The notes under the pieces: generated by a model
The model's database searches: none
What the model was told of the DNA's origin: nothing
Seen by the model: the letters and a program-made list of their open reading frames with translations, nothing else
Assembly: GCA_017515105.1 (NCBI GenBank)
Contig: JAFWHO010000001.1
Coordinates: 62,001 to 126,000, forward strand
Direction of reading: 5' to 3'
DNA: 64,000 nt
From: Candidatus Saccharimonadota bacterium
Lineage (GTDB): Bacteria > Patescibacteriota > Saccharimonadia > Saccharimonadales > Saccharimonadaceae
Shown here: piece by piece, positions 1-64,000 of the stretch
How positions within the stretch are numbered: position 1 is the stretch's first letter
Layout: each line of letters begins with the position of its first letter
Made by a program: the position numbers and the translations under genes

Positions 1-1823
1 TCTAAGTAAACTTTTTTCGTCTTCCCCGCCTTCCGTACTGCGTCTATCGCAACTAGCACGCCTTTTTCTTTAATCACCCTAGAATAATAAACATATTTTT
101 CGCCCTTCTTTTTTAACTTCGGCTTACCATTGTAAATCCGATAGTTCGGGATAACCTTTGCATCTACATCAAATTTAGACAAATCATCCTTTAACGCATT
201 CGTTTCCACCAACACGCACTTCATTTTCTTGAGCGACTTAATAAGTTTTGCATTATCCTTTGCAAAATCATATAGCCACCCACCAATCACCACATAATAT
301 GTTTTGTGAAGGACACCAAGCTTTCCAAGCGCACCGGTCACCGGCCCAAGCGCTTTTCTCGCAGGAAGTATCACGACCTTCTCCGATGAAATCACAAATA
401 TCCCAAATCTTATTTTCTCCAAAAATCCTGTTTTTTTCGTATTGATAGTTCTGACCCTTTTCTCACCGCATATTTTTTTAAGTGTCTTTGTTATGGCTCT
501 CGTTTTTGCTGTTTGCCCATCAAGCTTATTATCCTCACCGAAATTCCCCACCACTAAAATTTTACCTTTTCTTTCAGTATCAACACAAAGCCCCATCGCC
601 AGGAAGAACAGCGGAGCCACAGTTATCACGCTAATATTAAAGAACGCCTGCACCAAATATCCTATCACCGGCAACACGAATAACAACGTCTTATTTTTAA
701 AACCATCTTTCACCCCGCGGCATACTATAATCCCACACATCGCGAGATACACAACTAGTGCAAAAATTCCCTCCGTAATTAGTATCTGCAAATACTCATT
801 ATGCGCTTTATTAATACGCTTTACTCCGATTTTATTTCTCAAACAATCATCAGGAAATGCATCACAAAAACCATCTATGCCCGTTCCATGCCAAAGATGA
901 TTCGGTGCCACTTCCAAAGCATTTTGCCATATATATATTCTATTAGTACCAAAATTTCCTTTTATATCCCCTTGTGCCATTTTTGAAGCCTGCGAAAAAG
1001 TCACGCCCACATCTTGGACCAAAGTAGTTTTTCCGAGTATTATCATCATGAAAACGACTGCCACCATCACGCAAATCAAAGAGACAATTTTCCCTAATTT
1101 TTTATGCTTTATCGTAAAGATTAACAAAAGTATCATCATAGCGGCCAGCCCCACCACACAGCTCATCGTATTTCCTACAATTATTCCACACGCAAACAAC
1201 ATCACTAAAGCTAAATAAATCGCTGACTTTTTCCCCGGCTTCTCGTCAACGAATAGTGAAATAGCATAACCAATACAGATTAATACCAGCGTCGAGAAGA
1301 AGTTCGGGTTCCCTGCAAAACCAGTAGACCATGTTTCATATACTTTACGTCCGTTCACCCGCCCAACATAGTGCTGCATGTCCTTTACAAAAGGCGCCCT
1401 GAATGCCTGGCATACCCCATACGCACATTCAATCGCGCCAAAAACAAGAAGCACAATAATAGTCTTCTTCTTATACTTCTTGTCCAGAGTACTCCCGATC
1501 GCCATTAACGAAAAATAATACATCAATACCAACAATCCTTCACGCCAATCCTTGTCGCCAAAAATCGATCTCTCCACATTAACTGCCAAAATCGTCGCAA
1601 GGATAGACAAAACGGCAAAAATAGCCATCAAAATATAAACTATATTCCTTTTAAGATAGTGTTTTCTCCATAGGATTACAAGCAAAACTAAATTCAACGC
1701 CAAAAGAACATAATACCCAACCGCAAAATGTAAATCATTTACCCACTCCATAGTAAAAGCAAAACTGCCAACAAAAACATAAACGATATTAAGCACTACC
1801 CATCTAAAAATCCACTTCATCAT
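1..1823 (-). CDS. O-antigen ligase/polymerase-like membrane protein fused to GT4-type glycosyltransferase (partial)
   Basis: One reading frame stays open from the start at 1823 (or ATG 1820) to the left edge, so the C-terminus is missing (607 residues seen). Residues 1 to about 400 are strongly hydrophobic with many membrane segments and the loop seen in Wzy/WaaL-type O-antigen ligases (GNPNFFSTL, then WHGTGIDGF and a conserved HNEYLQ). From about residue 415 the sequence becomes a soluble GT-B fold: KILVVGNFGEDNKLDGQTAKT, then YYSRVIKEKGVLVAIDAV, typical of GT4 glycosyltransferases. The likely role is polymerising or ligating and extending a surface polysaccharide at the membrane. It is followed on the same strand by sugar-nucleotide genes' neighbours. 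An extended -10 (TGATATAAT) ends 6 nt before ATG 1823, so the mRNA is probably leaderless. The fusion is seen directly; the function is inferred from family resemblance. Confidence 0.72.
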   Translation of the reverse strand, partial: MMKWIFRWVVLNIVYVFVGSFAFTMEWVNDLHFAVGYYVLLALNLVLLVILWRKHYLKRNIVYILMAIFAVLSILATILAVNVERSIFGDKDWREGLLVLMYYFSLMAIGSTLDKKYKKKTIIVLLVFGAIECAYGVCQAFRAPFVKDMQHYVGRVNGRKVYETWSTGFAGNPNFFSTLVLICIGYAISLFVDEKPGKKSAIYLALVMLFACGIIVGNTMSCVVGLAAMMILLLIFTIKHKKLGKIVSLICVMVAVVFMMIILGKTTLVQDVGVTFSQASKMAQGDIKGNFGTNRIYIWQNALEVAPNHLWHGTGIDGFCDAFPDDCLRNKIGVKRINKAHNEYLQILITEGIFALVVYLAMCGIIVCRGVKDGFKNKTLLFVLPVIGYLVQAFFNISVITVAPLFFLAMGLCVDTERKGKILVVGNFGEDNKLDGQTAKTRAITKTLKKICGEKRVRTINTKKTGFLEKIRFGIFVISSEKVVILPARKALGPVTGALGKLGVLHKTYYVVIGGWLYDFAKDNAKLIKSLKKMKCVLVETNALKDDLSKFDVDAKVIPNYRIYNGKPKLKKKGEKYVYYSRVIKEKGVLVAIDAVRKAGKTKKVYL

Positions 1824-1842
1824 AGGTATATTATATCATTTG

Positions 1843-3027
1843 TTAGTCGCGCGAAAATAGATCTCTGGTATAAACCTTCTCTTCCACACTATCTAGTTCT
1901 TTGGCCCTACGATTTGCTACAATCACTGTAGACTTTTCCTTAAAGTATTTAAGATCATGCGTCACTTCTATACCATCTAATTCGTCGCCATCAAAAATCG
2001 GCTCATAAATCAACATGTTTTTCTTCTTTTGCTTAAAAACTTTTATAATGTCACCAATCGCAGCATCGCGAAAATTATCCGACCCGGCCTTCATCACCAA
2101 ACGATAAATTCCTACTGTCTCCGGATTCTTTTTCAACACATCATCCACTACAAATTTCTTCCGCGTCGCATTCGCCTTAACCGTCGCCCTGATTATTTCC
2201 TGCGGCACACCCCTATAGTTAGCAAGGAGTTGTTTCGTATCTTTGGGAAGACAGAGTCCACCATATCCAAAAGACGGATTATTGTAATACCCACCAATCC
2301 TCGGGTCGAGGCACACACCTTCCACGATATTTTTCGTATCCATACCCTTAATCTTGGCATAAGTATCAAGCTCATTAAAATACGCCACACGAAGTGCCAA
2401 AAACGTATTAGAGAATAACTTAACCGCCTCCGCCTCATCCTCATCCATCATGAGAACTTTTACATCCTTTTTAAGCGCCGCCTCAGAAAGCAACTTGGCA
2501 AACTTCTCAGCACTCTTTGAAAAAGACCCCACCACAATACGGGTTGGGTAAAGGTTATCATACAAAGCCCTGCCCTCACGCAAAAACTCTGGCGAAAAAA
2601 ACATATCGTCATATTTATATTTTTTACGCATCTTTTTCACGAAGCCTACCGGAACCGTAGACTTAATCACAATAGAAATACCTGGATCTTTTAGCGAAAC
2701 TATCTCCTTAATAACATTTTCCACGGTTTTAGTATCAAAATATTTCTTGTCTATATCATAATCCGTAGGCGTAGCAATAATCACATAATCCGCGCCCGAT
2801 AACGCTTCTTTCGAATCGAGTGTAGCCTTTAAGTGTAATTTCCTCTTCTTATTCTTCGCTTCTTCAAAATACTTTTCAATATACTTATCACGAATAGGTG
2901 AGATATAATTATTCACTTTCTCCACTTTTTCAGCATCAACATCATACGCTACAACCTTATTCTTTTCACTAAGAAGCGTAGCAAGGGCCAACCCCACGTA
3001 ACCAATTCCCGCAACCGCAATCTTCAT
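1843..3027 (-). CDS. ugd: UDP-glucose 6-dehydrogenase family protein
   Basis: Makes a UDP-uronic acid from a UDP-hexose (typically UDP-glucose to UDP-glucuronate) with two NAD per turnover, in the cytoplasm, for surface polysaccharide. The 394 aa length is normal for the family. The N-terminal Rossmann motif GIGYVG is at residues 7-12, the central helical dimer region carries EAVKLFSNTFLALRVAYFNE, and the catalytic cysteine sits in GGLCLPKD (C259). It lies directly after the epimerase gene at 3037, so the pair would give UDP-glucuronate then UDP-galacturonate. Its own extended -10 (TGCTATAAT, 3036-3044) overlaps the last codons of that upstream gene and leaves 8 nt before the ATG, so it can be transcribed alone and leaderless. 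GDP-mannose or UDP-ManNAc dehydrogenase are less likely alternatives. Confidence 0.88.
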   Translation of the reverse strand: MKIAVAGIGYVGLALATLLSEKNKVVAYDVDAEKVEKVNNYISPIRDKYIEKYFEEAKNKKRKLHLKATLDSKEALSGADYVIIATPTDYDIDKKYFDTKTVENVIKEIVSLKDPGISIVIKSTVPVGFVKKMRKKYKYDDMFFSPEFLREGRALYDNLYPTRIVVGSFSKSAEKFAKLLSEAALKKDVKVLMMDEDEAEAVKLFSNTFLALRVAYFNELDTYAKIKGMDTKNIVEGVCLDPRIGGYYNNPSFGYGGLCLPKDTKQLLANYRGVPQEIIRATVKANATRKKFVVDDVLKKNPETVGIYRLVMKAGSDNFRDAAIGDIIKVFKQKKKNMLIYEPIFDGDELDGIEVTHDLKYFKEKSTVIVANRRAKELDSVEEKVYTRDLFSRD

Positions 3028-3036
3028 TATCTCTAA

Positions 3037-4047
3037 TTATAGCATATAATAATCTTTGTACCACTCCGCGAAGCTCCTTAACCCATCCCGGAGCGAAGTC
3101 TCTGGCCGAAATCCAAAATCTTTTTCAAGCTCACTTACGTCCGCAAATGTCTCTAACGCATCACCCGGCTGCATCGGCTTAAATTCCGTATGTGCATCAA
3201 AGTCGTAATCCTTTGGCAGAACCCCAGCCACCACCAATTCCTCCTGCAAAGTTTTCACAAACTCCATCAAATCCTTCGTTGCAGAATTCCCGATATTATA
3301 AATCTTGTAATGATCTTTCTCTTTTGGCTTCTTCCCCACTATTCGTACTATGCCTTCAACAATATCATCAATATATGTAAAATCACGCTTACACTTACCA
3401 TAGTTAAAAATCTTAATCTTCTCGCCTTTCACGAACTTATCCGTAAAGCTAAAATACGCCATGTCGGGCCGCCCAGCTGGACCATATACCGAGAAGAATC
3501 TCAGCCCCGTAGTAGGTATCTTATATAATTTGGCGTATACATAAGCTAAGACTTCATCGCTCTTCTTGGTAGCCGCATACAAACTAACCGGACCGTCCGT
3601 TCTATCCTCCGTACTAAATGGCACTTTTTTATTGTTGCCATACACCGAAGACGACGAAGCAAAAATCAAATGCTCGACACGGTGATTACGGCACGCTTCA
3701 AGTATGTTATAAAAACCAATTATATTTGATTCTATGTAGCTATCCGGATTATCTATACTATTCCGTGCCCCAGGCTGAGCCGCCAAATTGATCACGATTT
3801 GTGGTTTATACTTTGTAAATAAATTTTTTACTTCAGTTTTATCCGCCAAATCGCCCCTCACAAACTCAAAATTATCATATTTCTCAAGCCAGCTAAGTCT
3901 ATATTCTTTAAGCCGAGGATCATAATAATTGTTTAGACTATCAAAGCCAATTATCTTAAATTTAGGATTATCTGCCGAAAGTCGCTTCGCCAAAAACGCG
4001 CCAATAAACCCAGCCACACCAGTAATTAAAACTCTCTTTTTATCCAT
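3037..4047 (-). CDS. NAD-dependent epimerase, UDP-glucuronate 4-epimerase-like
   Basis: Extended short-chain dehydrogenase/reductase of 336 aa. The nucleotide-binding motif GVAGFIG is at residues 10-16, and the catalytic YxxxK is Y157/K161 after SSSSVYG. The stretch GFDSLNNYYDPRLKEYRL near residues 34-51 is typical of UDP-glucuronate 4-epimerases rather than GalE. Together with the dehydrogenase encoded 9 nt downstream it would convert UDP-glucose to UDP-galacturonate for an acidic surface glycan. A -10-like TATTAT lies about 10 nt before the ATG with no Shine-Dalgarno site. Substrate specificity is inferred from the motif and neighbour; dTDP-glucose dehydratase-like activity is less likely. 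Confidence 0.85.
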   Translation of the reverse strand: MDKKRVLITGVAGFIGAFLAKRLSADNPKFKIIGFDSLNNYYDPRLKEYRLSWLEKYDNFEFVRGDLADKTEVKNLFTKYKPQIVINLAAQPGARNSIDNPDSYIESNIIGFYNILEACRNHRVEHLIFASSSSVYGNNKKVPFSTEDRTDGPVSLYAATKKSDEVLAYVYAKLYKIPTTGLRFFSVYGPAGRPDMAYFSFTDKFVKGEKIKIFNYGKCKRDFTYIDDIVEGIVRIVGKKPKEKDHYKIYNIGNSATKDLMEFVKTLQEELVVAGVLPKDYDFDAHTEFKPMQPGDALETFADVSELEKDFGFRPETSLRDGLRSFAEWYKDYYML

Positions 4048-4095
4048 TAATACTATAATATTACATTTTCACTCAAAAAGAAAGGTTAAAACAAA

Positions 4096-4122
4096 ACGCC
4101 CTCACCTATAAGGTAAGGGCGT
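4096..4122 (-). terminator. Intrinsic terminator hairpin downstream of the 4152 gene
   Basis: Perfect-looking hairpin ACGCCCTcACC / GGTaAGGGCGT with a TATA loop just past the stop of the minus-strand FISUMP gene; A-rich sequence on the left gives a U tract on the minus transcript. Confidence 0.7.
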
Positions 4123-4151
4123 CCCAAATTTTCTACGGAGCACTAGGCAAT

Positions 4152-5642
4152 CTAGTTAGCATCCATTACGCAGCGTACAGAATTCCCAAAACTACTCGAA
4201 AGTCCATAGCTCGTGTCTACACCCAAGTATCCACCACTATTACTTAACATAACACCAGATACGCCACTATAGGCATACGTAGAAGAGAAGAAGTATCCAT
4301 AAGAACCTGGCCTAGAATAGGACTCACCGTTACTATCACCTCGACCCGAGAACGGAAGACGAAGAGCAGAGATAAATGCAAGAGACTGATTATCTTCGCT
4401 TTGATATTCATCGTATAGATCGCTATACTCACCATCATAACCACCAGTAGGCATTCTCCAACCAGACGGACAAATGTCTTCAGTTACGTTAACATCCGAA
4501 GGGTCAGAATCATAACAATAACTACCCGCAGAAGCAGCACAAAGATTATAATAAATGCCCATCGCCCAATCGCCACCGACACTCACACTAGTTACATCCG
4601 ACACAGTCTCACCGCTATAAGTAGTCATGATATAAGGATAAACGCTACTGTCGCTCCAATACGAACCCACATCAGACACAGCATCTTGAGCTAAATTGCC
4701 ACCCGCACCACCGCCTGAGACACCGTTAAATAGAGCATCGAGCGCTGTAGCAGAGGCATTTGTATTAGCGGCGGTAATTACTGCACTTGCGCCAGATGCA
4801 GCGAGATCTAGATCAAGATTATCTAGAAGCCAGATGTTGCCATCTTCGAGCTTACCAACTCTATAAGTCTTATCATCGCGAATATCTTTGGCCAAAGTAG
4901 AATCACCGATATTAGGCACTGCTGCAGCTACTGCGGTTGTGTCTTGGAGATAGAGAGATATTGGCGCAGGAGCATTATTTGGATGAACCAAAGTATATTT
5001 CACCTTACCAGAGTAAGTATCAGCACCCTGAGTCTTTGAGATATAAGCAGCATAAGTTGAAGTAAGTGTTGCCCCTTCAGCATATTCACCAACATCAGTT
5101 GCTGCTAGCCTAGTGGCAACTTTAACGAAGGATCCCGGTACAGTATGATAATAATCATAATCGCTTAGAACAGTAATAGGATAACTCTCATAAGGATTTG
5201 CTTCTAATTTCATTGCCCAGTTTGACACATCGTCGTATTCGCCAGGACCAATAGCAGTACCAGTATCAATAGTGGCATTACCGCTTGCTGCAGTACCGAC
5301 TAACTTATTGCTGTTTGTAGCACCAATTACGTTGCCAGTAAAACCAGTTGCATAAATTGAAAAACCTGCATTATCGTTGCAGATAATATTCATTGTAGTA
5401 GTACCAATATCATCTACATATGTACCATTAGCAATGGTCTCATTATGGCTATCCATGCCTGATGCCGAAACACTACAGGAAAGTGGTATATTAATATTAA
5501 TATCATCCACAACAGTGTCAACCGCAGAAGTATTAGCAGAAGACAAAATGACACCAGAAATAACCGCTGGTGCAGCAATTAAACCAAGCCCCAAATACGT
5601 ACAGGATGCCCGGCGTTCTTTTGTTTTATTCGATTTATGCAT
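4152..5642 (-). CDS. Secreted FISUMP-domain surface protein (paralogue A)
   Basis: 496 aa with an N-terminal signal peptide (basic start, hydrophobic GLIAAPAVISGVILSSA). Residues about 40-230 form a beta-rich, Thr/Ser/Asn-rich domain nearly identical to that of the neighbour at 5808. The C-terminal part matches the FISUMP (Fibrobacter major paralogous) pattern: RDDKTYRVGKLEDGNIWLLD, cysteine pairs in YYNLCAASAGSYCYD, and EDICPSGWRMPTGGYDGEY. It is probably an exported adhesin or envelope protein; no membrane anchor or sorting signal is visible at the C-terminus. The first ATG is chosen because it precedes a good signal peptide; TATAAC-type AT-rich sequence lies upstream. Function in the family is unknown. 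It is a tandem duplicate of the next gene, with the upstream regions also alike. Confidence 0.8.
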   Translation of the reverse strand: MHKSNKTKERRASCTYLGLGLIAAPAVISGVILSSANTSAVDTVVDDININIPLSCSVSASGMDSHNETIANGTYVDDIGTTTMNIICNDNAGFSIYATGFTGNVIGATNSNKLVGTAASGNATIDTGTAIGPGEYDDVSNWAMKLEANPYESYPITVLSDYDYYHTVPGSFVKVATRLAATDVGEYAEGATLTSTYAAYISKTQGADTYSGKVKYTLVHPNNAPAPISLYLQDTTAVAAAVPNIGDSTLAKDIRDDKTYRVGKLEDGNIWLLDNLDLDLAASGASAVITAANTNASATALDALFNGVSGGGAGGNLAQDAVSDVGSYWSDSSVYPYIMTTYSGETVSDVTSVSVGGDWAMGIYYNLCAASAGSYCYDSDPSDVNVTEDICPSGWRMPTGGYDGEYSDLYDEYQSEDNQSLAFISALRLPFSGRGDSNGESYSRPGSYGYFFSSTYAYSGVSGVMLSNSGGYLGVDTSYGLSSSFGNSVRCVMDAN

Positions 5643-5749
5643 AAGTATTACCCTTTATTATTGTACCTTTATATACCTATATATAACATAACCATAATTA
5701 AAAAGCAATACAAAAATTACAAAAAGTACCTCACTCCCTTCTCGATTCA

Positions 5750-5788
5750 AATAAATCGTTCCCACATTTCGAATGGGAACGATTTATT
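5750..5788 (-). terminator. Long intrinsic terminator between the tandem FISUMP genes
   Basis: A 15-bp stem AATAAATCGTTCCCA with its complement ends 20 bp past the stop of the 5808 gene; AT-rich ends provide a U-rich tail in either direction. Confidence 0.7.
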
Positions 5789-5807
5789 CTCTTATGAAGC
5801 GATAGCC

Positions 5808-7280
5808 CTAATCATCCATAACGCAACGTATAGATAACCCACTCTCACGACCATAATTACTATCATAACTTATCATGTAATCTTCCACAAAGAGAATCCC
5901 CATTTGAACACTATGTTCTCTTTCCAGATTAGAAGCCCAAATTTCGCCATCGTCAGCTACATTACGATATCCATCGTAATCACTTTCACCCGAAAGAGGA
6001 GCATGCAAGGCAAGACGAAATGCTTCGACTGGGTTACTCTCGCCACGATAGTAGCCATACAAGCTATCATATTCACCACCAATACCACCAGTAGGCATTC
6101 TCCAACCAGCCGGACAAATATCCTCTGTGGCGTCATTTTCAGCAGAATACTCATCGTAACAGTAACTACCCGCAGAAGCAGCACAGAAGTTATAATAAAC
6201 ACCTATTGGCCAATCACCATCAAAACTCCCAGAAGTATCGGTGAAATCCGATATGGTCATATTCATATAATCCTTAGCGATGGCCGGATTCGTATAACTC
6301 ATTCCCCAATTTGAAGTCACAGACGCCCGAGCTAAATTGCCACCCGCACCACCGCCTGACACGCCATTAAATAGAGCGTTAAGCGATGTAGCGGAAGCGT
6401 TAGTATTAGCAGCGGTAATTCTAGTACTTGCACCAGTAGCAGTGAGGTCAAGTGCCAAATTGTCTAATAGCCATACATTGCCATCCGCAAGCCTGCCAAC
6501 CATATATTCTGTTCCGTCACGGGAATCTATAGCCGTAGCGGTATCACCAATATTGGGAACTGCCGCATCTACTCCAACCGTATCCTGAAGGGCAAGGTTC
6601 ACAACCACCGGTGCTGGAGCAGTGTTCGGATGAACCAAAGTATATTTCACCTTACCAGAGTAAGTATCAGCACCCTGAGTCTTTGAGATATAGGCAGCAT
6701 AAGTTGAGGTGAGTGTTGCACCTTCAGGATATTCACCAGCATCAGTTGCAGATAATCTAGTGGCAACCTTAACGTAAGACCCTGGTACAGTATGGTAATA
6801 GTCATAGTCACTTAGAATAGTAATAGGATAAGTGTCATACGCATCAGCCTCAAGCTTCATCGCCCAGTTGGATACATCTGGATCACCTGCAGAAGTAGCA
6901 GTACCAGTATCAATAGTTCCACCAGTTGCAGCACCAACTAGCTTATTGCTATTCGTAGCACCGATCTCATTGCCGGTAAAACCAGTTGCATAAATCGAAA
7001 AGCCTGCATTATCATTACAAACAATATTCATATAAGTAGTGCCGATGTCATCTACGTATGTACCATTAGCGATAGTATCCGTATGACTATCCATGCCTGA
7101 TGCCGAAACACTACAAGAAAGTGGCACGTTAATATTAATATCATCCACGACGGTATCAACCGCAGAAGTATTAGCAGAAGACAAAATGACACCAGAAATA
7201 ACCGCTGGTGCAGCAATTAAACCAAGCCCTAAGTATGTATAGGATGCTCGGCGCTTTCTATTTTTATTTAGTTTATGCAT
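5808..7280 (-). CDS. Secreted FISUMP-domain surface protein (paralogue B)
   Basis: 490 aa. The signal peptide and first ~230 residues are almost the same as in the gene at 4152 (shared VVDDININ, PLSCSVSASGMDSH and ISKTQGADTYSGKVKYTLVH), while the C-terminal FISUMP part has diverged: SRDGTEYMVGRLADGNVWLL, YYNFCAASAGSYCYDE, EDICPAGWRMPTGG. The last ~80 residues differ completely between copies. Two cysteine pairs probably form disulfides outside the cell, which fits the DsbA-like protein encoded at 43014. The pattern of constant N-terminus and variable C-terminus suggests diversification of an exposed surface after duplication. No anchor motif is seen. Exact function unknown. Confidence 0.8.
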   Translation of the reverse strand: MHKLNKNRKRRASYTYLGLGLIAAPAVISGVILSSANTSAVDTVVDDININVPLSCSVSASGMDSHTDTIANGTYVDDIGTTYMNIVCNDNAGFSIYATGFTGNEIGATNSNKLVGAATGGTIDTGTATSAGDPDVSNWAMKLEADAYDTYPITILSDYDYYHTVPGSYVKVATRLSATDAGEYPEGATLTSTYAAYISKTQGADTYSGKVKYTLVHPNTAPAPVVVNLALQDTVGVDAAVPNIGDTATAIDSRDGTEYMVGRLADGNVWLLDNLALDLTATGASTRITAANTNASATSLNALFNGVSGGGAGGNLARASVTSNWGMSYTNPAIAKDYMNMTISDFTDTSGSFDGDWPIGVYYNFCAASAGSYCYDEYSAENDATEDICPAGWRMPTGGIGGEYDSLYGYYRGESNPVEAFRLALHAPLSGESDYDGYRNVADDGEIWASNLEREHSVQMGILFVEDYMISYDSNYGRESGLSIRCVMDD

Positions 7281-7347
7281 AAATATACCTTTATTATGAC
7301 CTTTATATTTTCATATATAACATAACCAAAATAGAAAAGCAATAGCT

Positions 7348-8106
7348 CTAAACAGTTATTTCTTTTGCTTTTATTCGCCTTATTGCCGCACTCTTTGCGT
7401 AACAAACAAAATAGTAACATCTCACTAGAAAATTAATATCTTGCGTTTTAAACGCCTTCCAAGTCCTTTTCATAGCTCTAAACTTATTGTGTGACAGCGA
7501 ACTCCCATTCCCCGTCCGATAAAACGCCAACACGCCATCGGTCGCATAAGCCGTAATCCCCTTCCGGAGCACATTCCACCAAGTCACTATATCTTGTCCC
7601 CTCCTAATATTCGGCATACGGACGTCGCTTTTTTTAATCTGCTTCATATCAAACATCACAGTAGAAGTAAAAATCGTAGTATCCTTGAGAAGCTGCTTAT
7701 AATTAAGTGACTTCGGCACCGAGACCTTCTTCGCTTTGCCATTATTATAGTAGGCATAGTCACCGTAAATGAATGCATACTTGCCTTCAGTTATAAACTT
7801 CACCTGCCGCTCGATCTTGTCTTTTACCCAATAGTCATCCGAATCAAGAAAACAAATATAATCACCTGTCGCAACTTCCGTGCCTTTGTTTCTCGCAATC
7901 GCTGCACCACTATTCTTTCTCAGTTTTATAACTTTAATCCGTTTATCATGATACTTCCCAATCACCTCCAAACTATTATCGGTCGAATTGTCATCGACAA
8001 TAATTATCTCCAAATTCTTATAAGTTTGGTTTATCACGCTATCCATACACTCGTCCAAATACGGACTATTATTATATACCGGTATGACTACGCTTACTTT
8101 CTTCAT
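7348..8106 (-). CDS. GT-A family 2 glycosyltransferase
   Basis: 252 aa with the GT2 N-terminal signature SVVIPVYNNSPYLDECMDSV, a nucleotide-sugar binding IIIVDDNSTDNS segment near residue 35, and the metal-binding acidic motif FLDSDDYW near residue 90. The rest has RGQDIVTWWNVL, typical of the acceptor-side aromatic region. It transfers a sugar from a nucleotide donor in surface glycan assembly and belongs with the envelope cluster to its left. No membrane segment is present. An extended -10 (TGATATAAT) ends 8 nt before the ATG, giving a leaderless transcript. Donor and acceptor cannot be told from sequence. Confidence 0.85.
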   Translation of the reverse strand: MKKVSVVIPVYNNSPYLDECMDSVINQTYKNLEIIIVDDNSTDNSLEVIGKYHDKRIKVIKLRKNSGAAIARNKGTEVATGDYICFLDSDDYWVKDKIERQVKFITEGKYAFIYGDYAYYNNGKAKKVSVPKSLNYKQLLKDTTIFTSTVMFDMKQIKKSDVRMPNIRRGQDIVTWWNVLRKGITAYATDGVLAFYRTGNGSSLSHNKFRAMKRTWKAFKTQDINFLVRCYYFVCYAKSAAIRRIKAKEITV

Positions 8107-8171
8107 TTACCCCCATTATATCACTAAGCTCCAGATAGACTACTATTTTGGTTTTATCATCATAAGACTAC

Positions 8172-8200
8172 TTGCACGAATAATTCGATTAATATATAAT
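8172..8200 (+). promoter_or_regulatory. Sigma70 promoter for a candidate small RNA
   Basis: TTGCAC at 8172-8177, 17-bp spacer, TATAAT at 8195-8200. No open reading frame follows before the terminator at 8248. Confidence 0.6.
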
Positions 8201-8206
8201 GAAAGT

Positions 8207-8277
8207 GAGGAAGTGCCTCTAGGAGACACCCCCCTCGGGTTGGATTTCTAACTAGCTTTCGCTAGTTAGATTTTTTA
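8207..8277 (+). ncRNA. Candidate small structured RNA, about 70 nt
   Basis: A full promoter (8172-8200) is followed within 50 nt by a 9-bp intrinsic terminator hairpin CTAACTAGC / GCTAGTTAG (8248-8269) and a T6 tract. Between them is a GC-rich part that can fold as GAGG..CCTC around an inner GTG-CTC..GAG-CAC stem. There is no start codon with a sensible frame. It does not carry the SRP, tmRNA, 6S or RNase P signatures I know. It sits between two minus-strand genes and points toward the aminopeptidase gene end; the terminator may serve both strands. Identity unknown. Confidence 0.45.
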
Positions 8278-8346
8278 CTTCGGCGATTTCTTCGCCTTCG
8301 AAAGACAATGCACAGAAAACATAATTATTTGCATAAGAATAAACAA

Positions 8347-10749
8347 CTATCTAATAGCTTCTTCAACCGCTTTCGCCACCGCATCCCGATTCTCGGCAAT
8401 CAACTTCACCCTGGCCTCAATCTCTTTCAAGCCAATCGTAATCGCCCTAGTCACCGCCGTATCGCCAAGCATCGGCGAAAAGAATTCCTTATACAGTTCA
8501 AGCTCATCTTGAGTTCTTGCGATTCTCCCGATCAACATCGGATAATCACTCAAAGTTTTTTCGCCGCCGGTCTTCTTAATCAACTCCCAATTTTCTGTCA
8601 GCCACTTAAACGCCCCAGCACGCGCTTTCGGATTACGATAAAGGTACACAAATAAATGCAATTGGTCCTGAGACTTCACTATATCATACTTCCCAAGTAG
8701 CCCAAGCATTTTCTTGACCTGCGCCGCATCACGCGTAAGGCACGCCGCTGCCAAGTAATCAAACTTCACATCCGGATCAGCCACGTCCTTGTATTTCTTC
8801 AAATAATCATCGACCACCTCAGGCTGGAGATATGCCTTCGCGCAAAGAATATCACCCCGCACTTCCTTGTCCATCTTACTATAATCATCATCATACATCT
8901 CCGCAAGTCTAGCAAGTCTCTTCTTGTCTTCCGCAAAATAATCAAGCGCAAGCAAATTCGCCCTTAACCGAATCGTATCCTCATCATCACCCTCTCGCGT
9001 ACTAATACCAACTTCGTCCAACTTTCCATCCACAAGTTTTTGCACATATTTCTTCAACATTTTTTCTTCAGAAGATTCATCGTCAAAATATATCTTAAGA
9101 TTCGCAACCAACGCCGCCACCTTATTCCAAATTGCCGGAGCTGATTCGTCCTTAAATTGAATGAGGAGCGGCACTAAACTCGCCGAACTCTTGAGCCCTG
9201 ACTTCGTGATCAAATCGCGATCAATCAAAAGTCGCAACTTTTCCTCTAGGCCCAGTTTATCAAAACCAGCCAACCTCTCATTAAATTCGTCATCCGACAA
9301 ATCTAGAACATAATGCCCACTCATATCTTCCGTGATCTCCGGCAAAGGCCAATCCGATTTTTTCATCGGCCCATCCAACAAAAATCTCTTTTGCTCAAAT
9401 TTACGAAAATTATCACCAAGGTTCGTAATCACCGGATACCCAGGCTTATCAATAAACGCATGCATCAACTTACCCGGATCAAACTCCGCATAAGGTTTCA
9501 AGGCCTTCCACAAATCGTCCCCCACCGTATTTCCATACTTATGCTTCTCAAAGTAATCGACCAGACCCTTGCAGAAATTCTCCCAACCCATCAATCTAAT
9601 CAACATCAACATCAGTCTAGCGCCCTTGGCATATACAATCGCCCCATCAAACAAAGTAGCAATTTCCGCCGGGTCCGATACATCCTGGTGTACCGACTGC
9701 ACGTCAGTATAAGCATCACGCATCAACGCCGCATACGCATCGCCAGTAAAGAATCCTTCAAAAATCTTATATTCTGGATGAATGTGATCCACCGCATAAT
9801 ATTCCATCACGCTCGCAAACGATTCATTTAACCACAAATCATCCCACCATTCCATCGTCACAAGATCACCAAACCATTGATGCGACAATTCATGCGCCAC
9901 AGTAAGGGCAACACTCTTCCGCGTCCCAAGCGTTGCAACTTTTGAAACGAGCATCATAGATTCTCGATAAGTAACCAACCCCCAGTTCTCCATTGCCCCA
10001 GCTTCAAAATCCGGCAAAGCAATTTGATCAAGCTTTTCCAATGGATACGGCACACCAAAATTATCATCATAAAATTCTAAACTTTTCGCTGCAATCTCAT
10101 TCGCAAAATCCACTGTATCAATATCCTGCGCCAGCGAACAATAAGTCGTAATTTCCACTCCATGATCATTTTTCACGGTCTTGCCATGGAAGCGTCCAAT
10201 TACCCACGCGAGTAAATACGTACTCATCCTCGGCGTCGGCTGAAATGTAGTAGTTGATAAACCATTCGACGCATCCCGCGAGTCAATCTTCGGCATATTA
10301 GACAACACCGTATCAGCACTATCTGTCGTAATGGCAAGTTCAAATACCGCCTTCGCCGCTGGCTCATCAATACAAGGAAACGCTTCCCTCGCATAATGAC
10401 TTTCAAACTGTGTCGCCACAATCGTCTCTTTCTTACCCTTATACTCATAAGTAGAAAGATACGCCCCCTCCATGTTTTCATTCAGTTTACCATTATAATA
10501 TATAGTGATTTCAGCTTCCCCAGTCTCACATTCAAAAATCTCAAGAACCTCACCATTAGCTTTGAACTCGGCCTTAGCGCCATTCACCAAAACATCCGTA
10601 ATATCAAGTTTCACAGCATGGAATTTCACAGTCTCTTCTACAACTTTACCAGTCACAACCACAGTGCCACCAATCGTTTTCTCAAACTTATCAATCGCAA
10701 TATCCAACTGGTATTTTTCTGGCACAAAATAATTCAACAATCTTTCCAT
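8347..10749 (-). CDS. M1 family zinc aminopeptidase
   Basis: 800 aa metallo-aminopeptidase that removes N-terminal residues from peptides. The exopeptidase motif GAMEN is near residue 251; the zinc site is HELSH (H286, E287, H290) with the third ligand in NESF (E309), the HExxH-18-E spacing of gluzincins. The N-terminal beta domain and C-terminal ERAP1-like helical domain are both present, so it is full length. No signal peptide is seen, so it is probably cytoplasmic and feeds amino acids from peptides, useful in an organism with little biosynthesis. It follows ftsH by 20 bp on the same strand with AAAGGA before the ATG, so the two form a proteolysis operon. Confidence 0.92.
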   Translation of the reverse strand: MERLLNYFVPEKYQLDIAIDKFEKTIGGTVVVTGKVVEETVKFHAVKLDITDVLVNGAKAEFKANGEVLEIFECETGEAEITIYYNGKLNENMEGAYLSTYEYKGKKETIVATQFESHYAREAFPCIDEPAAKAVFELAITTDSADTVLSNMPKIDSRDASNGLSTTTFQPTPRMSTYLLAWVIGRFHGKTVKNDHGVEITTYCSLAQDIDTVDFANEIAAKSLEFYDDNFGVPYPLEKLDQIALPDFEAGAMENWGLVTYRESMMLVSKVATLGTRKSVALTVAHELSHQWFGDLVTMEWWDDLWLNESFASVMEYYAVDHIHPEYKIFEGFFTGDAYAALMRDAYTDVQSVHQDVSDPAEIATLFDGAIVYAKGARLMLMLIRLMGWENFCKGLVDYFEKHKYGNTVGDDLWKALKPYAEFDPGKLMHAFIDKPGYPVITNLGDNFRKFEQKRFLLDGPMKKSDWPLPEITEDMSGHYVLDLSDDEFNERLAGFDKLGLEEKLRLLIDRDLITKSGLKSSASLVPLLIQFKDESAPAIWNKVAALVANLKIYFDDESSEEKMLKKYVQKLVDGKLDEVGISTREGDDEDTIRLRANLLALDYFAEDKKRLARLAEMYDDDYSKMDKEVRGDILCAKAYLQPEVVDDYLKKYKDVADPDVKFDYLAAACLTRDAAQVKKMLGLLGKYDIVKSQDQLHLFVYLYRNPKARAGAFKWLTENWELIKKTGGEKTLSDYPMLIGRIARTQDELELYKEFFSPMLGDTAVTRAITIGLKEIEARVKLIAENRDAVAKAVEEAIR

Positions 10750-10769
10750 CCCGTTTCCTTTCTATTATT

Positions 10770-12686
10770 TTAATGTAGTTTAGCAGCCGCAGGTAGTTTT
10801 GCCGACTTCAAAATCGGTTCTAGCTCAGCTTCTTCCAAAGATTCACGCGCCAATAACTCGGCAGCCAATTTATCAAGCACAGCTTTATTCGCTTTCAGAA
10901 CAATCTCAGCGCGATTCGCTGCTTCGTCCGACAACTTGCGAATCTCCGCATCAATCAATTCTGATGTTTTTTCTGAATATGGCTTACCGGTCGTAATTGT
11001 ATAATAACCAGTCTCTTCGCCAGGGAAAACAATATTGCGAAGATTGGCCCCCATTCCCTCTTCCACAATCATCGATTTCGCGAGCGTCGCCACGTTCTTA
11101 AGATCAGACGATGCACCGGTAGTAATCGCATCTTTACCAAATATCAATTTCTCCGCGACACGTCCACCCATCGCCCGCGCCAAAATATCTTTAAGATCAT
11201 AAATACTCTTGTAGCTACGGTCTTCTGGTGGCAAGAACCAAGTTACCCCGCCAGTAGATCCACGTGGAATAATCGTCACCTTATGCACCGGATCAGAATC
11301 AGGCAGCACATGCCCCACAATCGCGTGGCCCGCTTCGTGATAAGCTGTTATTTTACGCTCTTTTTCATTCATTACCTTGGACTTTCTCTCGGGCCCAATC
11401 GCAACTTTTTCAAATGCCTCAACGACATCCTTGTTCGAAACCGCCTTGTGGCCTTCCCTTGCCGCCGTAATTGCTGCTTCGTTTGCAATATTTGCAAGAT
11501 CCGCGCCAGACGACCCAGCCGTCTTCTTAGCGAGAGCTTCAAGGTCCACATCGGCTTCCACAGGCTTGCCCTTAAAGTGTACTTTCAAAATCTCTAGACG
11601 GTCTTTTCTTTCCGGCAAAGTTACATTTATGTGCCTATCAAATCTTCCTGGGCGAAGCAAAGCTTTATCGAGCATATCAACACGGTTAGTCGCCGCCATC
11701 ACAATCACACCAGAATCATTGTCAAAACCATCCATCTCCACCAAAATCTGGTTCAAAGTCTGCTCGTCTTCACGGCCAGCTCCACCGCGCGCATCACGCT
11801 TGTGTGCCACTGCATCGATCTCATCGATAAATATAATAGATGGCGCATTCTTCTTAGCCTTGCTAAACAAATCACGCACCCGGCTAGCGCCCACGCCTAC
11901 AAACATTTCCGCAAATTCCGAACCCGAAATTGAGAAGAATGGCACATTTGCCTCACCGGCCACCGCTCGCGCCATCAAAGTTTTACCTGTACCAGGATCA
12001 CCAGCAAGCAGCACGCCACGTGGAATCTTCGCGCCAAGCTTTTCGTACTTCTTTGGACTCTTCAAGAAATCAACAATCTCGGTCAAATCCTGCTTCGCAG
12101 CTTCATTACCAGCCACGTCTTTAAATGTAACTTTCTTCTTATCTGGCCCATAAAGCTTCGCCTTGGATTTCCCAAAAGCCATCGACTGATTATTGGCCGA
12201 AGTAGCTTGCCTCATCATCCAAGAGAAGAAAACCACGATCGCAATAATCGGAAGCACCGTAAGCGCCACATCAAGCACGATCCCCCATACATTACTATCT
12301 TCCTTGTATTCAATCACTGGATACTTGGCTTCACATTCAGTTAAAGCATCGCCTTCAAGACCTTCGCAATGGTTTACGAGGCCTTGATCATACAAAGTCC
12401 CCGACCCATCTTTGCGCGACGTCTCGGTCGGCTGATCTTTATCTTTTAGAGTGATATCAAGATTCTGGCCGGTCACGGTAATTTTTGCAATGTTACCATT
12501 TGGGTCGTTTGCACGTCTAATCACATCCGAAATCGGCACTTCGTCCTTCTTTACATTAGTACCGTTCATACCGGTTATCAAAAAAGCACCAAAACATGCG
12601 ATTATCAATATAAACAGAAAACTCCGAATCATATTAGAAGCGTTTTTATTGTTTTTTTGCTGCATAGGCTTCGTTTTATCTGCCAC
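10770..12686 (-). CDS. ftsH: ATP-dependent zinc metalloprotease FtsH
   Basis: 638 aa membrane-bound AAA+ protease for quality control of membrane and short-lived proteins. There are two N-terminal membrane segments (about residues 20-40 and 135-157) around a small external domain, Walker A GDPGTGKT near 228, Walker B IIFIDEID, the SRH region LLRPGRFDRH, and the protease zinc motif HEAGH at 450-454. The start is a GTG at 12686, chosen because AGGAG lies 8 nt upstream. It is followed after 20 bp by the M1 aminopeptidase gene, which could finish peptides released by FtsH. Confidence 0.96.
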   Translation of the reverse strand: MADKTKPMQQKNNKNASNMIRSFLFILIIACFGAFLITGMNGTNVKKDEVPISDVIRRANDPNGNIAKITVTGQNLDITLKDKDQPTETSRKDGSGTLYDQGLVNHCEGLEGDALTECEAKYPVIEYKEDSNVWGIVLDVALTVLPIIAIVVFFSWMMRQATSANNQSMAFGKSKAKLYGPDKKKVTFKDVAGNEAAKQDLTEIVDFLKSPKKYEKLGAKIPRGVLLAGDPGTGKTLMARAVAGEANVPFFSISGSEFAEMFVGVGASRVRDLFSKAKKNAPSIIFIDEIDAVAHKRDARGGAGREDEQTLNQILVEMDGFDNDSGVIVMAATNRVDMLDKALLRPGRFDRHINVTLPERKDRLEILKVHFKGKPVEADVDLEALAKKTAGSSGADLANIANEAAITAAREGHKAVSNKDVVEAFEKVAIGPERKSKVMNEKERKITAYHEAGHAIVGHVLPDSDPVHKVTIIPRGSTGGVTWFLPPEDRSYKSIYDLKDILARAMGGRVAEKLIFGKDAITTGASSDLKNVATLAKSMIVEEGMGANLRNIVFPGEETGYYTITTGKPYSEKTSELIDAEIRKLSDEAANRAEIVLKANKAVLDKLAAELLARESLEEAELEPILKSAKLPAAAKLH

Positions 12687-12748
12687 TTGTATATCTCCTT
12701 ATATCTTTCCATTTTACCATGTAATTACTATTCTTCCAATAAAAAAAA

Positions 12749-12824
12749 TGGTCTGGGTGATCAGACTTGAACTGACGACCTCAGCGTCCCGAACGCTGCG
12801 CGCTACCAACTGCGCCACACCCAG
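12749..12824 (-). tRNA. tRNA-Pro(CGG)
   Basis: Cloverleaf with C1-G72 acceptor pair (CTGGGTG/CACCCAG), usual for bacterial tRNA-Pro, anticodon loop TTCGGGA, encoded CCA. Confidence 0.93.
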
Positions 12825-12831
12825 CCAAAAA

Positions 12832-12907
12832 TGGTCTGGGTGACAGGACTTGAACCTGCGACCTCGACTTCCCAAAAGTCGCGCGCTACCAACTGTGCTA
12901 CACCCAG
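12832..12907 (-). tRNA. tRNA-Pro(TGG)
   Basis: Same acceptor stem as its neighbour, anticodon loop TTTGGGA, encoded CCA. Separated from tRNA-Pro(CGG) by 7 bp, so co-transcribed. Confidence 0.94.
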
Positions 12908-12931
12908 ATACAACTATTATACCATACTTTT

Positions 12932-12940
12932 GTGATATAA
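12932..12940 (+). promoter_or_regulatory. Extended -10 (TGATATAAT) for tRNA-Pro(GGG)
   Basis: TGATATAAT ends 12 nt before the mature tRNA 5' end; no good -35 is seen. Confidence 0.6.
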
Positions 12941-12952
12941 TAAACAAAAGAT

Positions 12953-13029
12953 CGGGGCTTGGCGCAGCCTGGTAGCGCGCACGCATGGGGTGCGTGAGGT
13001 CAGGAGTTCAAATCTCCTAGCCCCGACCA
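12953..13029 (+). tRNA. tRNA-Pro(GGG)
   Basis: C1-G72 acceptor (CGGGGCT/AGCCCCG), anticodon loop ATGGGGT, encoded CCA. Position 32 is A, unusual but compatible. Divergent from the other two proline tRNAs. Confidence 0.93.
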
Positions 13030-13043
13030 TTTTTTTATTTCAT

Positions 13044-16000
13044 CTAAACTATATGAACATCCTGCGGCTTAGGCGCTGTCCACTTTTCGGCATCAGCTGG
13101 ATTAGCATGAATAGTGCCATTTATGACGTTCTGACCCGCAAGTAGCTTCTCGGCGTCCGCCCTAAACTTCGCTACTGCATCTTCGACGGTTGGACTACCG
13201 TTACAAATCGTCGCAATATCAGTCTTGCCGTCAGCAATCGCGCCAAGCATTATCTTCTTATCACCAGAAATATTCGGATTCTTTGCTAAAATATCCTGAG
13301 CAATCTGTTTATTGATTTTCCCGGTTGCAATCATTGCACCCATACTATCGCCAGACAGCTTCATCATATCTTCAGGCTTAACATCCTTAAGATCAATGTG
13401 TTGGCTCGCATACTCTCCTAGCTTACCAAGTTTACAACTTCTACCGTTTTCATCCGTACCACCTCTTTGCACATACTGTCCCAGCTCGTAATCCGTCGCA
13501 AGAAAACCACTTCCATACTGACTATGCATCTTCTCAAGCACACCTCGCAATGAGCCGTCTTTCTCCAGTTTATCAAAACCACCAGAGTTTAATGCATCCC
13601 GAATGATGCCCGCGATGTCCTTCTCTTTTACGGTACCAGAGGCAACCACAGCAGCAACCGCCGCCTCAAGATCAGCGGCTCCCTTACCAGCAGCTTTCAA
13701 TATCTGCTGCTCAGCATAATCCTTACTATTTAATTCGGGATTCTTGGCCACATCGTAAGCCCTCCCAGCGTTCGCTAATGTCTTTCTAGCATCAATGTTC
13801 TCTTGTCTTAACGCCTCAGCTTTATTCACATATCCAGCATAAGATTTAGACCACCCAGACCCACGTGCAACCGCCCCGACAATTCCACCAGAGCTTGCCA
13901 ATTTATTCTTCAAATTACCCTTCCAATTCAAACGACCCTTCTTCTCACTATATCCTGCCTTAACTTTAGCTCTGCGCTCCAAACCACGTCTTTGTGCATT
14001 CTTATAACCTTCACTGTTTCTAAGCTTGCTCGTAGCGCCACTTCTCGCAGTCCTGCCAAGACCACCCAGTTTGTCGCCCAGCTTTCCCATCGCTGAGAAC
14101 GAACCTTTCAAGACTGTCGGGATAAAGAACACTGGCACAATACCCACGATCATCGCTGTGAATGCATTCAAAAATCCGCCACCCGCGAAGTTTGCGGAAA
14201 GGAGAAGCCTAGACACATAGTTACCACCGCCAACCAACAAACCACAAATCGGATAAACAAGCAACAGCCCTTGGAACAGTTTCCACCACTTGTCAAACAG
14301 CTTCTTCGTATTAGGAAGCATATAGGCTGCAACCACCAAAGGAGATACCACAATCAGCACCACGATCGCCGCTTCCCTCACTGCGAGTAATACAAACAAG
14401 AAGAAAATCGAAACAGCCACACCAAGCGCAGCAACAAGTAACGACAAAACTATTGCTGGATTATTCCAGACAGCCCCAACCATCACCACCAAAGCACCAA
14501 TTACCGCCACAGTCACTAGCCCACCATCACTACTTTGTTCCAAAGCAAGAGCGGATCCGTCACTACTCGTCGCATCAGGAATGCTCAACGTCGGCGGACC
14601 AGACGTAGCTAACCCATCGAACATCGACCTCAGACCATTACCAAGGATGTTAGACAAATCTACAAAAAGGATACAAATCAAATATGACAAATTAATCAAA
14701 ATCGCAGCCACAATAAGCTTTGGCAAAATCTTCTTAATGCCATAATTATCGATACCAACACCAGTTAGTTGCGAGAATATAACTACTAGCAAGAGAATAA
14801 TAAATAGCGTGTTCGCAATATTTCGGAAGTTCTCCCATCCTGCCCTTATACCGTCAGTTCCACCAGTAAATAACTTTGGGTCCACACGTAAGCTAGGCTC
14901 CACATAATTCTCATACACACCCGTGGCTGCATTACCCAACCAGCGCATCACCGGACACACAATCCACCCAAGTGACGAAGTCCCACCCGAATTATCACAA
15001 GTCATCTGTACCTTATCACCAGGATCGCCAACAGACCCCGCAACCGCATCGCCTACCGAAGGCATCTCTTTCAACTCATCTTTGGTATAAGTCGCGTCTT
15101 TAAGCCACTTAATCACACTCTTCAATGTCACCGACTTAATAACTGGAGCACTGCTACTCTTTTCGCTTTGGACATTTACTTCAATCCCGTCCGGGTCTTT
15201 TCCATTAAAGTCCACGTAACAATTCTCATTCATCTTTCCGCTATCATCCTTCAATCTTACCGGAACATAGCCTTCAGTTGATTCCGGATCACAGGAAATC
15301 CTCCCACCTGCCGCTCTATTCAAATAATACAAATAAAGAGAATATCTCTCCGAAGCGGACAGATAAACCCCTTCCATCCCATTATTAAACCCACCCAAAT
15401 TATTAACTGCAGCCACCAAAGACGCAGTGGTTCTTACATATGAATAATCATCTCCTTCGTCAGTAACGATATAATCACCAGACTGGGGGAAACTGTATCT
15501 CGTAGTCGCCGAAACAAACCCATACCCACACGTCTTCGTCCATTTCAAATTTCTCGTCAATACATTCTTTAAGTTGTTAACCGTATCATTGAAAGTAGCA
15601 CCAATCGGGATCGTTTTTATCCCGGCGCTAGGTTCCTCCATAACACAGTTCTCAGTCGCAACTGCCTTTACGCCGGCAGTTATCGTCTTGGCATTATTGT
15701 CGACATTGACTTCAAAGGCAAAATTCGCACCGCCTCCATTGCTTTCATATTTACCATTCTTATAAACAATAAGCGGCGGCGATATCGTATTTGTATACGT
15801 ATTCATTTCCTGTACGACATTTATCTGAATTGAATTACTAGTATTATTACTAGGAGTCTTTTGATAACCCAGTTTACTTAGAAGCCCAAAAATCTGCTCC
15901 CCACCCGCAGTCCATTTCGTCTCGCCGTTCAACGCAGAATAGCTAAGTAACCCCTTGTTCGAAATATTGTTACTGCCCATGAACATTTCGTTACAACTTA

Positions 16001-16301
16001 TCTTCTTATTCGAGTCTACACCACCATAGTTATAAGATGGCAAACTCATCGTCCGCGTCTTCGCACCACTGCTATCAAAAACAGACGACGCAACGTAATT
16101 ATTCTTATTATTAGTAGATGAAAGGTTCTGAATGGTCGGAGCATTCTTGTCATATCCAACACAAGCAACATACTGCATCAATAACCATTTTTTCATTATC
16201 CTAGATTCATCAATAGCAGCAGATACATTCGAATTGAAGAAAAAAACACTAGATAATCCACTTAAAATCAGTGCAAGGATTAATATCTTTTTCTTCATCA
16301 T
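13044..16301 (-). CDS. VirB6/TrbL-like polytopic membrane protein with large exodomain
   Basis: 1085 aa. A signal peptide (residues 1-28) leads into an exported Asn/Ser-rich region to about 480 with several cysteines. Then comes a block of hydrophobic segments (about 489-730) beginning WENFRNIANTLFIILLLVVI, the pattern of VirB6/TrbL inner-membrane channel subunits of type IV secretion as found in Patescibacteria. A basic, helical cytoplasmic tail of ~350 aa follows (RRGLERRAKVKAGYSEKKGR). It overlaps the stop of the preceding gene (ATGA at 16298-16301) and has GAGGAGG before the ATG, so the two are translationally coupled. No VirB4, VirD4 or relaxase is in the window. DNA uptake or effector export are possible roles; neither is shown. 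Confidence 0.7.
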   Translation of the reverse strand: MMKKKILILALILSGLSSVFFFNSNVSAAIDESRIMKKWLLMQYVACVGYDKNAPTIQNLSSTNNKNNYVASSVFDSSGAKTRTMSLPSYNYGGVDSNKKISCNEMFMGSNNISNKGLLSYSALNGETKWTAGGEQIFGLLSKLGYQKTPSNNTSNSIQINVVQEMNTYTNTISPPLIVYKNGKYESNGGGANFAFEVNVDNNAKTITAGVKAVATENCVMEEPSAGIKTIPIGATFNDTVNNLKNVLTRNLKWTKTCGYGFVSATTRYSFPQSGDYIVTDEGDDYSYVRTTASLVAAVNNLGGFNNGMEGVYLSASERYSLYLYYLNRAAGGRISCDPESTEGYVPVRLKDDSGKMNENCYVDFNGKDPDGIEVNVQSEKSSSAPVIKSVTLKSVIKWLKDATYTKDELKEMPSVGDAVAGSVGDPGDKVQMTCDNSGGTSSLGWIVCPVMRWLGNAATGVYENYVEPSLRVDPKLFTGGTDGIRAGWENFRNIANTLFIILLLVVIFSQLTGVGIDNYGIKKILPKLIVAAILINLSYLICILFVDLSNILGNGLRSMFDGLATSGPPTLSIPDATSSDGSALALEQSSDGGLVTVAVIGALVVMVGAVWNNPAIVLSLLVAALGVAVSIFFLFVLLAVREAAIVVLIVVSPLVVAAYMLPNTKKLFDKWWKLFQGLLLVYPICGLLVGGGNYVSRLLLSANFAGGGFLNAFTAMIVGIVPVFFIPTVLKGSFSAMGKLGDKLGGLGRTARSGATSKLRNSEGYKNAQRRGLERRAKVKAGYSEKKGRLNWKGNLKNKLASSGGIVGAVARGSGWSKSYAGYVNKAEALRQENIDARKTLANAGRAYDVAKNPELNSKDYAEQQILKAAGKGAADLEAAVAAVVASGTVKEKDIAGIIRDALNSGGFDKLEKDGSLRGVLEKMHSQYGSGFLATDYELGQYVQRGGTDENGRSCKLGKLGEYASQHIDLKDVKPEDMMKLSGDSMGAMIATGKINKQIAQDILAKNPNISGDKKIMLGAIADGKTDIATICNGSPTVEDAVAKFRADAEKLLAGQNVINGTIHANPADAEKWTAPKPQDVHIV

Positions 16302-17524
16302 TCAGCCTCCTCACTTTCTTGAACATCCGCATCAACCTGCCTGCCTTCATCTTCCCATTCGACGATCCCGTATATTTCATTATAGATATTTCGAAGACCC
16401 ACAAAAGCATCCTGTCTGATTATGTTTGTCGCATCAAGATAATTCATCAAATATTCATCGTTCTTCTGTGATTCTTCTTCCGTCAAAGCATAGCAATTAG
16501 TGTCTAAAGTATCAATCAAAGCACACCCAGCATTAATTGCTCTTTCAGCAAGATCAAGTTGAAATACGCTAAAATCCCGAGCCGAATTAAGATAAAACAA
16601 ATAATCGTTTGATATATTCTCATCACTAGTCGAAAATCTTCTATCAATCAACGCTACAACCTCGTTGCGACCACCACTAGCCAATAAGTCAGACATCTCT
16701 TTGGCGGTCATAATCCTCGCGTCCGGATACTTCTGGAAAAAGTCCGCCAAACTTTCAAGCATAAATTGGTTTTCACCATCATCTGGATAACTGTTTTTAA
16801 GCGCATCAAACTTTTTGTTTGCCTCTACGATATATTTAGTTAACGCCGCCTCATCATCCAACAAATTATCAAAATAAACGCTAAACTCACTTAGCTGATC
16901 CACTGTTACGTCATCGTTGCTATCCTCACCAAACATCACATAATTCGTATAATTATTGAAGTCACCTTTTAAGCCAGCTTGTCCTGCCTGGCCCCCACCA
17001 CCAGAACCAGAACCACCACTAAATACAATTCCAACTATTAGGCCCACTACAATCAAGACAACCAAAGCAATCAGCCCCCCGACCAAAAGCACCTTCTTCT
17101 GGTTCTGCTTTTGTCCCCCGCCAATCACAACGTCGCCAGCACCAGAGCTAATCGGCATCCCATTATTCACATTTGCTTGACTAAAAATTGCATTAGCCTG
17201 ACCAGGGCTCACATTCGCCTGCCCAAAAAACATATTAGTCTGGCCAACACCAGTAGCCGACTGTCCAGGAAAAGGTTGTGTCGCAGACATCGTAGGATTC
17301 GTCACATCGGTACCACTAACCATAGCCGCGCCAGGATTCGCGCCACCAACACCAACGGGCATACCGCTATTCGGGATACCGGCAGGTACACCATTCGCCG
17401 CACCATCACCAGCAGGCATCCCACTATTTGGAATACCACTCGGCACACCACCCGTCCCGGATACTGGATTGTCACCACCCGAGCTAAGGCTACCAAAAGA
17501 ATCATTATTCTGTGTTGGATCCAT
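16298..17524 (-). CDS. Single-pass membrane protein with Gly/Pro/Asn repeat N-terminus
   Basis: 408 aa, function not recognised. Residues 1-140 are low-complexity and contain degenerate repeats of GIPNSGMPxG and xxGQANxxxxQAN. A basic KQNQKK is followed by one membrane segment (about 146-168) and a glycine-rich linker. The remaining ~220 residues are acidic and helical with a few cysteines, probably outside. The first gene of an operon with the VirB6-like protein, with a 4-bp overlap, so it is probably part of the same envelope machine. The extended -10 TGGTATAAT ends 9 nt before the ATG. The repeats look like a flexible cytoplasmic tether. Confidence 0.65.
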   Translation of the reverse strand: MDPTQNNDSFGSLSSGGDNPVSGTGGVPSGIPNSGMPAGDGAANGVPAGIPNSGMPVGVGGANPGAAMVSGTDVTNPTMSATQPFPGQSATGVGQTNMFFGQANVSPGQANAIFSQANVNNGMPISSGAGDVVIGGGQKQNQKKVLLVGGLIALVVLIVVGLIVGIVFSGGSGSGGGGQAGQAGLKGDFNNYTNYVMFGEDSNDDVTVDQLSEFSVYFDNLLDDEAALTKYIVEANKKFDALKNSYPDDGENQFMLESLADFFQKYPDARIMTAKEMSDLLASGGRNEVVALIDRRFSTSDENISNDYLFYLNSARDFSVFQLDLAERAINAGCALIDTLDTNCYALTEEESQKNDEYLMNYLDATNIIRQDAFVGLRNIYNEIYGIVEWEDEGRQVDADVQESEEAE

Positions 17525-17580
17525 ATATAGTCCATTATACCATAACCATTTTCAGAAAAAGCAAAAAACTTTTCCACCAA

Positions 17581-17611
17581 AAAGCGACTAAGCAATATAC
17601 CTAGTCGCTTT
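17581..17611 (-). terminator. Intrinsic terminator downstream of the 17652 gene
   Basis: Stem AAAGCGACTA / TAGTCGCTTT with an 11-nt loop, followed on the minus strand by TTTTTGG. Confidence 0.7.
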
Positions 17612-17651
17612 TCTTTGAGGCCACCCAGACCACCCGGTGAAGCGGTCAATC

Positions 17652-25023: not shown

Positions 25024-25782
25024 ATGAAAAAAGTATTAGCATTTGATATAGACCAAACCTTAAATGTCGCCAAGACCCCTATTACTGACGACATTGCAGA
25101 ATTATTAGTTAAATGCCTCGACCACTTCGAGATTTGCCCAATTTCAGGCCAAAAATTTGACCAATTCTTAGTCCAAATTGTCGACCGCTTGAAAAATCCT
25201 ACCGACGAACAATTATCTCACCTCCACCTATTTGTGGCCCAAGGTACCCAGTACTACCGCTACGAAAATGGCGAATGGAGGCAAATCTACAACAATCCTC
25301 TAACCGACGAGCAGGTCGCAAAAATCACCTCGACCATCGAACAAGCCGCTAGAGAGCTCGGCTACTGGGAAGAAGACAAACTCGCTGAAGGCGACGAAAT
25401 CATCGAAAACCGCCTCTCTCAGGTCACCTTCTCTGCCCTCGGCCAAAAAGCCGGCACCAAAGAAAAATACGCCTGGGACCCAGATTGCAAAAAGCGCGAG
25501 AAAATCGTCGCTCGTTGCAAAGAACTCAGTCCCGAATTTGACTATGAAATCGGTGGCACCACTTCCATTAATGCCATCACCCCTGGCATGAATAAAACCT
25601 TCGGTATGACCCACCTCCTAGAAGAGCTAAACGTCAAAAAAGAAGATGTTCTCTACTTCGGCGACATGACCCAACCTGGCGGCAACGACTACCCAGTTGT
25701 CGAAATGGGCATCGACACCATCACGGTCAGAAACCACGAAGACACCGGCTTCGCCCTCAGAGGTATATTGGGCATATTGTAA
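25024..25782 (+). CDS. HAD-family phosphomannomutase, eukaryotic PMM-like
   Basis: 252 aa, the length of eukaryotic phosphomannomutases (PF03332 type). The nucleophile motif is FDIDQTL (D8, D10) and the C-terminal motif GDMTQPGGNDYPV (about 213-225) closely follows the PMM signature GDKTxPGGND. PMMs convert mannose 6-phosphate to mannose 1-phosphate, toward GDP-mannose for glycans. The cap region (about 85-190) is of HAD type IIB. The gene is leaderless (TGCTATAAT 9 nt before ATG) and its strand is C-rich like other plus-strand genes. A general sugar-phosphate phosphatase is the main alternative; the PGGND loop favours mutase. Confidence 0.75.
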   Translation: MKKVLAFDIDQTLNVAKTPITDDIAELLVKCLDHFEICPISGQKFDQFLVQIVDRLKNPTDEQLSHLHLFVAQGTQYYRYENGEWRQIYNNPLTDEQVAKITSTIEQAARELGYWEEDKLAEGDEIIENRLSQVTFSALGQKAGTKEKYAWDPDCKKREKIVARCKELSPEFDYEIGGTTSINAITPGMNKTFGMTHLLEELNVKKEDVLYFGDMTQPGGNDYPVVEMGIDTITVRNHEDTGFALRGILGIL

Positions 25783-25866
25783 TTAGTTTTTCATTGGCAT
25801 AAAATCAGATTTCTAAATTGTAAGCTTTGCAACTTAGCAACGAAAAACATATGCTATAATATAACC

Positions 25867-27756
25867 ATGAGTGTTTTAATCGTGGGCAACATTACGGACG
25901 ATGTCTATATTAATTTAGATTCCCGTCTCGAACATCTTGAAACCGACAAAAATAACGTCAAATGGCTCGACCTAGCCTTTAACGCTAGCGAGCACCACTA
26001 TTTTAACCACGACAACAGTCTCGGCGGAGCCGCCATTTCCCTTGAAGTCCTTCAAAAACTCGGCGTCCCCACCTCTATTTCCAACTCAAAACTAAATTTC
26101 GACGAAAACACCAACCTATCTGCCGATATCACCCTAGCACATCGCTACATTTTAATCAACGATGACGCCGTCACATATTTTGCCCCCAGCAAATTCAAAG
26201 ACACCATCTTCACTCCCCCTACCGAAATCATCGACTACCTCTATATCGATCGCTCTGCTACCCTTGATTATTCCACCACAGAAGCCATCAAATCTTACAT
26301 CGAAACAAACCCCGACACCGGGCTTATCTTGTACTTACAACACCTCGAAAACCCTTATCTAAATTCCCTTCTCCCTGAGGCCAGCCTCGTGTTTTGCGAA
26401 AAACTTTCGGAAATTAAAACCGCGCCCGAATACAGTAGTAGCCCCTTGAAAGATTTGGACCCCGAAATCATCATCGACATCGCCGAAACCCATCTCGCTT
26501 ACCAAGGCATCAAAGAAAAAATCTCTATCCACAATATCGATATGTTCACCCACTTATCCATCTATTCCATCGCATCAGCCACCGTTCTCGGCTGTTTCAT
26601 CCTAGGCTATTCTGTGGAGGAAAGCCTCGCATTTGCCCGCATCAACCTCGAACATTCCAGCCTAGACTCCACTTTAAGTCTGGAGCAGCTAAAATCACAT
26701 TTCGAATCCTACACGTCTACCGACAACCTCAATCTAATTGCTACTAGCCTTGTTTTGAAACCAAAAGGCATTCTCGCCGCCGATGAATCCGGCGGTTCCA
26801 TCCACAAAAAATTCGAACAGCTAAACATTCCTGACACCTTCGAAAACCGTCGCGATTACCGAAACATCTTTTTTACCACGAAAGACCTCGAAAAATACGT
26901 CAACGGCGTCATTCTCTTCGATGAAACCGCCCGCCAAACCGCCGATGACGGCCAAAATTTCGTACAATACCTCACCGATCGCCGCATCATTCCTGGCATC
27001 AAAGTTGATCAAGGACTCGAAAAATTCAGCGACTCCGCCCCACAAAACGCCCCAGAGGACGCTAAGGTCCACCCTGACGAAACCTGGACCAAAGGCTTAG
27101 ATGCCCTTGATTCTCGCCTCCGCGAGTATTATGATATGGGCCTTCGCTTTACCAAATGGCGCGCCGCCTTTGAAATCCGCCTCGACAAAGATGGTAACAT
27201 CTTGACGCCTACAGATTCAGCAATCGAAATAAACTGCGACATTCTCGCAGATTACGCCCACGAATGCCAAAAAGCTGGCCTAGTTCCAATCGTCGAGCCA
27301 GAAGTAGTCTATGACGGATTTTACACTACTGACCAGAACTCATCCACCACCGCCAAGATCCTCGACTGTCTCTTCCAAAAATTAAGCGACAAAAACGTTG
27401 ACCTATCCGCCTGCATCCTCAAAGTTAACATGATACTAGCCGGCAAACAGTATGAAACTCAGTCTACCCCTGAAGAAGTCGGCGAACAAACCGCCAAAGT
27501 TCTAAAAGACCACGTTCCGGCCGAACTCGCTGGCGTCGTCTTCCTCTCTGGTGGCCAAACCGTCGAACAAGCCACCGACAACCTAGCCGCCGTCACCAAA
27601 AATGGCCCATTCCCTTGGCCAGTCACTTTTTCCTTTGCCCGCGCCCTCCAAGATCCTGCCCTCTACGCATGGGCCGGCGATAATAACAACGCCGATGCAG
27701 CCCGCGATGCTTTCCTCGCCCGCCTCATCGCAAACACCAACGCCCTGAAATCCTAA
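25867..27756 (+). CDS. Degenerate PfkB-type sugar kinase fused to class I fructose-bisphosphate aldolase
   Basis: 629 aa. Residues 1 to about 290 follow the PfkB/ribokinase fold: MSVLIVGNITDDVYINLD, substrate loop NSLGGAAISLEVLQKLGVP, and the C-terminal helix pattern GYSVEESLAFARINLEHS. The catalytic GAGD motif expected before that helix is absent (the position reads DMFTHLSIYS), so the kinase is probably inactive. From about 296 comes a full class I aldolase: GILAADESGGSIHKKF, FTKWRAAFEI, PIVEPEVV, and the Schiff-base lysine in LKVNMI (K519). It cleaves fructose 1,6-bisphosphate to triose phosphates, the substrate of nearby tpiA. Leaderless start (TGCTATAAT, 6 nt). The first domain may sense a sugar or nucleotide; that is inference. 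Confidence 0.82.
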   Translation: MSVLIVGNITDDVYINLDSRLEHLETDKNNVKWLDLAFNASEHHYFNHDNSLGGAAISLEVLQKLGVPTSISNSKLNFDENTNLSADITLAHRYILINDDAVTYFAPSKFKDTIFTPPTEIIDYLYIDRSATLDYSTTEAIKSYIETNPDTGLILYLQHLENPYLNSLLPEASLVFCEKLSEIKTAPEYSSSPLKDLDPEIIIDIAETHLAYQGIKEKISIHNIDMFTHLSIYSIASATVLGCFILGYSVEESLAFARINLEHSSLDSTLSLEQLKSHFESYTSTDNLNLIATSLVLKPKGILAADESGGSIHKKFEQLNIPDTFENRRDYRNIFFTTKDLEKYVNGVILFDETARQTADDGQNFVQYLTDRRIIPGIKVDQGLEKFSDSAPQNAPEDAKVHPDETWTKGLDALDSRLREYYDMGLRFTKWRAAFEIRLDKDGNILTPTDSAIEINCDILADYAHECQKAGLVPIVEPEVVYDGFYTTDQNSSTTAKILDCLFQKLSDKNVDLSACILKVNMILAGKQYETQSTPEEVGEQTAKVLKDHVPAELAGVVFLSGGQTVEQATDNLAAVTKNGPFPWPVTFSFARALQDPALYAWAGDNNNADAARDAFLARLIANTNALKS

Positions 27757-27784
27757 AATCCCAAATTCATAGATAGCACAAAAA

Positions 27785-27810
27785 AGGCACCGCCCCCGCG
27801 GTCGCCTCTT
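27785..27810. terminator. Bidirectional terminator between aldolase fusion and bL25
   Basis: AGGC-a-CCGC / GCGG-t-cGCCT hairpin flanked by A6 and T4, between convergent genes. Confidence 0.65.
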
Positions 27811-27821
27811 TTAAACTAGAA

Positions 27822-28505
27822 TTATTCAGCTTTTTCTTCTTCGCTAGCTTCCTCTGGTTTACTACCATTGTCTGCTGGTACGTCGGCTGCCTCTACCTCT
27901 GTTTCTTCTGCTGCTTCAACTTCACGCTTTTCAGCTTCTGCTGCTGGATCGTATAGAGATGCAACTACTTGCTCAGTATCAAGCTCTTTATCGGCCAGTA
28001 CTACGCCTTCAGGTAACTTAATATCTGCAATCGTAAGCTTGTCTTCAACTTCTTTCATTCCGGAAGCATCAATCTCAAGCTCCTTAGGTAAGTCTGCCGG
28101 CTTTGCCTTCACATCCAATTCTTCAATTGATTGAGTCATAGCAAAGTGGTAAGTCTTCGAAGCCTCAGATTCTTCATAACCAACAATCACAACAGGAGTC
28201 GTAGCCACCACAGTTTCCTTCGCAGAAATAGCCTGGAATTCAACATTCAAAATCTTCCTCGAAACTGGGTCAACCTGAACATCTTTCACGATTACCATCT
28301 GTTTCTTGCCATCCATATCTAGATCAATCGGGGAATGATAACCTGCACCTTCGAGCACTTTCTGAGTTGCAACATATTCAGAAGACAACAAAACCGGCTC
28401 TTTGCCACCGTAAACCACTGACGGAATCAAACCTTCTGCTCTGAGATTTTTCAACTTTTTCCCCACCAATTCACGTTTCTTTAATGCCAACTTATATTCA
28501 GCCAT
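27822..28505 (-). CDS. rplY: Ribosomal protein bL25, CTC form
   Basis: 227 aa. The N-terminal 5S rRNA-binding domain (KRELVGKKLKNLRAEGLIPSV) is joined to the C-terminal TL5/CTC beta domain (IELDVKAKPADLPKELEI) and an acidic Glu/Ala tail of ~40 residues. Binds 5S rRNA in the large subunit. Unlike many neighbours it has a leader: TATAAT about 27 nt upstream and AAGGAA before the ATG. It follows grpE by 51 bp on the same strand but has its own promoter, so it is a separate unit. Confidence 0.93.
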   Translation of the reverse strand: MAEYKLALKKRELVGKKLKNLRAEGLIPSVVYGGKEPVLLSSEYVATQKVLEGAGYHSPIDLDMDGKKQMVIVKDVQVDPVSRKILNVEFQAISAKETVVATTPVVIVGYEESEASKTYHFAMTQSIEELDVKAKPADLPKELEIDASGMKEVEDKLTIADIKLPEGVVLADKELDTEQVVASLYDPAAEAEKREVEAAEETEVEAADVPADNGSKPEEASEEEKAE

Positions 28506-28556
28506 TATATTTCCTTTTCTTAATTAATATTATTATACCACTTATCTGTTAAAGAC

Positions 28557-29027
28557 TCAAATCTTCTTCACTTTCACCATCGCTGGACGAAGCACCTCCC
28601 CCTCATAATAATAACCCGGTCGAAGCGTCTCTGCGACTACTTCCTTCTCGCCTTCACCCTCAACCATCACCGCATCATGCATATCGGGGTTAAATTCAAT
28701 ATTCTCCTCCGATGGGATCCTAGCAAGATCCAACTCTTTCAAAGTCTTATTGAGCACTCCTTCAAGCGGTTTCAATTCCTCGTAAGTCGCAAGCGCCCTC
28801 TCAATATCATCAAGTAGCGGTAAAACCTTACACACGGTCGCAAATCTCGCCGATTTCTTCTCCGCTAATTTCTGCACTTCAACCTGCTTCCTAAAATTCT
28901 CAAAATCCGCTCTCGTCCTCTGTAAATCACTCGTCAGCTCGGCAATCTTCGCCTCACTAACCCCAGCTTGAGCAGCAGGCGCCCCTGCTTCATTTACTTC
29001 TTTCTTTTTATCTTCTTTTTTGATCAT
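28557..29027 (-). CDS. grpE: Nucleotide exchange factor GrpE
   Basis: 156 aa co-chaperone that releases ADP from DnaK. The N-terminal part is a long coiled coil (ELTSDLQRTRADFENFRKQV); the C-terminal beta domain ends with DAVMVEGEG and the conserved LRPGYYYEGEVLRPAMVKV. It is shorter than most family members, mainly in the N-terminal tail. It overlaps the end of hrcA by 4 bp (29024-29027), so both are regulated through the CIRCE operator. dnaK and dnaJ are not adjacent. Confidence 0.94.
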   Translation of the reverse strand: MIKKEDKKKEVNEAGAPAAQAGVSEAKIAELTSDLQRTRADFENFRKQVEVQKLAEKKSARFATVCKVLPLLDDIERALATYEELKPLEGVLNKTLKELDLARIPSEENIEFNPDMHDAVMVEGEGEKEVVAETLRPGYYYEGEVLRPAMVKVKKI

Positions 29028-29752
29028 AATATTTCCTCCAACATTTTTCCAGTATATCTAACTAGCGACGTTACTCTCATATAATTCTGCCTGGTCGGGC
29101 CAAGTACCCCAATATAACTATTATCCGAAAACGGTGATCTGAATTTCGAAATAATCAGCGATACCTCCGAATTCTTACCAATCGGATTCTCCTGACCAAT
29201 GAAAATATTCAGCGGCTCACCCGGCGCTGCCTCTCTTAACCACGGCTCCAAATTATCCAAAAGCTTCGCCACCGCCTGCACCCTTCTCGAATCCATAAAC
29301 TCCGGTTGAGTAAACAGCTGCGACATACCCGATAAATATAGTTGACCGCCAATCGTCGCGAGTCCCAAATTCCCAGTTAATTCCACCAAAGAATCCACCG
29401 CCCGACGAATCGCCGCGTCAGCCTGAGATTGCGAAGAAACTCTCACCTCAATTGCATGCGTTCCGCGTTCAAAAGACCTCTGAACTGACTCAAAATCGTT
29501 TAGCGACGAGCTCCTCCCCTCAAGATTATTTACATAAAACCTATAACCAGCGTCCGTCGGCACACGCCCTGCCGAAGTATGCGGCTGCGCAATCAGTCCA
29601 AGCGCCTCAAGTTTTGCCATTTCCGCCCGGATTGTCGCCGGCGAAACGTTAAATAGCTTGGCCATCGTCACACTCCCCACCGGAGACGCGGTTTCCGCAT
29701 ATTCCTCTATAATGTGGCATAAAATTTCACGCTGTCTAGCTGTAATTTCCAT
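29024..29752 (-). CDS. hrcA: Heat-inducible transcription repressor HrcA (short form)
   Basis: 242 aa, about 100 residues shorter than typical HrcA. The N-terminal winged helix is clear (ARQREILCHIIEEYAETASP, PATIRAEMAKLEALGLIAQP, HTSAGRVPTDAGYRFYV) and a reduced GAF-like sensor domain follows, ending IGVLGPTRQNYMRVTSLVRY, which is the normal HrcA C-terminal motif; so it is internally shortened, not truncated. It represses its own hrcA-grpE operon through the CIRCE operator just upstream. TATAAT ends 6 nt before the ATG (leaderless). Confidence 0.94.
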   Translation of the reverse strand: MEITARQREILCHIIEEYAETASPVGSVTMAKLFNVSPATIRAEMAKLEALGLIAQPHTSAGRVPTDAGYRFYVNNLEGRSSSLNDFESVQRSFERGTHAIEVRVSSQSQADAAIRRAVDSLVELTGNLGLATIGGQLYLSGMSQLFTQPEFMDSRRVQAVAKLLDNLEPWLREAAPGEPLNIFIGQENPIGKNSEVSLIISKFRSPFSDNSYIGVLGPTRQNYMRVTSLVRYTGKMLEEIL

Positions 29753-29758
29753 ACCCTA

Positions 29759-29787
29759 ATTATATAAAATTAGCACTAAAATGTAAA
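29759..29787 (-). promoter_or_regulatory. hrcA promoter
   Basis: TTTACA (29782-29787), 17-bp spacer, TATAAT (29759-29764). The -35 and spacer lie inside the CIRCE element, so HrcA binding would block RNA polymerase. Confidence 0.8.
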
Positions 29788-29796
29788 GAGTGCCAA
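29770..29796. promoter_or_regulatory. CIRCE operator (HrcA binding site)
   Basis: TTAGCACTa-N9-GAGTGCcAA, matching the CIRCE inverted repeat TTAGCACTC-N9-GAGTGCTAA at 16 of 18 arm positions. Confidence 0.9.
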
Positions 29797-29827
29797 TTTT
29801 GCATACTTACCAGATGTAAAATCCATC

Positions 29828-29856
29828 TTGACCACCAAAACCCAGTGTGCTAATAT
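29828..29856 (+). promoter_or_regulatory. Sigma70 promoter of the 29940 gene
   Basis: TTGACC (29828-29833), 17-bp spacer, TGCTAATAT with -10 TAATAT at 29851-29856. The ~75-nt leader folds two hairpins, GATC-TTTTA-GATC and GGCG-GAAA-CGCC, before AGAGAGG. Confidence 0.65.
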
Positions 29857-29939
29857 TTATTCATTATACGGATCTTTTAGATCTGTTGAAACACGTAGAC
29901 GGCGGAAACGCCATGGCACATTTAAAGAGAGGTATTTTA

Positions 29940-30196
29940 TGAATAACAAAGACATCCCCAAGCGACAACACAAAAAACAGCAAAAGCCCAAAAAGAAGTT
30001 AACCTGTGACTACAAAGTAGAAGTTATCAGGGGAGAAAAGTACGAAATAAACTTCGACAAGGAATTTGCTAAGATTGAAAAAAAGGAAGAAGAAGGAATG
30101 TTGTGGCTGTATGATGCAATCGCAAGGAAATGGAAGGAGAAGGTAAAAGGCCTTCCATCAACCTTACAATTGGAAGTGGAAAGACACTACCAGTAA
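29940..30196 (+). CDS. Small basic hypothetical protein
   Basis: 85 aa, not recognised. The ATG at 29940 is chosen over in-frame starts further left because AGAGAGG lies just upstream and the longer version would be translated through the leader hairpins. The first 25 residues are very basic (KDIPKRQHKKQQKPKKKL), the rest has mixed charge and aromatics (WLYDAIARKWKEKVKG). No signal peptide or membrane segment. It has its own promoter and terminator and a codon choice less C-rich than the plus-strand core genes, placing it with the accessory genes at 19-22 and 46-49 kb. Confidence 0.6.
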
Positions 30197-30230
30197 ACCT
30201 CTATTCTCCTGAATCAAACAGGAACTAATT

Positions 30231-30259
30231 GGCTCGATCCCTTTTGATCGGGCCTTTTT
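30231..30259 (+). terminator. Terminator of the 29940 gene
   Basis: GGCtCGATC / GATCGgGCC hairpin with CCTTTT loop, then TTTTTG. Confidence 0.75.
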
Positions 30260-30278
30260 GTTATGCTATAATGAAAAA

Positions 30279-30902
30279 ATGGAAGAGAAGATCAATGCAA
30301 TCAAAGAGTGGCTCGGATCGGGCTCAATCAATCTTTTCGGCATGCCAATGTCCGGCAAAGACACCCAAGGTATCAAATTAGCCGAAGTATTGAGTGCCAA
30401 ATTCTTATCCTCAGGACTCATTATCCGCACCATCGAAAAAGAAACCAAAAACAACTATTCAGCAGACGGCACCCTCATCCCCACCAATATCTTCTATGAG
30501 TGGGTTTTGCCGTACTTCGAACGTAAGGATTTATTTAAAAAGCCGCTAGTCCTCTCCTCAATCGGCCGCTGGCAAGGCGAAGAAAACCAAGTTATGTCCG
30601 TCGCCGCAGGGGCGGGTCACGAAATTAAAGCCGTCATCTCGCTCGAAGTATCCGAAGCTGATGTCGAAAAACGTTTCGAAGAGGCCAAAATCTTAAACGA
30701 TCGCGGCGAACGCCAAGACGACAAAAATCCAGAAATCCTTCGCACTCGCCTTCAAGAATATCGCGAAAAAACAATCCCGGTATTGTTACACTATAAAGAG
30801 CTTGGTCTTCTCATTAGAGTCAATGGCGATCAAACTAGAGAAGCCGTCTTCACTGAAATCATCGAAAAACTCTATGCCAAAGCTTCCGGATCTCATGCCT
30901 AA
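30279..30902 (+). CDS. Adenylate kinase-like nucleoside monophosphate kinase
   Basis: 207 aa P-loop kinase. The loop reads GMPMSGKDTQG (residues 21-31) where adenylate kinase has GPPGSGKGTQ; later motifs are SLEVSEADVEKRFEEAK (like the LID start), NDRGERQDDKNPEILRTRL and the terminal IEKLYAKA. It should phosphorylate an NMP with ATP. The start at 30279 is set by an extended -10 (TGCTATAAT) ending 6 nt before that ATG; an earlier in-frame start would lie in the promoter. Its end overlaps the convergent gene at 30859 by 44 bp. A second, more standard adk probably exists elsewhere; which NMP is used is not clear. Confidence 0.78.
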   Translation: MEEKINAIKEWLGSGSINLFGMPMSGKDTQGIKLAEVLSAKFLSSGLIIRTIEKETKNNYSADGTLIPTNIFYEWVLPYFERKDLFKKPLVLSSIGRWQGEENQVMSVAAGAGHEIKAVISLEVSEADVEKRFEEAKILNDRGERQDDKNPEILRTRLQEYREKTIPVLLHYKELGLLIRVNGDQTREAVFTEIIEKLYAKASGSHA

Positions 30903-32304
30903 ACTGAAAAACTAATACCATAAACCCCACTACGACTACACCGATTACTACATATAACGCCACGAAAGAAGTATTTTCTTCATATACTTCAGGTTTGACC
31001 TCAAACTTTTCGCCATTATTCTCTTTGATCTTCTTGCATCTCCCCGTCTCCGGATTCAGATAATACCCCTCCTTACACTGCTTCACCTCACTACTCTCTT
31101 TTTTCTTGCACCTTCCGGTTAGAATATTCAAGTATTGCCCCGCTGGGCATATTTTCGCACTGACACTCGTCGCCTTTACACAGTTCCCGGTCGCAAGATT
31201 TATCACTTTACCACTCTCGCAAGTCTTAAACTCCTGAAAACCATTCGGCTCTCCCGGCGTAACTAAATAAGTAGTCTTCCAGATTTCTTCCCCAGCCGCA
31301 TCATAACCCAGCATCGCATACGATGCTCCCCTTTTCTGTCCATTCGGATACTTAACAAAATCCACCACCACGCCATCTTCATCAACCAACTCCAGTAAAT
31401 TACTATTTGTCGGATTCTTCGTCAAGCCAAAACCTTGCGGATAATAAACGAAGTATTCATCTGGGCCCACAACACCAGATATAACATATTTTTTATTCTT
31501 ATATCTCACCACGCAACCATCCAGCACCACCTGTTCAGGATTACTATTATGTATCTCAATAAATTGCTCATTACGCGACGCCTCGTAATAGCTAAGTAAC
31601 TCCGAAAACTCTAAACCCCGACAATGCCCGCGAACCCCACCAAACCTCTCCTCATCCTTCGCCTCCTCAACAAAATAGCCGCCCTCATCATAAACCGGCT
31701 CATATTCCAAAAGATGCTCAAACAGCCCAGTTCCCTCGTTTCGCACCAGCATCGTCGGACTAGCCGATTTGAACTCTTTGTAGCAACCAGTTTTTCCCGT
31801 AAAACAAACGAAATCCAACACATCCTCACCCAACTTCAAGTTAAGTTCGCCTTTCATGGCAATCGTTTTCGTATAATTCACAGCAGCTAGCCCACTATCT
31901 GGTGAGCTAGCCAAACGAAGGAGGATAGACTCGCCAGTTATCCAACTGTTCTCGGGAAACTCATACAACACTGAGTAATTCCCGCTTGAATTAGTATAGC
32001 CAACAGTGGCCCCAGCGAGCGAAATCATTTTGCCAGAACTATTCCCTATCTCAATCATTTCCCCAGTATTAGCAACTCCGCCAACCGTGTAGCCCGGGTT
32101 TACCGCCTTGATAAATAGTTCCGGCAAGTTTACGTCGGTCTCATCCTCCGAAGCTTCACTCTCCACGTCTCTATCTTCCACGACCTCATCCTTCACAACC
32201 TCATCGTCCACAGCAACGACATCTGCAAATACGTTCACCGCGAAGCCAAAGAGCGCCACCAGCATCCCACCAAGCACCGACACACCTATAATAAATTTTT
32301 TCAT
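30859..32304 (-). CDS. Lamin-tail-domain surface protein with Cys repeat and C-terminal membrane anchor
   Basis: 481 aa. After a signal peptide (GVSVLGGMLVALFGFAVNVF) and an acidic linker, two lamin-tail (LTD) beta-sandwich domains are visible: residues about 55-165 (ELFIKAVNPGYT, MIEIGNSSGKMISLAGATVG) and about 240-350 (NEQFIEIHNSNPEQVVLDGC, DEYFVYYPQGFGL). A stretch with a repeated C-x-G-x-Y-L-N-x-x-TGRCKK unit (about 370-430) leads to a single membrane segment (YVVIGVVVVGFMVLVFQF) and a basic tail. It is probably exposed on the surface and anchored at its C-terminus, with disulfides in the repeat. LTD domains bind diverse ligands; the partner is unknown. Confidence 0.78.
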   Translation of the reverse strand: MKKFIIGVSVLGGMLVALFGFAVNVFADVVAVDDEVVKDEVVEDRDVESEASEDETDVNLPELFIKAVNPGYTVGGVANTGEMIEIGNSSGKMISLAGATVGYTNSSGNYSVLYEFPENSWITGESILLRLASSPDSGLAAVNYTKTIAMKGELNLKLGEDVLDFVCFTGKTGCYKEFKSASPTMLVRNEGTGLFEHLLEYEPVYDEGGYFVEEAKDEERFGGVRGHCRGLEFSELLSYYEASRNEQFIEIHNSNPEQVVLDGCVVRYKNKKYVISGVVGPDEYFVYYPQGFGLTKNPTNSNLLELVDEDGVVVDFVKYPNGQKRGASYAMLGYDAAGEEIWKTTYLVTPGEPNGFQEFKTCESGKVINLATGNCVKATSVSAKICPAGQYLNILTGRCKKKESSEVKQCKEGYYLNPETGRCKKIKENNGEKFEVKPEVYEENTSFVALYVVIGVVVVGFMVLVFQFRHEIRKLWHRVFR

Positions 32305-32363
32305 GAAGCCAAGCTAACATGGACCAACTAGAAATGCAACCCCAAATATGCTACAATTCTAGC

Positions 32364-33065
32364 ATGAGCACTTTGATTACCATAGGAATCATTGTTTTGT
32401 CTGTCCTAATAATGTCCTTTTTGACGCTCGTACCAGGCACCTTTACCCTCTTTAACCATTACGCACAGGGCCGTTTTTCCAAAAAACACGCGTCCGATCT
32501 TTCCTTCTTTTTCATCCTGGGCGCCGAAATCACAGCTTCATGTGTTTTTTTATCAACATTTATTATCGTCGCTGTCTTCATTGCCGACACCCAAAACACC
32601 GACACCAGCATCCTGACTTGGATCTTTATTATAATCATGATCATTCTCTCCCTTACTAGCCTCCTCTTCTATTTTCGCCCCGGCAAAGGCACCGAGCTTT
32701 TTATTTCACGCAAAACTGCTCGTGCTATCGACCGTCAAGCCAGAAACGCCAAAAACCGCTCAGACGCTTTTGTCCTAGGCGCACTTTGCGGCACACCAGA
32801 GTTATTCTTCACCGTGCCACTTTTTATCATCACTTCCTGCGAAATTCTTCAACTTAGCTCCACTCACCCTATGAGCTCAATGCTCTCATATATCTACATA
32901 GTAGCTCCTGTTATCCCATTGATTATTTGCCGCTGGCAGTTTTTTCATGGTCACAACCTAGCCGACATCCAACGCTCACGCGTCCACGACAAGCACTTCA
33001 CTAGATTAATACTCAGTATCAGCTATTTAATCATCGCTATTATTTTATTACAATTTAGGATTTAA
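32364..33065 (+). CDS. Six-helix integral membrane protein
   Basis: 233 aa, not recognised. The start at 32364 (MSTLITIG) follows TGCTACAAT by 6 nt, so it is leaderless. About six membrane segments: LITIGIIVLSVLIMSFLTLV, FFFILGAEITASCVFLST, WIFIIIMIILSLTSLLF, GALCGTPELFFTVPLFII, MLSYIYIVAPVIPLIIC, and LILSISYLIIAIILLQF. A conserved-looking PGTFTLF near the first helix and a basic cytoplasmic loop (KTARAIDRQARNAKNRS) are notable. It is followed 2 bp later by the small gene at 33068 and the flavoprotein at 33313, one operon. A LysE- or DsbD-like transport fold is possible. Confidence 0.65.
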   Translation: MSTLITIGIIVLSVLIMSFLTLVPGTFTLFNHYAQGRFSKKHASDLSFFFILGAEITASCVFLSTFIIVAVFIADTQNTDTSILTWIFIIIMIILSLTSLLFYFRPGKGTELFISRKTARAIDRQARNAKNRSDAFVLGALCGTPELFFTVPLFIITSCEILQLSSTHPMSSMLSYIYIVAPVIPLIICRWQFFHGHNLADIQRSRVHDKHFTRLILSISYLIIAIILLQFRI

Positions 33066-33067
33066 CT

Positions 33068-33310
33068 ATGGAAATCAAATTTGACGAAGACAAAATTAGA
33101 ACCGATCTCAGAATCGACGCCAAAGGCATCGGCATTCCGACCGGCGCCGCCGACGCGTTTATCGAACAAACTCTAAAAGCCACCAAGAGAGCCGTCAAAG
33201 GTAAACCCGCCATTACCGAAAAAGATCTCATTCGCATTATTTCTAAAGAGCTCGAAAAATACAACCCCGATTTTGCTTATGTTTACAGAAATCGTGGTAA
33301 AATAATATAA
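33068..33310 (+). CDS. Small conserved-looking protein, ATP-cone-like
   Basis: 80 aa. The sequence runs DEDKIRTDLRIDAKGIGIP, then LKATKRAVKGKPAITEKDLI and ends KYNPDFAYVYRNRG. The spacing of helices and the ending resemble the ATP-cone domain of ribonucleotide reductase and NrdR, which ends in (V/I)YRxF, but similarity is weak. It has no zinc ribbon. It lies between a membrane protein and a flavoprotein, 2 bp from each, so it is translated from the same mRNA. Function is not assigned. Confidence 0.55.
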   Translation: MEIKFDEDKIRTDLRIDAKGIGIPTGAADAFIEQTLKATKRAVKGKPAITEKDLIRIISKELEKYNPDFAYVYRNRGKII

Positions 33311-33312
33311 GG

Positions 33313-34680
33313 ATGGGAAGAAAATACGATTTTGAATATATTATTATTGGCAGTGGCCCAGCTGGTACCGCAGCCGCATTAACGCTTTCGCGTTCCAAAA
33401 AACGCATCGCCATTGTTGAGAGAAATTTTCTTGGTGGCTCAAATATCAATACTCGAGATGTTCCATATCTAGCATCACTGGATTCTTCAAAACTCTATCA
33501 CGCGATTGAAACATCTCCAATTTATCAGAATCAAGACTTAACTTTTAGTTTTCCAAATGCAGTTTCGCATCAGCTCAGATCAATCATGAGAGTAAGCGAA
33601 GCACATAAAGCTTCCCTTGAATCATCAAAGATAGTCCACTTAAACGGTTTAGCCCATTTCCTCGATAATCATACCATCAGGCTTAACGGCCAAGATTTAA
33701 CCGCCGAATATTTCATCCTCGCATCCGGTTCTACTCTTAAAACTTCCGAAATCAACGGCACGGACCGAGTTAGTTATCTCACTCCAGACACCGCCATCAA
33801 GATCCGACGCTCCCCCAAAGTAGCCCTCGTCGTTGGCGGTGGCCCCACCGGCTGCGAAATCACTGAGTACTTTGCCAATCTCGGCATCAAGGTCCTCCTC
33901 ATGGAAACAGCTAGCCGCATTTTGCCACGTGAAGACAAAGAAGTCTCTGAGACCATCAGTGACCACTTCATCAAAGACCTCGGAGTCATGGTTTTACCAA
34001 ATTGCAAAGTCGTTTCCTTAGAACAAGATCAGAGAAGCAAAAAGGTCATTTTCCAAAATGCTCGCACCGAGAAACTAGTCCGCGTAGATTGTATCGTGCT
34101 AGCCACCGGCAGCGAACCGTATCTCGATTACGGTCTCGAAAACGCCGGCGTCAAATACAAAAACACTGGCATCAAGGTCACCAAACAGTTCCAAACTTCC
34201 ACCAAAAATATCTACGCCATCGGCGACTGCATCGGCGAAGAATCGTCCACAGAACGCGCCGAATATGAAGGCACTTTGCTTGCCATGAATCTTGTTAATC
34301 ACGCCAAGAACATCGCCAACTATCACGGCTTCGCCAGAGTTATCAACACCTCTCCTGAAGTAGTAACTGTGGGATACAACGAGGACGATCTTTTAAAACG
34401 AGACCGCAAATGCAAAAAAGCAATTGTCAGAATCTCCGAAATTCCAGCTGGCGCAATATATAATCAAACATTCGGATTCGTCAAACTAATCGCCGACAAA
34501 ACCAATCATATCATCGGAGCCACAATCGTTGCCCCTAACGCCACCGACATGGCCGGAGAGTTGTCTCTCTGCATCCGGCACGGCGTCACCGCTCTGGAGC
34601 TTGCAAGCACCCCTCACGCCACCAACAGCTATAGCTGCTTAATCAAACTCGCCGCCAGGAAACTTGTCGAAAAGAAATAA
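33313..34680 (+). CDS. FAD/NAD(P) pyridine nucleotide oxidoreductase lacking the redox cysteines
   Basis: 455 aa of the class I disulfide reductase fold (dihydrolipoyl dehydrogenase, mercuric reductase, glutathione reductase). FAD motif GSGPAG (13-18), NAD(P) motif VVGGGPTGCE near 175, second FAD motif NIYAIGDC near 300, and a C-terminal dimer domain. In place of the redox-active GGTCLNVGC the sequence is GGSNINTRD, so both cysteines are lost (N44, D49), and the C-terminal HPTxxE catalytic site reads PHATNSY. It therefore cannot do normal disulfide exchange and may be an NADH-dependent oxidase, quinone or metal reductase. Last gene of the 32364 operon, followed by a strong terminator. Confidence 0.82.
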   Translation: MGRKYDFEYIIIGSGPAGTAAALTLSRSKKRIAIVERNFLGGSNINTRDVPYLASLDSSKLYHAIETSPIYQNQDLTFSFPNAVSHQLRSIMRVSEAHKASLESSKIVHLNGLAHFLDNHTIRLNGQDLTAEYFILASGSTLKTSEINGTDRVSYLTPDTAIKIRRSPKVALVVGGGPTGCEITEYFANLGIKVLLMETASRILPREDKEVSETISDHFIKDLGVMVLPNCKVVSLEQDQRSKKVIFQNARTEKLVRVDCIVLATGSEPYLDYGLENAGVKYKNTGIKVTKQFQTSTKNIYAIGDCIGEESSTERAEYEGTLLAMNLVNHAKNIANYHGFARVINTSPEVVTVGYNEDDLLKRDRKCKKAIVRISEIPAGAIYNQTFGFVKLIADKTNHIIGATIVAPNATDMAGELSLCIRHGVTALELASTPHATNSYSCLIKLAARKLVEKK

Positions 34681-34694
34681 AACCACACCCAAAA

Positions 34695-34720
34695 ACTCTC
34701 CGACCCGCGGAGAGTTTTTT
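34695..34720 (+). terminator. Terminator of the flavoprotein operon
   Basis: ACTCTCCG / CGGAGAGT hairpin then T6. Confidence 0.85.
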
Positions 34721-34738
34721 GATCGATCAATTATCTCA

Positions 34739-36142
34739 CTACCAGTCTGGGCAACCTCTTTCCGGGAAATTCCACTCACAAATAGTATACAGATCTTTCT
34801 TTATATTACTTTCCCTCTTATTAGTATCGAGCAACTGGATGCCATAAAGCGGATACGGGAACGACGTATTCCTAGGCTCAAGCCGCACTTCGACCCTTCT
34901 AAACAGGTCATTAGCTTTACCCGTAGAGTCAACAGCAACCTGAGAGCCATTCAATACAACAATTTCCCCTTTATCCTCTTGATCAGGGTCATCGGTCGTG
35001 TCTTTTTGAACCGTGCAATCGTTGCTCCCGGTGCAGAATGTCATCGAAAAGCTCGTTGCTGGTCTACCATAAGGCAACGACACTGCGAAATAGAATGTGT
35101 CTTTATTCCTGTCACCGCCACCAACTGGTTCAGGAAGTTGAAGTGTCGCAGAACAAAGGAATCCATTTGCTGCATCAGGATCACAATATACTAGATATGG
35201 TTTATTCTGATTCGTTGCAGTCTTGTCGTTAGAATACAAGAAGCCCTCCTTCGGAACTACATTACCTTCTGTGTCATAATATGTATCTGAAGACCCAGTT
35301 CTCTTGTCCTTCTCGATGTTCGTAGGTACCAAATAAACAGTGCCTCTATTCGTCTGGTTACCCTGAGTCATCGTAAATGAATCCATGCTAAAGCTATCCC
35401 CGCCAGTCTGAACCAAGCTCACGCCAATCGTCGGGGGAGCTGAGGCCATAAGGGTTGCCGACGGAAAAACGACGTCCTTGTCACGAAAGTTATTAAACTT
35501 AGGAATCCCCACTTCTGCATCACTAGACCAGCTAATCACTACACTCTTAATATCCTTAGCTTTTACCGGACTATCGTCTGCCAACTTCACCGGAACCAGT
35601 TTCGTCGGATTACTGCTAGATACGCTCGAACGATAATCGGACAAATCAGTCTTAATGATTACACAAGTATAAGCTTGGAGCATACCATTATCCTCACCAG
35701 TACTTGATTCAGAAACCGTCACGGAACCATCCTCTTCATTAACAGTCCGCCCAAGGATAGAGGAAACCATATCGCACTTATCGCTTTTAATGCCACCATT
35801 GGTATTATTAGTACTACTATCAGGATTATTTAATTGCGCGTTCCCTTCTTTCACCAAGCTAATTACCTGAGAACAGCTCATCGTTTCGTTTGGTTTAATC
35901 TCATCCTCAGCCTGCAAACACCCCTCATAAGCTGCATATGCTAACTTCGCATCCTCCACACCAGCCAACGCCGAATCATAAGCCGACTGCGCCAAATCAT
36001 CATTCGACGTTCTAGTGATTTCGGAAATAATAATCGTAGCAAAGCTCGCTGCCACAATCACAAGTATCAATGTCGAGAACGCTACTACGTAAAACGAAGC
36101 CGCACCCTTCTTAGTTTTGTCCAGTTTTTTTCTTCCTTTCAT
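34739..36142 (-). CDS. PilX-like pilus assembly/minor pilin protein
   Basis: 467 aa. The start at 36142 (MKGRKKLDKTKKGAASFYV) has GGAG directly upstream and lies 1 nt past the stop of the preceding pilin-like gene. A short basic head, a long hydrophobic helix (FYVVAFSTLILVIVAASFATI) and SAYDSALAGVEDAKLAY resemble PilX-type proteins of type IV pili, which share the pilin-like N-terminal helix but not a processed GFTLIE site. The rest is a Ser/Thr/Asn-rich exported domain with several cysteine pairs. Last gene of a three-gene pilin operon. Confidence 0.68.
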   Translation of the reverse strand: MKGRKKLDKTKKGAASFYVVAFSTLILVIVAASFATIIISEITRTSNDDLAQSAYDSALAGVEDAKLAYAAYEGCLQAEDEIKPNETMSCSQVISLVKEGNAQLNNPDSSTNNTNGGIKSDKCDMVSSILGRTVNEEDGSVTVSESSTGEDNGMLQAYTCVIIKTDLSDYRSSVSSSNPTKLVPVKLADDSPVKAKDIKSVVISWSSDAEVGIPKFNNFRDKDVVFPSATLMASAPPTIGVSLVQTGGDSFSMDSFTMTQGNQTNRGTVYLVPTNIEKDKRTGSSDTYYDTEGNVVPKEGFLYSNDKTATNQNKPYLVYCDPDAANGFLCSATLQLPEPVGGGDRNKDTFYFAVSLPYGRPATSFSMTFCTGSNDCTVQKDTTDDPDQEDKGEIVVLNGSQVAVDSTGKANDLFRRVEVRLEPRNTSFPYPLYGIQLLDTNKRESNIKKDLYTICEWNFPERGCPDW

Positions 36143-36143
36143 C

Positions 36144-37088
36144 TTACACTCCATTCGCCTGAACGGCAAAATTAAATTTATTGACAGCACAATAATCCAT
36201 ATTTTGAAGAGAACTTTCGTAAGTAGCACAAAAATCACCAGACTTACTTAGGTCAATTCCGCCATTAACTGTCCCGAGAACCATAGAAACCGAATAAAAC
36301 ATATCTTTGCTACTTTTACTTTCGGCCGGTATCGCCGTATCAAGATAATACACGGCCAAATCATTATGGCCATCCGATGGCAATATCTCCTCCGGTCCAG
36401 ATTCCAAAATCAAACTACTACTAATATCAAACTCGCTTCCATTTACGCCATTTTCCCAATCAATTCTGTAACGATCGCTATGGCCATTGTTATCATCAAT
36501 AGAAACCTGCGAGGCGCAAACAGCTCGCTTCTCGTCATCAATCTTTATTAAACGAAATACTTTATTACCATCGGTATCAGGATTCGGAAAAACTGACGCA
36601 TAACTACTATCGCCTGAATTATATCTCAGTGTAGCAGCCTTTACCTCATCTTCAACCACGTAATCGCCACTCGAAAAATACCCAGAATTCCAAATGTATG
36701 AGCTAAGCCCTGTACACAAAGCACCATAAACTGGGACATCTTCGATCGCCGTATCACTACCTTTCGGCTTGACGCTTGCATATCTCACGATAGATACAAA
36801 ATTCTTTCCCCCATCCTTTACGCAATCACCATAAGCCCCATCATCATCACTCCCCTCTTTAAACTTATCGCACTCGTCCAAAGCCGATCCATCTTTAGAG
36901 TTTTGAAGCGCCGACCTCAACTCGTCTACTAAATCCATCCCCCCAGTATTAATCTTGTTCAAGGTTAATCCCCTATTGTAAGATGAAATTGTGCCATTTA
37001 TAAGCACAACCACAATAATCGAAAGCACCGAAATGAAAGCAATTGAAAGCGAAAGTTCAATCAAGGTAAAACCGCCACTACTATGCAT
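36144..37088 (-). CDS. Type IV prepilin-like protein (PilW-like)
   Basis: 314 aa. The start at 37088 overlaps the stop of the upstream gene (TAATG) and has GGAGG 5 nt before it. The leader is very short (MHSSG) and is followed by the prepilin peptidase site GFTLIELSLS, with E at +5, then a hydrophobic helix (IAFISVLSIIVVVLINGT). After cleavage at G|F it would be inserted into a type IV pilus or competence pseudopilus. The exported domain is polar with cysteine pairs. PilW-like by its place between a pilin and a PilX-like gene. Confidence 0.78.
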   Translation of the reverse strand: MHSSGGFTLIELSLSIAFISVLSIIVVVLINGTISSYNRGLTLNKINTGGMDLVDELRSALQNSKDGSALDECDKFKEGSDDDGAYGDCVKDGGKNFVSIVRYASVKPKGSDTAIEDVPVYGALCTGLSSYIWNSGYFSSGDYVVEDEVKAATLRYNSGDSSYASVFPNPDTDGNKVFRLIKIDDEKRAVCASQVSIDDNNGHSDRYRIDWENGVNGSEFDISSSLILESGPEEILPSDGHNDLAVYYLDTAIPAESKSSKDMFYSVSMVLGTVNGGIDLSKSGDFCATYESSLQNMDYCAVNKFNFAVQANGV

Positions 37089-37873
37089 TAATCCTCCATT
37101 CGCCCGCATTCGTCAGCATCGTCTCCAATTATTTCGATTCCCGTACCATTTCTCGCGTTTTCAACGACCCTCACATCGCGACGAAGTCCACCCTCATCAA
37201 GGCCGTTAGGGTTCACGCAAAAATCAACTGCCTTCAAAGTAAAGCTCCCATTAATCAACTGTGACTTCAAAAGGTTAATCAAAGAATCCTCACTCCCATT
37301 CGCGATCGCATCGTTAACTTGAATAGTATCATTATCTTTCACGAAAGTGTAAATCGTCCCAGAATCCGGATGTCTCACAATCAATAAAGCCCCAATAAAA
37401 GAATCTTTGCTATCATGTTTTTGAATTGCTGAAGCCCACTTCGGCTTATAATCGTCCGCGAACCCCACCGGTTGATACGCCCCATCTTCTTTTATTACTA
37501 CATTCGCATTCAAATAAGCCAGCGCCCCAAGAGCATCATTGGCCGATTCCTCCCGAATGTCACCGATGACATTGTACGAAAAGATAGCTGATCCAGCCTG
37601 GATATCGTGTCCAGCCAAATCACGATTCTCACCAAAAGTAATCAGCTTCCCATAAATAGCCTGATCGGACCTACCAAGACTCTCGTTTCTTACATTCGTC
37701 ACCTCAGAATAAGCCGTCCTAAGGTATTCGGCGAAACTTTGCACAGAGTCGTTGAACCTCTGCTGGAAAATCGAATTTTGCGTCCCCACCGCAATCCCTA
37801 CAAACAAAATACCAGTAATCGCCAAGAATAGCGCTACCTCAATTAAAGTAAAACCAGAACGCCTTCTTTTCAT
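37088..37873 (-). CDS. Type IV prepilin-like protein
   Basis: 261 aa. Begins MKRRRSGFTLIEVALFLAI, a class III signal with the prepilin peptidase site G|FTLIE and a conserved glutamate at +5, then a long hydrophobic helix and a globular domain (about 50-261) with three cysteines near the end (DFCVNPNGLDEG, DDADECGRMED). First gene of the pilin operon; the assembly ATPase is probably the product of the gene at 50925. Major versus minor pilin cannot be decided. Confidence 0.82.
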   Translation of the reverse strand: MKRRRSGFTLIEVALFLAITGILFVGIAVGTQNSIFQQRFNDSVQSFAEYLRTAYSEVTNVRNESLGRSDQAIYGKLITFGENRDLAGHDIQAGSAIFSYNVIGDIREESANDALGALAYLNANVVIKEDGAYQPVGFADDYKPKWASAIQKHDSKDSFIGALLIVRHPDSGTIYTFVKDNDTIQVNDAIANGSEDSLINLLKSQLINGSFTLKAVDFCVNPNGLDEGGLRRDVRVVENARNGTGIEIIGDDADECGRMED

Positions 37874-37910
37874 ACTAACAATTATAGCATAAGTATTATA
37901 TTTTTTTCAA

Positions 37911-38339
37911 TCAATGTCCCGGAAATAAAAACATCATCCATTTGTCAAAATTGGAATATTCTTTTTCTTTAGCCAAAACCACAGTATCATTGAATCTGTC
38001 TTTGGCTTCCTCAGTGTTTTCAGGCATCACAACCATCTGTTCACCCGAAGCCATTTTGTCTAAATACTTCCGAGCCAAGAGCTCCTGGTACTCATCAGAT
38101 TTATAATATTCATTCTCAAATTCCATCGTCTCAACTTCAACTTTAGCAAGGTCTAGCTCTTTCCTCTCCGCCGTTAAGCGTTCCGACAGCTCCCAGTTCC
38201 TGGACATCGCAACGACAGATTGATAGGTCCATACTGCACAAAGCGCAATTGCAAAAATGAGAATCATGTTCTCAACCGTCAAAAAATCATGCTTCAGTCT
38301 GAATCTAATTCTCCGGAAGAACGTTTTAATCTTGTTCAT
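37911..38339 (-). CDS. FtsB/DivIC-like septum formation initiator
   Basis: 142 aa single-pass membrane protein. Short basic cytoplasmic start (KTFFRRIRFRLKHDF), one membrane segment (MILIFAIALCAVWTYQSV), then a coiled coil (WELSERLTAERKELDLAKVE) and the FtsB-type tail EYYKSDEYQELLARKYLDK. Such proteins join FtsL and FtsQ/DivIB at the septum. It precedes the pilin operon by 37 bp; whether they are co-transcribed is unclear. The divergent tRNA-Ile gene lies upstream. Confidence 0.78.
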   Translation of the reverse strand: MNKIKTFFRRIRFRLKHDFLTVENMILIFAIALCAVWTYQSVVAMSRNWELSERLTAERKELDLAKVEVETMEFENEYYKSDEYQELLARKYLDKMASGEQMVVMPENTEEAKDRFNDTVVLAKEKEYSNFDKWMMFLFPGH

Positions 38340-38359
38340 GCTTAGTATTATATCATTAT

Positions 38360-38368
38360 GTGATAGAA
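38360..38368 (+). promoter_or_regulatory. Extended -10 (TGATAGAAT) of tRNA-Ile
   Basis: TGATAGAAT ends 9 nt before the mature tRNA start. Confidence 0.55.
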
Positions 38369-38377
38369 TAGAATAGC

Positions 38378-38454
38378 GGGGGTATAGCTCAGCTGGTTAG
38401 AGCATGCGTCTTATACACGCAGTGTCCTAGGTTCGAGTCCTAGTACCCCCACCA
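38378..38454 (+). tRNA. tRNA-Ile(TAT)
   Basis: Acceptor GGGGGTA/TACCCCC, D and T arms normal, anticodon stem TGCGT/ACGCA with loop CTTATAC, anticodon TAT, CCA encoded. It reads AUA directly, which most bacteria instead read with a lysidine-modified CAU tRNA. Confidence 0.9.
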
Positions 38455-38491
38455 TAGAAAATGTCCAACCTTTTGGTTGGATATTTTCTAT
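38454..38491 (+). terminator. Terminator of tRNA-Ile
   Basis: Long hairpin ATAGAAAATgTCCAACC / GGTTGGAtATTTTCTAT with TTTT loop; it begins at the last base of CCA. Confidence 0.75.
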
Positions 38492-38502
38492 GACGAGCTA
38501 CA

Positions 38503-38612
38503 GGACGCGAACCGTAGGTTCGCCCTTTCAAGGAAACGAGCGAAAAAGAAAAATTTATTTTTCTTTTTTCGAGTGACGCAGAAAGGAAGACTTTTGCTTT
38601 AGCAAAAGTCTA
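38503..38612 (+). repeat. Three-hairpin element downstream of tRNA-Ile
   Basis: Hairpins GCGAACC-GTA-GGTTCGC (38514-38530), a ~14-bp AT-rich stem (38541-38571) framed by AACGAG and CGAGTG, and GACTTTTGC..GCAAAAGTC (38589-38610). The order and flanking words (AACGAG, CGAGTGxxGCAG, GGxxGAC) match the elements beside tRNA-Arg at 49987-50150. No coding potential seen. Confidence 0.55.
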
Positions 38613-38638
38613 ATCCTTATTCTTATTAAGCAAGCTTC

Positions 38639-41386
38639 TTATTTTTTCAAACAACGAAGCGTGTAACCAACATCCATAGAAGTGCTACCCTGGCTAACCG
38701 AACGACTACCGTTATAGAAGAAAGCTGTCAAATAGTTAATCCACCCACTACTGCTATTAGCATCCTTTGTCGCACTCCAATATTGTCCGATATCGTTACG
38801 CATAGCGCCAATCACAACAGGGTCTCCTGTCCGCCCTCCTGGCTGGGATCTACCAGATCTAATGAAATTATTGGGGTAGTTCATTAATACTAAAGCTTGG
38901 TCCTTATCATAAGCAAACATCGGATCGCCACCGTTTGCAACGCTAAGTATAGAGAACTCAGAATCATCTACGGTCATACTATTAGCATTACTCCTCCAAT
39001 CGGCCTTCGGCAAACGCCAACCTGCCGGACAAATATCTCCATTAGCAGATGTCGCTGGCGCTAAACCAATTGTACCATTCCCAGCCGTAGCGGAATACCA
39101 GTTATAATACACGCCATAGCTATACCATTGATACCCACCCGACGCACTCACGTTAGGCGTCGTAGCTGTAATATTACTCACATCTATAGAATACTGATTG
39201 TAACAACCTTCATAACCGCTAGTATCTGTCCAACAGTTTAGGAAGGTAGAGGTAGCCCTATTCTTGGCAGTATTAGCAAAGGCCGCAGTCGGGTTATTGG
39301 TGTTTTCACTCGTTAATGTCTTTCCAGCCGGGTCAAAGCGTAAATTCTCGATGATCCACCATTTATTATCCGCAAGTTTAGCCACGGCATATATTTGACC
39401 ATCACGCGTATCTTCAAGTGCAGTCACAGTTTGGTTTGGATGAGCTGCCTCGAATGCCGCGTTATCAAAGTTTTGAAGATTATAAGTGTCATCATTCTTT
39501 ACCCAAACAGCATATAGTACAATGTTTAGATTTTCGTCTAGATTACCATCGCGAATCTCCGCTGGCGTAATAGCCTGGCTTGGCCCAAAGATTTTTGCAC
39601 CATTATCCGGAGTTGCATTCTTATCACTACTCCATCCTACGAACCCATAACCATCACGTAAATAGTTCGCCGCATAACCAAAGAATGGCTCATCCGCTCT
39701 TAAGTTTTCATGGTGCACCGACTCCATTGTACCAGCAGTAGCGCCATTGCCATCATAGGTAACACTGTAGCGTTTCCTGAGCACTGCATAAAGAGTCTTA
39801 TTAACACCATTAGTGCCTTCTAGGAACTTTTTAATCTCGTCCTCACTGGTATAGTCTGCATTTTCAGCATCAGGATCTTCCGACCACCCATAGAAATTCT
39901 CTATAGCCGGCTCCATGTATGCACCAGAAAGCAACTCGCGGTCATATTCAGGGTCGCAAATCAAGTTGCCATCAGAATCATATCCTTCAACCACCGCATA
40001 GTACCCATAATAAGCAAGTCCGCTAGAATCGGTATAAAAACCAAAAGTTACGGTGTCCCCATCTATCTCATATTCTCTAGTAGAGTAATCGCCAGAACCA
40101 CCACTCACTTTACCAACATAAGTCGAAGGAGAACGACCGCCAATTACGCCGCTATACTCGCCTTTTATAGTATAAACATAGTCATAGCTAGATTCGGTAC
40201 GATATCTTAAAGTTACTTTAAGCTTAGAAGCTCCAGGCATCGTCACGACATCCGACGTTGCCAAATTATTATTATATGTGCTATTCTGTTCACCCTTATC
40301 GTTGACGTTTGCAGAATGTGATACTATTTTCTTTGATCTCGTATTTCCCTCATGAGTCGTATCAGAACTATTATACTTGAGTACATATTTTTTGCTTCCA
40401 TCGGAGTAATTCTTACCGTTTGCATCCATCGTCACATTGAAGGCAATTCGTTCATAAACTGGCGTAATCGTTAAATCACTCATAACTGGCTGAGTCGTAT
40501 CAATCGGATTGTCGCTCTCATCCTTCCAACCACTGAGATTTTGGTTATCTACAACTGGAGCCGTGATCCCCTCAATATCTTCAAATTTTGTGCCATAATC
40601 AGTGATAATTTGATCATTGCCATTCGTAATCACAACTTTGTCATAAAAACCAAGTTCCGTATCAATAGATATTTCATTAGTATTAAGCGTGGCGGCCTTC
40701 ACCGAAAACACCAATGCAGTCACCGAGACAGCTGCAACCACAGCGCCAAGATATTTAGCTGCGTTCTTGTGCTTCCTGATAATCAAGATTGAACAAACAA
40801 CCAAACCAGCCGCAGAAACAGCCAAGAAAACAATATTCGAAACCGCCATCCCACCAGCCATATTCACAGTATTCTCACCGGTATTTGGCACAGCTAAATC
40901 AAATTCATCCGAATCCTGAGTGTCAGCAAAACTAATCGATAATTTCAAACTCTGAATCTGATTGCGCAAATCTATATCCGTTACGCCATTCTTATATGTT
41001 GCGGTAAGAATAAAATCAAAAGATTCGCCAGCCGCAACGGTCGTATTCTCATATGCATCATATGAGTATTCCAAATTCTCATTACTATTATTATTATCGG
41101 ATATTGTTGCAATGACGTGTGTATTCGTATCAGTATTCTCTAGCGTAATCTTATAAACCACTTTATCCCCAACCTTATGAAAAGTAAAATAGCTTCCAAT
41201 ACTGGTTTCATCAAAGGCGCCAATATCCCCCTCAACAGTATCACTCCGTTCGGTTATCTCAACATTCTTTATTCTAAAAATATTCGCCGCAGCGAAAGAA
41301 TTAGAAGTGGTAAAAATAGAAAAAACAAACAGCGCGGCAAAAATTGCCATAAAAATCACGCTGAATTTTTGTTTTGCTTTTGTCAT
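38639..41386 (-). CDS. Large surface protein: internal sorting-like signal, InlB repeats, FISUMP domain
   Basis: 915 aa, starting at 41386 (MTKAKQKF) because GGAGG lies 5 nt upstream. Order: signal peptide (~30 aa); a beta domain (40-165) with KVVYKITLENTDTNTHVIAT; AVPNTGEN (about 170), a LPxTG-like motif, followed by a membrane segment (VSNIVFLAVSAAGLVVCSIL), basic RKHKN, and a second hydrophobic segment; two InlB/Listeria-Bacteroides-type repeats (about 240-305 and 540-625, ending PVYE and LYAVW); and a C-terminal FISUMP domain with DTRDGQIYAVAKLADNKWWI and GDICPAGWRLP. The sorting-like signal being in the first fifth instead of at the end is odd and suggests a fusion of an anchored protein to a secreted one. 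Probably an adhesin. Confidence 0.78.
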   Translation of the reverse strand: MTKAKQKFSVIFMAIFAALFVFSIFTTSNSFAAANIFRIKNVEITERSDTVEGDIGAFDETSIGSYFTFHKVGDKVVYKITLENTDTNTHVIATISDNNNSNENLEYSYDAYENTTVAAGESFDFILTATYKNGVTDIDLRNQIQSLKLSISFADTQDSDEFDLAVPNTGENTVNMAGGMAVSNIVFLAVSAAGLVVCSILIIRKHKNAAKYLGAVVAAVSVTALVFSVKAATLNTNEISIDTELGFYDKVVITNGNDQIITDYGTKFEDIEGITAPVVDNQNLSGWKDESDNPIDTTQPVMSDLTITPVYERIAFNVTMDANGKNYSDGSKKYVLKYNSSDTTHEGNTRSKKIVSHSANVNDKGEQNSTYNNNLATSDVVTMPGASKLKVTLRYRTESSYDYVYTIKGEYSGVIGGRSPSTYVGKVSGGSGDYSTREYEIDGDTVTFGFYTDSSGLAYYGYYAVVEGYDSDGNLICDPEYDRELLSGAYMEPAIENFYGWSEDPDAENADYTSEDEIKKFLEGTNGVNKTLYAVLRKRYSVTYDGNGATAGTMESVHHENLRADEPFFGYAANYLRDGYGFVGWSSDKNATPDNGAKIFGPSQAITPAEIRDGNLDENLNIVLYAVWVKNDDTYNLQNFDNAAFEAAHPNQTVTALEDTRDGQIYAVAKLADNKWWIIENLRFDPAGKTLTSENTNNPTAAFANTAKNRATSTFLNCWTDTSGYEGCYNQYSIDVSNITATTPNVSASGGYQWYSYGVYYNWYSATAGNGTIGLAPATSANGDICPAGWRLPKADWRSNANSMTVDDSEFSILSVANGGDPMFAYDKDQALVLMNYPNNFIRSGRSQPGGRTGDPVVIGAMRNDIGQYWSATKDANSSSGWINYLTAFFYNGSRSVSQGSTSMDVGYTLRCLKK

Positions 41387-41502
41387 TGATTCCTCCACAA
41401 AAAAGCTTATTTTAAAATAACTATAAATAATAGTTTATTACATTTATGCTTATACGTAAATAGTTTTTCAGGCCTTTTTCAGGTATTTCCACAAACAAAA
41501 AT

Positions 41503-41519
41503 CAGCTCTTTCCGAGCTG
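41503..41519 (-). terminator. Terminator of tRNA-fMet
   Basis: CAGCTC / GAGCTG hairpin, then TTTTTG on the minus strand. Confidence 0.75.
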
Positions 41520-41531
41520 CTTCTAAAATCT

Positions 41532-41608
41532 TGGTTGCGGGGGCTGGATTTGAACCAGCGACCTTTTGGTTATGAGCCAAACGAGCTACCAGGCTGCTCT
41601 ACCCCGCG
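41532..41608 (-). tRNA. Initiator tRNA-fMet(CAT)
   Basis: C1 opposite A72 gives the unpaired end that marks initiator tRNAs (CGCGGGG/CCCCGCA); anticodon loop CTCATAA; CCA encoded. The anticodon stem has only two G-C pairs next to the loop instead of the usual three. Confidence 0.92.
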
Positions 41609-41684
41609 ATATGTAAATCATTATACCGCTAAACTTAAGTTCTGTCAACTCTATACATGAAAACAGCATAAACCCCCACCAACC

Positions 41685-41715
41685 AAAAAGCCGCCCTTTA
41701 AAAGTGCGGCTTTTT
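41685..41715 (-). terminator. Terminator of the 41728 gene
   Basis: AAAAAGCCGC / GCGGCTTTTT hairpin, symmetric T tail. Confidence 0.8.
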
Positions 41716-41727
41716 GATTATCTATAA

Positions 41728-41934
41728 TTAAGCTTTCTTCTTAAGAGTCAAGAAGCCATTGCGTGGGTTCTCAACAACTACGCGATCTGCTGGCAAATCA
41801 CAAGGAGTGCCTTTACCGCCCTTTTCTTCCTTGGTGAAGAAATAAATAGTCTGAGGCTTGCCACCACGTAGGGTAACTTCAGTTTTATGTAGATAGTATT
41901 TTACACCTTTACCATTGGTATGTTCGTAAGCCAT
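41728..41934 (-). CDS. Small basic conserved-looking protein
   Basis: 68 aa: a compact beta-rich sequence with KYYLHKTEVTLRGGKPQTIY, FFTKEEKGGKGTPCDLPADR and NPRNGFLTLKKKA. No membrane segment or signal. AAGGAGG precedes the ATG, and the promoter is TTGACA, 17 bp, TAAGAT (about 41965-41993), so strong expression is expected. Such short basic proteins with strong signals are often abundant nucleic-acid or ribosome-associated proteins, but I do not recognise a family. Confidence 0.7.
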   Translation of the reverse strand: MAYEHTNGKGVKYYLHKTEVTLRGGKPQTIYFFTKEEKGGKGTPCDLPADRVVVENPRNGFLTLKKKA

Positions 41935-42043
41935 GTCAGCTTTCCTCCTTAAATTAATATACCCCTATCTTATGATTCCGCCACCAAAATGTCAAGGGGT
42001 TTTTCTGATAAATAATCCCCTTTTTTAGCGTCACCCCTAATTA

Positions 42044-42718
42044 TCAGATAAAGAGAAGCGATAATCTCAAGAAAATCCACACTAAAATTCGTATAAAAAT
42101 TACAACAATAACGATCATGGTTATCAATACCATGAACCCCGTAAGAGTTGGTGCCCAAACCGGCGAAGCATAATTGTGCCGATAAAGCTCCGTGGACGGC
42201 AGACTAGCAATAATCTTATCCTGGATGTCAGTAGCCGCCGGATACTTTTGAATCTCAGTAATCATACAATTAATAAAATTCGGGTTATCCCAACTCCAAC
42301 CATTCGCAATCGCTTGCGCCCTACATACCTCATTTGCAAGAGCATATATATTACCGTTCGGATTGCTATCATCCATAATCTGCTGCTCCGCCTCCTGTAG
42401 GGCCTTCGTCGCATCTCTATTGTATTGATGCTCCAAATAAAACGGCCCCGTTCCAAAAGTAACTTTCTGTTCCCCATTGTCATCCACTACATTAATTACC
42501 ATATTCGAAAACACAAAGCTCTTCAGCTCCTCCAGCCCACTCCTAATTGCCTCGTCATCCTCATTTTCATCTGCTGCAAGCACCGCACTTCTTAGCTCCA
42601 CCATTCGAATGTGATCAAGTCTAAGCAAAGTCGCATCAATAAAAAACAATGGCACCAAAATCACTAAAAGCTGCCAAGTTTTCACCTTGTGAAACTTAAT
42701 GCGCCCACGCTTTTTCAT
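42044..42718 (-). CDS. Bitopic membrane protein, unknown function
   Basis: 224 aa starting at 42718 (MKKRGRIKFHKV), because TGCTATAAT ends 7 nt upstream and would overlap an earlier start. One N-terminal membrane segment (WQLLVILVPLFFIDATLL), an exported middle (about 30-170) with helices (EAIRSGLEELKSFVF, TKALQEAEQQIMDD) and two cysteines, and two hydrophobic stretches at the C-terminus (TLTGFMVLITMIVIVVIFIR, ILVWIFLRLSLLFI). No known domain. It is transcribed divergently from the candidate leader RNA at 42777. Confidence 0.6.
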   Translation of the reverse strand: MKKRGRIKFHKVKTWQLLVILVPLFFIDATLLRLDHIRMVELRSAVLAADENEDDEAIRSGLEELKSFVFSNMVINVVDDNGEQKVTFGTGPFYLEHQYNRDATKALQEAEQQIMDDSNPNGNIYALANEVCRAQAIANGWSWDNPNFINCMITEIQKYPAATDIQDKIIASLPSTELYRHNYASPVWAPTLTGFMVLITMIVIVVIFIRILVWIFLRLSLLFI

Positions 42719-42741
42719 AATAAACATTATAGCATATATGC

Positions 42742-42770
42742 TTGCATGATTTTTTATTGTTTGCTAGAAT
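42742..42770 (+). promoter_or_regulatory. Sigma70 promoter of the small gene at 42870
   Basis: TTGCAT (42742-42747), 17-bp spacer, TGCTAGAAT with -10 TAGAAT at 42765-42770. Confidence 0.7.
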
Positions 42771-42776
42771 AGGTCC

Positions 42777-42869
42777 TATCGCTCACATTCCCAATGGCTT
42801 GAATCAAAGTCTTCGCGAGGTGGGGTGAAGGTCGTAAGAGCGAAAAACATTAAGGAGAATAATAGATAC
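42777..42869 (+). ncRNA. Structured leader or small RNA upstream of the 42870 small gene
   Basis: About 90 nt with a closing stem TCGCTC (42779-42784) / GAGCGA (42838-42843) enclosing a GGTGGGGTGAAGG-rich arm, then AAGGAG before the small reading frame. With the terminator at 42963 the whole transcript is ~220 nt. It could be a regulatory leader or an RNA gene in its own right. Confidence 0.45.
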
Positions 42870-42956
42870 ATGCGTATCAAACGGCTCAAACGCTCTAACA
42901 GGCGTCAACAGTCAAAAATAGCTCCTGCCGCTTGGCAAGAGTTTATCGAGATCTAG
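42870..42956 (+). CDS. 28-residue basic small protein
   Basis: MRIKRLKRSNRRQQSKIAP then AAWQEFIEI. AAGGAG lies 12 nt before the ATG, with a promoter upstream and a terminator 7 nt downstream of the stop, so it looks like an independent gene. The first half is strongly basic and would bind RNA; the end is amphipathic. Not recognised. It may instead be a leader peptide without a downstream target. Confidence 0.5.
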   Translation: MRIKRLKRSNRRQQSKIAPAAWQEFIEI

Positions 42957-42962
42957 GTCTCA

Positions 42963-42995
42963 AAAAATATCCACCAAGTCTTGGTGGATATTTTT
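42963..42995 (+). terminator. Terminator of the 42870 unit
   Basis: AAAAATATCCACCAAG / CTTGGTGGATATTTTT hairpin with T tail. Confidence 0.85.
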
Positions 42996-43013
42996 AATCA
43001 CCCCTCAAGCTAT

Positions 43014-43772
43014 TTATTCTCCTAACTTAGCCTCAACAATTTGCTTAATTAGTTTCGTAAAATCATCTCCATTTCTGGCCGAATCCCAAGAGATAGTTTT
43101 ACCATTAATATTCAAACTTCCTTCTTTGTTCCAGGCAATCAGCTGACCATCAATATAGAAAGCCGGCGTCCCACCAATATCCATCCTCTTACCGATTCCC
43201 ATATCGAAATTGATTTTCTTAGACACCTGATCACTTGCGATATCTTTGTTGAATTTCTCGAGATCGCCTTTACCATCAGTTACTTCTTCAAAGTATTTAT
43301 TAAAGAGTTCTGCTCTGTCAGAGCTGGAAGCATATTCCCATTCTGATTGCTTCAAGAACAGCTTATCTGCATATTCTTTCCAATAGCCCTGAAGCCCTGC
43401 CGCCTCAGCCGCCGAAGCCGCCGCTGTACCATTTTGATGATAAGAAAGCAAGAAACTTCTATACACCACCGCCAATTTACCATCAAGCTGCTCAATGGTC
43501 TTGTTCACGCGCGGGTTAATCGAAGCGCATCCTGGACACTGAAAATCAGCATACTCAAAAATCAAAACCGGTGCTTCCGGATCACCCTTTACGTGATCGC
43601 CAATTTCCCCATTGTGTTTATCTGGAGCAATCACTGAATAAAAATCATACTTCGTATAATCAGTAGCATTGTTATTCCCGTCAATCACGAGGAAAGCGCC
43701 AACTCCAATCACGGCCAACACAGCAACAATTATAATCACGGCAATAACTGAAAACCCCTTCATTTTCTTCAT
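43014..43772 (-). CDS. Membrane-anchored DsbA/thioredoxin-fold oxidoreductase
   Basis: 252 aa. One N-terminal membrane segment (residues 7-30), then a thioredoxin fold with active site YADFQCPGCAS (C79, C82), an inserted helical domain, and the cis-proline loop GGTPAF near 205. It should oxidise cysteines of exported proteins; many surface proteins in this window have paired cysteines. The PGC dipeptide is seen in DsbA family members linked to DsbB/VKOR partners, none of which is in view. GAAGGAG lies 8 nt before the ATG. Confidence 0.88.
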   Translation of the reverse strand: MKKMKGFSVIAVIIIVAVLAVIGVGAFLVIDGNNNATDYTKYDFYSVIAPDKHNGEIGDHVKGDPEAPVLIFEYADFQCPGCASINPRVNKTIEQLDGKLAVVYRSFLLSYHQNGTAAASAAEAAGLQGYWKEYADKLFLKQSEWEYASSSDRAELFNKYFEEVTDGKGDLEKFNKDIASDQVSKKINFDMGIGKRMDIGGTPAFYIDGQLIAWNKEGSLNINGKTISWDSARNGDDFTKLIKQIVEAKLGE

Positions 43773-43814
43773 AAATTAACTCCTTCACTAAATAAATGTT
43801 ATAATTATTATATC

Positions 43815-44393
43815 ATGTTGGATTCATTATTACGAAAATTCGTAAAGTGGCTAGACCCCAAGCTGGATAAGTTTCGTTCACCCAAAACTCCAGCAAAACC
43901 CACCAAATACACTCCAACTTCTCTCGAAGAATTCATCGACGTCTTAAGACGCACTCCGAAATCGATTCTTACCACAAGAGACCGTAACCGTATCGCTGCC
44001 ATCATGAGCTTTGATACCCGCACGGTCGGGGAACTGATGGTCGAAAAATCCAAAATGGTCTTCGTAGACAGCAAAGAAGTCCTCGGCCCCCTCGTTCTAG
44101 ACAAACTCTACAAATCCGGCTTCACCAATTTCCCGGTCATCGACTCCCGCCACAACGTCAAGGGAATTATTCACACCGAAGCCCTGAACACTCTCGAGAT
44201 CAAGAACACCGACCGCGCCAGCAAATATCTCGATACCAATGTAAACTACCTCCACGCCACCGACTCTTTGTCCTTCGTCGTTTCCGAAATCGAGCGCACC
44301 AATAGCTATTTCTTCCTAGTCCAAGACGAGAACGATTCCCTCGTCGGCTTTTTCACCATCCAAATGCTACTAGAATACATGCTCGGCGAATAA
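43815..44393 (+). CDS. CBS-domain-pair protein (CorC/HlyC-like regulatory part)
   Basis: 192 aa. After ~60 basic residues, two CBS motifs are visible: TVGELMVEKSKMVFVDSKE with FTNFPVIDSRHNVKGIIH, and YLDTNVNYLHATDSLSFVV with FFLVQDENDSLVGFFTIQML. CBS pairs bind adenosyl nucleotides. The arrangement is that of the cytoplasmic part of CNNM/CorC transporters, but no membrane domain precedes it. TATAAT ends 9 nt before the ATG (probably leaderless). It lies 60 bp before aspS on the same strand but aspS has its own promoter. Confidence 0.8.
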   Translation: MLDSLLRKFVKWLDPKLDKFRSPKTPAKPTKYTPTSLEEFIDVLRRTPKSILTTRDRNRIAAIMSFDTRTVGELMVEKSKMVFVDSKEVLGPLVLDKLYKSGFTNFPVIDSRHNVKGIIHTEALNTLEIKNTDRASKYLDTNVNYLHATDSLSFVVSEIERTNSYFFLVQDENDSLVGFFTIQMLLEYMLGE

Positions 44394-44453
44394 ACCACAG
44401 GGCCGCATTTACCCCACTGGAATATTTCCTAAATAAGTGGTATAATAACAGAT

Positions 44454-46253
44454 ATGAGATTTTTAGCAAACGAATTAAAAAACCATCTAAAAAACAAAGT
44501 AACTGTCGAAGGCTGGGTCAATTCCCGCCGCGATCATGGTGGCCTAATTTTTATCGACCTCCGCGATCACACCGGCATTATTCAGCTCGTCATCACTCCT
44601 GATACGCCAGATTCTTTCAAACTAGCCGAATCCGTTCGTGACGAATTCGTTTTGAAAGCTACCGGCACCATGAGAGAACGCGCCAAAGATTTGATTAACC
44701 CAAATATCGAAACCGGCACCATCGAGCTAGTTGTCGACGAACTTACTGTTCTTAATAAATCTCTCACCCCACCAGTTAATACTCACGATGACGGCGAAAA
44801 ATCTTCCGAAGAACTCCGCCTCAAATACCGCTACCTCGACCTCCGTCGTCCTACCATGCAAAACACTTTGAAACGTCGCTCAGAATTCTATCGTTTCATC
44901 CGAAATTACATGTATGATCACGATTTCACTGAAATCACTACCCCAATTCTTGCCAACTCATCCCCAGAAGGCGCCCGTGACTTTCTCGTTCCTTCTCGCC
45001 TTCACCCTGGCAAATTCTATGCTCTTCCTCAAGCACCTCAGCAATTCAAGCAACTCTTAATGGTTGGCGGCGTAGACAAATATTTCCAAATTGCCCCTTG
45101 TTTCCGCGACGAAGACCCTCGCGCCGATCGTCTTTACGGCGATTTCTACCAATTAGACTGTGAAATGTCCTTTGTTGACGACGGTGAAACTGTCCGCGAG
45201 ACCATCGAGCCACTCTTTATCGATCTCGCCACCAAGTTTGCTAAGAAAAAGCTCGTCTTAAATTCCGCCCCAGCCAAGAAATTCATTGGCAAAGGTTCAC
45301 TAATTCCCCGTTTACCTTATGATTTTGCCATGGATACTTATGGTACCGACAAGCCAGACCTTCGCTACGGTCTAGAACTCATTGATCTTACCGAAGTATT
45401 TAAAGACACTGAATTCAAAGTATTCAAAACACCTTGCGTCAAAGCTCTCTGCGTCAAAGACGCCGCCAGCCTCACTCGCCGCGAAATCGACGAATTCACC
45501 GAAAAAGCCCGCAAACTCGGCGCCGGTGGCCTTGCCTATGTATTATATACAGATGAAGGCGCCAAATCCCCAATTCTTAAATTTATGACTGAAGTCGAAA
45601 TCGCAAACGTCCAAAAACTCACCGGAGCCAAGACCGGCGACGCCGTCTTCTTTGGCGCCGACGAGCGCGACAAAGTCAACAAAGTCCTCGGTGCACTCCG
45701 TATCGATTTTGCTGACCATTTCAACCTCAAGAACCCTGACGAAGTTGCCTACTGTTGGGTTATCGATTTCCCATTCTACGAATGGGACGACAAACTAAAG
45801 AAACTTGACTTCGGCCACAACCCATTCAGCATGCCAAAAGGTGGCCTCGCTGCTCTTGAATCCGCCAAGACTGACGCCGACAAACTCGCTATCAAAGCCG
45901 ACCAATACGATATGGTCATGAACGGCTTCGAAGTTTGCTCTGGCGCCGTCCGTAACTATAATCCTGACATCATGTACAAAGCCTTCAATATTCTCGGCTA
46001 CAATAACGAATACGTCGAAGCTCGCTTCTCCGGCATGCTAAATGCCTTCAAGTTCGGTGCACCACCACACGCTGGCTGTGCCCCAGGGCTCGACCGCATT
46101 TTCATGGTCCTAGAATCCGTCGACAACATCCGCGACATCGTCGCCTTCCCGAAGAACGGCTCCGGCGTCGATCTCATGATGGATTCTCCATCCACCATCG
46201 ATGAATCCCAACTCGACGATCTTTCTCTCGCCATTGTCGATCCTGACGATTAG
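44454..46253 (+). CDS. aspS: Aspartyl-tRNA synthetase, bacterial type
   Basis: 599 aa class II synthetase. The N-terminal OB fold binds the anticodon (VTVEGWVNSRRDHGGLIFID), motif 2 reads FRDEDPRADRLYGDFYQLD, a bacterial GAD insertion is present (about 280-410), and motif 3 is PPHAGCAPGLDRI. Motif 2 has extra residues relative to FRDEDLRADRQPEFTQ, and motif 3 has C-A-P where G-I-A-F is usual; these are lineage differences, not obvious defects. TGGTATAAT ends 7 nt before the ATG, so leaderless. Whether it also charges tRNA-Asn cannot be judged. Confidence 0.95.
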   Translation: MRFLANELKNHLKNKVTVEGWVNSRRDHGGLIFIDLRDHTGIIQLVITPDTPDSFKLAESVRDEFVLKATGTMRERAKDLINPNIETGTIELVVDELTVLNKSLTPPVNTHDDGEKSSEELRLKYRYLDLRRPTMQNTLKRRSEFYRFIRNYMYDHDFTEITTPILANSSPEGARDFLVPSRLHPGKFYALPQAPQQFKQLLMVGGVDKYFQIAPCFRDEDPRADRLYGDFYQLDCEMSFVDDGETVRETIEPLFIDLATKFAKKKLVLNSAPAKKFIGKGSLIPRLPYDFAMDTYGTDKPDLRYGLELIDLTEVFKDTEFKVFKTPCVKALCVKDAASLTRREIDEFTEKARKLGAGGLAYVLYTDEGAKSPILKFMTEVEIANVQKLTGAKTGDAVFFGADERDKVNKVLGALRIDFADHFNLKNPDEVAYCWVIDFPFYEWDDKLKKLDFGHNPFSMPKGGLAALESAKTDADKLAIKADQYDMVMNGFEVCSGAVRNYNPDIMYKAFNILGYNNEYVEARFSGMLNAFKFGAPPHAGCAPGLDRIFMVLESVDNIRDIVAFPKNGSGVDLMMDSPSTIDESQLDDLSLAIVDPDD

Positions 46254-46268
46254 TTTAACCAAACAATA

Positions 46269-46297
46269 AAAATAGGCGCCTACCTGGCGCCTATTTT
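46269..46297. terminator. Bidirectional terminator after aspS
   Basis: AAAATAGGCGCC / GGCGCCTATTTT hairpin between convergent genes. Confidence 0.85.
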
Positions 46298-46755
46298 CTA
46301 ATGTACTGATCGGACAAAAGTGTCCTGATCTCATGCATGATCAGATCAGAGAGAAATATCTTTTGCTCGATAACGGGAAGGTTTCTGAGTCTCCTTACGC
46401 TTATGATTATGTTGGTAAAATCAGTCGCCTCGTAGCAATAACACAGATATTCGCCACGAGACTTTACAGTGATATCACTGTACGTGATAAACACAACATG
46501 TCGTCCTTCCTCTCCAAGCAGCCTCTCGATCTCCTTCAGCATCATATCGGCATCACGCTGCTCGCCAAATTCCTTGTCACCAAGATACTTGCCGGCAACC
46601 GTAAAACGAGAGCTAGGATATTTATCGGGCTCCGTGTCAGCATACACTGACTCTACCCCATGAATTACCTCTGCCGATTGTGCCGCTTTCTTCACGATCT
46701 CCCGCAAATCCGCGTTTACATTAGGGTCAACAAAAAATAACAACTGTTCTTTCAT
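46291..46755 (-). CDS. Hypothetical cytoplasmic protein
   Basis: 154 aa starting at 46755 (MKEQLLFFVDPN) because AAGGTGGAG precedes it; the in-frame extension upstream runs through the leader. Soluble alpha/beta composition: QLLFFVDPNVNADLREIV, then VVFITYSDITVKSRGEYLCY, and LSDLIMHEIRTLLSDQYI at the end. No known motif; the single HE near the end is not an HExxH site. Strong promoter and a ~85-nt leader with a TTACCCT..AGGGTGA hairpin. Member of the 46-49 kb accessory block. Confidence 0.6.
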   Translation of the reverse strand: MKEQLLFFVDPNVNADLREIVKKAAQSAEVIHGVESVYADTEPDKYPSSRFTVAGKYLGDKEFGEQRDADMMLKEIERLLGEEGRHVVFITYSDITVKSRGEYLCYCYEATDFTNIIISVRRLRNLPVIEQKIFLSDLIMHEIRTLLSDQYIRK

Positions 46756-46838
46756 AATCTCCACCTTCTTCCTTTTTCGAGAACGAGTCGGAGAATCACC
46801 CTTATAGGGTAATCTCAAATATTTGCTACTATCTCCCC

Positions 46839-46896
46839 ATTATAACATAAATTTCCATCACCGTCAATCCCGCCCCTGGTAAAATTGTGATATAAT
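46839..46896. promoter_or_regulatory. Divergent promoters between the 46291 and 46940 genes
   Basis: Minus: TTGACG (46862-46867), 17-bp spacer, TATAAT (46839-46844). Plus: extended -10 TGTGATATAAT (46891-46896) with no good -35. Confidence 0.75.
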
Positions 46897-46939
46897 GTCT
46901 AAAGTAGCAAAAAATCTATCATGTTAAGGGGGTGTAGCT

Positions 46940-47746
46940 ATGAATCTTAACCACAAGGAAGCAACGCAAATACAGGAAACCGAAATGAGGACTCATCACG
47001 TGAGAATCAATTATCCAGAGGCCGACTACGCTTTTGGTATCGCAAGAAGTGAAATCCCCGTAAGTCTTTCGGAGACATTCTCAGATCACCTTCAAAACGA
47101 TTATCTTAACCTCACCAATAAACCAATAATTGGCAGTAAGAACATTTCGCTCAGCGAAGACGATTGTATGTATCTGGCAAAACTATTTGCCAATTTCACG
47201 GAATCCCCATCGAGTATCGTCCGGCAAAAAGCATATTATCGTGCACAGCAATCCGTCATCAATTGCCCTAAAAATCTAAAGCGAACAATACTAGCAAAGT
47301 ATTTCGGCATAACGGCCCTCGAAAACAAACCTGCACCAGATGAATGGCCGTTTTATGATCCCGAAATCGATAGTCTCTTTAACGAGAGGCTAAAGAGGGC
47401 CTCGATGGGACTAATTATGTCAATTTTGGGAGAGTTCGGCTTAGATCTTCCCGATATAGACGCTCTTGACGCGGTATCCTTCATGCATGGCAACTTCGAA
47501 ATGTACTACGAAAATAATAAACCGAGAATCGTAAATGGCATTCCGAGCTTCGTCAAAAAATCAGAAGGGACCTTCATCGTACGTCTAAGGGGTCATGAGA
47601 AGAAGATCCTGCTCTTGAACTCCGACTATGTCGCTCCTGGAAAAGACGGTGAACCCGGATACTACAAATGCAGCTCAGAGCCCAATATAGTCATTCTGAC
47701 GCCAGAAGAGTTCTGCACATGTGGCGGCGTCCGTCAATTGCATTAA
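46940..47746 (+). CDS. Hypothetical cytoplasmic protein
   Basis: 268 aa, not recognised. AAGGGGG lies 8 nt before the ATG. It is mostly soluble, with a helical middle (SIVRQKAYYRAQQSVINCP, FNERLKRASMGLIMSILGEF) and a beta-rich end (EGTFIVRLRGHEKKILLLNS, SSEPNIVILTPEEFCTCGG). No signal peptide or membrane segment. Codon use is mixed and less C-rich than the plus-strand core genes such as aspS, consistent with recent arrival. It is divergent from the 46291 gene and followed by its own terminator. Confidence 0.62.
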   Translation: MNLNHKEATQIQETEMRTHHVRINYPEADYAFGIARSEIPVSLSETFSDHLQNDYLNLTNKPIIGSKNISLSEDDCMYLAKLFANFTESPSSIVRQKAYYRAQQSVINCPKNLKRTILAKYFGITALENKPAPDEWPFYDPEIDSLFNERLKRASMGLIMSILGEFGLDLPDIDALDAVSFMHGNFEMYYENNKPRIVNGIPSFVKKSEGTFIVRLRGHEKKILLLNSDYVAPGKDGEPGYYKCSSEPNIVILTPEEFCTCGGVRQLH

Positions 47747-47757
47747 ATGCTTCCTCT

Positions 47758-47787
47758 AAAATCCCCGCTTCTCTAAGCGGGGATTTT
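47758..47787 (+). terminator. Terminator of the 46940 gene
   Basis: AAAATCCCCGCTT / AAGCGGGGATTTT hairpin. Confidence 0.85.
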
Positions 47788-47816
47788 ACCTTTCACCCCA
47801 AATAATCACACGAAAA

Positions 47817-47837
47817 TACCGGCCTTACAGCCGGTAT
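47817..47837 (-). terminator. Terminator of the 47855 gene
   Basis: ATACCGGC / GCCGGTAT hairpin; minus strand continues TTTTCGTG. Confidence 0.65.
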
Positions 47838-47854
47838 TAGAGATCACCTCCTTG

Positions 47855-48277
47855 TTATTTTGCCAGGAAAGCTTCGTGAAACGCTAAAGAGCGTTTGAAG
47901 CTTTCATTAAGTGCCGGTGAGAGGTTGCGCTCGATGAGCGTTTTGAACATTTCAATACGCTTTCTCGAGTATTCCTTCCGATAGGTTGATGGCATAATTG
48001 CCATAACCAACTCGTCAATACGAGAACAGCGCCCTTCCGGGTCATCCCCTTCCGGTACGAGAAATGCATATTTACCGCAGCAAATTGCTTCATGCAAACC
48101 TGCATACTTCGCATACATCTCATCTGCGCGCTTATCGACGAACACCGTGCCGTCCCCTGAAGCGAAATAAACCAATGAATCCGTAATACTATCATCGCTG
48201 AAGTATTCTGCGAAATCCATACGGCCTACACTATAGGACACAGCCTCACCACGTACAAGTTCAAGATAATCTTTCAT
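47855..48277 (-). CDS. Hypothetical cytoplasmic protein
   Basis: 140 aa, not recognised. AAAGGGGG lies 9 nt before the ATG. The N-terminal half is mixed alpha/beta (GRMDFAEYFSDDSITDSLVY, GKYAFLVPEGDDPEGRCS), the C-terminal half is helical and basic (STYRKEYSRKRIEMFKTLIE, then SFKRSLAFHEAFLAK). No membrane segment. It has a TTGACT / TAGAAT promoter and a ~70-nt leader containing CTTACGAATT..GTACGTAAG, which can form a short hairpin. Part of the accessory block. Confidence 0.6.
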   Translation of the reverse strand: MKDYLELVRGEAVSYSVGRMDFAEYFSDDSITDSLVYFASGDGTVFVDKRADEMYAKYAGLHEAICCGKYAFLVPEGDDPEGRCSRIDELVMAIMPSTYRKEYSRKRIEMFKTLIERNLSPALNESFKRSLAFHEAFLAK

Positions 48278-48456
48278 AAGATCGATCCCCCTTTCTAAAG
48301 GACTACTTTTTTCTTACGTACAATTCGTAAGATAATGGGTTACGAAGCATATTCTAACATTTTCAACAAATAAAGTCAATACTATAAACACCCCTATAAA
48401 ACCAGTCCACCAATAACTACAGGAGTACACAAACACCATTTTTAAGCATAAACAGA
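48278..48456. other. Intergenic region with the divergent leaders of the accessory block
   Basis: Holds the ribosome site, leader hairpin and promoter of the minus-strand 47855 gene (-10 TAGAAT 48351-48356, -35 TTGACT 48374-48379). From 48380 to 48456 I see nothing beyond AT-rich spacer before the next promoter. Confidence 0.55.
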
Positions 48457-48485
48457 TTGACAAATCAAAGCACTTATGCTATAAT
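48457..48485 (+). promoter_or_regulatory. Perfect consensus promoter of the 48627 lipoprotein gene
   Basis: TTGACA (48457-48462), 17-bp spacer, TATGCTATAAT with TATAAT at 48480-48485. The ~135-nt leader contains hairpins GTAGC-attcc-GCTAC and CTGGGGAtaCTCCGG and ends in AGAGGAGGAAAACCCC before the ATG. Confidence 0.85.
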
Positions 48486-48626
48486 TAAGGTATCGTAGCA
48501 TTCCGCTACATGAAATTTAACATTTGAAGTATTCAGTAACCTAATATTCTTTTCTGGGGATACTCCGGAAAATTCACATAGATTTAGAAAAAAGAAGAAA
48601 AAAAGAAGAAAGAGGAGGAAAACCCC

Positions 48627-49508
48627 ATGAAAAAATTATTAGCAACAATCGTAGTAGTAGTTCTGTCAGCACTTTTAGGAGCGTGCGCTTCAAGTGGCTA
48701 CAAATATGCAGCCGACTGGAACGTCACCACCGGCAGCACCGTAGACGCCACAGCATACATCCAAAAGTATGCTAAGGAAGCACCCAAAGAATATCATGAG
48801 GTCCTTAATAACGTCAAGGACCTTGTTAAGAAAAATGCCCCTTATCAAGGGCTATTAAACTGGGGGAAGTTCAACAAGCTAAACAAAGTGTTGAAGTCGA
48901 CCCCACCAACTGAGGCAATTTCTGGAATGGAATACGAGGAGATATATGTCTTCAAATCGTATTATGCGTTTTACGAAAACACTGAGGACGCAATCTATTT
49001 GTTGCCCCAGTTCAGTGTAGCAGATAGCGACACGATGTTATACGTCCTGCTGCACGAAATCAGCCACTCTTTAGTTTCTAACTGGGAGGACCAAGATGAC
49101 AATATCCTGGTTGAAGGTCTCGTAGACTCAATTGCCTACGAAACCGCCACTAAGGCCGGCTACGAGGCTACGCCAAAATACCAAGAAGCAATCTTATGCA
49201 TAAGAATGCTAATGGATATTTACGGCGAGGAGGAAGTCGTGAAAGCGATCTGCGAAGACAAGATCGTAGAACTAATCGACAACTCCACAGAGCCGGGAAT
49301 GGCAGAAAAGCTTAATTTGGCATTAAATATATGCCACGTCGGGCCGACCGCTGACGACGTCCTAAATGCTACAAACGTAGAATTGGAAATCCTGGCGCAC
49401 GCAGCCAAGGATCAGGGCGTCGATATCGACAAATGGTTTGATGCATTAGCCGCCATCTACGAGGCTAACGGCATCAAACTGAAAATTGAATACTTCAAAA
49501 GAATATAA
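48627..49508 (+). CDS. Lipoprotein with gluzincin-type HExxH metalloprotease motif
   Basis: 293 aa. Lipoprotein signal with lipobox LLGAC (cysteine at residue 19), so it should be lipid-anchored outside the membrane. The motif LLHEISHSLVSNW (about 145-157) gives H-E-x-x-H, and EGLVDSIAYETA ~15 residues later can provide the third zinc ligand, as in gluzincins. The rest is helical. It may be a surface zinc protease acting on its own envelope or on a host cell; the substrate is unknown. GAGGAGG precedes the ATG, and the promoter is perfect consensus, so it is probably abundant. Last gene of the accessory block, next to tRNA genes. Confidence 0.68.
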   Translation: MKKLLATIVVVVLSALLGACASSGYKYAADWNVTTGSTVDATAYIQKYAKEAPKEYHEVLNNVKDLVKKNAPYQGLLNWGKFNKLNKVLKSTPPTEAISGMEYEEIYVFKSYYAFYENTEDAIYLLPQFSVADSDTMLYVLLHEISHSLVSNWEDQDDNILVEGLVDSIAYETATKAGYEATPKYQEAILCIRMLMDIYGEEEVVKAICEDKIVELIDNSTEPGMAEKLNLALNICHVGPTADDVLNATNVELEILAHAAKDQGVDIDKWFDALAAIYEANGIKLKIEYFKRI

Positions 49509-49512
49509 ACGA

Positions 49513-49543
49513 AGGCCGGTTTTATTTCGATAAAACCGGCCTT
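49513..49543 (+). terminator. Terminator of the lipoprotein gene
   Basis: AAGGCCGGTTTTAT / ATAAAACCGGCCTT hairpin then TCTTATTT. Confidence 0.85.
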
Positions 49544-49592
49544 TCTTATTTCATTCTTGTCACAAAAAGTGGCTCACTGGAGCCATTCATGT

Positions 49593-49643
49593 AGTGATAC
49601 CGGGTGGGGTCGAACCCCGCACCGAAGGTTCGGTGGTTCCCAA
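49593..49643 (-). repeat. tRNA-Met 3'-half mimic (degenerate tRNA-like element)
   Basis: Downstream of tRNA-Met. Begins GTTGGGAACC, forms ACCGA-ACCT-TCGGT, then copies the tRNA-Met T arm and acceptor 3' strand (GGTTCGACCCCACCCGGTA) with a broken CCA. The neighbouring hairpin with ACTGGAGCCAT is duplicated too (49570-49588 and 49650-49668). Same layout as the element at 22759. Confidence 0.6.
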
Positions 49644-49649
49644 CAAAAA

Positions 49650-49668
49650 ATGGCTTACTGGAGCCATC
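49650..49668 (-). terminator. Hairpin after tRNA-Met
   Basis: ATGGCT / AGCCAT hairpin followed on the minus strand by TTTTTTG. Confidence 0.65.
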
Positions 49669-49672
49669 TGAA

Positions 49673-49749
49673 TGGTGGTACCGGGTGGGGTCGAACCACC
49701 GACCTTGGGCTTATGAGTCCCACGCTCTAACCAGCTGAGCTACGGTACC
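49673..49749 (-). tRNA. tRNA-Met(CAT), elongator
   Basis: Fully paired acceptor GGTACCG/CGGTACC, anticodon loop CTCATAA, CCA encoded. Because AUA has its own TAT tRNA at 38378, an Ile2 (lysidine) identity is less likely but not excluded. Confidence 0.85.
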
Positions 49750-49779
49750 GTGCTGATATTATAGCATATCTTTTAGATT

Positions 49780-49854
49780 TGGTACACCCGACCGGAATCG
49801 AACCGATATTGTTGGTTCCGGAAACCAATGTTCTATCCGTTGAACTACGGGTGC
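49780..49854 (-). tRNA. tRNA-Arg(CCG)
   Basis: Acceptor GCACCCG/CGGGTGT (G1-U72 wobble), anticodon loop TTCCGGA, CCA encoded. Confidence 0.92.
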
Positions 49855-49911
49855 AAATATTCACTAAACCCCTAACGAGATAAACCGCGCATATATACCA
49901 ACCTAAAAAAA

Positions 49912-49986
49912 TGGTAGGGCCGGATGGAATCGAACCATCATTGTATCCTTAGAGGGGATATGTCCTATCCGTTGAACGACGACCCC
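49912..49986 (-). tRNA. tRNA-Arg(TCT) with C33
   Basis: Acceptor GGGGTCG/CGGCCCT with G1-U72 wobble, anticodon stem TATCC/GGATA and loop CCTCTAA, so position 33 is C instead of the nearly universal U. All other arms are normal and CCA is encoded. Preceded by two tandem hairpin repeats. Confidence 0.82.
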
Positions 49987-50150
49987 AAACGAGTTTAATA
50001 ATTAAAACTTGTTTTAATTATTAAACGAGTGCAGGGAGGCGACGACCTTTGGTCGACGACCCCAAGTGAGTTAATAAAACAAAACTTGTTTTGTTTTATT
50101 AACGAACGCAGGGAGACGAAGGCTTTAGCCTACGACCCCAACATTGATAT
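49987..50150 (-). repeat. Two tandem covarying hairpin repeats upstream of tRNA-Arg(TCT)
   Basis: Two ~80-bp units between the promoter (TATAAT near 50150) and the tRNA. Each starts with TTGGGGTCGT, like the tRNA 5' end, has a small hairpin (CGACC/GGTCG at 50043-50055; AGGC/GCCT at 50120-50131), the word TCCCTGC, and a perfect 14-bp AT-rich stem closed by the same CAAG loop (49994-50025 and 50071-50102). The stem sequences differ between units but stay fully paired. Orientation is given as transcribed with the tRNA. Confidence 0.7.
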
Positions 50151-50156
50151 TATACA

Positions 50157-50906
50157 CTATTTCTCTGGTTTTCTCAACTTGTAGTAGATTGACGGCGCAA
50201 ATCTAATCGGCGCAAGCAACTTCTGCGCCTTATTTTCCATTTTGACCAAATTTTTCGTTCCAAAGATCTTCTTTAAGCCCTTGCTTCGGAAATTAGATAC
50301 CGACAACACTCTCTCGCGCTTAAACCCAACCTTATCAAAAATCTCTTCCACATATTTTGGATGATAATTATAAAATCCGTCCTTCGAAATCTCTTTATAA
50401 TTAGCCACTTTTTTATCAAACGGATTGACTTTACTCCTTCTAGTAATAAAGCGCACCATCTTCGGCAAAGTCCGCTTGTTCGCAACCTCAATAACTGCGA
50501 CTCCACCTGGCTTGAGCACCCTATAAAGTTCCGCCACGGCTTTGTCTAAATACTTCAAATGATGAGTCACTCTTATCATCATTAGACCATCCAACTCACC
50601 ATCTTTAAATGGTAACTTATAGATATCCCCCGCCTTAGTATCAATTTTGTCACCATAAATCTCTTTTGCCTGCTTCAACTCAGACTTAGAATAATCGAAA
50701 ATAATAACTTTACGCGCCCTCCTTAGATATTCATTGGCAAGCCTTCCGTATCCACCGCCAATATCCGCGAATTTTTCCATTCGCTTCGGTAACAATTTCC
50801 GTATCGCCATGCGGTCTGCCTGGTCTTCATACTCACGGTCAGCATCTTCCCAGAAGATTTTTTTGTAGTCATATCCGTTATAGTCAGAAACAATTTTTTC
50901 ACTCAT
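50157..50906 (-). CDS. SAM-dependent class I methyltransferase
   Basis: 249 aa. The Rossmann-like methyltransferase core has FADIGGGYGRLANEY (motif I, about 45-60), IIFDYSKSELKQAK (motif II), GDIYKLPFKDGELDGLMMI (motifs III-IV) and LYRVLKPGGVAVIEVANK (motif VI), the Methyltransf_11/UbiE pattern. The basic C-terminus has KYVEEIFDKVGFKRERVLSV. Substrate unknown; lipid, glycan or small molecule are all possible. An extended -10 (TGATATAAT) ends 7 nt before the ATG, so leaderless. Confidence 0.82.
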   Translation of the reverse strand: MSEKIVSDYNGYDYKKIFWEDADREYEDQADRMAIRKLLPKRMEKFADIGGGYGRLANEYLRRARKVIIFDYSKSELKQAKEIYGDKIDTKAGDIYKLPFKDGELDGLMMIRVTHHLKYLDKAVAELYRVLKPGGVAVIEVANKRTLPKMVRFITRRSKVNPFDKKVANYKEISKDGFYNYHPKYVEEIFDKVGFKRERVLSVSNFRSKGLKKIFGTKNLVKMENKAQKLLAPIRFAPSIYYKLRKPEK

Positions 50907-50924
50907 AATAGCAATTATATCACA

Positions 50925-52547
50925 CTATATTACTCTAGAGATCTCTTCGAGCGTCGTATCGCCACGAAGTACCGCAAGCACCCCTTTCTGTTCCAACGTC
51001 AACATTCCATTCTTCCTTGCCGTCTGTTCAATCGCATTCGTATTGATATCAGCCACATCTCCACGAATATACGCCTGAATATCATCTGACACAATTAGCT
51101 GCTCCATAATTATCGCGCGGCCATGGTAGCCAAATGGATCCTCATCGGTCACCACCGGTTCGTAAAGCGTAATATTATCCAGATCCACTCCCTCAAGCTT
51201 CTCGCGTGGCACACCATCAAGCACCTCACGAATATACTTCGCTTCCGCCTCGGTCGCTGGTCTCGCTTTCTTTGAATCGGCTAGTTTTCTCACCAGTCTC
51301 TGTGCCATAATCAAACGAATAGATGATGAGAAAATCGGGTTCACGCCGATGAGGTCGATCATTCTCGAAAACGCTGCACTGGTGGAATTCGCGTGAAAAG
51401 ATGACAGCACCAAATGACCGGTAATCGAAGCCTGAATCGCCGTCTTCGCCGTGTCAGCATCACGAATCTCGCCCACCATCACTACGTCCGGGTCCAAACG
51501 AAGCACTGAGCGAAGCCCTTCAGCAAATGATCCCCCATCAGTCGTATTGATCGGAATTTGCGAAATACCCGTAATCCCATATTCAATCGGGTCCTCAAGC
51601 GTAATAATCTTGCGGTCCGAAGTATTAAGAGCATTGATCATCGAGTACAAAGTCGTAGATTTACCCGAACCGGTCGGGCCTACCATCAGAACCAAACCAC
51701 GCGGATGCGAAATTACTTCATTGATTTCGCTACGCTCTTCATCGGAAAGTCCAAGCAGATCCAAGTTCAACAAAGATTCGTCAAAATTAAATAGCCTCAA
51801 AACCGCATCCTGCCCATACATCGTCGGGATCGTCTCCACGCGAATGTTTAACATATGTGTAACGCCATCTCTATGAATTTCCTTTTGCATATGCCCAGAC
51901 TGGGGCTTATTGGAAGCCACAGACACATTTGCCCGCGACGACAATTCCCCCATAAAAATCCGATATTTATCCTTGTCAATGTTTGCCACTGGATGAAGCA
52001 AACCATCCACCCTCATGCGGATCCGAATCTCAGTACGCATATTTTCAATATGGATATCACTCGCTCCCAACTTGTCCGCCTGATCAATCAAGAAATCAAA
52101 TACCTTTTCCGTCGATACCTGCGCCAATGTCTGCGACACGCTCGCAATTGTTTCCGAATCACCTTCACCTGCAATTTTAATATCGTCATAATGCACCACT
52201 CTAGGCGGATCATATCTCAGCATAAAAACTTTGTAGGCCGATCCCGAAATCAAGAAAAAATCCACCCTCTCACCTTCATCGTTATAGGACCGCTTCATTT
52301 GCTCAATCACCGTCCTCGGTGTCTGACTCGTCACCATAAATTGATAGTGCTCTTCACCACCACCTTTTTGCAAAGGAATCATATAATTCTTGTGCATTTC
52401 TTCAACGGTCAACAAATCAGGAACCAACTGAATCTCATTTTCAAATGGTCGCGTATCAAGATAAGGCAAACCGAGTATTCGCGCCCTACCCAACGTCGCC
52501 TGTTCTTCGTTATCGCGACGCCTCTGCTGAACTTCTCTTTCGTCCAT
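50925..52547 (-). CDS. PilB/GspE-family assembly ATPase
   Basis: 540 aa, starting at 52547 (MDEREVQQ) because TGGTATAAT ends 6 nt upstream. Domains: N-terminal region (1-150), N2 domain with ASDIHIENMRTEIRIRMRVD, then the secretion ATPase core with Walker A GPTGSGKST (about 288), ITLEDPIEYGI (Asp box), Walker B GEIRDADTAKTAI and the His box TGHLVLSSFHANS. It powers type IV pilus extension or competence pseudopilus assembly; the pilin operon at 34.7-37.9 kb is the likely partner. The tetracysteine zinc motif common in PilB is not visible. Confidence 0.88.
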   Translation of the reverse strand: MDEREVQQRRRDNEEQATLGRARILGLPYLDTRPFENEIQLVPDLLTVEEMHKNYMIPLQKGGGEEHYQFMVTSQTPRTVIEQMKRSYNDEGERVDFFLISGSAYKVFMLRYDPPRVVHYDDIKIAGEGDSETIASVSQTLAQVSTEKVFDFLIDQADKLGASDIHIENMRTEIRIRMRVDGLLHPVANIDKDKYRIFMGELSSRANVSVASNKPQSGHMQKEIHRDGVTHMLNIRVETIPTMYGQDAVLRLFNFDESLLNLDLLGLSDEERSEINEVISHPRGLVLMVGPTGSGKSTTLYSMINALNTSDRKIITLEDPIEYGITGISQIPINTTDGGSFAEGLRSVLRLDPDVVMVGEIRDADTAKTAIQASITGHLVLSSFHANSTSAAFSRMIDLIGVNPIFSSSIRLIMAQRLVRKLADSKKARPATEAEAKYIREVLDGVPREKLEGVDLDNITLYEPVVTDEDPFGYHGRAIIMEQLIVSDDIQAYIRGDVADINTNAIEQTARKNGMLTLEQKGVLAVLRGDTTLEEISRVI

Positions 52548-52603
52548 GGCTAAATTATACCATAAACACAATAATTCTTAAACGCAGTAATCAACTATAA
52601 TTA

Positions 52604-54271
52604 TCATTTCATGCTTTTAATAAATTCCATAAAAAGCGGATGCGGATTAAGCGGCCTGGATTTAAACTCCGGATGAGCCTGCGTTGCCGCAAAGAATTTA
52701 CAACCCGGCGCTTCGATAAATTCCACCAACTTTCCATTTGGCGAAGTTCCAACTACCTGAAGTCCGCCCTTCTCAATTTCTGGCAAAAACTTTTGATTCA
52801 CTTCATAACGATGACGATGACGCTCAACCACTTCCACGTTACCATCGTCCATAATTTCTGTCCCATACGCATACTCACCTTTATCCATTGCCTTCTTGTA
52901 ATACTTCGCAACCTTCGATTTTGGCGCAAGCACTGCCGTATAGTCACCAAGACGCATCGTCCCACCGGTAGATTCTTTACCTTTTTGCCCCTCCATAATA
53001 TAAATCACATTATTCTTATCATCTTCACTTGCGCCAAACTCTTCTGAATTTGCCCCCTTCACGCCACCTTTTCTGGCTGCCGCAATACAAGCTACCTGCA
53101 TCCCAAGGCAAAGCCCAAGATAAGGGATGTTATGGCTTAAAGCATATTCAGCCGCTTTAATTTTTCCTTCTACGCCTCTCGCCCCGAAACCACCGGGAAC
53201 TACAATCCCATCACATTCCTTCAAAAGTTTCTTGGCTTCCGAATTTGGCTGTGTTTTATCCTCAAGCTCTTCCGCATTGATCCATCTAAGATCCAAATTC
53301 ACCCCATTCCACGCCGAAGCCGCCTTAAGCGCCTCAGTCACGCACATGTAAGTATCATCGTTCCCAACGTACTTTGCCACCAAACCAACCTTCACTGTCT
53401 TCGTACATTCCTTAGCACGTCTTCGTGAAAACTCTTTCCATCGCTTCATGTCAGGTTCTTTATCATTGCCCACAAAATCATTCAAAATTTCGAGCACGCC
53501 AGACTTCAACACGTTAAATGGAACATCATAAACACTATTAATATCAGGTAGATTCACTACAGCATCCGACGAAATTCCCGAAAAAGCCGCAATCTTTTCA
53601 CAAATCGCTCTTGGCGCCGGGTTCTCCGTCCTCACACAAACCACGTCCGGAATAATCCCAAACCCACGCAAATCCTTTAGAGCATTCTGCGCCGGCTTAG
53701 TTTTTAATTCTTTTGAAGTATGGATAAATGGCACATACACCACGCTTACATACAAACAATTTCTTCGCCCCACTTTATTCGCAAACAAACGAATCGCCTC
53801 CACAAAAGGAAGTCCCTCATAATCACCAATCGTCCCGCCGATTTCTACAATATGAATATCAGAATCAGCCGAAGCTTTCTCAATTTTCTCACAAACGAGT
53901 CCCGTAAAATGTGGCACGAGTTGCACAGTCTTACCATGGAAACCGCCAGCCCGCTCACGCTCAATTAGTTCCTTATAAATTGAGCCCGAGAGCGTAATCG
54001 AATACTTACTTGTCTCAAAATCCAAAAACCTTTCATAATGACCAAGATCAAGATCCGTTTCTACACCATCATGTGTCACATAGCATTCGCCATGCTCCAC
54101 TGGATTAAGAAGACCTGCATCCACGTTTAGATACGGATCACATTTTTGCATTGTAACTTTATAACCTTTTGATTTCAAAATCGCACCGATCGACGCCGCC
54201 GTAATTCCCTTACCGACGCCAGATAATACACCACCAGTAACAAATATATATTTACACTTTTTATTTTTCAT
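52604..54271 (-). CDS. pyrG: CTP synthase
   Basis: 555 aa. Converts UTP to CTP with ATP and glutamine. The N-terminal amidoligase domain begins IFVTGGVLSGVGKGITAAS and has EIGGTIGDYEGLPFVEAIR; the C-terminal glutamine amidotransferase has the nucleophile elbow LGLCLGM (C388) and HPEF near the end. Full length. AGGAGG lies before the ATG, with AT-rich sequence upstream. A monocistronic gene between the pilus ATPase and tRNA-Ser. Confidence 0.97.
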   Translation of the reverse strand: MKNKKCKYIFVTGGVLSGVGKGITAASIGAILKSKGYKVTMQKCDPYLNVDAGLLNPVEHGECYVTHDGVETDLDLGHYERFLDFETSKYSITLSGSIYKELIERERAGGFHGKTVQLVPHFTGLVCEKIEKASADSDIHIVEIGGTIGDYEGLPFVEAIRLFANKVGRRNCLYVSVVYVPFIHTSKELKTKPAQNALKDLRGFGIIPDVVCVRTENPAPRAICEKIAAFSGISSDAVVNLPDINSVYDVPFNVLKSGVLEILNDFVGNDKEPDMKRWKEFSRRRAKECTKTVKVGLVAKYVGNDDTYMCVTEALKAASAWNGVNLDLRWINAEELEDKTQPNSEAKKLLKECDGIVVPGGFGARGVEGKIKAAEYALSHNIPYLGLCLGMQVACIAAARKGGVKGANSEEFGASEDDKNNVIYIMEGQKGKESTGGTMRLGDYTAVLAPKSKVAKYYKKAMDKGEYAYGTEIMDDGNVEVVERHRHRYEVNQKFLPEIEKGGLQVVGTSPNGKLVEFIEAPGCKFFAATQAHPEFKSRPLNPHPLFMEFIKSMK

Positions 54272-54365
54272 TCTATGGGCACCTCCTTACCCACCAAATT
54301 AAAATTGACCTTCTTTACTACCATTTTAGCATAATTAATAATAAATCAAATAAAAAATATAAAAA

Positions 54366-54390
54366 AGGACAGGATTAAAAATCCTAGTCG
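54366..54390 (-). terminator. Terminator downstream of the tRNA-Ser transcript
   Basis: GACtAGGATT / AATCCTgTC hairpin then CTTTTTT on the minus strand, at the far end of the junction RNA below. Confidence 0.6.
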
Positions 54391-54412
54391 ATTCAAGCGC
54401 CCAAATCAAAAT

Positions 54413-54529
54413 CAAGTAGCAGAACCTACGGTTCTCAGCATACTTCAGAAGCAATAAAAATATGAGAGCAAGCTCTCAATTTTTATGCTTCTTTAGTCTG
54501 CTAGAAAAGCTTCGCTTTTCTGCTACTTG
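54413..54529 (-). ncRNA. Candidate four-way-junction RNA downstream of tRNA-Ser
   Basis: A closing stem CAAGTAGC (54522-54529 read on minus) / GCTACTTG (54413-54420) encloses three hairpins in order: AGAAAAGC..GCTTTTCT (54503-54521), a ~20-bp AGAAGCA..TGCTTCT stem with an inner GAGAGC/GCTCTC (54447-54492), and AGAACC-GTA-GGTTCT (54421-54435). The GAACCGTAGGTTC hairpin also occurs at 38514. No reading frame. It lies between tRNA-Ser and a terminator on the same strand. Confidence 0.55.
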
Positions 54530-54538
54530 TCATAGACT

Positions 54539-54624
54539 TGGCGGAAAGGACAGGATTCGAACCTGCGGACGTTTCCGTCTCTGGTTTTCAAGACCAGTGC
54601 CTTCAACCACTCGGCCACCTTTCC
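54539..54624 (-). tRNA. tRNA-Ser(TGA)
   Basis: Acceptor GGAAAGG/CCTTTCC, discriminator G, long variable arm (GACGGAAACGTC), anticodon loop CTTGAAA, CCA encoded. Confidence 0.95.
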
Positions 54625-54670
54625 ATCGCCTATTATAACATATTTTTCGAAAATGTGGTATAATACCTCT

Positions 54671-54775
54671 ATGGCAAGAAAAATCAAATTACGACCGATT
54701 TCTAAACAGAATCGCAATAATAATCACAAACACAGCGATAAGCGCAAACATCCGCGCCTTAAGAATGGTCTTTAA
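54671..54775 (+). CDS. 34-residue very basic small protein
   Basis: MARKIKLRPISKQNRNNN then HKHSDKRKHPRLKNGL. About one third Lys/Arg/His. TGGTATAAT ends 6 nt before the ATG (leaderless) and a terminator follows 8 nt after the stop, so it is a real transcription unit. The composition suggests an RNA- or ribosome-binding peptide like the smallest ribosomal proteins, but no family is recognised. Confidence 0.55.
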   Translation: MARKIKLRPISKQNRNNNHKHSDKRKHPRLKNGL

Positions 54776-54783
54776 GAAAAATA

Positions 54784-54809
54784 AACCCGCTCTCGCGGGA
54801 TTATTTTTT
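54784..54809 (+). terminator. Terminator of the 54671 small gene
   Basis: AAACCCGC / GCGGGATT hairpin then ATTTTTTG. Confidence 0.8.
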
Positions 54810-54822
54810 GCCATATCTAAGT

Positions 54823-55524
54823 TTATTCAGCGTTCGTGTATACATTTGTTACATCATCAAGATCGTCAACCGCACTAAGTAACTTCTCCAATTTTTCTGC
54901 ACTCTCACCTTCCACCGGTACATACGAAGTCGGCACGTATTGAAGCTCTGCCGATGTCACCGTAAGACCACCATCAACCACAGCTTGCCTTACTTTCATT
55001 AAATCCGAAGCGTCTGTATAAATCACAGTCCCCTCGTCTTCATCTACTACGTCCTCAGCTCCCGCATCAAGCGCCACCATCATCGCGTCATCACCTTTTT
55101 CAGAAACTTCAATCACACCTTTACGCTTAAACTGAAACATCACGCTCCCAGACTCAGCCATACGCCCGCCGTTTTTATCCAAAGTGTGGCGCACCTCCGG
55201 CAAAGTCCTATTCTTATTATCCGTAGCAACTTCAATTACGATCCCCACACCACCAGGCCCGTAAGCCTCGTAAACTTCCTCAATCAAAGCCGTCGCCGAC
55301 TTATCCGCTACTCTCGCGATCGCGCGCTCAATATTCGCCTTTGGCATGTTTGCAAGCCGCGCCTTTTCAAGGACCATTGCAAGACTCGGGTTCATTGCCG
55401 GATCAGTTCCCTGACGTGCCGCAATCGCAATCTGATTCCCAATTTTAGTAAAAAGCGCACCGCGTTTCGCGTCTACGACCGCTTTTTGTCTTTTAGTCGT
55501 TGCCCATTTACTATGTCCAGACAT
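54823..55524 (-). CDS. YebC/PmpR-family protein
   Basis: 233 aa. Starts MSGHSKWATTKRQKAVVDAK, the family signature, and has NPSLAMVLEKARLANMPKAN, YEAYGPGGVGIVIEVATDN and DEGTVIYTDASDLMKVRQA. The family acts in relieving ribosome stalls on proline runs and in some cases as DNA-binding regulators. GGGAG lies before the ATG; the gene follows comEC by 12 bp and is probably in its operon. Normal length. Confidence 0.95.
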   Translation of the reverse strand: MSGHSKWATTKRQKAVVDAKRGALFTKIGNQIAIAARQGTDPAMNPSLAMVLEKARLANMPKANIERAIARVADKSATALIEEVYEAYGPGGVGIVIEVATDNKNRTLPEVRHTLDKNGGRMAESGSVMFQFKRKGVIEVSEKGDDAMMVALDAGAEDVVDEDEGTVIYTDASDLMKVRQAVVDGGLTVTSAELQYVPTSYVPVEGESAEKLEKLLSAVDDLDDVTNVYTNAE

Positions 55525-55536
55525 ATTTTTCTCCCA

Positions 55537-57000
55537 TCAAAATTTATAATCAACTTCTCTTAATTCTACCACCTTTCTCTTAATTAGTCCAATCAAAGGT
55601 ACCGTCAGGATTACAACATAAATCAAAAACACCTGCCATTTGTAAGTCGGAATCTCCACCAAAAACTGCCTCATCCCGCCAAACCAATTCACTACCGCGA
55701 TATGAAAATCAAGCAGCATTTTAGCGCACCACGACACCACCACTTCTACGCCAGGGATCCCAGCCACCACTCCCGTCATAAAAACTAGCCCCATCGCATA
55801 CGGCAAAGTCGGCAGTATCAACAGATTCGCCACCACCGATATTAGGGACACTGCACCATAATAATACAAAGTCAGCGGCAAAGTCATCAAAGTAGCAGAA
55901 GCAGTTACGATCACCATTTCACCGACAAATCCCGGCTTCTTTAGACCATAAAATAACTTCCGCATTTTCGGCCCCAGCATCATTATTCCCGCATAGCTTG
56001 CAAACGAAAGCAGCCACGACAGATTCGTTAAATACATTGGCTCAATCACAAGCGTAAAAGCCATCGTAATTAAAATTAGTCGCCAAGGCGCCATTTTCCT
56101 GCCAAAATACCAAATCACGAGCGTTAATATCGTCATCACTCCAGCCCTGAGGATCGATGGAGTCCACCCCACCATGCACATAAAAAACACCACAAATAGC
56201 ACCGAAAACAAAAGCCCAGCAAATCTTGACGCCCTCCCAAAAATCTTCCTCGCCACCCCCACCAAAATCGCCAAATGTGCCCCACTCGCCACCACAATAT
56301 GTACAAGCCCCACCGTCCTTAGATTTTCATTCAGATCATCCTGAAGCCCCGTCCTCATTCCAAGTAAATACGACAAACCGAGCGAAACTTCCGGCTCCGG
56401 CAGAAGCCCCCGTATCCTCCCCGCAAACCAATTTCGGACTTTAAGTACCAAGTCCCCCGGCTCCGGTCTTTCCCATTTAATAAGTTTCGGCCTGTACATA
56501 TACCCAACATACACACCAAACCCATTAGACATTTTCCCCTCAAGCTCTACTTTATCACCTCGCCCCAACTCTTCATTTTTGTTTAGCGACACATACAAAT
56601 TTCCCTTGAGCTCCACTTCTCCAATTCTTAATTCCCTGAGTTTGCATTTCGTCACCGTTTCATCCGTTTCCGGATCACCGTCCACCACGCCCATGACCAC
56701 CACATCTTTGTCGACAAGCCCTCTCATATTATTCTCGCCCATTAGCTCCCCCGCAATCCTAAAAAACACCAGAATCATCCCAGCAATAAAAGCCACCACC
56801 ACGAGCATCAACTTTGGCCTCAAATATGCCAGCACCAGAAGCGCCACTACCACACCAATCCACACCGGCGACGCAAAATAATTAACCCGAAAAACTATCC
56901 CAATGATAGCGCCGACAATTACACCCACGGAAAAAGCCACCACCATATAAGACTGGTGCACACTGCGAAATAAAACCCCAAACTTTTTCATACCAGCCAT
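55537..57000 (-). CDS. comEC: ComEC/Rec2 DNA-uptake channel without nuclease domain
   Basis: 487 aa. N-terminal membrane helices, an OB-like segment (GDPETDETVTKCKLRELRIG, YVSLNKNEELGRGDKVELEG), then the competence domain with GLSYLLGMRTGLQDDLNENL, the conserved HIVVASGAHLAILV (usually HLLAISGLH) and SWLLSFASYAGIMML. It imports single-stranded DNA through the membrane. The usual C-terminal metallo-beta-lactamase domain is missing: the protein ends after the last membrane helix, at less than two thirds of the typical size. First gene before yebC. Confidence 0.87.
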   Translation of the reverse strand: MAGMKKFGVLFRSVHQSYMVVAFSVGVIVGAIIGIVFRVNYFASPVWIGVVVALLVLAYLRPKLMLVVVAFIAGMILVFFRIAGELMGENNMRGLVDKDVVVMGVVDGDPETDETVTKCKLRELRIGEVELKGNLYVSLNKNEELGRGDKVELEGKMSNGFGVYVGYMYRPKLIKWERPEPGDLVLKVRNWFAGRIRGLLPEPEVSLGLSYLLGMRTGLQDDLNENLRTVGLVHIVVASGAHLAILVGVARKIFGRASRFAGLLFSVLFVVFFMCMVGWTPSILRAGVMTILTLVIWYFGRKMAPWRLILITMAFTLVIEPMYLTNLSWLLSFASYAGIMMLGPKMRKLFYGLKKPGFVGEMVIVTASATLMTLPLTLYYYGAVSLISVVANLLILPTLPYAMGLVFMTGVVAGIPGVEVVVSWCAKMLLDFHIAVVNWFGGMRQFLVEIPTYKWQVFLIYVVILTVPLIGLIKRKVVELREVDYKF

Positions 57001-57067
57001 TTATCACACGCAGCAAAATAATACAACCACCACAAATCGCTTACGGTTTTAACCAACCCCACAAAGT

Positions 57068-57076
57068 GTTATAATA
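57068..57076 (+). promoter_or_regulatory. Extended -10 (TGTTATAAT) of tRNA-Arg(TCG)
   Basis: TGTTATAAT ends 8 nt before the mature tRNA 5' end. Confidence 0.6.
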
Positions 57077-57084
57077 TAAAAAGT

Positions 57085-57161
57085 GCACCGGTAGCTCAGT
57101 GGATTAGAGCATCTGTCTTCGGAACAGAGGGTCGTGGGTTCGAGTCCCTCCCGGTGTACCA
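57085..57161 (+). tRNA. tRNA-Arg(TCG)
   Basis: Acceptor GCACCGG/CCGGTGT (G1-U72 wobble as in the other two arginine tRNAs here), anticodon loop CTTCGGA, CCA encoded. Confidence 0.93.
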
Positions 57162-57166
57162 TTTTT

Positions 57167-57883
57167 TTATTTAGCGCTAAAGAAACTCGAAATATCAAAT
57201 CCTGTCGGCATCGGCAACGTAATCATATATATTATTGCAAAAACCAAAATACACACCGAGAAGATGAGTATCATCTTGCGACTATGATAATCTTTAATCA
57301 CCCCAACTATGCCAAGTAAAAACAATACAAGCGAATAAAACACCGAAACCAATCTATACGAATCGCCCCGCAGGTTGTCCTGTTTCCCTTCCTCCATAGC
57401 CTGCTGTGATTCTTCTGATAATTTTTTTGCACTTTCAAAATAACTGCTCGCAAATTCTTCATTCTCAAACGGAGAAGCCCCAGCCTTCCCCCCGCCATTA
57501 TCAATAGCCTCCAAAAGTTTCGACGAGCAACCATTGTGTTTAATTTTATCAATCTTAGTTTCAATTACCTTCGCCTCTTCCGGGTCACCTTTTTCCTTGG
57601 CAACTTCCATATCGATTTGCAAATCCAAAATCGTATTCCAAGTAAACAAATCTGATATATACACCTGCGTCGCTACGCTATACTCAGCATTCGCTTCGGC
57701 TGCCAAATTATTGCTTTTAGTAAAGTTTATCGCCTGGATTCCACTATGTAGTGACCCAATCCAACCAGCCCATGCCACAAGGAGCGTCGTCACGCCAAGA
57801 AGCACCGCAACCGAAACTTCCATTTTCTTTTCCTTAAGAAATTTTTTTACTTTTCCTAACTTCTCTTTAATCTTAATTCCCAT
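57167..57883 (-). CDS. Membrane protein with central coiled coil
   Basis: 238 aa, not recognised. A basic start (KIKEKLGKVKKFLKEKKME), membrane segment 1 (VSVAVLLGVTTLLVAWAGWI), a long helical middle (about 55-165) with EAKVIETKIDKIKHNGC and KKLSEESQQAMEEGKQD, then two membrane segments (VFYSLVLFLLGIVGVI, MILIFSVCILVFAIIYMIT). The layout resembles small DUF4337-like proteins. It ends 5 bp from the convergent tRNA-Arg gene. Function unknown. Confidence 0.62.
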   Translation of the reverse strand: MGIKIKEKLGKVKKFLKEKKMEVSVAVLLGVTTLLVAWAGWIGSLHSGIQAINFTKSNNLAAEANAEYSVATQVYISDLFTWNTILDLQIDMEVAKEKGDPEEAKVIETKIDKIKHNGCSSKLLEAIDNGGGKAGASPFENEEFASSYFESAKKLSEESQQAMEEGKQDNLRGDSYRLVSVFYSLVLFLLGIVGVIKDYHSRKMILIFSVCILVFAIIYMITLPMPTGFDISSFFSAK

Positions 57884-58041
57884 CTCTTTTTTCCTCTTCC
57901 TTTATTATAACAAATCAAAACCAGCCGCGTCAAAATTTTTATGCTCTTCATACATAAAAACCCTTGCGCTTTTATTTTTTTCGTATATAATAACAGTTAG
58001 AGTAAAGAGTCAGCTGGCTAATATAAACACAATAAACAAAT

Positions 58042-61000
58042 ATGAAAAGATATCAAAGACCAGCAATACTCACATTTCTTGTATTAATAGTCGCAGCATT
58101 TTTTGCCTGCAACTTAATATTCTTTGGCAAAAAGACCGAAGACCTAAACGAGCTAATCAATATTTCGGAACTATCCGAAGATTTCGTGGAAGACTATTTG
58201 AGCTCATTTTCAAAGATTAGTCAAAACGCAGATGCAAATAGCACTATCATAGTTACAAGCACTCAAAAACTCGAAAACACTTTTGGCGCCACTCACGAAA
58301 TCGAAGCACCAAATAATCAATACTTCCTATATTATAATTCCCCATCCGAAAAAGAAGCAGCAAAAGAAAAGATCAAAACTGAACCAGGCGTTCTCTACGT
58401 AGAAAACGATTCCCTTTTTGAAATCACCGATTATAATTCTTGGGGAATCGAGGCGATGGGGCTTGATCAGGCGATAAGCGACTACAGCGTCCAAGGATCA
58501 GCTCCAGTCACAGTAGCCATTATCGACACCGGTTGCGACATGGAATTGTTTAATCAAAGTTTTGAAGGTAAAATTCAAGAAACCTACAACCTGTACGACA
58601 ATAGGATGCACGATGGTTACGGACACGGCACTCATATCGCAGGTACCATAGCAGAAGGCACTCCTGCAAACGTCAAAATACTCCCCGTCAAGATAGCAAA
58701 TAGCGGCCAAATGTCAATGACTACCATCGTTACTGCTATAAACTATATCACTTACTACCACAAAGCAGATGTCATTAATATGAGTTTCGGTAGAGTAGCC
58801 GAAGAAGACGATACTGCCTACTCGCAATATGTAGCCATCCAAGCCGCTATGAACGATAACATCATAAGCGTAGCCGCAGCCGGCAATGAATCATCGTCAA
58901 ACGTTGGCTACCCCGCTTCATTTGATAACACAATCACAGTGTCGGCAGTCGATTCCAACAAACAGCTTGCAGAATTCTCAAACTTTGGCCCCGACATTAC
59001 CTTTACCGCTCCGGGTGTCGATATTGTAAGTATTAACGGAACAAAAAGTGGGACCTCAATGGCAACACCGCACGTCGTTAGTGCTATAGCAATTTTGAAA
59101 GGCATCAACAAATCCTTATCAAAAGAACAAGCAGTCGAAATCCTAAAGCATGCCACCATCGATCTAGGCGACCCAGGTCGAGACGATCAATACGGCTACG
59201 GCCTAATTGACATGTCTAACTACTTAAATATAAAGTCAATGACCGAAGATACTTCATTTGTTGATTTTGAGGTCACCAACACCTCAGCCATTAACGCAAG
59301 TTTTGGCAACATTTCAAATCTAATGGATATTGGCGTCCAGCTCATCGACGAAGCCAACAACCGCTATGATAGATTCTTGGGCGACCTGGAAGGTTTAGAA
59401 ATTACCGGCTACGACGCCTTCCTAGCAGGTGACCAAGAAATTACCCTAACCTACAAAGGAATTAGTAAAAACGTCATAGTAAACAATGGTTCTTCCGGCG
59501 GCAACGATTATGCATATTTTGTCCAAAGGTTAAATAGCGAAGAGGCTACCATCCTCGAAATCAGTCACGCCCCCAGAAAGCTTTATATACCAGAATATAT
59601 AAATGGCTACAAAATAGTAGCGCTCGGCGACAATTCTTCCACCAAAAATATCTTCGTCGGTAAAGACAACTCAGAACATATTATCCTCCCAAGCTCCATA
59701 AAAGAAATAAGAAACCGTGCCTTCCAGGGCAAAGAAAACCTAAAATCCGTCAAAGGCGGCGCAGAATTCGTATCCGTAGGTAAATACGCTTTCGACAAAG
59801 CGTACAAATTATCCGAATTCGAACCAAAACTATCCGAGATTGACGATGCCGCCTTCCGCAGCAACCACTCCTTAAAAAGCATCACACTTTCCGATGATTT
59901 AGATTACATACCCAACCATGCCTTTTCAGGATGTACCAGCTTAGAAAGCCTTAATATACCAAGCAGCCTAACCGAAATCGGAGCATACGCTCTATCAAAA
60001 ACCAATCTAAGAAACCTAAACATACCAGCCGGCCTCACATCTATAGACGAGACCTCATTTAGAGACATGCCTAACTTAGAAACAATTACCGTCGACCCCG
60101 AAAACCCCGTTTACGATAGTAGAGACAACAGCAATGCCCTCATTTTAACTGCTGAAAACAAGATCATCCTAGGTTCAGGAAACACCATCATACCATCCAG
60201 CGTTATCACGATCAACTCTAGCGCCTTTTTAGGAAACCTAAAAATCCAAGAAATCCATACAAATAATGTTGAAAGAATACAAGAATCAGCATTTGCCGGA
60301 TGCGTAAACCTAAAGAAATTTTATATCGAAAACGACAACATAATCGAGAACTGGTCCGACTTTACTTTCTATAACTCTGCATTAGATTACGAAAGAATAC
60401 CGAATCTAATAGTCTTTGCCGAAATAAAATCAAACGGAGTGGATCCGTTTGATATAAGAAACAGCTTGTTGCGTCAAGGGGTAAGAACTTTCATTATAAC
60501 CACATCATTAAAAATAACTGCCTCCGCCGACCAAGAATACAAAGCATTCCAAAAAGCTAGCAACATAAGCGTTACAGCCAGCTATTCCGGCTACGCTGAT
60601 CTCTCGCATACCCTAAGTGAAGAAATCACAAACTATACAGTAGAATATCAAAACGGCGACTCGTTCAAAGCCGGTGATACATCGTTCAGAGTAAGCGGCA
60701 TCACCCAATATGGCGACATTTTCAAGGTATCTATCGCTGTATCAGTTGCAAAAGCCACACCTACCTACGAAGTCCCAACAAACCTCACCGCCAAGCTCGG
60801 ACAAAAACTATCAGACATCGAACTAACCGATGGATTCGAATGGATGAACGGCGACCAGACTATCACCGAGCTCGGAGAACAAACTTTCAAAGCCAGATTC
60901 GTCCCAACCGACACAGACAACTACGAGACTATAGACAATATCGATATCACCCTCGTAGCAGAAAGCGGCAAGACCGTCGTCCAGCCAGAAATCGAAATCG

Positions 61001-62115
61001 CAAACAAAACATATGACGGCCTAGACACCATCTCCAGTGACCTCATAACAGTTTCCGGCCTAGAGTCTTCCGAATACACCATCATAAGCGCTACTTCATT
61101 ATATACGAATGTTGGAACGAGCACGGCCTCCGTTAAGTTAAAACTTACCGACGACAAATTCAAAGACTTCGCGTTTGAAGGCAACCAACAAGAACATACT
61201 TTCACAGTCCAATTCAATATAGTACCAAAGAAAATCGCAAAACCAACGAAACCAGATGGTTATTACAACTTTAACTCAAATGAAATCACCTTCTATGTTT
61301 CGGGCTATGATGAAGAAACGATGACCATCTCGAACAACAAAGGCACCAATGCGGGAACATATGACACCACCATCTCACTTAAAAATGCTAATTACATCTG
61401 GGATGACAACACCACAGAAGATGTCGTCTTGCGGTATGAAATCAAGAAAGCCAACTTATCAGTAACCGACAACTCTAGCGACAGGACAATTATATTCGAC
61501 AATTCATCCCACACTATCAGTATCAGCCTAGAATACCCTTCCGGCACGACCTTGAGATACAAAGACGCAAACGGCGAATACACTTTAAGCCAAATTCCAG
61601 AATACACTGAACCAGGAGAGTATATTACAGCATACAAATTATATCTAGACGACAACCACACCGAATATTACGGAGAACATAAACTCACAATACTAGCAAA
61701 CTTCATTATCGATCTCGACGAGGACGTCAACGCCAAAGATGATAACCTTATTGTGAACCTAGAGGACCGGTTCTCGGTCATCGCAAACAAAATTCACACC
61801 ACTCCAAGCGAAAACACGATCGAGCATCGCGACAAAGACGGCAACCTAGTGGATTCCGATGTTATGAAGACCGGCGATAAAGTCAAAATTACGGTCGAAG
61901 GCCACGACCAAGAATACGTCATTTCCGTCCAAAGTGACACCGATGGTAACGGCCTACTCGAAGAAGCAGATTACATAAGTATCAAAAACGACATCATGGG
62001 AACAGCAAAACTATCCGGCGCCTTCAAACAAGCCGCAGATATGAACAATAACAACAAGGTCGATATCATCGATTACATCAGAATTAAGAAGAAAGTTATG
62101 GGAGAAAATTCATGA
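58042..62115 (+). CDS. Secreted subtilase with leucine-rich repeats and C-terminal dockerin
   Basis: 1357 aa. Signal anchor (residues 10-30), a prodomain-like region (40-130), and an S8 peptidase domain with the triad D162 (VAIIDTGCD), H195 (GHGTHIAG) and S339 (GTSMATPH). Then BspA-type leucine-rich repeats (about 510-770; AFQGKENLKSV, HAFSGCTSLESLNIPSSLTE), several beta-sandwich MBG/YDG-type domains (830-1230) and a dockerin at 1299-1353: DTDGNGLLEEADY..IKNDIMG and DMNNNNKVDIIDYIRIKKKVMG, two calcium-binding repeats. It is a surface protease, probably docked to another protein. TATAAT is ~45 nt upstream; no clear Shine-Dalgarno. The stop overlaps the next start, so both are made together. 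Confidence 0.9.
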   Translation: MKRYQRPAILTFLVLIVAAFFACNLIFFGKKTEDLNELINISELSEDFVEDYLSSFSKISQNADANSTIIVTSTQKLENTFGATHEIEAPNNQYFLYYNSPSEKEAAKEKIKTEPGVLYVENDSLFEITDYNSWGIEAMGLDQAISDYSVQGSAPVTVAIIDTGCDMELFNQSFEGKIQETYNLYDNRMHDGYGHGTHIAGTIAEGTPANVKILPVKIANSGQMSMTTIVTAINYITYYHKADVINMSFGRVAEEDDTAYSQYVAIQAAMNDNIISVAAAGNESSSNVGYPASFDNTITVSAVDSNKQLAEFSNFGPDITFTAPGVDIVSINGTKSGTSMATPHVVSAIAILKGINKSLSKEQAVEILKHATIDLGDPGRDDQYGYGLIDMSNYLNIKSMTEDTSFVDFEVTNTSAINASFGNISNLMDIGVQLIDEANNRYDRFLGDLEGLEITGYDAFLAGDQEITLTYKGISKNVIVNNGSSGGNDYAYFVQRLNSEEATILEISHAPRKLYIPEYINGYKIVALGDNSSTKNIFVGKDNSEHIILPSSIKEIRNRAFQGKENLKSVKGGAEFVSVGKYAFDKAYKLSEFEPKLSEIDDAAFRSNHSLKSITLSDDLDYIPNHAFSGCTSLESLNIPSSLTEIGAYALSKTNLRNLNIPAGLTSIDETSFRDMPNLETITVDPENPVYDSRDNSNALILTAENKIILGSGNTIIPSSVITINSSAFLGNLKIQEIHTNNVERIQESAFAGCVNLKKFYIENDNIIENWSDFTFYNSALDYERIPNLIVFAEIKSNGVDPFDIRNSLLRQGVRTFIITTSLKITASADQEYKAFQKASNISVTASYSGYADLSHTLSEEITNYTVEYQNGDSFKAGDTSFRVSGITQYGDIFKVSIAVSVAKATPTYEVPTNLTAKLGQKLSDIELTDGFEWMNGDQTITELGEQTFKARFVPTDTDNYETIDNIDITLVAESGKTVVQPEIEIANKTYDGLDTISSDLITVSGLESSEYTIISATSLYTNVGTSTASVKLKLTDDKFKDFAFEGNQQEHTFTVQFNIVPKKIAKPTKPDGYYNFNSNEITFYVSGYDEETMTISNNKGTNAGTYDTTISLKNANYIWDDNTTEDVVLRYEIKKANLSVTDNSSDRTIIFDNSSHTISISLEYPSGTTLRYKDANGEYTLSQIPEYTEPGEYITAYKLYLDDNHTEYYGEHKLTILANFIIDLDEDVNAKDDNLIVNLEDRFSVIANKIHTTPSENTIEHRDKDGNLVDSDVMKTGDKVKITVEGHDQEYVISVQSDTDGNGLLEEADYISIKNDIMGTAKLSGAFKQAADMNNNNKVDIIDYIRIKKKVMGENS

Positions 62116-62735
62116 AAAAAACAGTCCTAGGAATAATAATCCTTTTCGCAGTAACATTATTAACACCGATTAAAACCTTCGCAGCTGGCGGATTCAGCGT
62201 ATCAACTGAAGAGATAAATTTGCATCCAGGCGATACCGCCTCCTTCACCGTCACCGCCACTAATTCTGTCGGAAAAATAGATCTGTTATCTAGTGACGCG
62301 AATATCGCATCCATCGATACCGATTCCATCTTTCTCGATCAAGACTCAGCAGAAATCACAGTAACCGCTACCGGTGTAGGATCTACGTCGATCTCGGTCA
62401 CCGCCACCGCCAACTTCGCAACCTACGATGAAGAGATCCTAGAGGGCCAATCCTACCAAATTTCAGTTAATGTCACCGAAACCCCACAACCAAGTGACGA
62501 CCCTGAAAACAACGAAACGATCACCGACCAAGACAACCAAGACGATCAAAATGATCAAAACAACCAGGGCGACAGCGTCAAAAACACCGTAGCAAACACC
62601 CCAGACACCGGTAGCAACTCGCAATCCGGCGGTGGCGCCACCCAAATAATCATCTCTAGCATTGTCGGAGTTTCCCTCATCACCGCATTATTCGTAGCAT
62701 TCTTTTTACATAAGCGCGCAAAAGCACGCCAGTAA
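62112..62735 (+). CDS. Surface-anchored Ig/cohesin-like protein, candidate dockerin partner
   Basis: 207 aa. Signal peptide (to about residue 24), one ~110-residue beta domain (GGFSVSTEEINLHPGDTASF, TVTATNSVGKIDLLSSD, then VTATGVGSTSISVTATANF), an Asn/Asp/Gln linker, the sorting-like motif TPDTGSN, a membrane helix and the basic tail KRAKARQ. So it is held at the surface by a sortase-type signal or the helix itself. The beta domain has the hydrophobic start, PGDT turn and length of Big-2 or cohesin-type Ig folds; which is not decided. It overlaps the subtilase gene by 4 bp with GGAG before its ATG. A role holding the dockerin protease is inferred. Confidence 0.7.
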   Translation: MKKTVLGIIILFAVTLLTPIKTFAAGGFSVSTEEINLHPGDTASFTVTATNSVGKIDLLSSDANIASIDTDSIFLDQDSAEITVTATGVGSTSISVTATANFATYDEEILEGQSYQISVNVTETPQPSDDPENNETITDQDNQDDQNDQNNQGDSVKNTVANTPDTGSNSQSGGGATQIIISSIVGVSLITALFVAFFLHKRAKARQ

Positions 62736-62752
62736 AGCGAGTTTATAAACGC

Positions 62753-62780
62753 TTGCATTTCCCGAAAAACATGCTACAAT
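62753..62780 (+). promoter_or_regulatory. Promoter of the MFS leader unit
   Basis: TTGCAT (62753-62758), 16-bp spacer, TGCTACAAT with -10 TACAAT at 62775-62780; transcription would start at or next to ATG 62787. Confidence 0.7.
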
Positions 62781-62786
62781 AAAAAT

Positions 62787-62897
62787 ATGAATAGATTTAA
62801 TCCTACACACGAGTCATGGACAAAAAGGGCCATTCTTCTTATGGGTCTTGGTTCCTATGCTCCACTTCGTGCGCGGGATGCATCTAAAATCTCTTAA
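62787..62897 (+). CDS. 36-residue candidate leader peptide upstream of MFS transporter
   Basis: MNRFNPTHESWTKRAILL then MGLGSYAPLRARDASKIS. The -10 ends 6 nt before the ATG, so it is leaderless. It is followed by two overlapping hairpins and then the strong ribosome site of the transporter gene; this order (peptide, alternative hairpins, exporter) is that of translational attenuators. Not recognised as a domain. Confidence 0.5.
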   Translation: MNRFNPTHESWTKRAILLMGLGSYAPLRARDASKIS

Positions 62898-62918
62898 CCA
62901 CAGTCGAAATCGTCATCA

Positions 62919-62996
62919 CTAGATAAATCCCGAAGTCACAACTTCGGGATTTATCTAGCCGCACACGACCACAATAAACAAGGTCACAGCGGCTAG
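62919..62996 (+). promoter_or_regulatory. Two overlapping hairpins before the MFS gene (candidate attenuator)
   Basis: Hairpin 1 (62919-62958): an 18-bp perfect stem from CTAGATAAATCCCGAAGT with a CACA loop. Hairpin 2 (62955-62996): CTAGCCGC / GCGGCTAG plus inner GACC / GGTC. They share 62955-62958 (CTAG), so they partly exclude each other. No U tract follows either. Confidence 0.55.
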
Positions 62997-63040
62997 CACA
63001 TTAAAAGTTAAGTTTTGCGGGATCCAGAAAGGAGATAACC

Positions 63041-64000
63041 ATGAAAAACAAGCATAATACCTTAGAACAGTCCGCCATACATAACCTCCGCCTCGTGATG
63101 GCCGAATCTAGTATCACCGCCGGACTGCTCGCCATGTCGGTACTCACCCCATTCTTCAATTCCATCGGGTTAAACCAAACCCAAATATCCGAAACTCAGA
63201 TGGCATTTACCGTCATCACCATGCTCCTGAATCTTCCGTTGGGCTATCTTGCAGATCGCGTTAGCCGCAAATGGGCAAACATTATCGGAGATTTCGGCCA
63301 CGCCCTAGTTATGTTAATCTACTCCACGGTAGGTAGTTTCTGGGGCGCCGTCGCCTGTGAGTGTATCTTTGGTATCTCTTCCGCCCTCACCGACGGCGTA
63401 GACCAAAGCCTTCTCAAGCATTTCATCGATAAAGTTGCTAAAAACACCGGCAAGTCCGAACCCCATTTGTTAAAAACCAAAACCGCCCAACTTGAGGCAT
63501 GGAGACAAGCCTGTAGCCTATTCCTAATCATGCTCGGTGGACCGATTGGTGCTATTGACCTAAGACTTGCGATCGCACTCTCAGCGGTCAACCACATTAT
63601 CGGTGGTATCATCAGTATCTTCATCAAAGACGACAGCCCCAAGCTAAAACCCACCCACAAAAACCCCTTAAAAGACATGGCTAGTGTTATCAAAACAGCT
63701 TTTGCCACCCCAATGCTCCGTCGGCGAATCTTTGCTTTTGCCATTGCACGAGAAATGACCCACAGTATCGTCTGGATTGCTACACCACTATTCTTAAAAA
63801 CCGGCGTGCCAATAAGCCTCGTCTCATTTGTGTGGGCCGGAAACACCCTAATGGCAATTCTAGGCGCTCACCTCGCATCAAAACATGGCAAGCGCCTCAG
63901 CGACCCTGTTCTTCTTGCCATCCCAATAGGCCTGATGACTATCAGTATGATAATTGTAGGTTTAAGCCCAAACATTTTTACAGTCTGGCTTTATGGCATA
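63041..64000 (+). CDS. MFS transporter (partial, cut by right edge)
   Basis: 320 residues seen. At least eight membrane segments with the MFS loop 2-3 motif GYLADRVSRKWANI (G-x-x-x-D-R-x-G-R-R type) and a second-half start at SLVSFVWAGNTLMAILGAHL. Probably an exporter of drugs or metabolites. The N-terminus and the perfect AAAGGAG site 8 nt before the ATG support this start. Upstream lie a leader peptide and overlapping hairpins, which suggest induced expression. Substrate unknown. Confidence 0.85.
   Translation, partial: MKNKHNTLEQSAIHNLRLVMAESSITAGLLAMSVLTPFFNSIGLNQTQISETQMAFTVITMLLNLPLGYLADRVSRKWANIIGDFGHALVMLIYSTVGSFWGAVACECIFGISSALTDGVDQSLLKHFIDKVAKNTGKSEPHLLKTKTAQLEAWRQACSLFLIMLGGPIGAIDLRLAIALSAVNHIIGGIISIFIKDDSPKLKPTHKNPLKDMASVIKTAFATPMLRRRIFAFAIAREMTHSIVWIATPLFLKTGVPISLVSFVWAGNTLMAILGAHLASKHGKRLSDPVLLAIPIGLMTISMIIVGLSPNIFTVWLYGI

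Follow-up and report, generated by a model that had tools for sequence, protein, structure and literature searches.

The fusion gene and its surroundings

The window analysed here, a stretch of 64,000 nucleotides, belongs to an 811 kb genome (99% complete) of the Nanosyncoccus group within Saccharibacteria. The organism is a tiny parasitic gut bacterium. A single open reading frame of 629 amino acids, running from an ATG at 25867 to a stop codon ending at 27756, joins a degenerate kinase domain to an aldolase. The features at this locus, with the type of evidence for each, are as follows.

24218 to 24988, minus strand: tpiA (triosephosphate isomerase), divergent neighbour (profile match, synteny)
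25024 to 25782, plus strand: gene for a phosphomannomutase/Cof-like HAD-IIB hydrolase, immediately upstream of the fusion (profile match, synteny)
25867 to 26727, plus strand: pseudokinase domain, residues 1-287, with a ribokinase/PfkB fold and no GAGD, NXXE or DG motif (fold, homology, conservation)
25900 to 25902, plus strand: D12, invariant (99/99), aligning with the sugar-binding Asp of intact kinases (GDIxTDAF) (alignment, conservation)
26143 to 26145, plus strand: R93, in the lid strand (H/Y)RYIL; every pseudokinase has Arg here and intact kinases have Tyr (alignment, conservation)
26248 to 26259, plus strand: D128-R129-S130-A131 loop, invariant or nearly so across the genus, where intact kinases have a YLSLIS-type loop (alignment, conservation)
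26548 to 26559, plus strand: T228-H229-L230-S231 in place of GAGD, with the catalytic Asp aligning with S231 (alignment, conservation)
26728 to 27753, plus strand: class I fructose-bisphosphate aldolase domain (Pfam match, residues 288-627)
27421 to 27423, plus strand: K519, the aldolase Schiff-base lysine (alignment, conservation)

The sequence-only reading had placed the fusion beside tpiA. The two genes are indeed close by, but they are not adjacent, as the HAD-IIB gene, a probable operon partner of the fusion, stands between them.

Residues 288-627 match both PF00274 (E 1.6e-98, 330 bits against a curated cut-off of 22.2) and NF033379 (E 7.7e-112, 373 bits against a curated cut-off of 250). 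All seven catalytic residues are present (D306, K379, K430, E477, K519, S561 and R592), which we take to be the equivalents of D33, K107, K146, E187, K229 (the Schiff base), S271 and R303 of rabbit aldolase, and they are kept in 98-99 of 99 related fusions. The C-terminal half is thus predicted to be a working class I fructose-bisphosphate aldolase, in agreement with its earlier description as a complete enzyme with its Schiff-base lysine. The fused aldolases of three other loci (L028, L030 and L031) carry substitutions (K107R, S271G and KWR changed to KCR) that may mark early decay. The full-length 629-residue model gives the domain arrangement without confidence (pTM 0.63).

Fold, descent and motifs of the pseudokinase half

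Domain searches identified the aldolase, whereas residues 1-283 returned zero Pfam or NCBIfam matches. A PDB profile search gave nothing usable, and one of 30 relatives of the N-terminal half matched the PfkB model of Pfam, at an E-value of only 0.19. The kinship of this half with PfkB kinases lies beyond family searches and rests instead on its fold and on a profile match. The AF2 model (pLDDT 85, pTM 0.85) has a ribokinase fold with a lid; it matches ribokinase/PfkB-fold structures in Foldseek (1e-10) and reaches VIA Z 20.0 against ribokinase-fold chains (rmsd 3.5 over 251 residues, 3k9e). A profile built from the genus matches the intact PfkB kinases of Saccharibacteria (the type B kinases and intact fusions described below) with an hhalign E-value of 4e-16, and the type A PfkB paralogue at 1e-5 only. 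A match to a non-kinase family was sought, and none was found. On the strength of the model and the profile comparison, the N-terminal half is assigned to the PfkB/ribokinase family by fold and descent, which bears out its initial recognition as a degenerate PfkB-like domain without GAGD.

In PfkB sugar kinases, GAGD forms the catalytic and anion-hole motif, and NXXE the Mg/phosphate motif. Among 99 sequences of the genus, T-H-L followed by Ser or Thr occupies the place of GAGD in 98 and T-R-L in one, with position 231 being Ser in 84 and Thr in 15. The NXXE motif, which reads N-R/K-E-E in intact kinases, is missing from the pseudokinases, and the DG motif and the anion-hole glycines are lost as well; the loss of ATP and phosphoryl-transfer motifs extends to all pseudokinase genera. 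The substrate loop, which had been regarded as kept, survives in part: D12 and G54 remain, but the Asn typical of the ribokinase family is gone along with NXXE. Invariant across the 99 sequences are G7, N8, D12, Y14, E25, D27, W33, F38, G54, R93, Y104, D128, T228, L230, N260 and E262; the assignment of residues to the pocket lining is argued from motif positions in this fold. R93 was considered as a counterpart of the Arg with which E. coli Pfk-2 binds fructose 6-phosphate; the sequence registers of the two disagree. D225, considered as a conserved stand-in for the catalytic Asp beside the motif, was rejected because it is present in 90 of the 99 sequences and is not invariant, and the alignment offers no other conserved candidate in the motif region. 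We infer that the N-terminal half no longer phosphorylates sugar.

Distribution and origin of the fusion

The full-length fusion was found in 140 of the 174 genomes of the genus and is therefore not a chance event. A domain scan of 85,000 species genomes retained 80 loci, all of them in Saccharibacteria records save one titled 'uncultured bacterium'. Neither half was found in three genomes at least 97% complete (G260, G017 and G439), where absence, as throughout these mostly metagenome-assembled genomes, rests on completeness estimates; the role of the pseudokinase is therefore not universal.

Two sister genera of the same family (g30 and g151) represent an earlier stage, in which the kinase of the fusion is intact and carries the motif DRTGAGDAF; the intact fusion at L162 matches the PfkB model of Pfam with an E-value of 1.2e-34. 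These fusions of an intact PfkB kinase with a class I aldolase (L162, L160, L167 and L182-L186) may be bifunctional enzymes that catalyse two consecutive steps of glycolysis. A relative of the intact-fusion kinase, here called type B, is 57-71% identical to it and occurs in many other genera, where the loci read show the operon tktN-tktC-class II FBA-PfkB type A-type B-(LOG-like)-uvrB. The type B kinases bear an extension of about 170 aa of no recognised kind, which is N-terminal in the copy at L224:3725-5224; at L234:6398-7654, the same operon position encodes a 418-aa protein that begins similarly.

In the aldolase tree, the fused aldolases form one clade against the standalone aldolases of the order (support 100/99), with the intact-kinase and degenerate-kinase fusions as sister clades. 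Given this monophyly, a single origin of the fusion is most likely. The kinase tree places the pseudokinases on a branch 3.9 long, beside type B and the intact fusions; a group of pseudokinases and intact fusions was not recovered, and constraining the tree to contain it was not rejected (p-AU 0.163). It is the aldolase tree, not the kinase tree, that carries the argument for the kinship of dead and intact fusions. Taken as a whole, the sequence comparisons indicate that the pseudokinase is descended from a PfkB-type sugar kinase of Saccharibacteria.

Loss of the aldolase and retention of the pseudokinase

In 15 genomes of the genus, the pseudokinase is in place and the aldolase half has been lost or has decayed. 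The pseudokinase stands alone, at about 265 aa, in eight of them (G457, G005, G426, G555, G540, G537, G528 and G456), and the aldolase half is decayed in seven (G545, G488, G557, G441, G476, G230 and G443). An aldolase search of these 15 genomes returned nothing in ten and weak remnants in five. The reverse case, an aldolase without the pseudokinase, was seen in none of the 174 genomes, the lone partial match (G561) beginning at a contig end. A further candidate for a gene with the N-terminal domain only (G004) was rejected because the contig ends there. At three loci (L253-L255), the stop codon is followed at once by the apparent end of rplY, with no aldolase remnant, and the loci read without an aldolase keep their arrangement unchanged, flanked by tpiA (or the HAD gene) and, at the opposite end, by rplY. 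On the tree, aldolase loss takes six changes, three of them forced by well-supported branches, which corresponds to at least three and probably six separate losses.

The HAD-IIB gene itself is present at 63 of 84 related loci, mostly on the same strand and with a short gap, and was not found at six loci with a lost or decayed aldolase (L108, L109, L112, L115, L117 and L118).

The 24 signature residues of the pseudokinase are intact in 13 of 14 aldolase-less domains, allowing for swaps at D225 and S231 that are conservative and also occur in fused members; one aldolase-less domain has His229 replaced by Arg, giving T-R-L for T-H-L. By the simple NG86 method, applied to few pairs and with some dS values above 1, dN/dS is 0.03-0.09 for pairs of standalone pseudokinases and equally low, at 0.055-0.13, for fused pairs. 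In one decayed pair, the aldolase remnant has a dN/dS of 0.32 against 0.14 for the pseudokinase; in a second, the two values are close (0.12 against 0.08). Purifying selection on the pseudokinase in genomes where the aldolase is gone or decayed calls for a role independent of the fused aldolase.

Metabolic setting

The sequence-only reading mentioned that many Patescibacteria are said to lack a standard phosphofructokinase, and the genomes sampled here agree: PFK-A (PF00365) was found neither in the genome of the window nor in 59 of 60 relatives. One relative (L121, genome G058) has a PFK-A gene (E 1.1e-90), in an order that otherwise lacks one. The genome of the window encodes an intact type A PfkB kinase at C3:152485, in the cluster GAPDH-rpiB-rpe-PfkB, which is a candidate phosphofructokinase. 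The possibility that the pseudokinase itself substitutes for the missing phosphofructokinase was considered and rejected, its catalytic residues being gone and an intact PfkB being encoded elsewhere. In Nanosynbacter lyticus, the 'ribokinase' TM7x_02415, encoded beside FBA, has been proposed as a phosphofructokinase and rises with glucose (PMC12815258). Judged by its position, TM7x_02415 is probably the type A paralogue and not the precursor of the pseudokinase domain.

In the sampled genomes of the pseudokinase genera (g1, g28, g32 and g42), no class II aldolase was found and no transketolase scored above the cut-off, whereas both were present in the sampled intact-kinase genera. Where present, the fused aldolase is the sole aldolase detected, and with no transketolase it therefore probably alone connects hexose phosphates with triose phosphates. 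A sensor attached to such a link would sit at a control point. A divergent phosphoglucose isomerase is distributed in the opposite way, present in g1, g32 and g42 and absent from g28 and from the sampled intact-kinase genera.

Possible roles of the pseudokinase

The reading that we prefer, with a probability of about one half, is that the pseudokinase works in central sugar metabolism by binding a ligand rather than by phosphorylation, and that it acts beyond its fused aldolase. A small ligand, probably a glycolytic sugar phosphate or nucleotide, would still bind in the remodelled pocket, and the domain would regulate a partner or serve as its adaptor. That partner would not be the fused aldolase, or not the aldolase alone; where the aldolase is present, it would be one client. 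The first candidate partners would be triosephosphate isomerase, encoded nearby, and the intact PfkB kinase that this genome also encodes, because PfkB kinases pair through their lids. A related proposal, with a probability slightly below one half, concerns how this state was reached: a sugar kinase of central metabolism would have been joined to the aldolase that acts one step later; it would then have ceased to be catalytic, turned into a conserved glycolytic protein with a ligand-sensing or new catalytic function, and later been freed from the aldolase in several lineages.

Neither a sensor dedicated to the aldolase nor an inert tag is easy to reconcile with the existence of standalone pseudokinases. 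An allosteric sensor, in which a ligand in the dead pocket alters the rate of the attached aldolase, would fit the retention of the fusion in most genomes of the genus, the status of the fused enzyme as the sole aldolase detected, and the invariance of the pocket-motif residues. The retention of a selected pseudokinase after aldolase loss or decay, with the aldolase never found alone, makes this explanation unlikely and tells against the earlier suggestion that the domain exists as a sensor or scaffold for the aldolase; nor does the full-length model provide a confident domain arrangement in its favour. The inert tag, whether an aid to aldolase folding, dimerisation or stability or a neutral relic on its way out, could draw on the faster evolution of the pseudokinase half (mean pairwise identity 41%, against 62% for the aldolase half), but the low dN/dS of standalone copies, together with their intact signature residues after aldolase loss, leaves it strongly disfavoured and very improbable.

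Two explanations would retain catalysis. The domain could have become a new enzyme, with a pocket of D12, R93, D128-R129-S130, T228-H229-L230, N260 and E262 and an activity other than ATP-dependent sugar phosphorylation. Its invariant charged and polar residues exceed the needs of a plain binding site, and it persists without the aldolase; however, the motif set matches no known family and the fold offers no related activity as a model, so that we consider a new enzyme distinctly unlikely, somewhat more so than the aldolase sensor. Continued kinase activity, through another catalytic base or phosphoryl donor, is the least probable of these explanations, slightly below even the inert tag. The sugar-side D12 is retained, and ribokinase-fold kinases with unusual donors exist, a PPi-dependent one having been described (PMC5931981). 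Against this stand the replacement of the catalytic Asp by Ser/Thr and the loss of the anion-hole glycines and of the NXXE and DG motifs in the pseudokinase genera.

Relation to known systems and significance

The PfkB/ribokinase family (PF00294), including E. coli Pfk-2 and TM7x_02415, shares with the pseudokinase its fold, sugar-side Asp and lid layout; the pseudokinase differs in lacking GAGD, NXXE and DG and in falling below detection by the family model. To our knowledge, PfkB-family pseudokinases of bacteria have hardly been described, and a literature search, with most subscription papers outside its scope, returned no description of a fusion between a PfkB pseudokinase and a class I aldolase. 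Among eukaryotes, the PfkB-like proteins FLN1 and FLN2 of plant plastids belong to a transcription complex, where their role is not explained by sugar phosphorylation (PMC3409070). With this fold and such a role they resemble the pseudokinase, but they are eukaryotic, unfused and part of a transcription complex, and no specific sequence kinship was found here. Yeast Gal3, a galactokinase-like regulator (PMC3409070), parallels the proposed role, being a sugar kinase without catalytic activity that has been retained to regulate in its ligand-bound form; it has a galactokinase-family fold, serves as a transcriptional switch and is unrelated by descent.

For the fusion itself, the closest comparisons are the IolC-type 5-dehydro-2-deoxygluconokinase/aldolase (NF047869) and the KHG/KDPG aldolase-sugar kinase (NF041633), in which a PfkB-type kinase and an aldolase from one pathway form a single protein. 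These resemble the intact fusions (L160, L162, L167 and L186) but involve other aldolase families and other pathways, with a kinase presumed active, and the operonic kinases found here score far under the cut-offs of both models.

Non-catalytic relatives of sugar kinases and PfkB-aldolase fusions are thus already known, and what is distinctive here is an unusually complete series of stages, with a single bacterial family still holding intact-kinase fusions, dead-kinase fusions and dead kinases alone. Living relatives preserve, within glycolysis, the steps from a kinase to a protein that is no longer one, and they do so in parasites that otherwise shed genes. The series also bears on how upper glycolysis proceeds in Saccharibacteria when a standard phosphofructokinase is missing.

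Follow-up and report, generated by a model that had tools for sequence, protein, structure and literature searches.

In IS608, a member of the IS200/IS605 group, a guide located 5′ of the hairpin pairs with the cleavage site, and the element is inserted 3′ of its target, so that the left flank retains this target, as the excerpted account has it (PMC5934647). REP sequences, which go with TnpA-REP, are presented in the section of the source at hand as short palindromes forming DNA hairpins with an irregular stem, beside which a tetranucleotide possibly acts as the guide (PMC8266576). The palindromic elements of Rickettsia are about 150 bp long, encode a conserved peptide and lie in frame in genes, and the excerpted account describes neither a target copy nor a complement (PMC10969869). 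Small inverted triplications carry one segment in direct, inverted and direct order, with segments of about 150 bp and, as far as the excerpt goes, no shared sequence family (PMC13334657).

The units described here were found in a 64,000 nt stretch of a Candidatus Saccharimonadota genome (the window) and resemble each of these systems in part. Like the ends of IS200/IS605 elements such as IS608, each unit presents a guide-like segment (A*), a hairpin and a target copy in this order, with another target copy (A) at the far left, and the sequence 5′ of the hairpin is complementary to the target (34 units, 0 of 5000 permutations). Unlike IS200/IS605, a unit has one conserved hairpin instead of two ends and its target is copied on both sides, whereas IS200/IS605 duplicates none; moreover, the complementarity spans 7 nt rather than the 4 nt of IS608, and the units are gene-less, with no partner transposase in most genomes. 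They share with REP the short palindromic DNA hairpin, but seem to lack a constant guide of the GTAG type, their guide-like part follows the target, and the target is copied on both sides. At the place of the tetranucleotide beside the palindrome, GTAG/GTAA and GTCG both occur by eye, often as in the tRNA, and RYTCG is constant. As small palindromic inserts that can lie in frame in genes they recall the Rickettsia elements, and with small inverted triplications they share the direct-inverted-direct order, in their case of a 7 nt segment. The conserved core sites of integron attC read GTTRRRY; in contrast, A lacks this core and changes from target to target, as judged by eye. Open-access literature searches found no paper on such elements, and their novelty is provisional.

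Tandem units ahead of tRNA-Arg(TCT)

On the minus strand of the window, a promoter is followed by unit 1, unit 2 and tRNA-Arg(TCT), with zero gap between the units and the tRNA, whose first base at 49986 directly adjoins the final base of unit 2 (Table 1). The two units, 76 and 77 bp long, are direct tandem repeats with 74% identity over 77 nt. Folded together they reach -54.4 kcal/mol compared with -26.1 ± 3.4 for 200 shuffled sequences (z -8.41), and no shuffle was equally low. The sequence GGGGTCGT is common to the tRNA 5′ end and the units, extending over 8 nt in unit 1 and 10 nt in unit 2. The promoter-like site combines TTGAGA and the -10 box TATAAT (50154-50149) at 17 nt spacing with a score of 11/12, and its position places the predicted transcript start roughly at the start of unit 1. 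The first-pass annotation, made from the sequence alone, had described tandem hairpin repeats that begin like the tRNA and lie between a promoter and the tRNA gene, and all of this is borne out.

Each unit consists, in order, of A, a small hairpin (hp1), A*, a short linker, RY-TCG, a larger hairpin (hp2) and CTC-RY-TT. A is GGGGTCG plus 1-3 nt copied from the 5′ end of tRNA-Arg(TCT). In both units hp2 is an AT-rich, perfect 15 bp stem with a CAAG loop, or 16 bp if the C and G of CAAG pair and leave AA as the loop; the annotation had been right about the perfect pairing and the loop, although it gave the stem 14 bp. The two hp2 stems differ at several positions and are fully paired in each unit, and hp1 likewise pairs as AGGC/GCCT in one unit and CGACC/GGTCG in the other; the covariation reported for both hairpins is confirmed. 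Searched against Rfam at the gathering score, the window gave tRNAs only, as did six unit-bearing loci.

Elsewhere in the window, the 3′ end of tRNA-Met(CAT) with a terminator-like hairpin is repeated 81 bp downstream (49600-49623 and 49681-49704; 24 nt, 88%), and insertion at a tRNA end may have left this trace too.

Table 1. Units, their parts and related features in the window
Feature	Coordinates	Strand	Basis
Unit 1 (A copy, hp1, A*, linker, hp2, tail)	50064..50139	-	fold, self-comparison; model R2, 88.4 bits
Unit 2, abutting tRNA-Arg(TCT)	49987..50063	-	fold, self-comparison; model R2, 85.7 bits
A of unit 1, 8 nt copy of tRNA 5′ end	50132..50139	-	sequence
A of unit 2, 10 nt copy of tRNA 5′ end	50054..50063	-	sequence
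A* of unit 1, near-complement of tRNA 5′ end, mismatch at position 5	50112..50118	-	anchored pairing comparison
A* of unit 2, mismatch also at position 5	50035..50041	-	anchored pairing comparison
hp2 of unit 1, 15 bp perfect stem, CAAG loop	50070..50103	-	fold, sequence
hp2 of unit 2, 15 bp perfect stem, CAAG loop	49993..50026	-	fold, sequence
tRNA-Arg(TCT), target, whose first 7 nt form the right-hand A	49912..49986	-	tRNA annotation
Promoter-like TTGAGA-17-TATAAT upstream of unit 1	50149..50177	-	motif score
Type-2 relative, antisense, downstream of tRNA-Ile(TAT), four-helix fold	38498..38615	-	fold, family searches
Weak, old-looking relative aimed at tRNA-Ser(TGA) 3′ end	54415..54494	+	model R2, 24.9 bits
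Antisense 13 nt copy of tRNA-Ser(TGA) 3′ end, left of the preceding relative	54364..54376	+	by eye

Family members, their targets and filled and empty sites

Within the genus, 49 of 174 genomes contain matches to a covariance model built from the two window units (R1), the kind of model search that the first-pass annotation had in view. A second model (R2) was built from 29 matched stretches taken from elsewhere, all in other genomes and with the window units excluded. It recovered the window units (Table 1), and across the order it had matches in 110 of 392 genomes, which belong to 24 of 156 genera. All 26 model pairs vary on both sides, in an alignment fitted to the structure. The genomes are MAGs, and the counts are not independent events because the genomes are related. 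Across units, hp2 is flanked by conserved RYTCG...CTCRYTT, and these flanks and the loops are kept at dozens of loci, the commonest loops being CAAG (55) and TAAA (31); both amount to two bases closed by a Watson-Crick pair, which would suit DNA. Units in tandem also occur outside the window, for example at L085, L168 and L208. Tandem A-hp1-A* units without hp2 lie ahead of a tRNA-Arg(TCT) at L079 (42-95 and upstream), where hp2 may be dispensable or may have been lost first.

Many strong matches terminate exactly at a tRNA gene. The position analysis covered 143 of 165 matches, 142 of them distinct; the other 22 were set aside by hand because they overlapped listed matches as partial or reverse-strand hits, duplicated a place already included or, in a few cases, scored weakly. 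Among the 142, 53 abut a tRNA 5′ end in sense and 13 abut a 3′ end in antisense; a further 44 have a tRNA within 200 nt ahead, and 32 have none ahead. In all, 110 units have a tRNA ahead of them within 200 nt, and 16 have one behind them within this distance. The units at 3′ ends are antisense and so are again aimed at the tRNA; that is, units point at the tRNA from either side. The last of three guesses in the annotation, a stem-loop family spreading next to tRNAs, is supported by these matches and positions.

The two A copies match the target, which in the window is the 5′ strand of the tRNA acceptor. Units at Arg, Glu, Lys, Met, Asp and Cys tRNAs each begin with the end of their own tRNA, and an exact copy of at least 7 nt of the own 5′ end is present in 42 of the 53 5′-end units (lengths 7-11), compared with 5 of 1493 comparisons to other tRNAs and 1 of 87 leaders devoid of a unit. 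In other genera, units precede gene promoters and copy -10 boxes or the -10 region (L185, L187, L188 and L193). In the spacer between 16S and 23S rRNA, further units run antisense to the operon (L035, L103 and L105), and others lie at the apparent 3′ end of a similar protein gene in two genomes (L177, in tandem, and L100). In tRNAs and, by eye, in pheT (TGTTGT...ACAACA), the target forms the 5′ strand of a hairpin; as a general rule this was dropped, finding no general support in the 32 units with no tRNA ahead.

A longer relative, type 2, occurs in 71 of the 174 genomes of the genus and sits past the tRNA terminator. Three of four folds of type 2 contain four helices, L086 folding differently, and the type-2 sequence is alike at different tRNAs and in different genomes. 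On its far side it carries a copy of the tRNA 3′ end that spans CCA to the T-loop and measures up to 17-20 nt; its near side is, by eye, complementary to part of this copy. A 3′-side copy of at least 8 nt was found in 31 of 51 units versus 17 of 2346 controls; the type-2 relative at tRNA-Ile in the window has lost its copy (4 nt). Direct copies as in a target site duplication are found at both tRNA ends, with variable length. The core pattern of type 2 matched 16 named contigs, all Candidatus Saccharibacteria and several from sheep and goat ileum, and no viral contigs. On contig 2 of the window's genome, a second copy of the tRNA-Leu(TAA) 3′ end follows the gene at a distance of about 60 bp (L058, 1360-1510).

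Sites both filled and empty exist for the family. In genome G110, a unit lies in frame inside a gene that we take, from its sequence, to be pheT; it adds about 24 residues that are missing from the aligned relatives G004, G006, G012, G001 and G015, and its A copies are unlike by eye (left ATGCTGT, right CGACGGT). In G211, a unit interrupts the remnant of a Y1 transposase at a site read by eye, and the right copy keeps the original sequence. The leader of tRNA-Arg(TCT) is plain in G001, and in G056 a similar leader is followed by a unit.

Pairing in the stems and the A* complement

Stems selected to fold as RNA are expected to contain common G-U pairs and rare A-C mismatches. We scored pairs with equal penalties for G-T and A-C. 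In the hp2 stems of 136 of the 142 units, 1671 pairs comprised 1604 Watson-Crick, 11 G-T, 18 A-C and 38 others, and in the inner hp1 stems of 29 of 34 units there were 161 Watson-Crick pairs, no G-T, no A-C and 10 others. As a control, the acceptor stems of 117 tRNAs from the same loci gave 702 Watson-Crick, 117 G-T and no A-C among 819 pairs. The hp2 stems do not show the pattern of a conserved RNA, in which G-U is tolerated and A-C is excluded; with few G-T and even more A-C, their covariation is real but is a property of the DNA. The hp2 stems are DNA palindromes and not selected RNA, contrary to the annotation, which had taken the covariation as evidence of a kept RNA structure. On these counts, an RNA leader function was rejected as the reason for the family to exist.

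To characterize A*, 34 units were hand-picked from the matches, and units without hp2 (L008, L028, L079 and L097) were excluded. In the anchored comparison, an average of 5.26 of the 7 positions of A* form Watson-Crick pairs with the own tRNA, versus 3.63 with other targets. The total of 179 pairs over the 34 units was reached in none of 5000 permutations, the best of which gave 154. A* is perfect in only one unit; the other 33 are defective, with position 5 the usual site (19 of 34) and positions 3 and 4 affected as well. With free positions, the mean complementarity was 5.94 for own and 5.75 for other targets, and the comparison of A* with the right flank in all units gave a weak signal. Where the left and right A differ, A* fits now one and now the other, as seen by eye. 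As A* tracks the target, simple target site duplication alone was rejected. The units form a family of strict DNA palindromes in the order A-hp1-A*-hp2-A, in which A matches the target and A* is its near-complement.

Possible routes of insertion

A target copy together with its near-complement hints at insertion guided by base pairing. Our preferred reading, to which we give a probability of about one half, treats the units as a non-autonomous kind of small DNA insertion element in Saccharibacteria, inserted as single strands in a guide-like manner with an IS200/IS605-like order of parts. Insertion would take place on single-stranded DNA, where hp2 would be bound by an enzyme and A* would serve as the guide that pairs with the target A. 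The strand would be joined 3′ of the left A, and the right A, either carried along or duplicated, would restore the tRNA 5′ end; insertion at tRNA ends may be tolerated because the duplicated A keeps the tRNA intact. The order of IS200/IS605 ends (cleavage site, guide, hairpin, cleavage site) would be compressed onto one hairpin. Several findings run against guided insertion, among them the shifting fit of A* to the left or the right A. The A copies in pheT are unlike, and the original sequence in the G211 remnant is the right copy, the reverse of the prediction that the target is retained on the left. The complementarity is 7 nt long where IS608 guides have 4 nt, and the copies begin at tRNA nucleotide 1, which a guide alone leaves unexplained.

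No matching transposase was found, so we can only infer the mechanism. Within the genus, 8 of 174 genomes carry the Y1 transposase (PF01797), and 4 of these 8 belong to the 49 genomes that R1 matched; the window's genome has only a remnant below the cut-off. The end hairpins of the two intact Y1 elements examined are unlike the units, and an R2 search of the Y1 loci L108-L115 found a unit in L110 only. The IS110 transposase (PF01548) occurs in 3 of 174 genomes and is absent from the window's genome, which sets the units apart from IS110 bridge-RNA elements. Reverse transcriptases are encoded in 98 of 174 genomes and in 27 of the 49 with R1 matches (counted by eye), proportions that indicate no association with the units. 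Many of the reverse transcriptases in the genus search have about 380 residues, and none is found in the window's genome. None of the three fits as the partner enzyme.

As a more tentative form of guided insertion, the unit may be a self-guided mini-element, a gene-less hairpin of about 70 nt that would choose its site through A*, restore the target, either carried along or duplicated, and be retargeted to a new tRNA, promoter or gene when A* changes or is copied anew from that site.

The strongest rivals are template switching and an ordinary MITE. Template switching during replication, which we consider unlikely, would produce A-A*-A as a small inverted triplication by fold-back synthesis at palindromes and thereby keep the stems perfect. 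It would account for A* at each site and for the absent G-T pairs; template switching makes and maintains perfect hairpins (PMC8794818), and small inverted triplications have the direct-inverted-direct order with spacers (PMC13334657), both as stated in excerpts of these sources. However, a shared, recognised element is required by the hp2 flanks and loops conserved at dozens of loci, by the type-2 sequence that is alike across tRNAs and genomes, and by the constant A* defect (33/34). It is likewise doubtful that the units are classical MITEs, palindromes inserted by a DDE-type transposase acting in trans, with A as the target site duplication and A* as a by-product or a later selected feature. 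Direct copies do flank each unit, and such elements are common in bacteria, the Rickettsia elements being inserted in frame in genes too, according to the excerpt (PMC10969869). Nevertheless, no terminal inverted repeats were seen by eye in 34 units, the copies differ in length (7-11 nt on the 5′ side, reaching 17-20 nt on the 3′ side), and the tracking of each target by A* is unexplained. Neither template switching nor a MITE alone explains both the shared RYTCG...CTCRYTT hairpin and the target-specific A*. Finally, an RNA element of the tRNA leader, the processing signal or decoy suggested by the annotation, is very improbable: a -10 box (5 or 6 of 6 within 32 nt) lies upstream of 31 of 52 testable 5′-end units and the predicted folds are strong, but the stems show no preference for G-U, and units that are antisense at 3′ ends or lie in pheT, the transposase remnant, rRNA spacers and promoters mean that leader processing or decoy activity cannot be the purpose of the family.

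Perfect covariation of a hairpin usually counts as proof that an RNA structure exists; it can nonetheless be a matter of DNA alone, and the count of G-T versus A-C pairs is a simple test for which of the two it stems from. In these ultra-small bacteria, the units make up an abundant family of small inserts that leave the tRNA at the insertion site intact. If A* is a guide, they would represent a gene-less, naturally reprogrammed insertion system of which evolution has already sampled dozens of targets.

Follow-up and report, generated by a model that had tools for sequence, protein, structure and literature searches.

A dockerin-bearing subtilase and an overlapping gene for an anchored Ig-like protein: a putative two-gene surface-display cassette in Saccharibacteria

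Background

To our knowledge, every dockerin receptor so far described is a cohesin. Some known dockerins are borne by peptidases: the double dockerin dDoc_0689 of a Clostridium thermocellum S8 protease has been proposed to tether its enzyme to a cell-bound scaffoldin, the preferred partner being the cohesin ScaD (PMC12484212), and a cysteine peptidase of R. flavefaciens with an X-dockerin is bound by the anchoring scaffoldin ScaE (PMC3573020; PMC12484212). Anchoring scaffoldins and monovalent adaptor scaffoldins have been defined as classes (PMC11557425). A dockerin protein, SEML1_0315, has also been reported as essential in a genetically tractable epibiont, where only glycan targeting was suggested as its role (PMC10633639). 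Our search of the literature found no case in which a Big_2-type Ig domain serves as the partner of a dockerin, nor any such earlier description for the dockerins of Saccharibacteria.

Here we analyze a locus in a window of 64,000 nucleotides, the whole stretch of DNA under study, which derives from an 811-kb, 99% complete genome of a Saccharibacteria genus. An earlier note on this stretch, made from its letters alone, had drawn attention to two overlapping genes as a possible surface docking system.

Results and discussion

The dockerin-bearing subtilase and its overlapping neighbor

The first gene, ORF1 (58042..62115, forward strand), codes for a secreted subtilase (S8) of 1357 aa, in which the peptidase domain is accompanied by BspA-type leucine-rich repeats (LRRs), beta modules, an X-like module and a C-terminal dockerin. 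The peptidase domain (58507..59202, forward strand; aa 156-387) is recovered by the Pfam profile Peptidase_S8 (PF00082) at 6.4e-42 and retains complete Asp-His-Ser motifs in the right order (DTG at 162, HGTH at 195 and GTSMA at 337), while the repeats match LRR_5 at 7.7e-39. The X-like module (61783..61926, forward strand), which is alignable among relatives, lies immediately N-terminal to the type I dockerin (61927..62112, forward strand; aa 1296-1357). The dockerin matches Dockerin_1 (PF00404) over aa 1298-1352 at 24.9 bits (cut-off 22.9), and scores 32 bits in a profile search of the whole genome, which returned no other Dockerin_1 match. Its two calcium-binding F-hand loops, DTDGNGLLEEAD at 1299 and DMNNNNKVDIID at 1333, both bear the conserved Asp/Asn residues, and among solved dockerins it is best matched by the double dockerin of a C. 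thermocellum serine protease (8x39/8x3a; 3.9e-13). Pfam and the motif positions thus bear out the earlier description of an S8 protease with an intact triad, LRRs and a C-terminal type I dockerin with two calcium loops.

That description had further credited ORF1 with no anchor beyond its signal segment. The segment is indeed present, but, as a hydrophobic N-terminal stretch with no obvious cleavage motif in its sequence, it could itself be an uncleaved signal anchor rather than a cleaved signal. The protease might then be held by its own N-terminus, with the dockerin being vestigial or a stability module. We regard this as very improbable, given that both calcium loops are intact and that dockerins are kept on unrelated cargos with a receptor always adjoining: S8 domains with LRRs in the window and in G175, G265 and G298, papain-like domains in G290 and G216, and, in G196, a metallo-beta-lactamase fold accompanied by choline-binding repeats.

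The second gene, ORF2 (62112..62735, forward strand; 207 aa), overlaps ORF1 by 4 bp (ATGA), its start lying within the last codons of ORF1, and a GGGAG element ahead of this start falls inside the dockerin coding region; the overlap and the element are consistent with translational coupling. Its product comprises a signal peptide, a single beta domain (62184..62486, forward strand), a D/N/Q-rich low-complexity linker, and an anchor made up of a TPDTG sorting-like motif, a membrane segment and a basic tail (62598..62735, forward strand), so that the overlap and domain order given previously are confirmed at the level of the ORFs. The genome encodes two sortases, and the motif of ORF2 is TPDTG rather than LPXTG; several related receptors end in a long cytoplasmic tail and have no sorting motif. 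A search for paralogs of ORF2 in its own genome returned only one chance antisense match. The pair is flanked by ComEC-like and MFS genes, as named from a reading of the protein starts. Scanning for promoters and terminators yielded no more matches than expected by chance.

Elsewhere in the window (4152-7280), two genes side by side encode paralogous surface proteins (496 and 490 aa) whose N-termini are almost the same (..YLGLGLIAAPAVISGVILSSANTSAVDTVV). Among the relatives of ORF2, two depart from the usual form: the receptor gene of G265 (L133 6951-7010) is without most or all of the signal peptide and shows a small frame-breaking deletion, and in G600 (L205 around 4696-4900) the head domain begins straight after the dockerin stop, with most or all of the signal peptide lost. 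These cases may represent assembly errors, decay or a genuine soluble form.

The domain of ORF2 resembles Big_2-type Ig domains

The beta domain of ORF2 was modeled by AlphaFold2 at a pLDDT of 95. Foldseek searches with the model recovered the Ig domains of the S-layer protein SbsC as top matches (E 3.9e-5, TMq 0.70), and comparison by VIA gave Z 12.2 with an rmsd of 1.9 over 85 residues; for the model of the homolog from locus L135, Foldseek likewise recovered SbsC (E 1.1e-8, 28% identity, rmsd 1.7 A). For the ORF2 model, the PDB matches listed are headed by SbsC and PapD-type Ig folds, and cohesins are absent from the top PDB matches listed for the window and L135 models, a result compatible with some similarity to them. 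A profile search against PDB sequences also retrieved the SbsC Ig domains (E 2.4e-6). All 12 family members considered match Big_2 (PF02368) at E<=1, the best at 1.4e-7, with the window's own copy at 14.0 bits lying under the curated cut-off of 22.8. Hence, the domain is most likely Ig-like and Big_2-related, with SbsC as its closest structural relative, as judged from profiles and predicted models.

The earlier note had instead raised the possibility of a cohesin, an identity it regarded as unproved by sequence, while proposing a profile comparison with PF00963 and Big_2. This identification was not supported: none of the 12 family members matches PF00963 at E<=1, as against 9 of 10 control cohesins taken from the equivalent genomic slot of other genomes; of the two profiles, only Big_2 is matched, and by the window copy at the subthreshold score given above. 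Moreover, a PF00963 search of the window's own genome returned no match, from which it follows that the partner of the dockerin, if it resides in the same cell, is not a recognizable cohesin.

Cohesins and Ig-like domains occupy an equivalent slot

The position of ORF2 recurs downstream of dockerin genes at large. A bitopic next gene, i.e. one that is close, on the same strand, and codes for a signal peptide and a C-terminal membrane segment, follows 31 of 55 ORFs with C-terminal dockerins, as opposed to 6 of 226 other ORFs (Fisher p 2e-20); among the dockerin ORFs lacking such a neighbor, tandem cargos, adaptors and mis-started ORFs account for many. This slot is filled by PF00963 cohesins in other genera (G030, G097, G008, G218), and the cohesin receptors of L080 and L181 share with the Ig receptors of L074, L076 and L077 a common chassis of signal peptide, head, PF12733 (cadherin-like) domain and membrane segment. 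A third receptor type, which we name AAW for its AAWNVHV motif, stands between the two in profile comparisons: the hhalign probability is 70 for the window type against AAW and 94 for AAW against cohesins, while it is 37, over a partial alignment, for the window type against cohesins directly. A distant tie between the cohesins and the Ig receptors via the AAW type is thereby hinted at.

These observations are also what could be adduced for ORF2 encoding a strongly diverged cohesin in an ordinary cohesin-dockerin pair, for slot and chassis equal those of true cohesins, the hhalign chain leads from one type to the other, and both folds are beta sandwiches. Nevertheless, we consider such a cohesin improbable in view of the opposing outcomes with PF00963 and Big_2, the convergence of models and profiles on the SbsC Ig domains, and the length of the domain, which is ~100 aa versus ~140 aa for cohesins. 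We accordingly continue to treat the head of ORF2 as a Big_2-related Ig domain.

Adaptor proteins combine the same modules in another fashion. In G216 and G245, a gene whose product joins an Ig domain, an X-like module and a dockerin lies between the cargo gene and that of the anchored Ig receptor; dockerins and Ig domains alternate likewise in G621, G662, G664 and G668, giving six adaptor genomes overall.

The slot shows further variety. At four loci in other genera (L117, L118, L120 and L127, from G107, G059, G066 and G009, respectively), the post-dockerin gene codes for a membrane segment with beta-rich domains that differ from one locus to the next, and these may be dockerin-receptor types beyond cohesin and Ig. 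At L094 and L105 (G294 and G207), tandem dockerin cargos, the second of which is S8-like, precede one large anchored protein for both. A KDTPAG motif is common to the heads of L098, L101, L105 and L109.

Exclusive linkage of the receptor domain to dockerins

In a six-frame check, each of the 35 receptor domain copies, which come from Saccharibacteria and Oscillospirales and include the sister type AAW, was preceded on its own strand by a dockerin no more than 133 nt away; 28 of these copies are non-redundant (23 window-type and 5 AAW). Large proteins of other genomes also contain Ig matches that are weak (E 1e-8 to 1e-2); as these seem to be Ig-like domains of a generic kind, they were left out of this count. 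Across the 295 genomes of the family, strong homologs of ORF2 immediately follow a Dockerin_1 ORF of the same orientation, and the same dockerin-to-receptor arrangement is seen in relatives from Oscillospirales and other Clostridia. In the genus itself, strong window-type domains (23 copies) are present in 15 of 174 genomes, and every one of the 15 belongs to the set of 36 dockerin-positive genomes (hypergeometric ~3e-12, uncorrected for phylogeny). The absence of co-occurrence in related genomes, which the earlier note had named as telling against docking, is therefore clearly not what we find.

The surroundings of the pair vary between genomes: by names taken from the protein starts, the flanking genes are mnmA/alaS in G233, those for an M16 peptidase and murD in G290, G216 and G245, and pth/topA in G196, G211 and G226. 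As the neighborhoods differ, the linkage is not a matter of inherited synteny. The pth-topA locus (L076, L079 and L108 in G196, G211 and G226, respectively) presents different display cassettes in one slot of one genus, which suggests that it is a hotspot of cassette exchange. A Saccharibacteria genome from goat gut carries at L132 (about 3378-11473) two full pairs of dockerin protein and Ig receptor, arranged convergently, tail to tail.

Co-divergence and a joint exchange

The similarity of dockerins to one another tracks that of their adjoining Ig domains, with a Mantel r of 0.73 for 23 pairs and 0.77 for 28 pairs (permutation p 1e-4). In the 14 pairs for which the X module was taken into account, the dockerin-Ig correlation retains a partial r of 0.68 after X-module correction, whereas that of the X module itself is 0.38 and drops to a partial value of 0.09 once the dockerin is accounted for. 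The receptor types also differ in the dockerins they accompany, those of window-type receptors mostly showing ..DY[IVL].. and those of AAW receptors ..SADLL..R.HLLG-like motifs.

The most direct case comes from two orthologous operons in the pth/topA slot, L076 (G196) and L108 (G226). Their cargos are 61% and their X modules 82% identical, but identity breaks sharply to 25% in the dockerins; the receptor heads are of different types and 38% identical, with the remainder of the receptor at 51% and ending in a common YSW-DVYKAKK tail. Conversely, G211 and G226, both with AAW receptors, are 65% identical in the dockerin and 68% in the head as against 42% in the cargo. With the break between L076 and L108 confined to the dockerin and the receptor head, both appear to have changed together with little else, even though, by virtue of their adjacency on the DNA, one recombination tract could carry both in the absence of interaction or selection.

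This caveat is part of a broader alternative, namely that the Ig-like domain is a spacer or adhesin, that the dockerin binds something else and that the genes were merely co-transferred. Big_2-type domains commonly serve as spacers and adhesins, and adjacency by itself favors joint transfer. In addition, a linked-chain AlphaFold2 model, in which translation of the L135 dockerin was continued past its stop codon through the signal peptide to the Ig domain, folded both domains (pTM 0.51) with no confident packing between them, but the signal-peptide linker had fused to dockerin helix 3, so that the model carries little weight for either reading; for this model, alignments with dockerin rows misplaced by MAFFT were dropped and the correctly aligned subset was used. 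An unrelated Ig fold devoid of dockerin binding had been set out beforehand as the outcome contrary to docking: the Ig fold is what emerged, which is half of that outcome, and what bears on binding is the genetic linkage and this linked chain. Against the spacer or adhesin view stand the exclusive linkage to dockerins and the presence of cohesins in the equivalent slot elsewhere, the co-divergence that the adjoining X module does not share, and the adaptors combining head domain and dockerin, as well as a genome with no cohesin of its own. On this evidence we judge it unlikely, and the two-gene docking and display unit proposed for this locus emerges as a strongly supported hypothesis from the co-occurrence without exception in close relatives, the co-divergence and the one joint swap.

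A proposed display cassette

Taken together, we consider it likely that the two genes constitute a minimal surface-display cassette, in which the Ig-like domain is the putative dockerin receptor in place of a cohesin. Both cargo and receptor would be exported by Sec, and the receptor would be kept at the membrane or handed to the wall by one of the two sortases. The Ig head of ORF2 would then capture the calcium-folded dockerin of ORF1, probably in a calcium-dependent manner, and the protease would thereby be held outside the Saccharibacteria cell; translational coupling through the ATGA overlap would ensure that plug and socket are made together. Candidate targets of the protease are host surface proteins, the envelope proteins of the epibiont itself or environmental protein.

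More generally, we lean towards the view that Big_2-related Ig domains form a second, unrelated class of dockerin receptor, which is dispersed as part of a mobile two-gene cassette, undergoes matched lock-and-key exchange, and is used for display by Saccharibacteria and some Oscillospirales. A second receptor fold, if real, would mean that the orphan dockerins of non-cellulolytic bacteria are to be read differently, and would provide additional orthogonal plug-socket pairs. The display cassette also offers a concrete molecular handle on the surface arming of Saccharibacteria.

Comparison with known systems

Dockerin-borne display of proteases is already known, and it is the fold of the receptor and its setting that are new. 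In fold, the receptor domain of ORF2 is akin to the Big_2-like Ig domains of SbsC (4uid, 4uj6, 5ftx), but those are repeats of an S-layer protein, and we know of no dockerin partner for them. The dDoc_0689 system parallels ORF1 in joining a subtilase to dockerins, and the serine protease double dockerin structures are the nearest solved ones; however, its partner is a cohesin, whereas the window has a single dockerin and an Ig-like receptor in the next gene of a reduced, epibiont-type genome with no PF00963 match. The ScaE system of Ruminococcus flavefaciens similarly unites a peptidase cargo, an X module with dockerin and a surface-anchoring holder, but ScaE carries a cohesin, in contrast to the window receptor with no cohesin match. 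Finally, in layout, ORF2, whose single module is joined to a membrane helix at the C-terminus, is comparable to an anchoring scaffoldin, and adaptors of the G216/G245 type, with one receptor module and a dockerin, are comparable to monovalent adaptor scaffoldins; they are set apart from both by the Ig-like nature of their receptor modules and by a single cargo per locus in place of an enzyme array.
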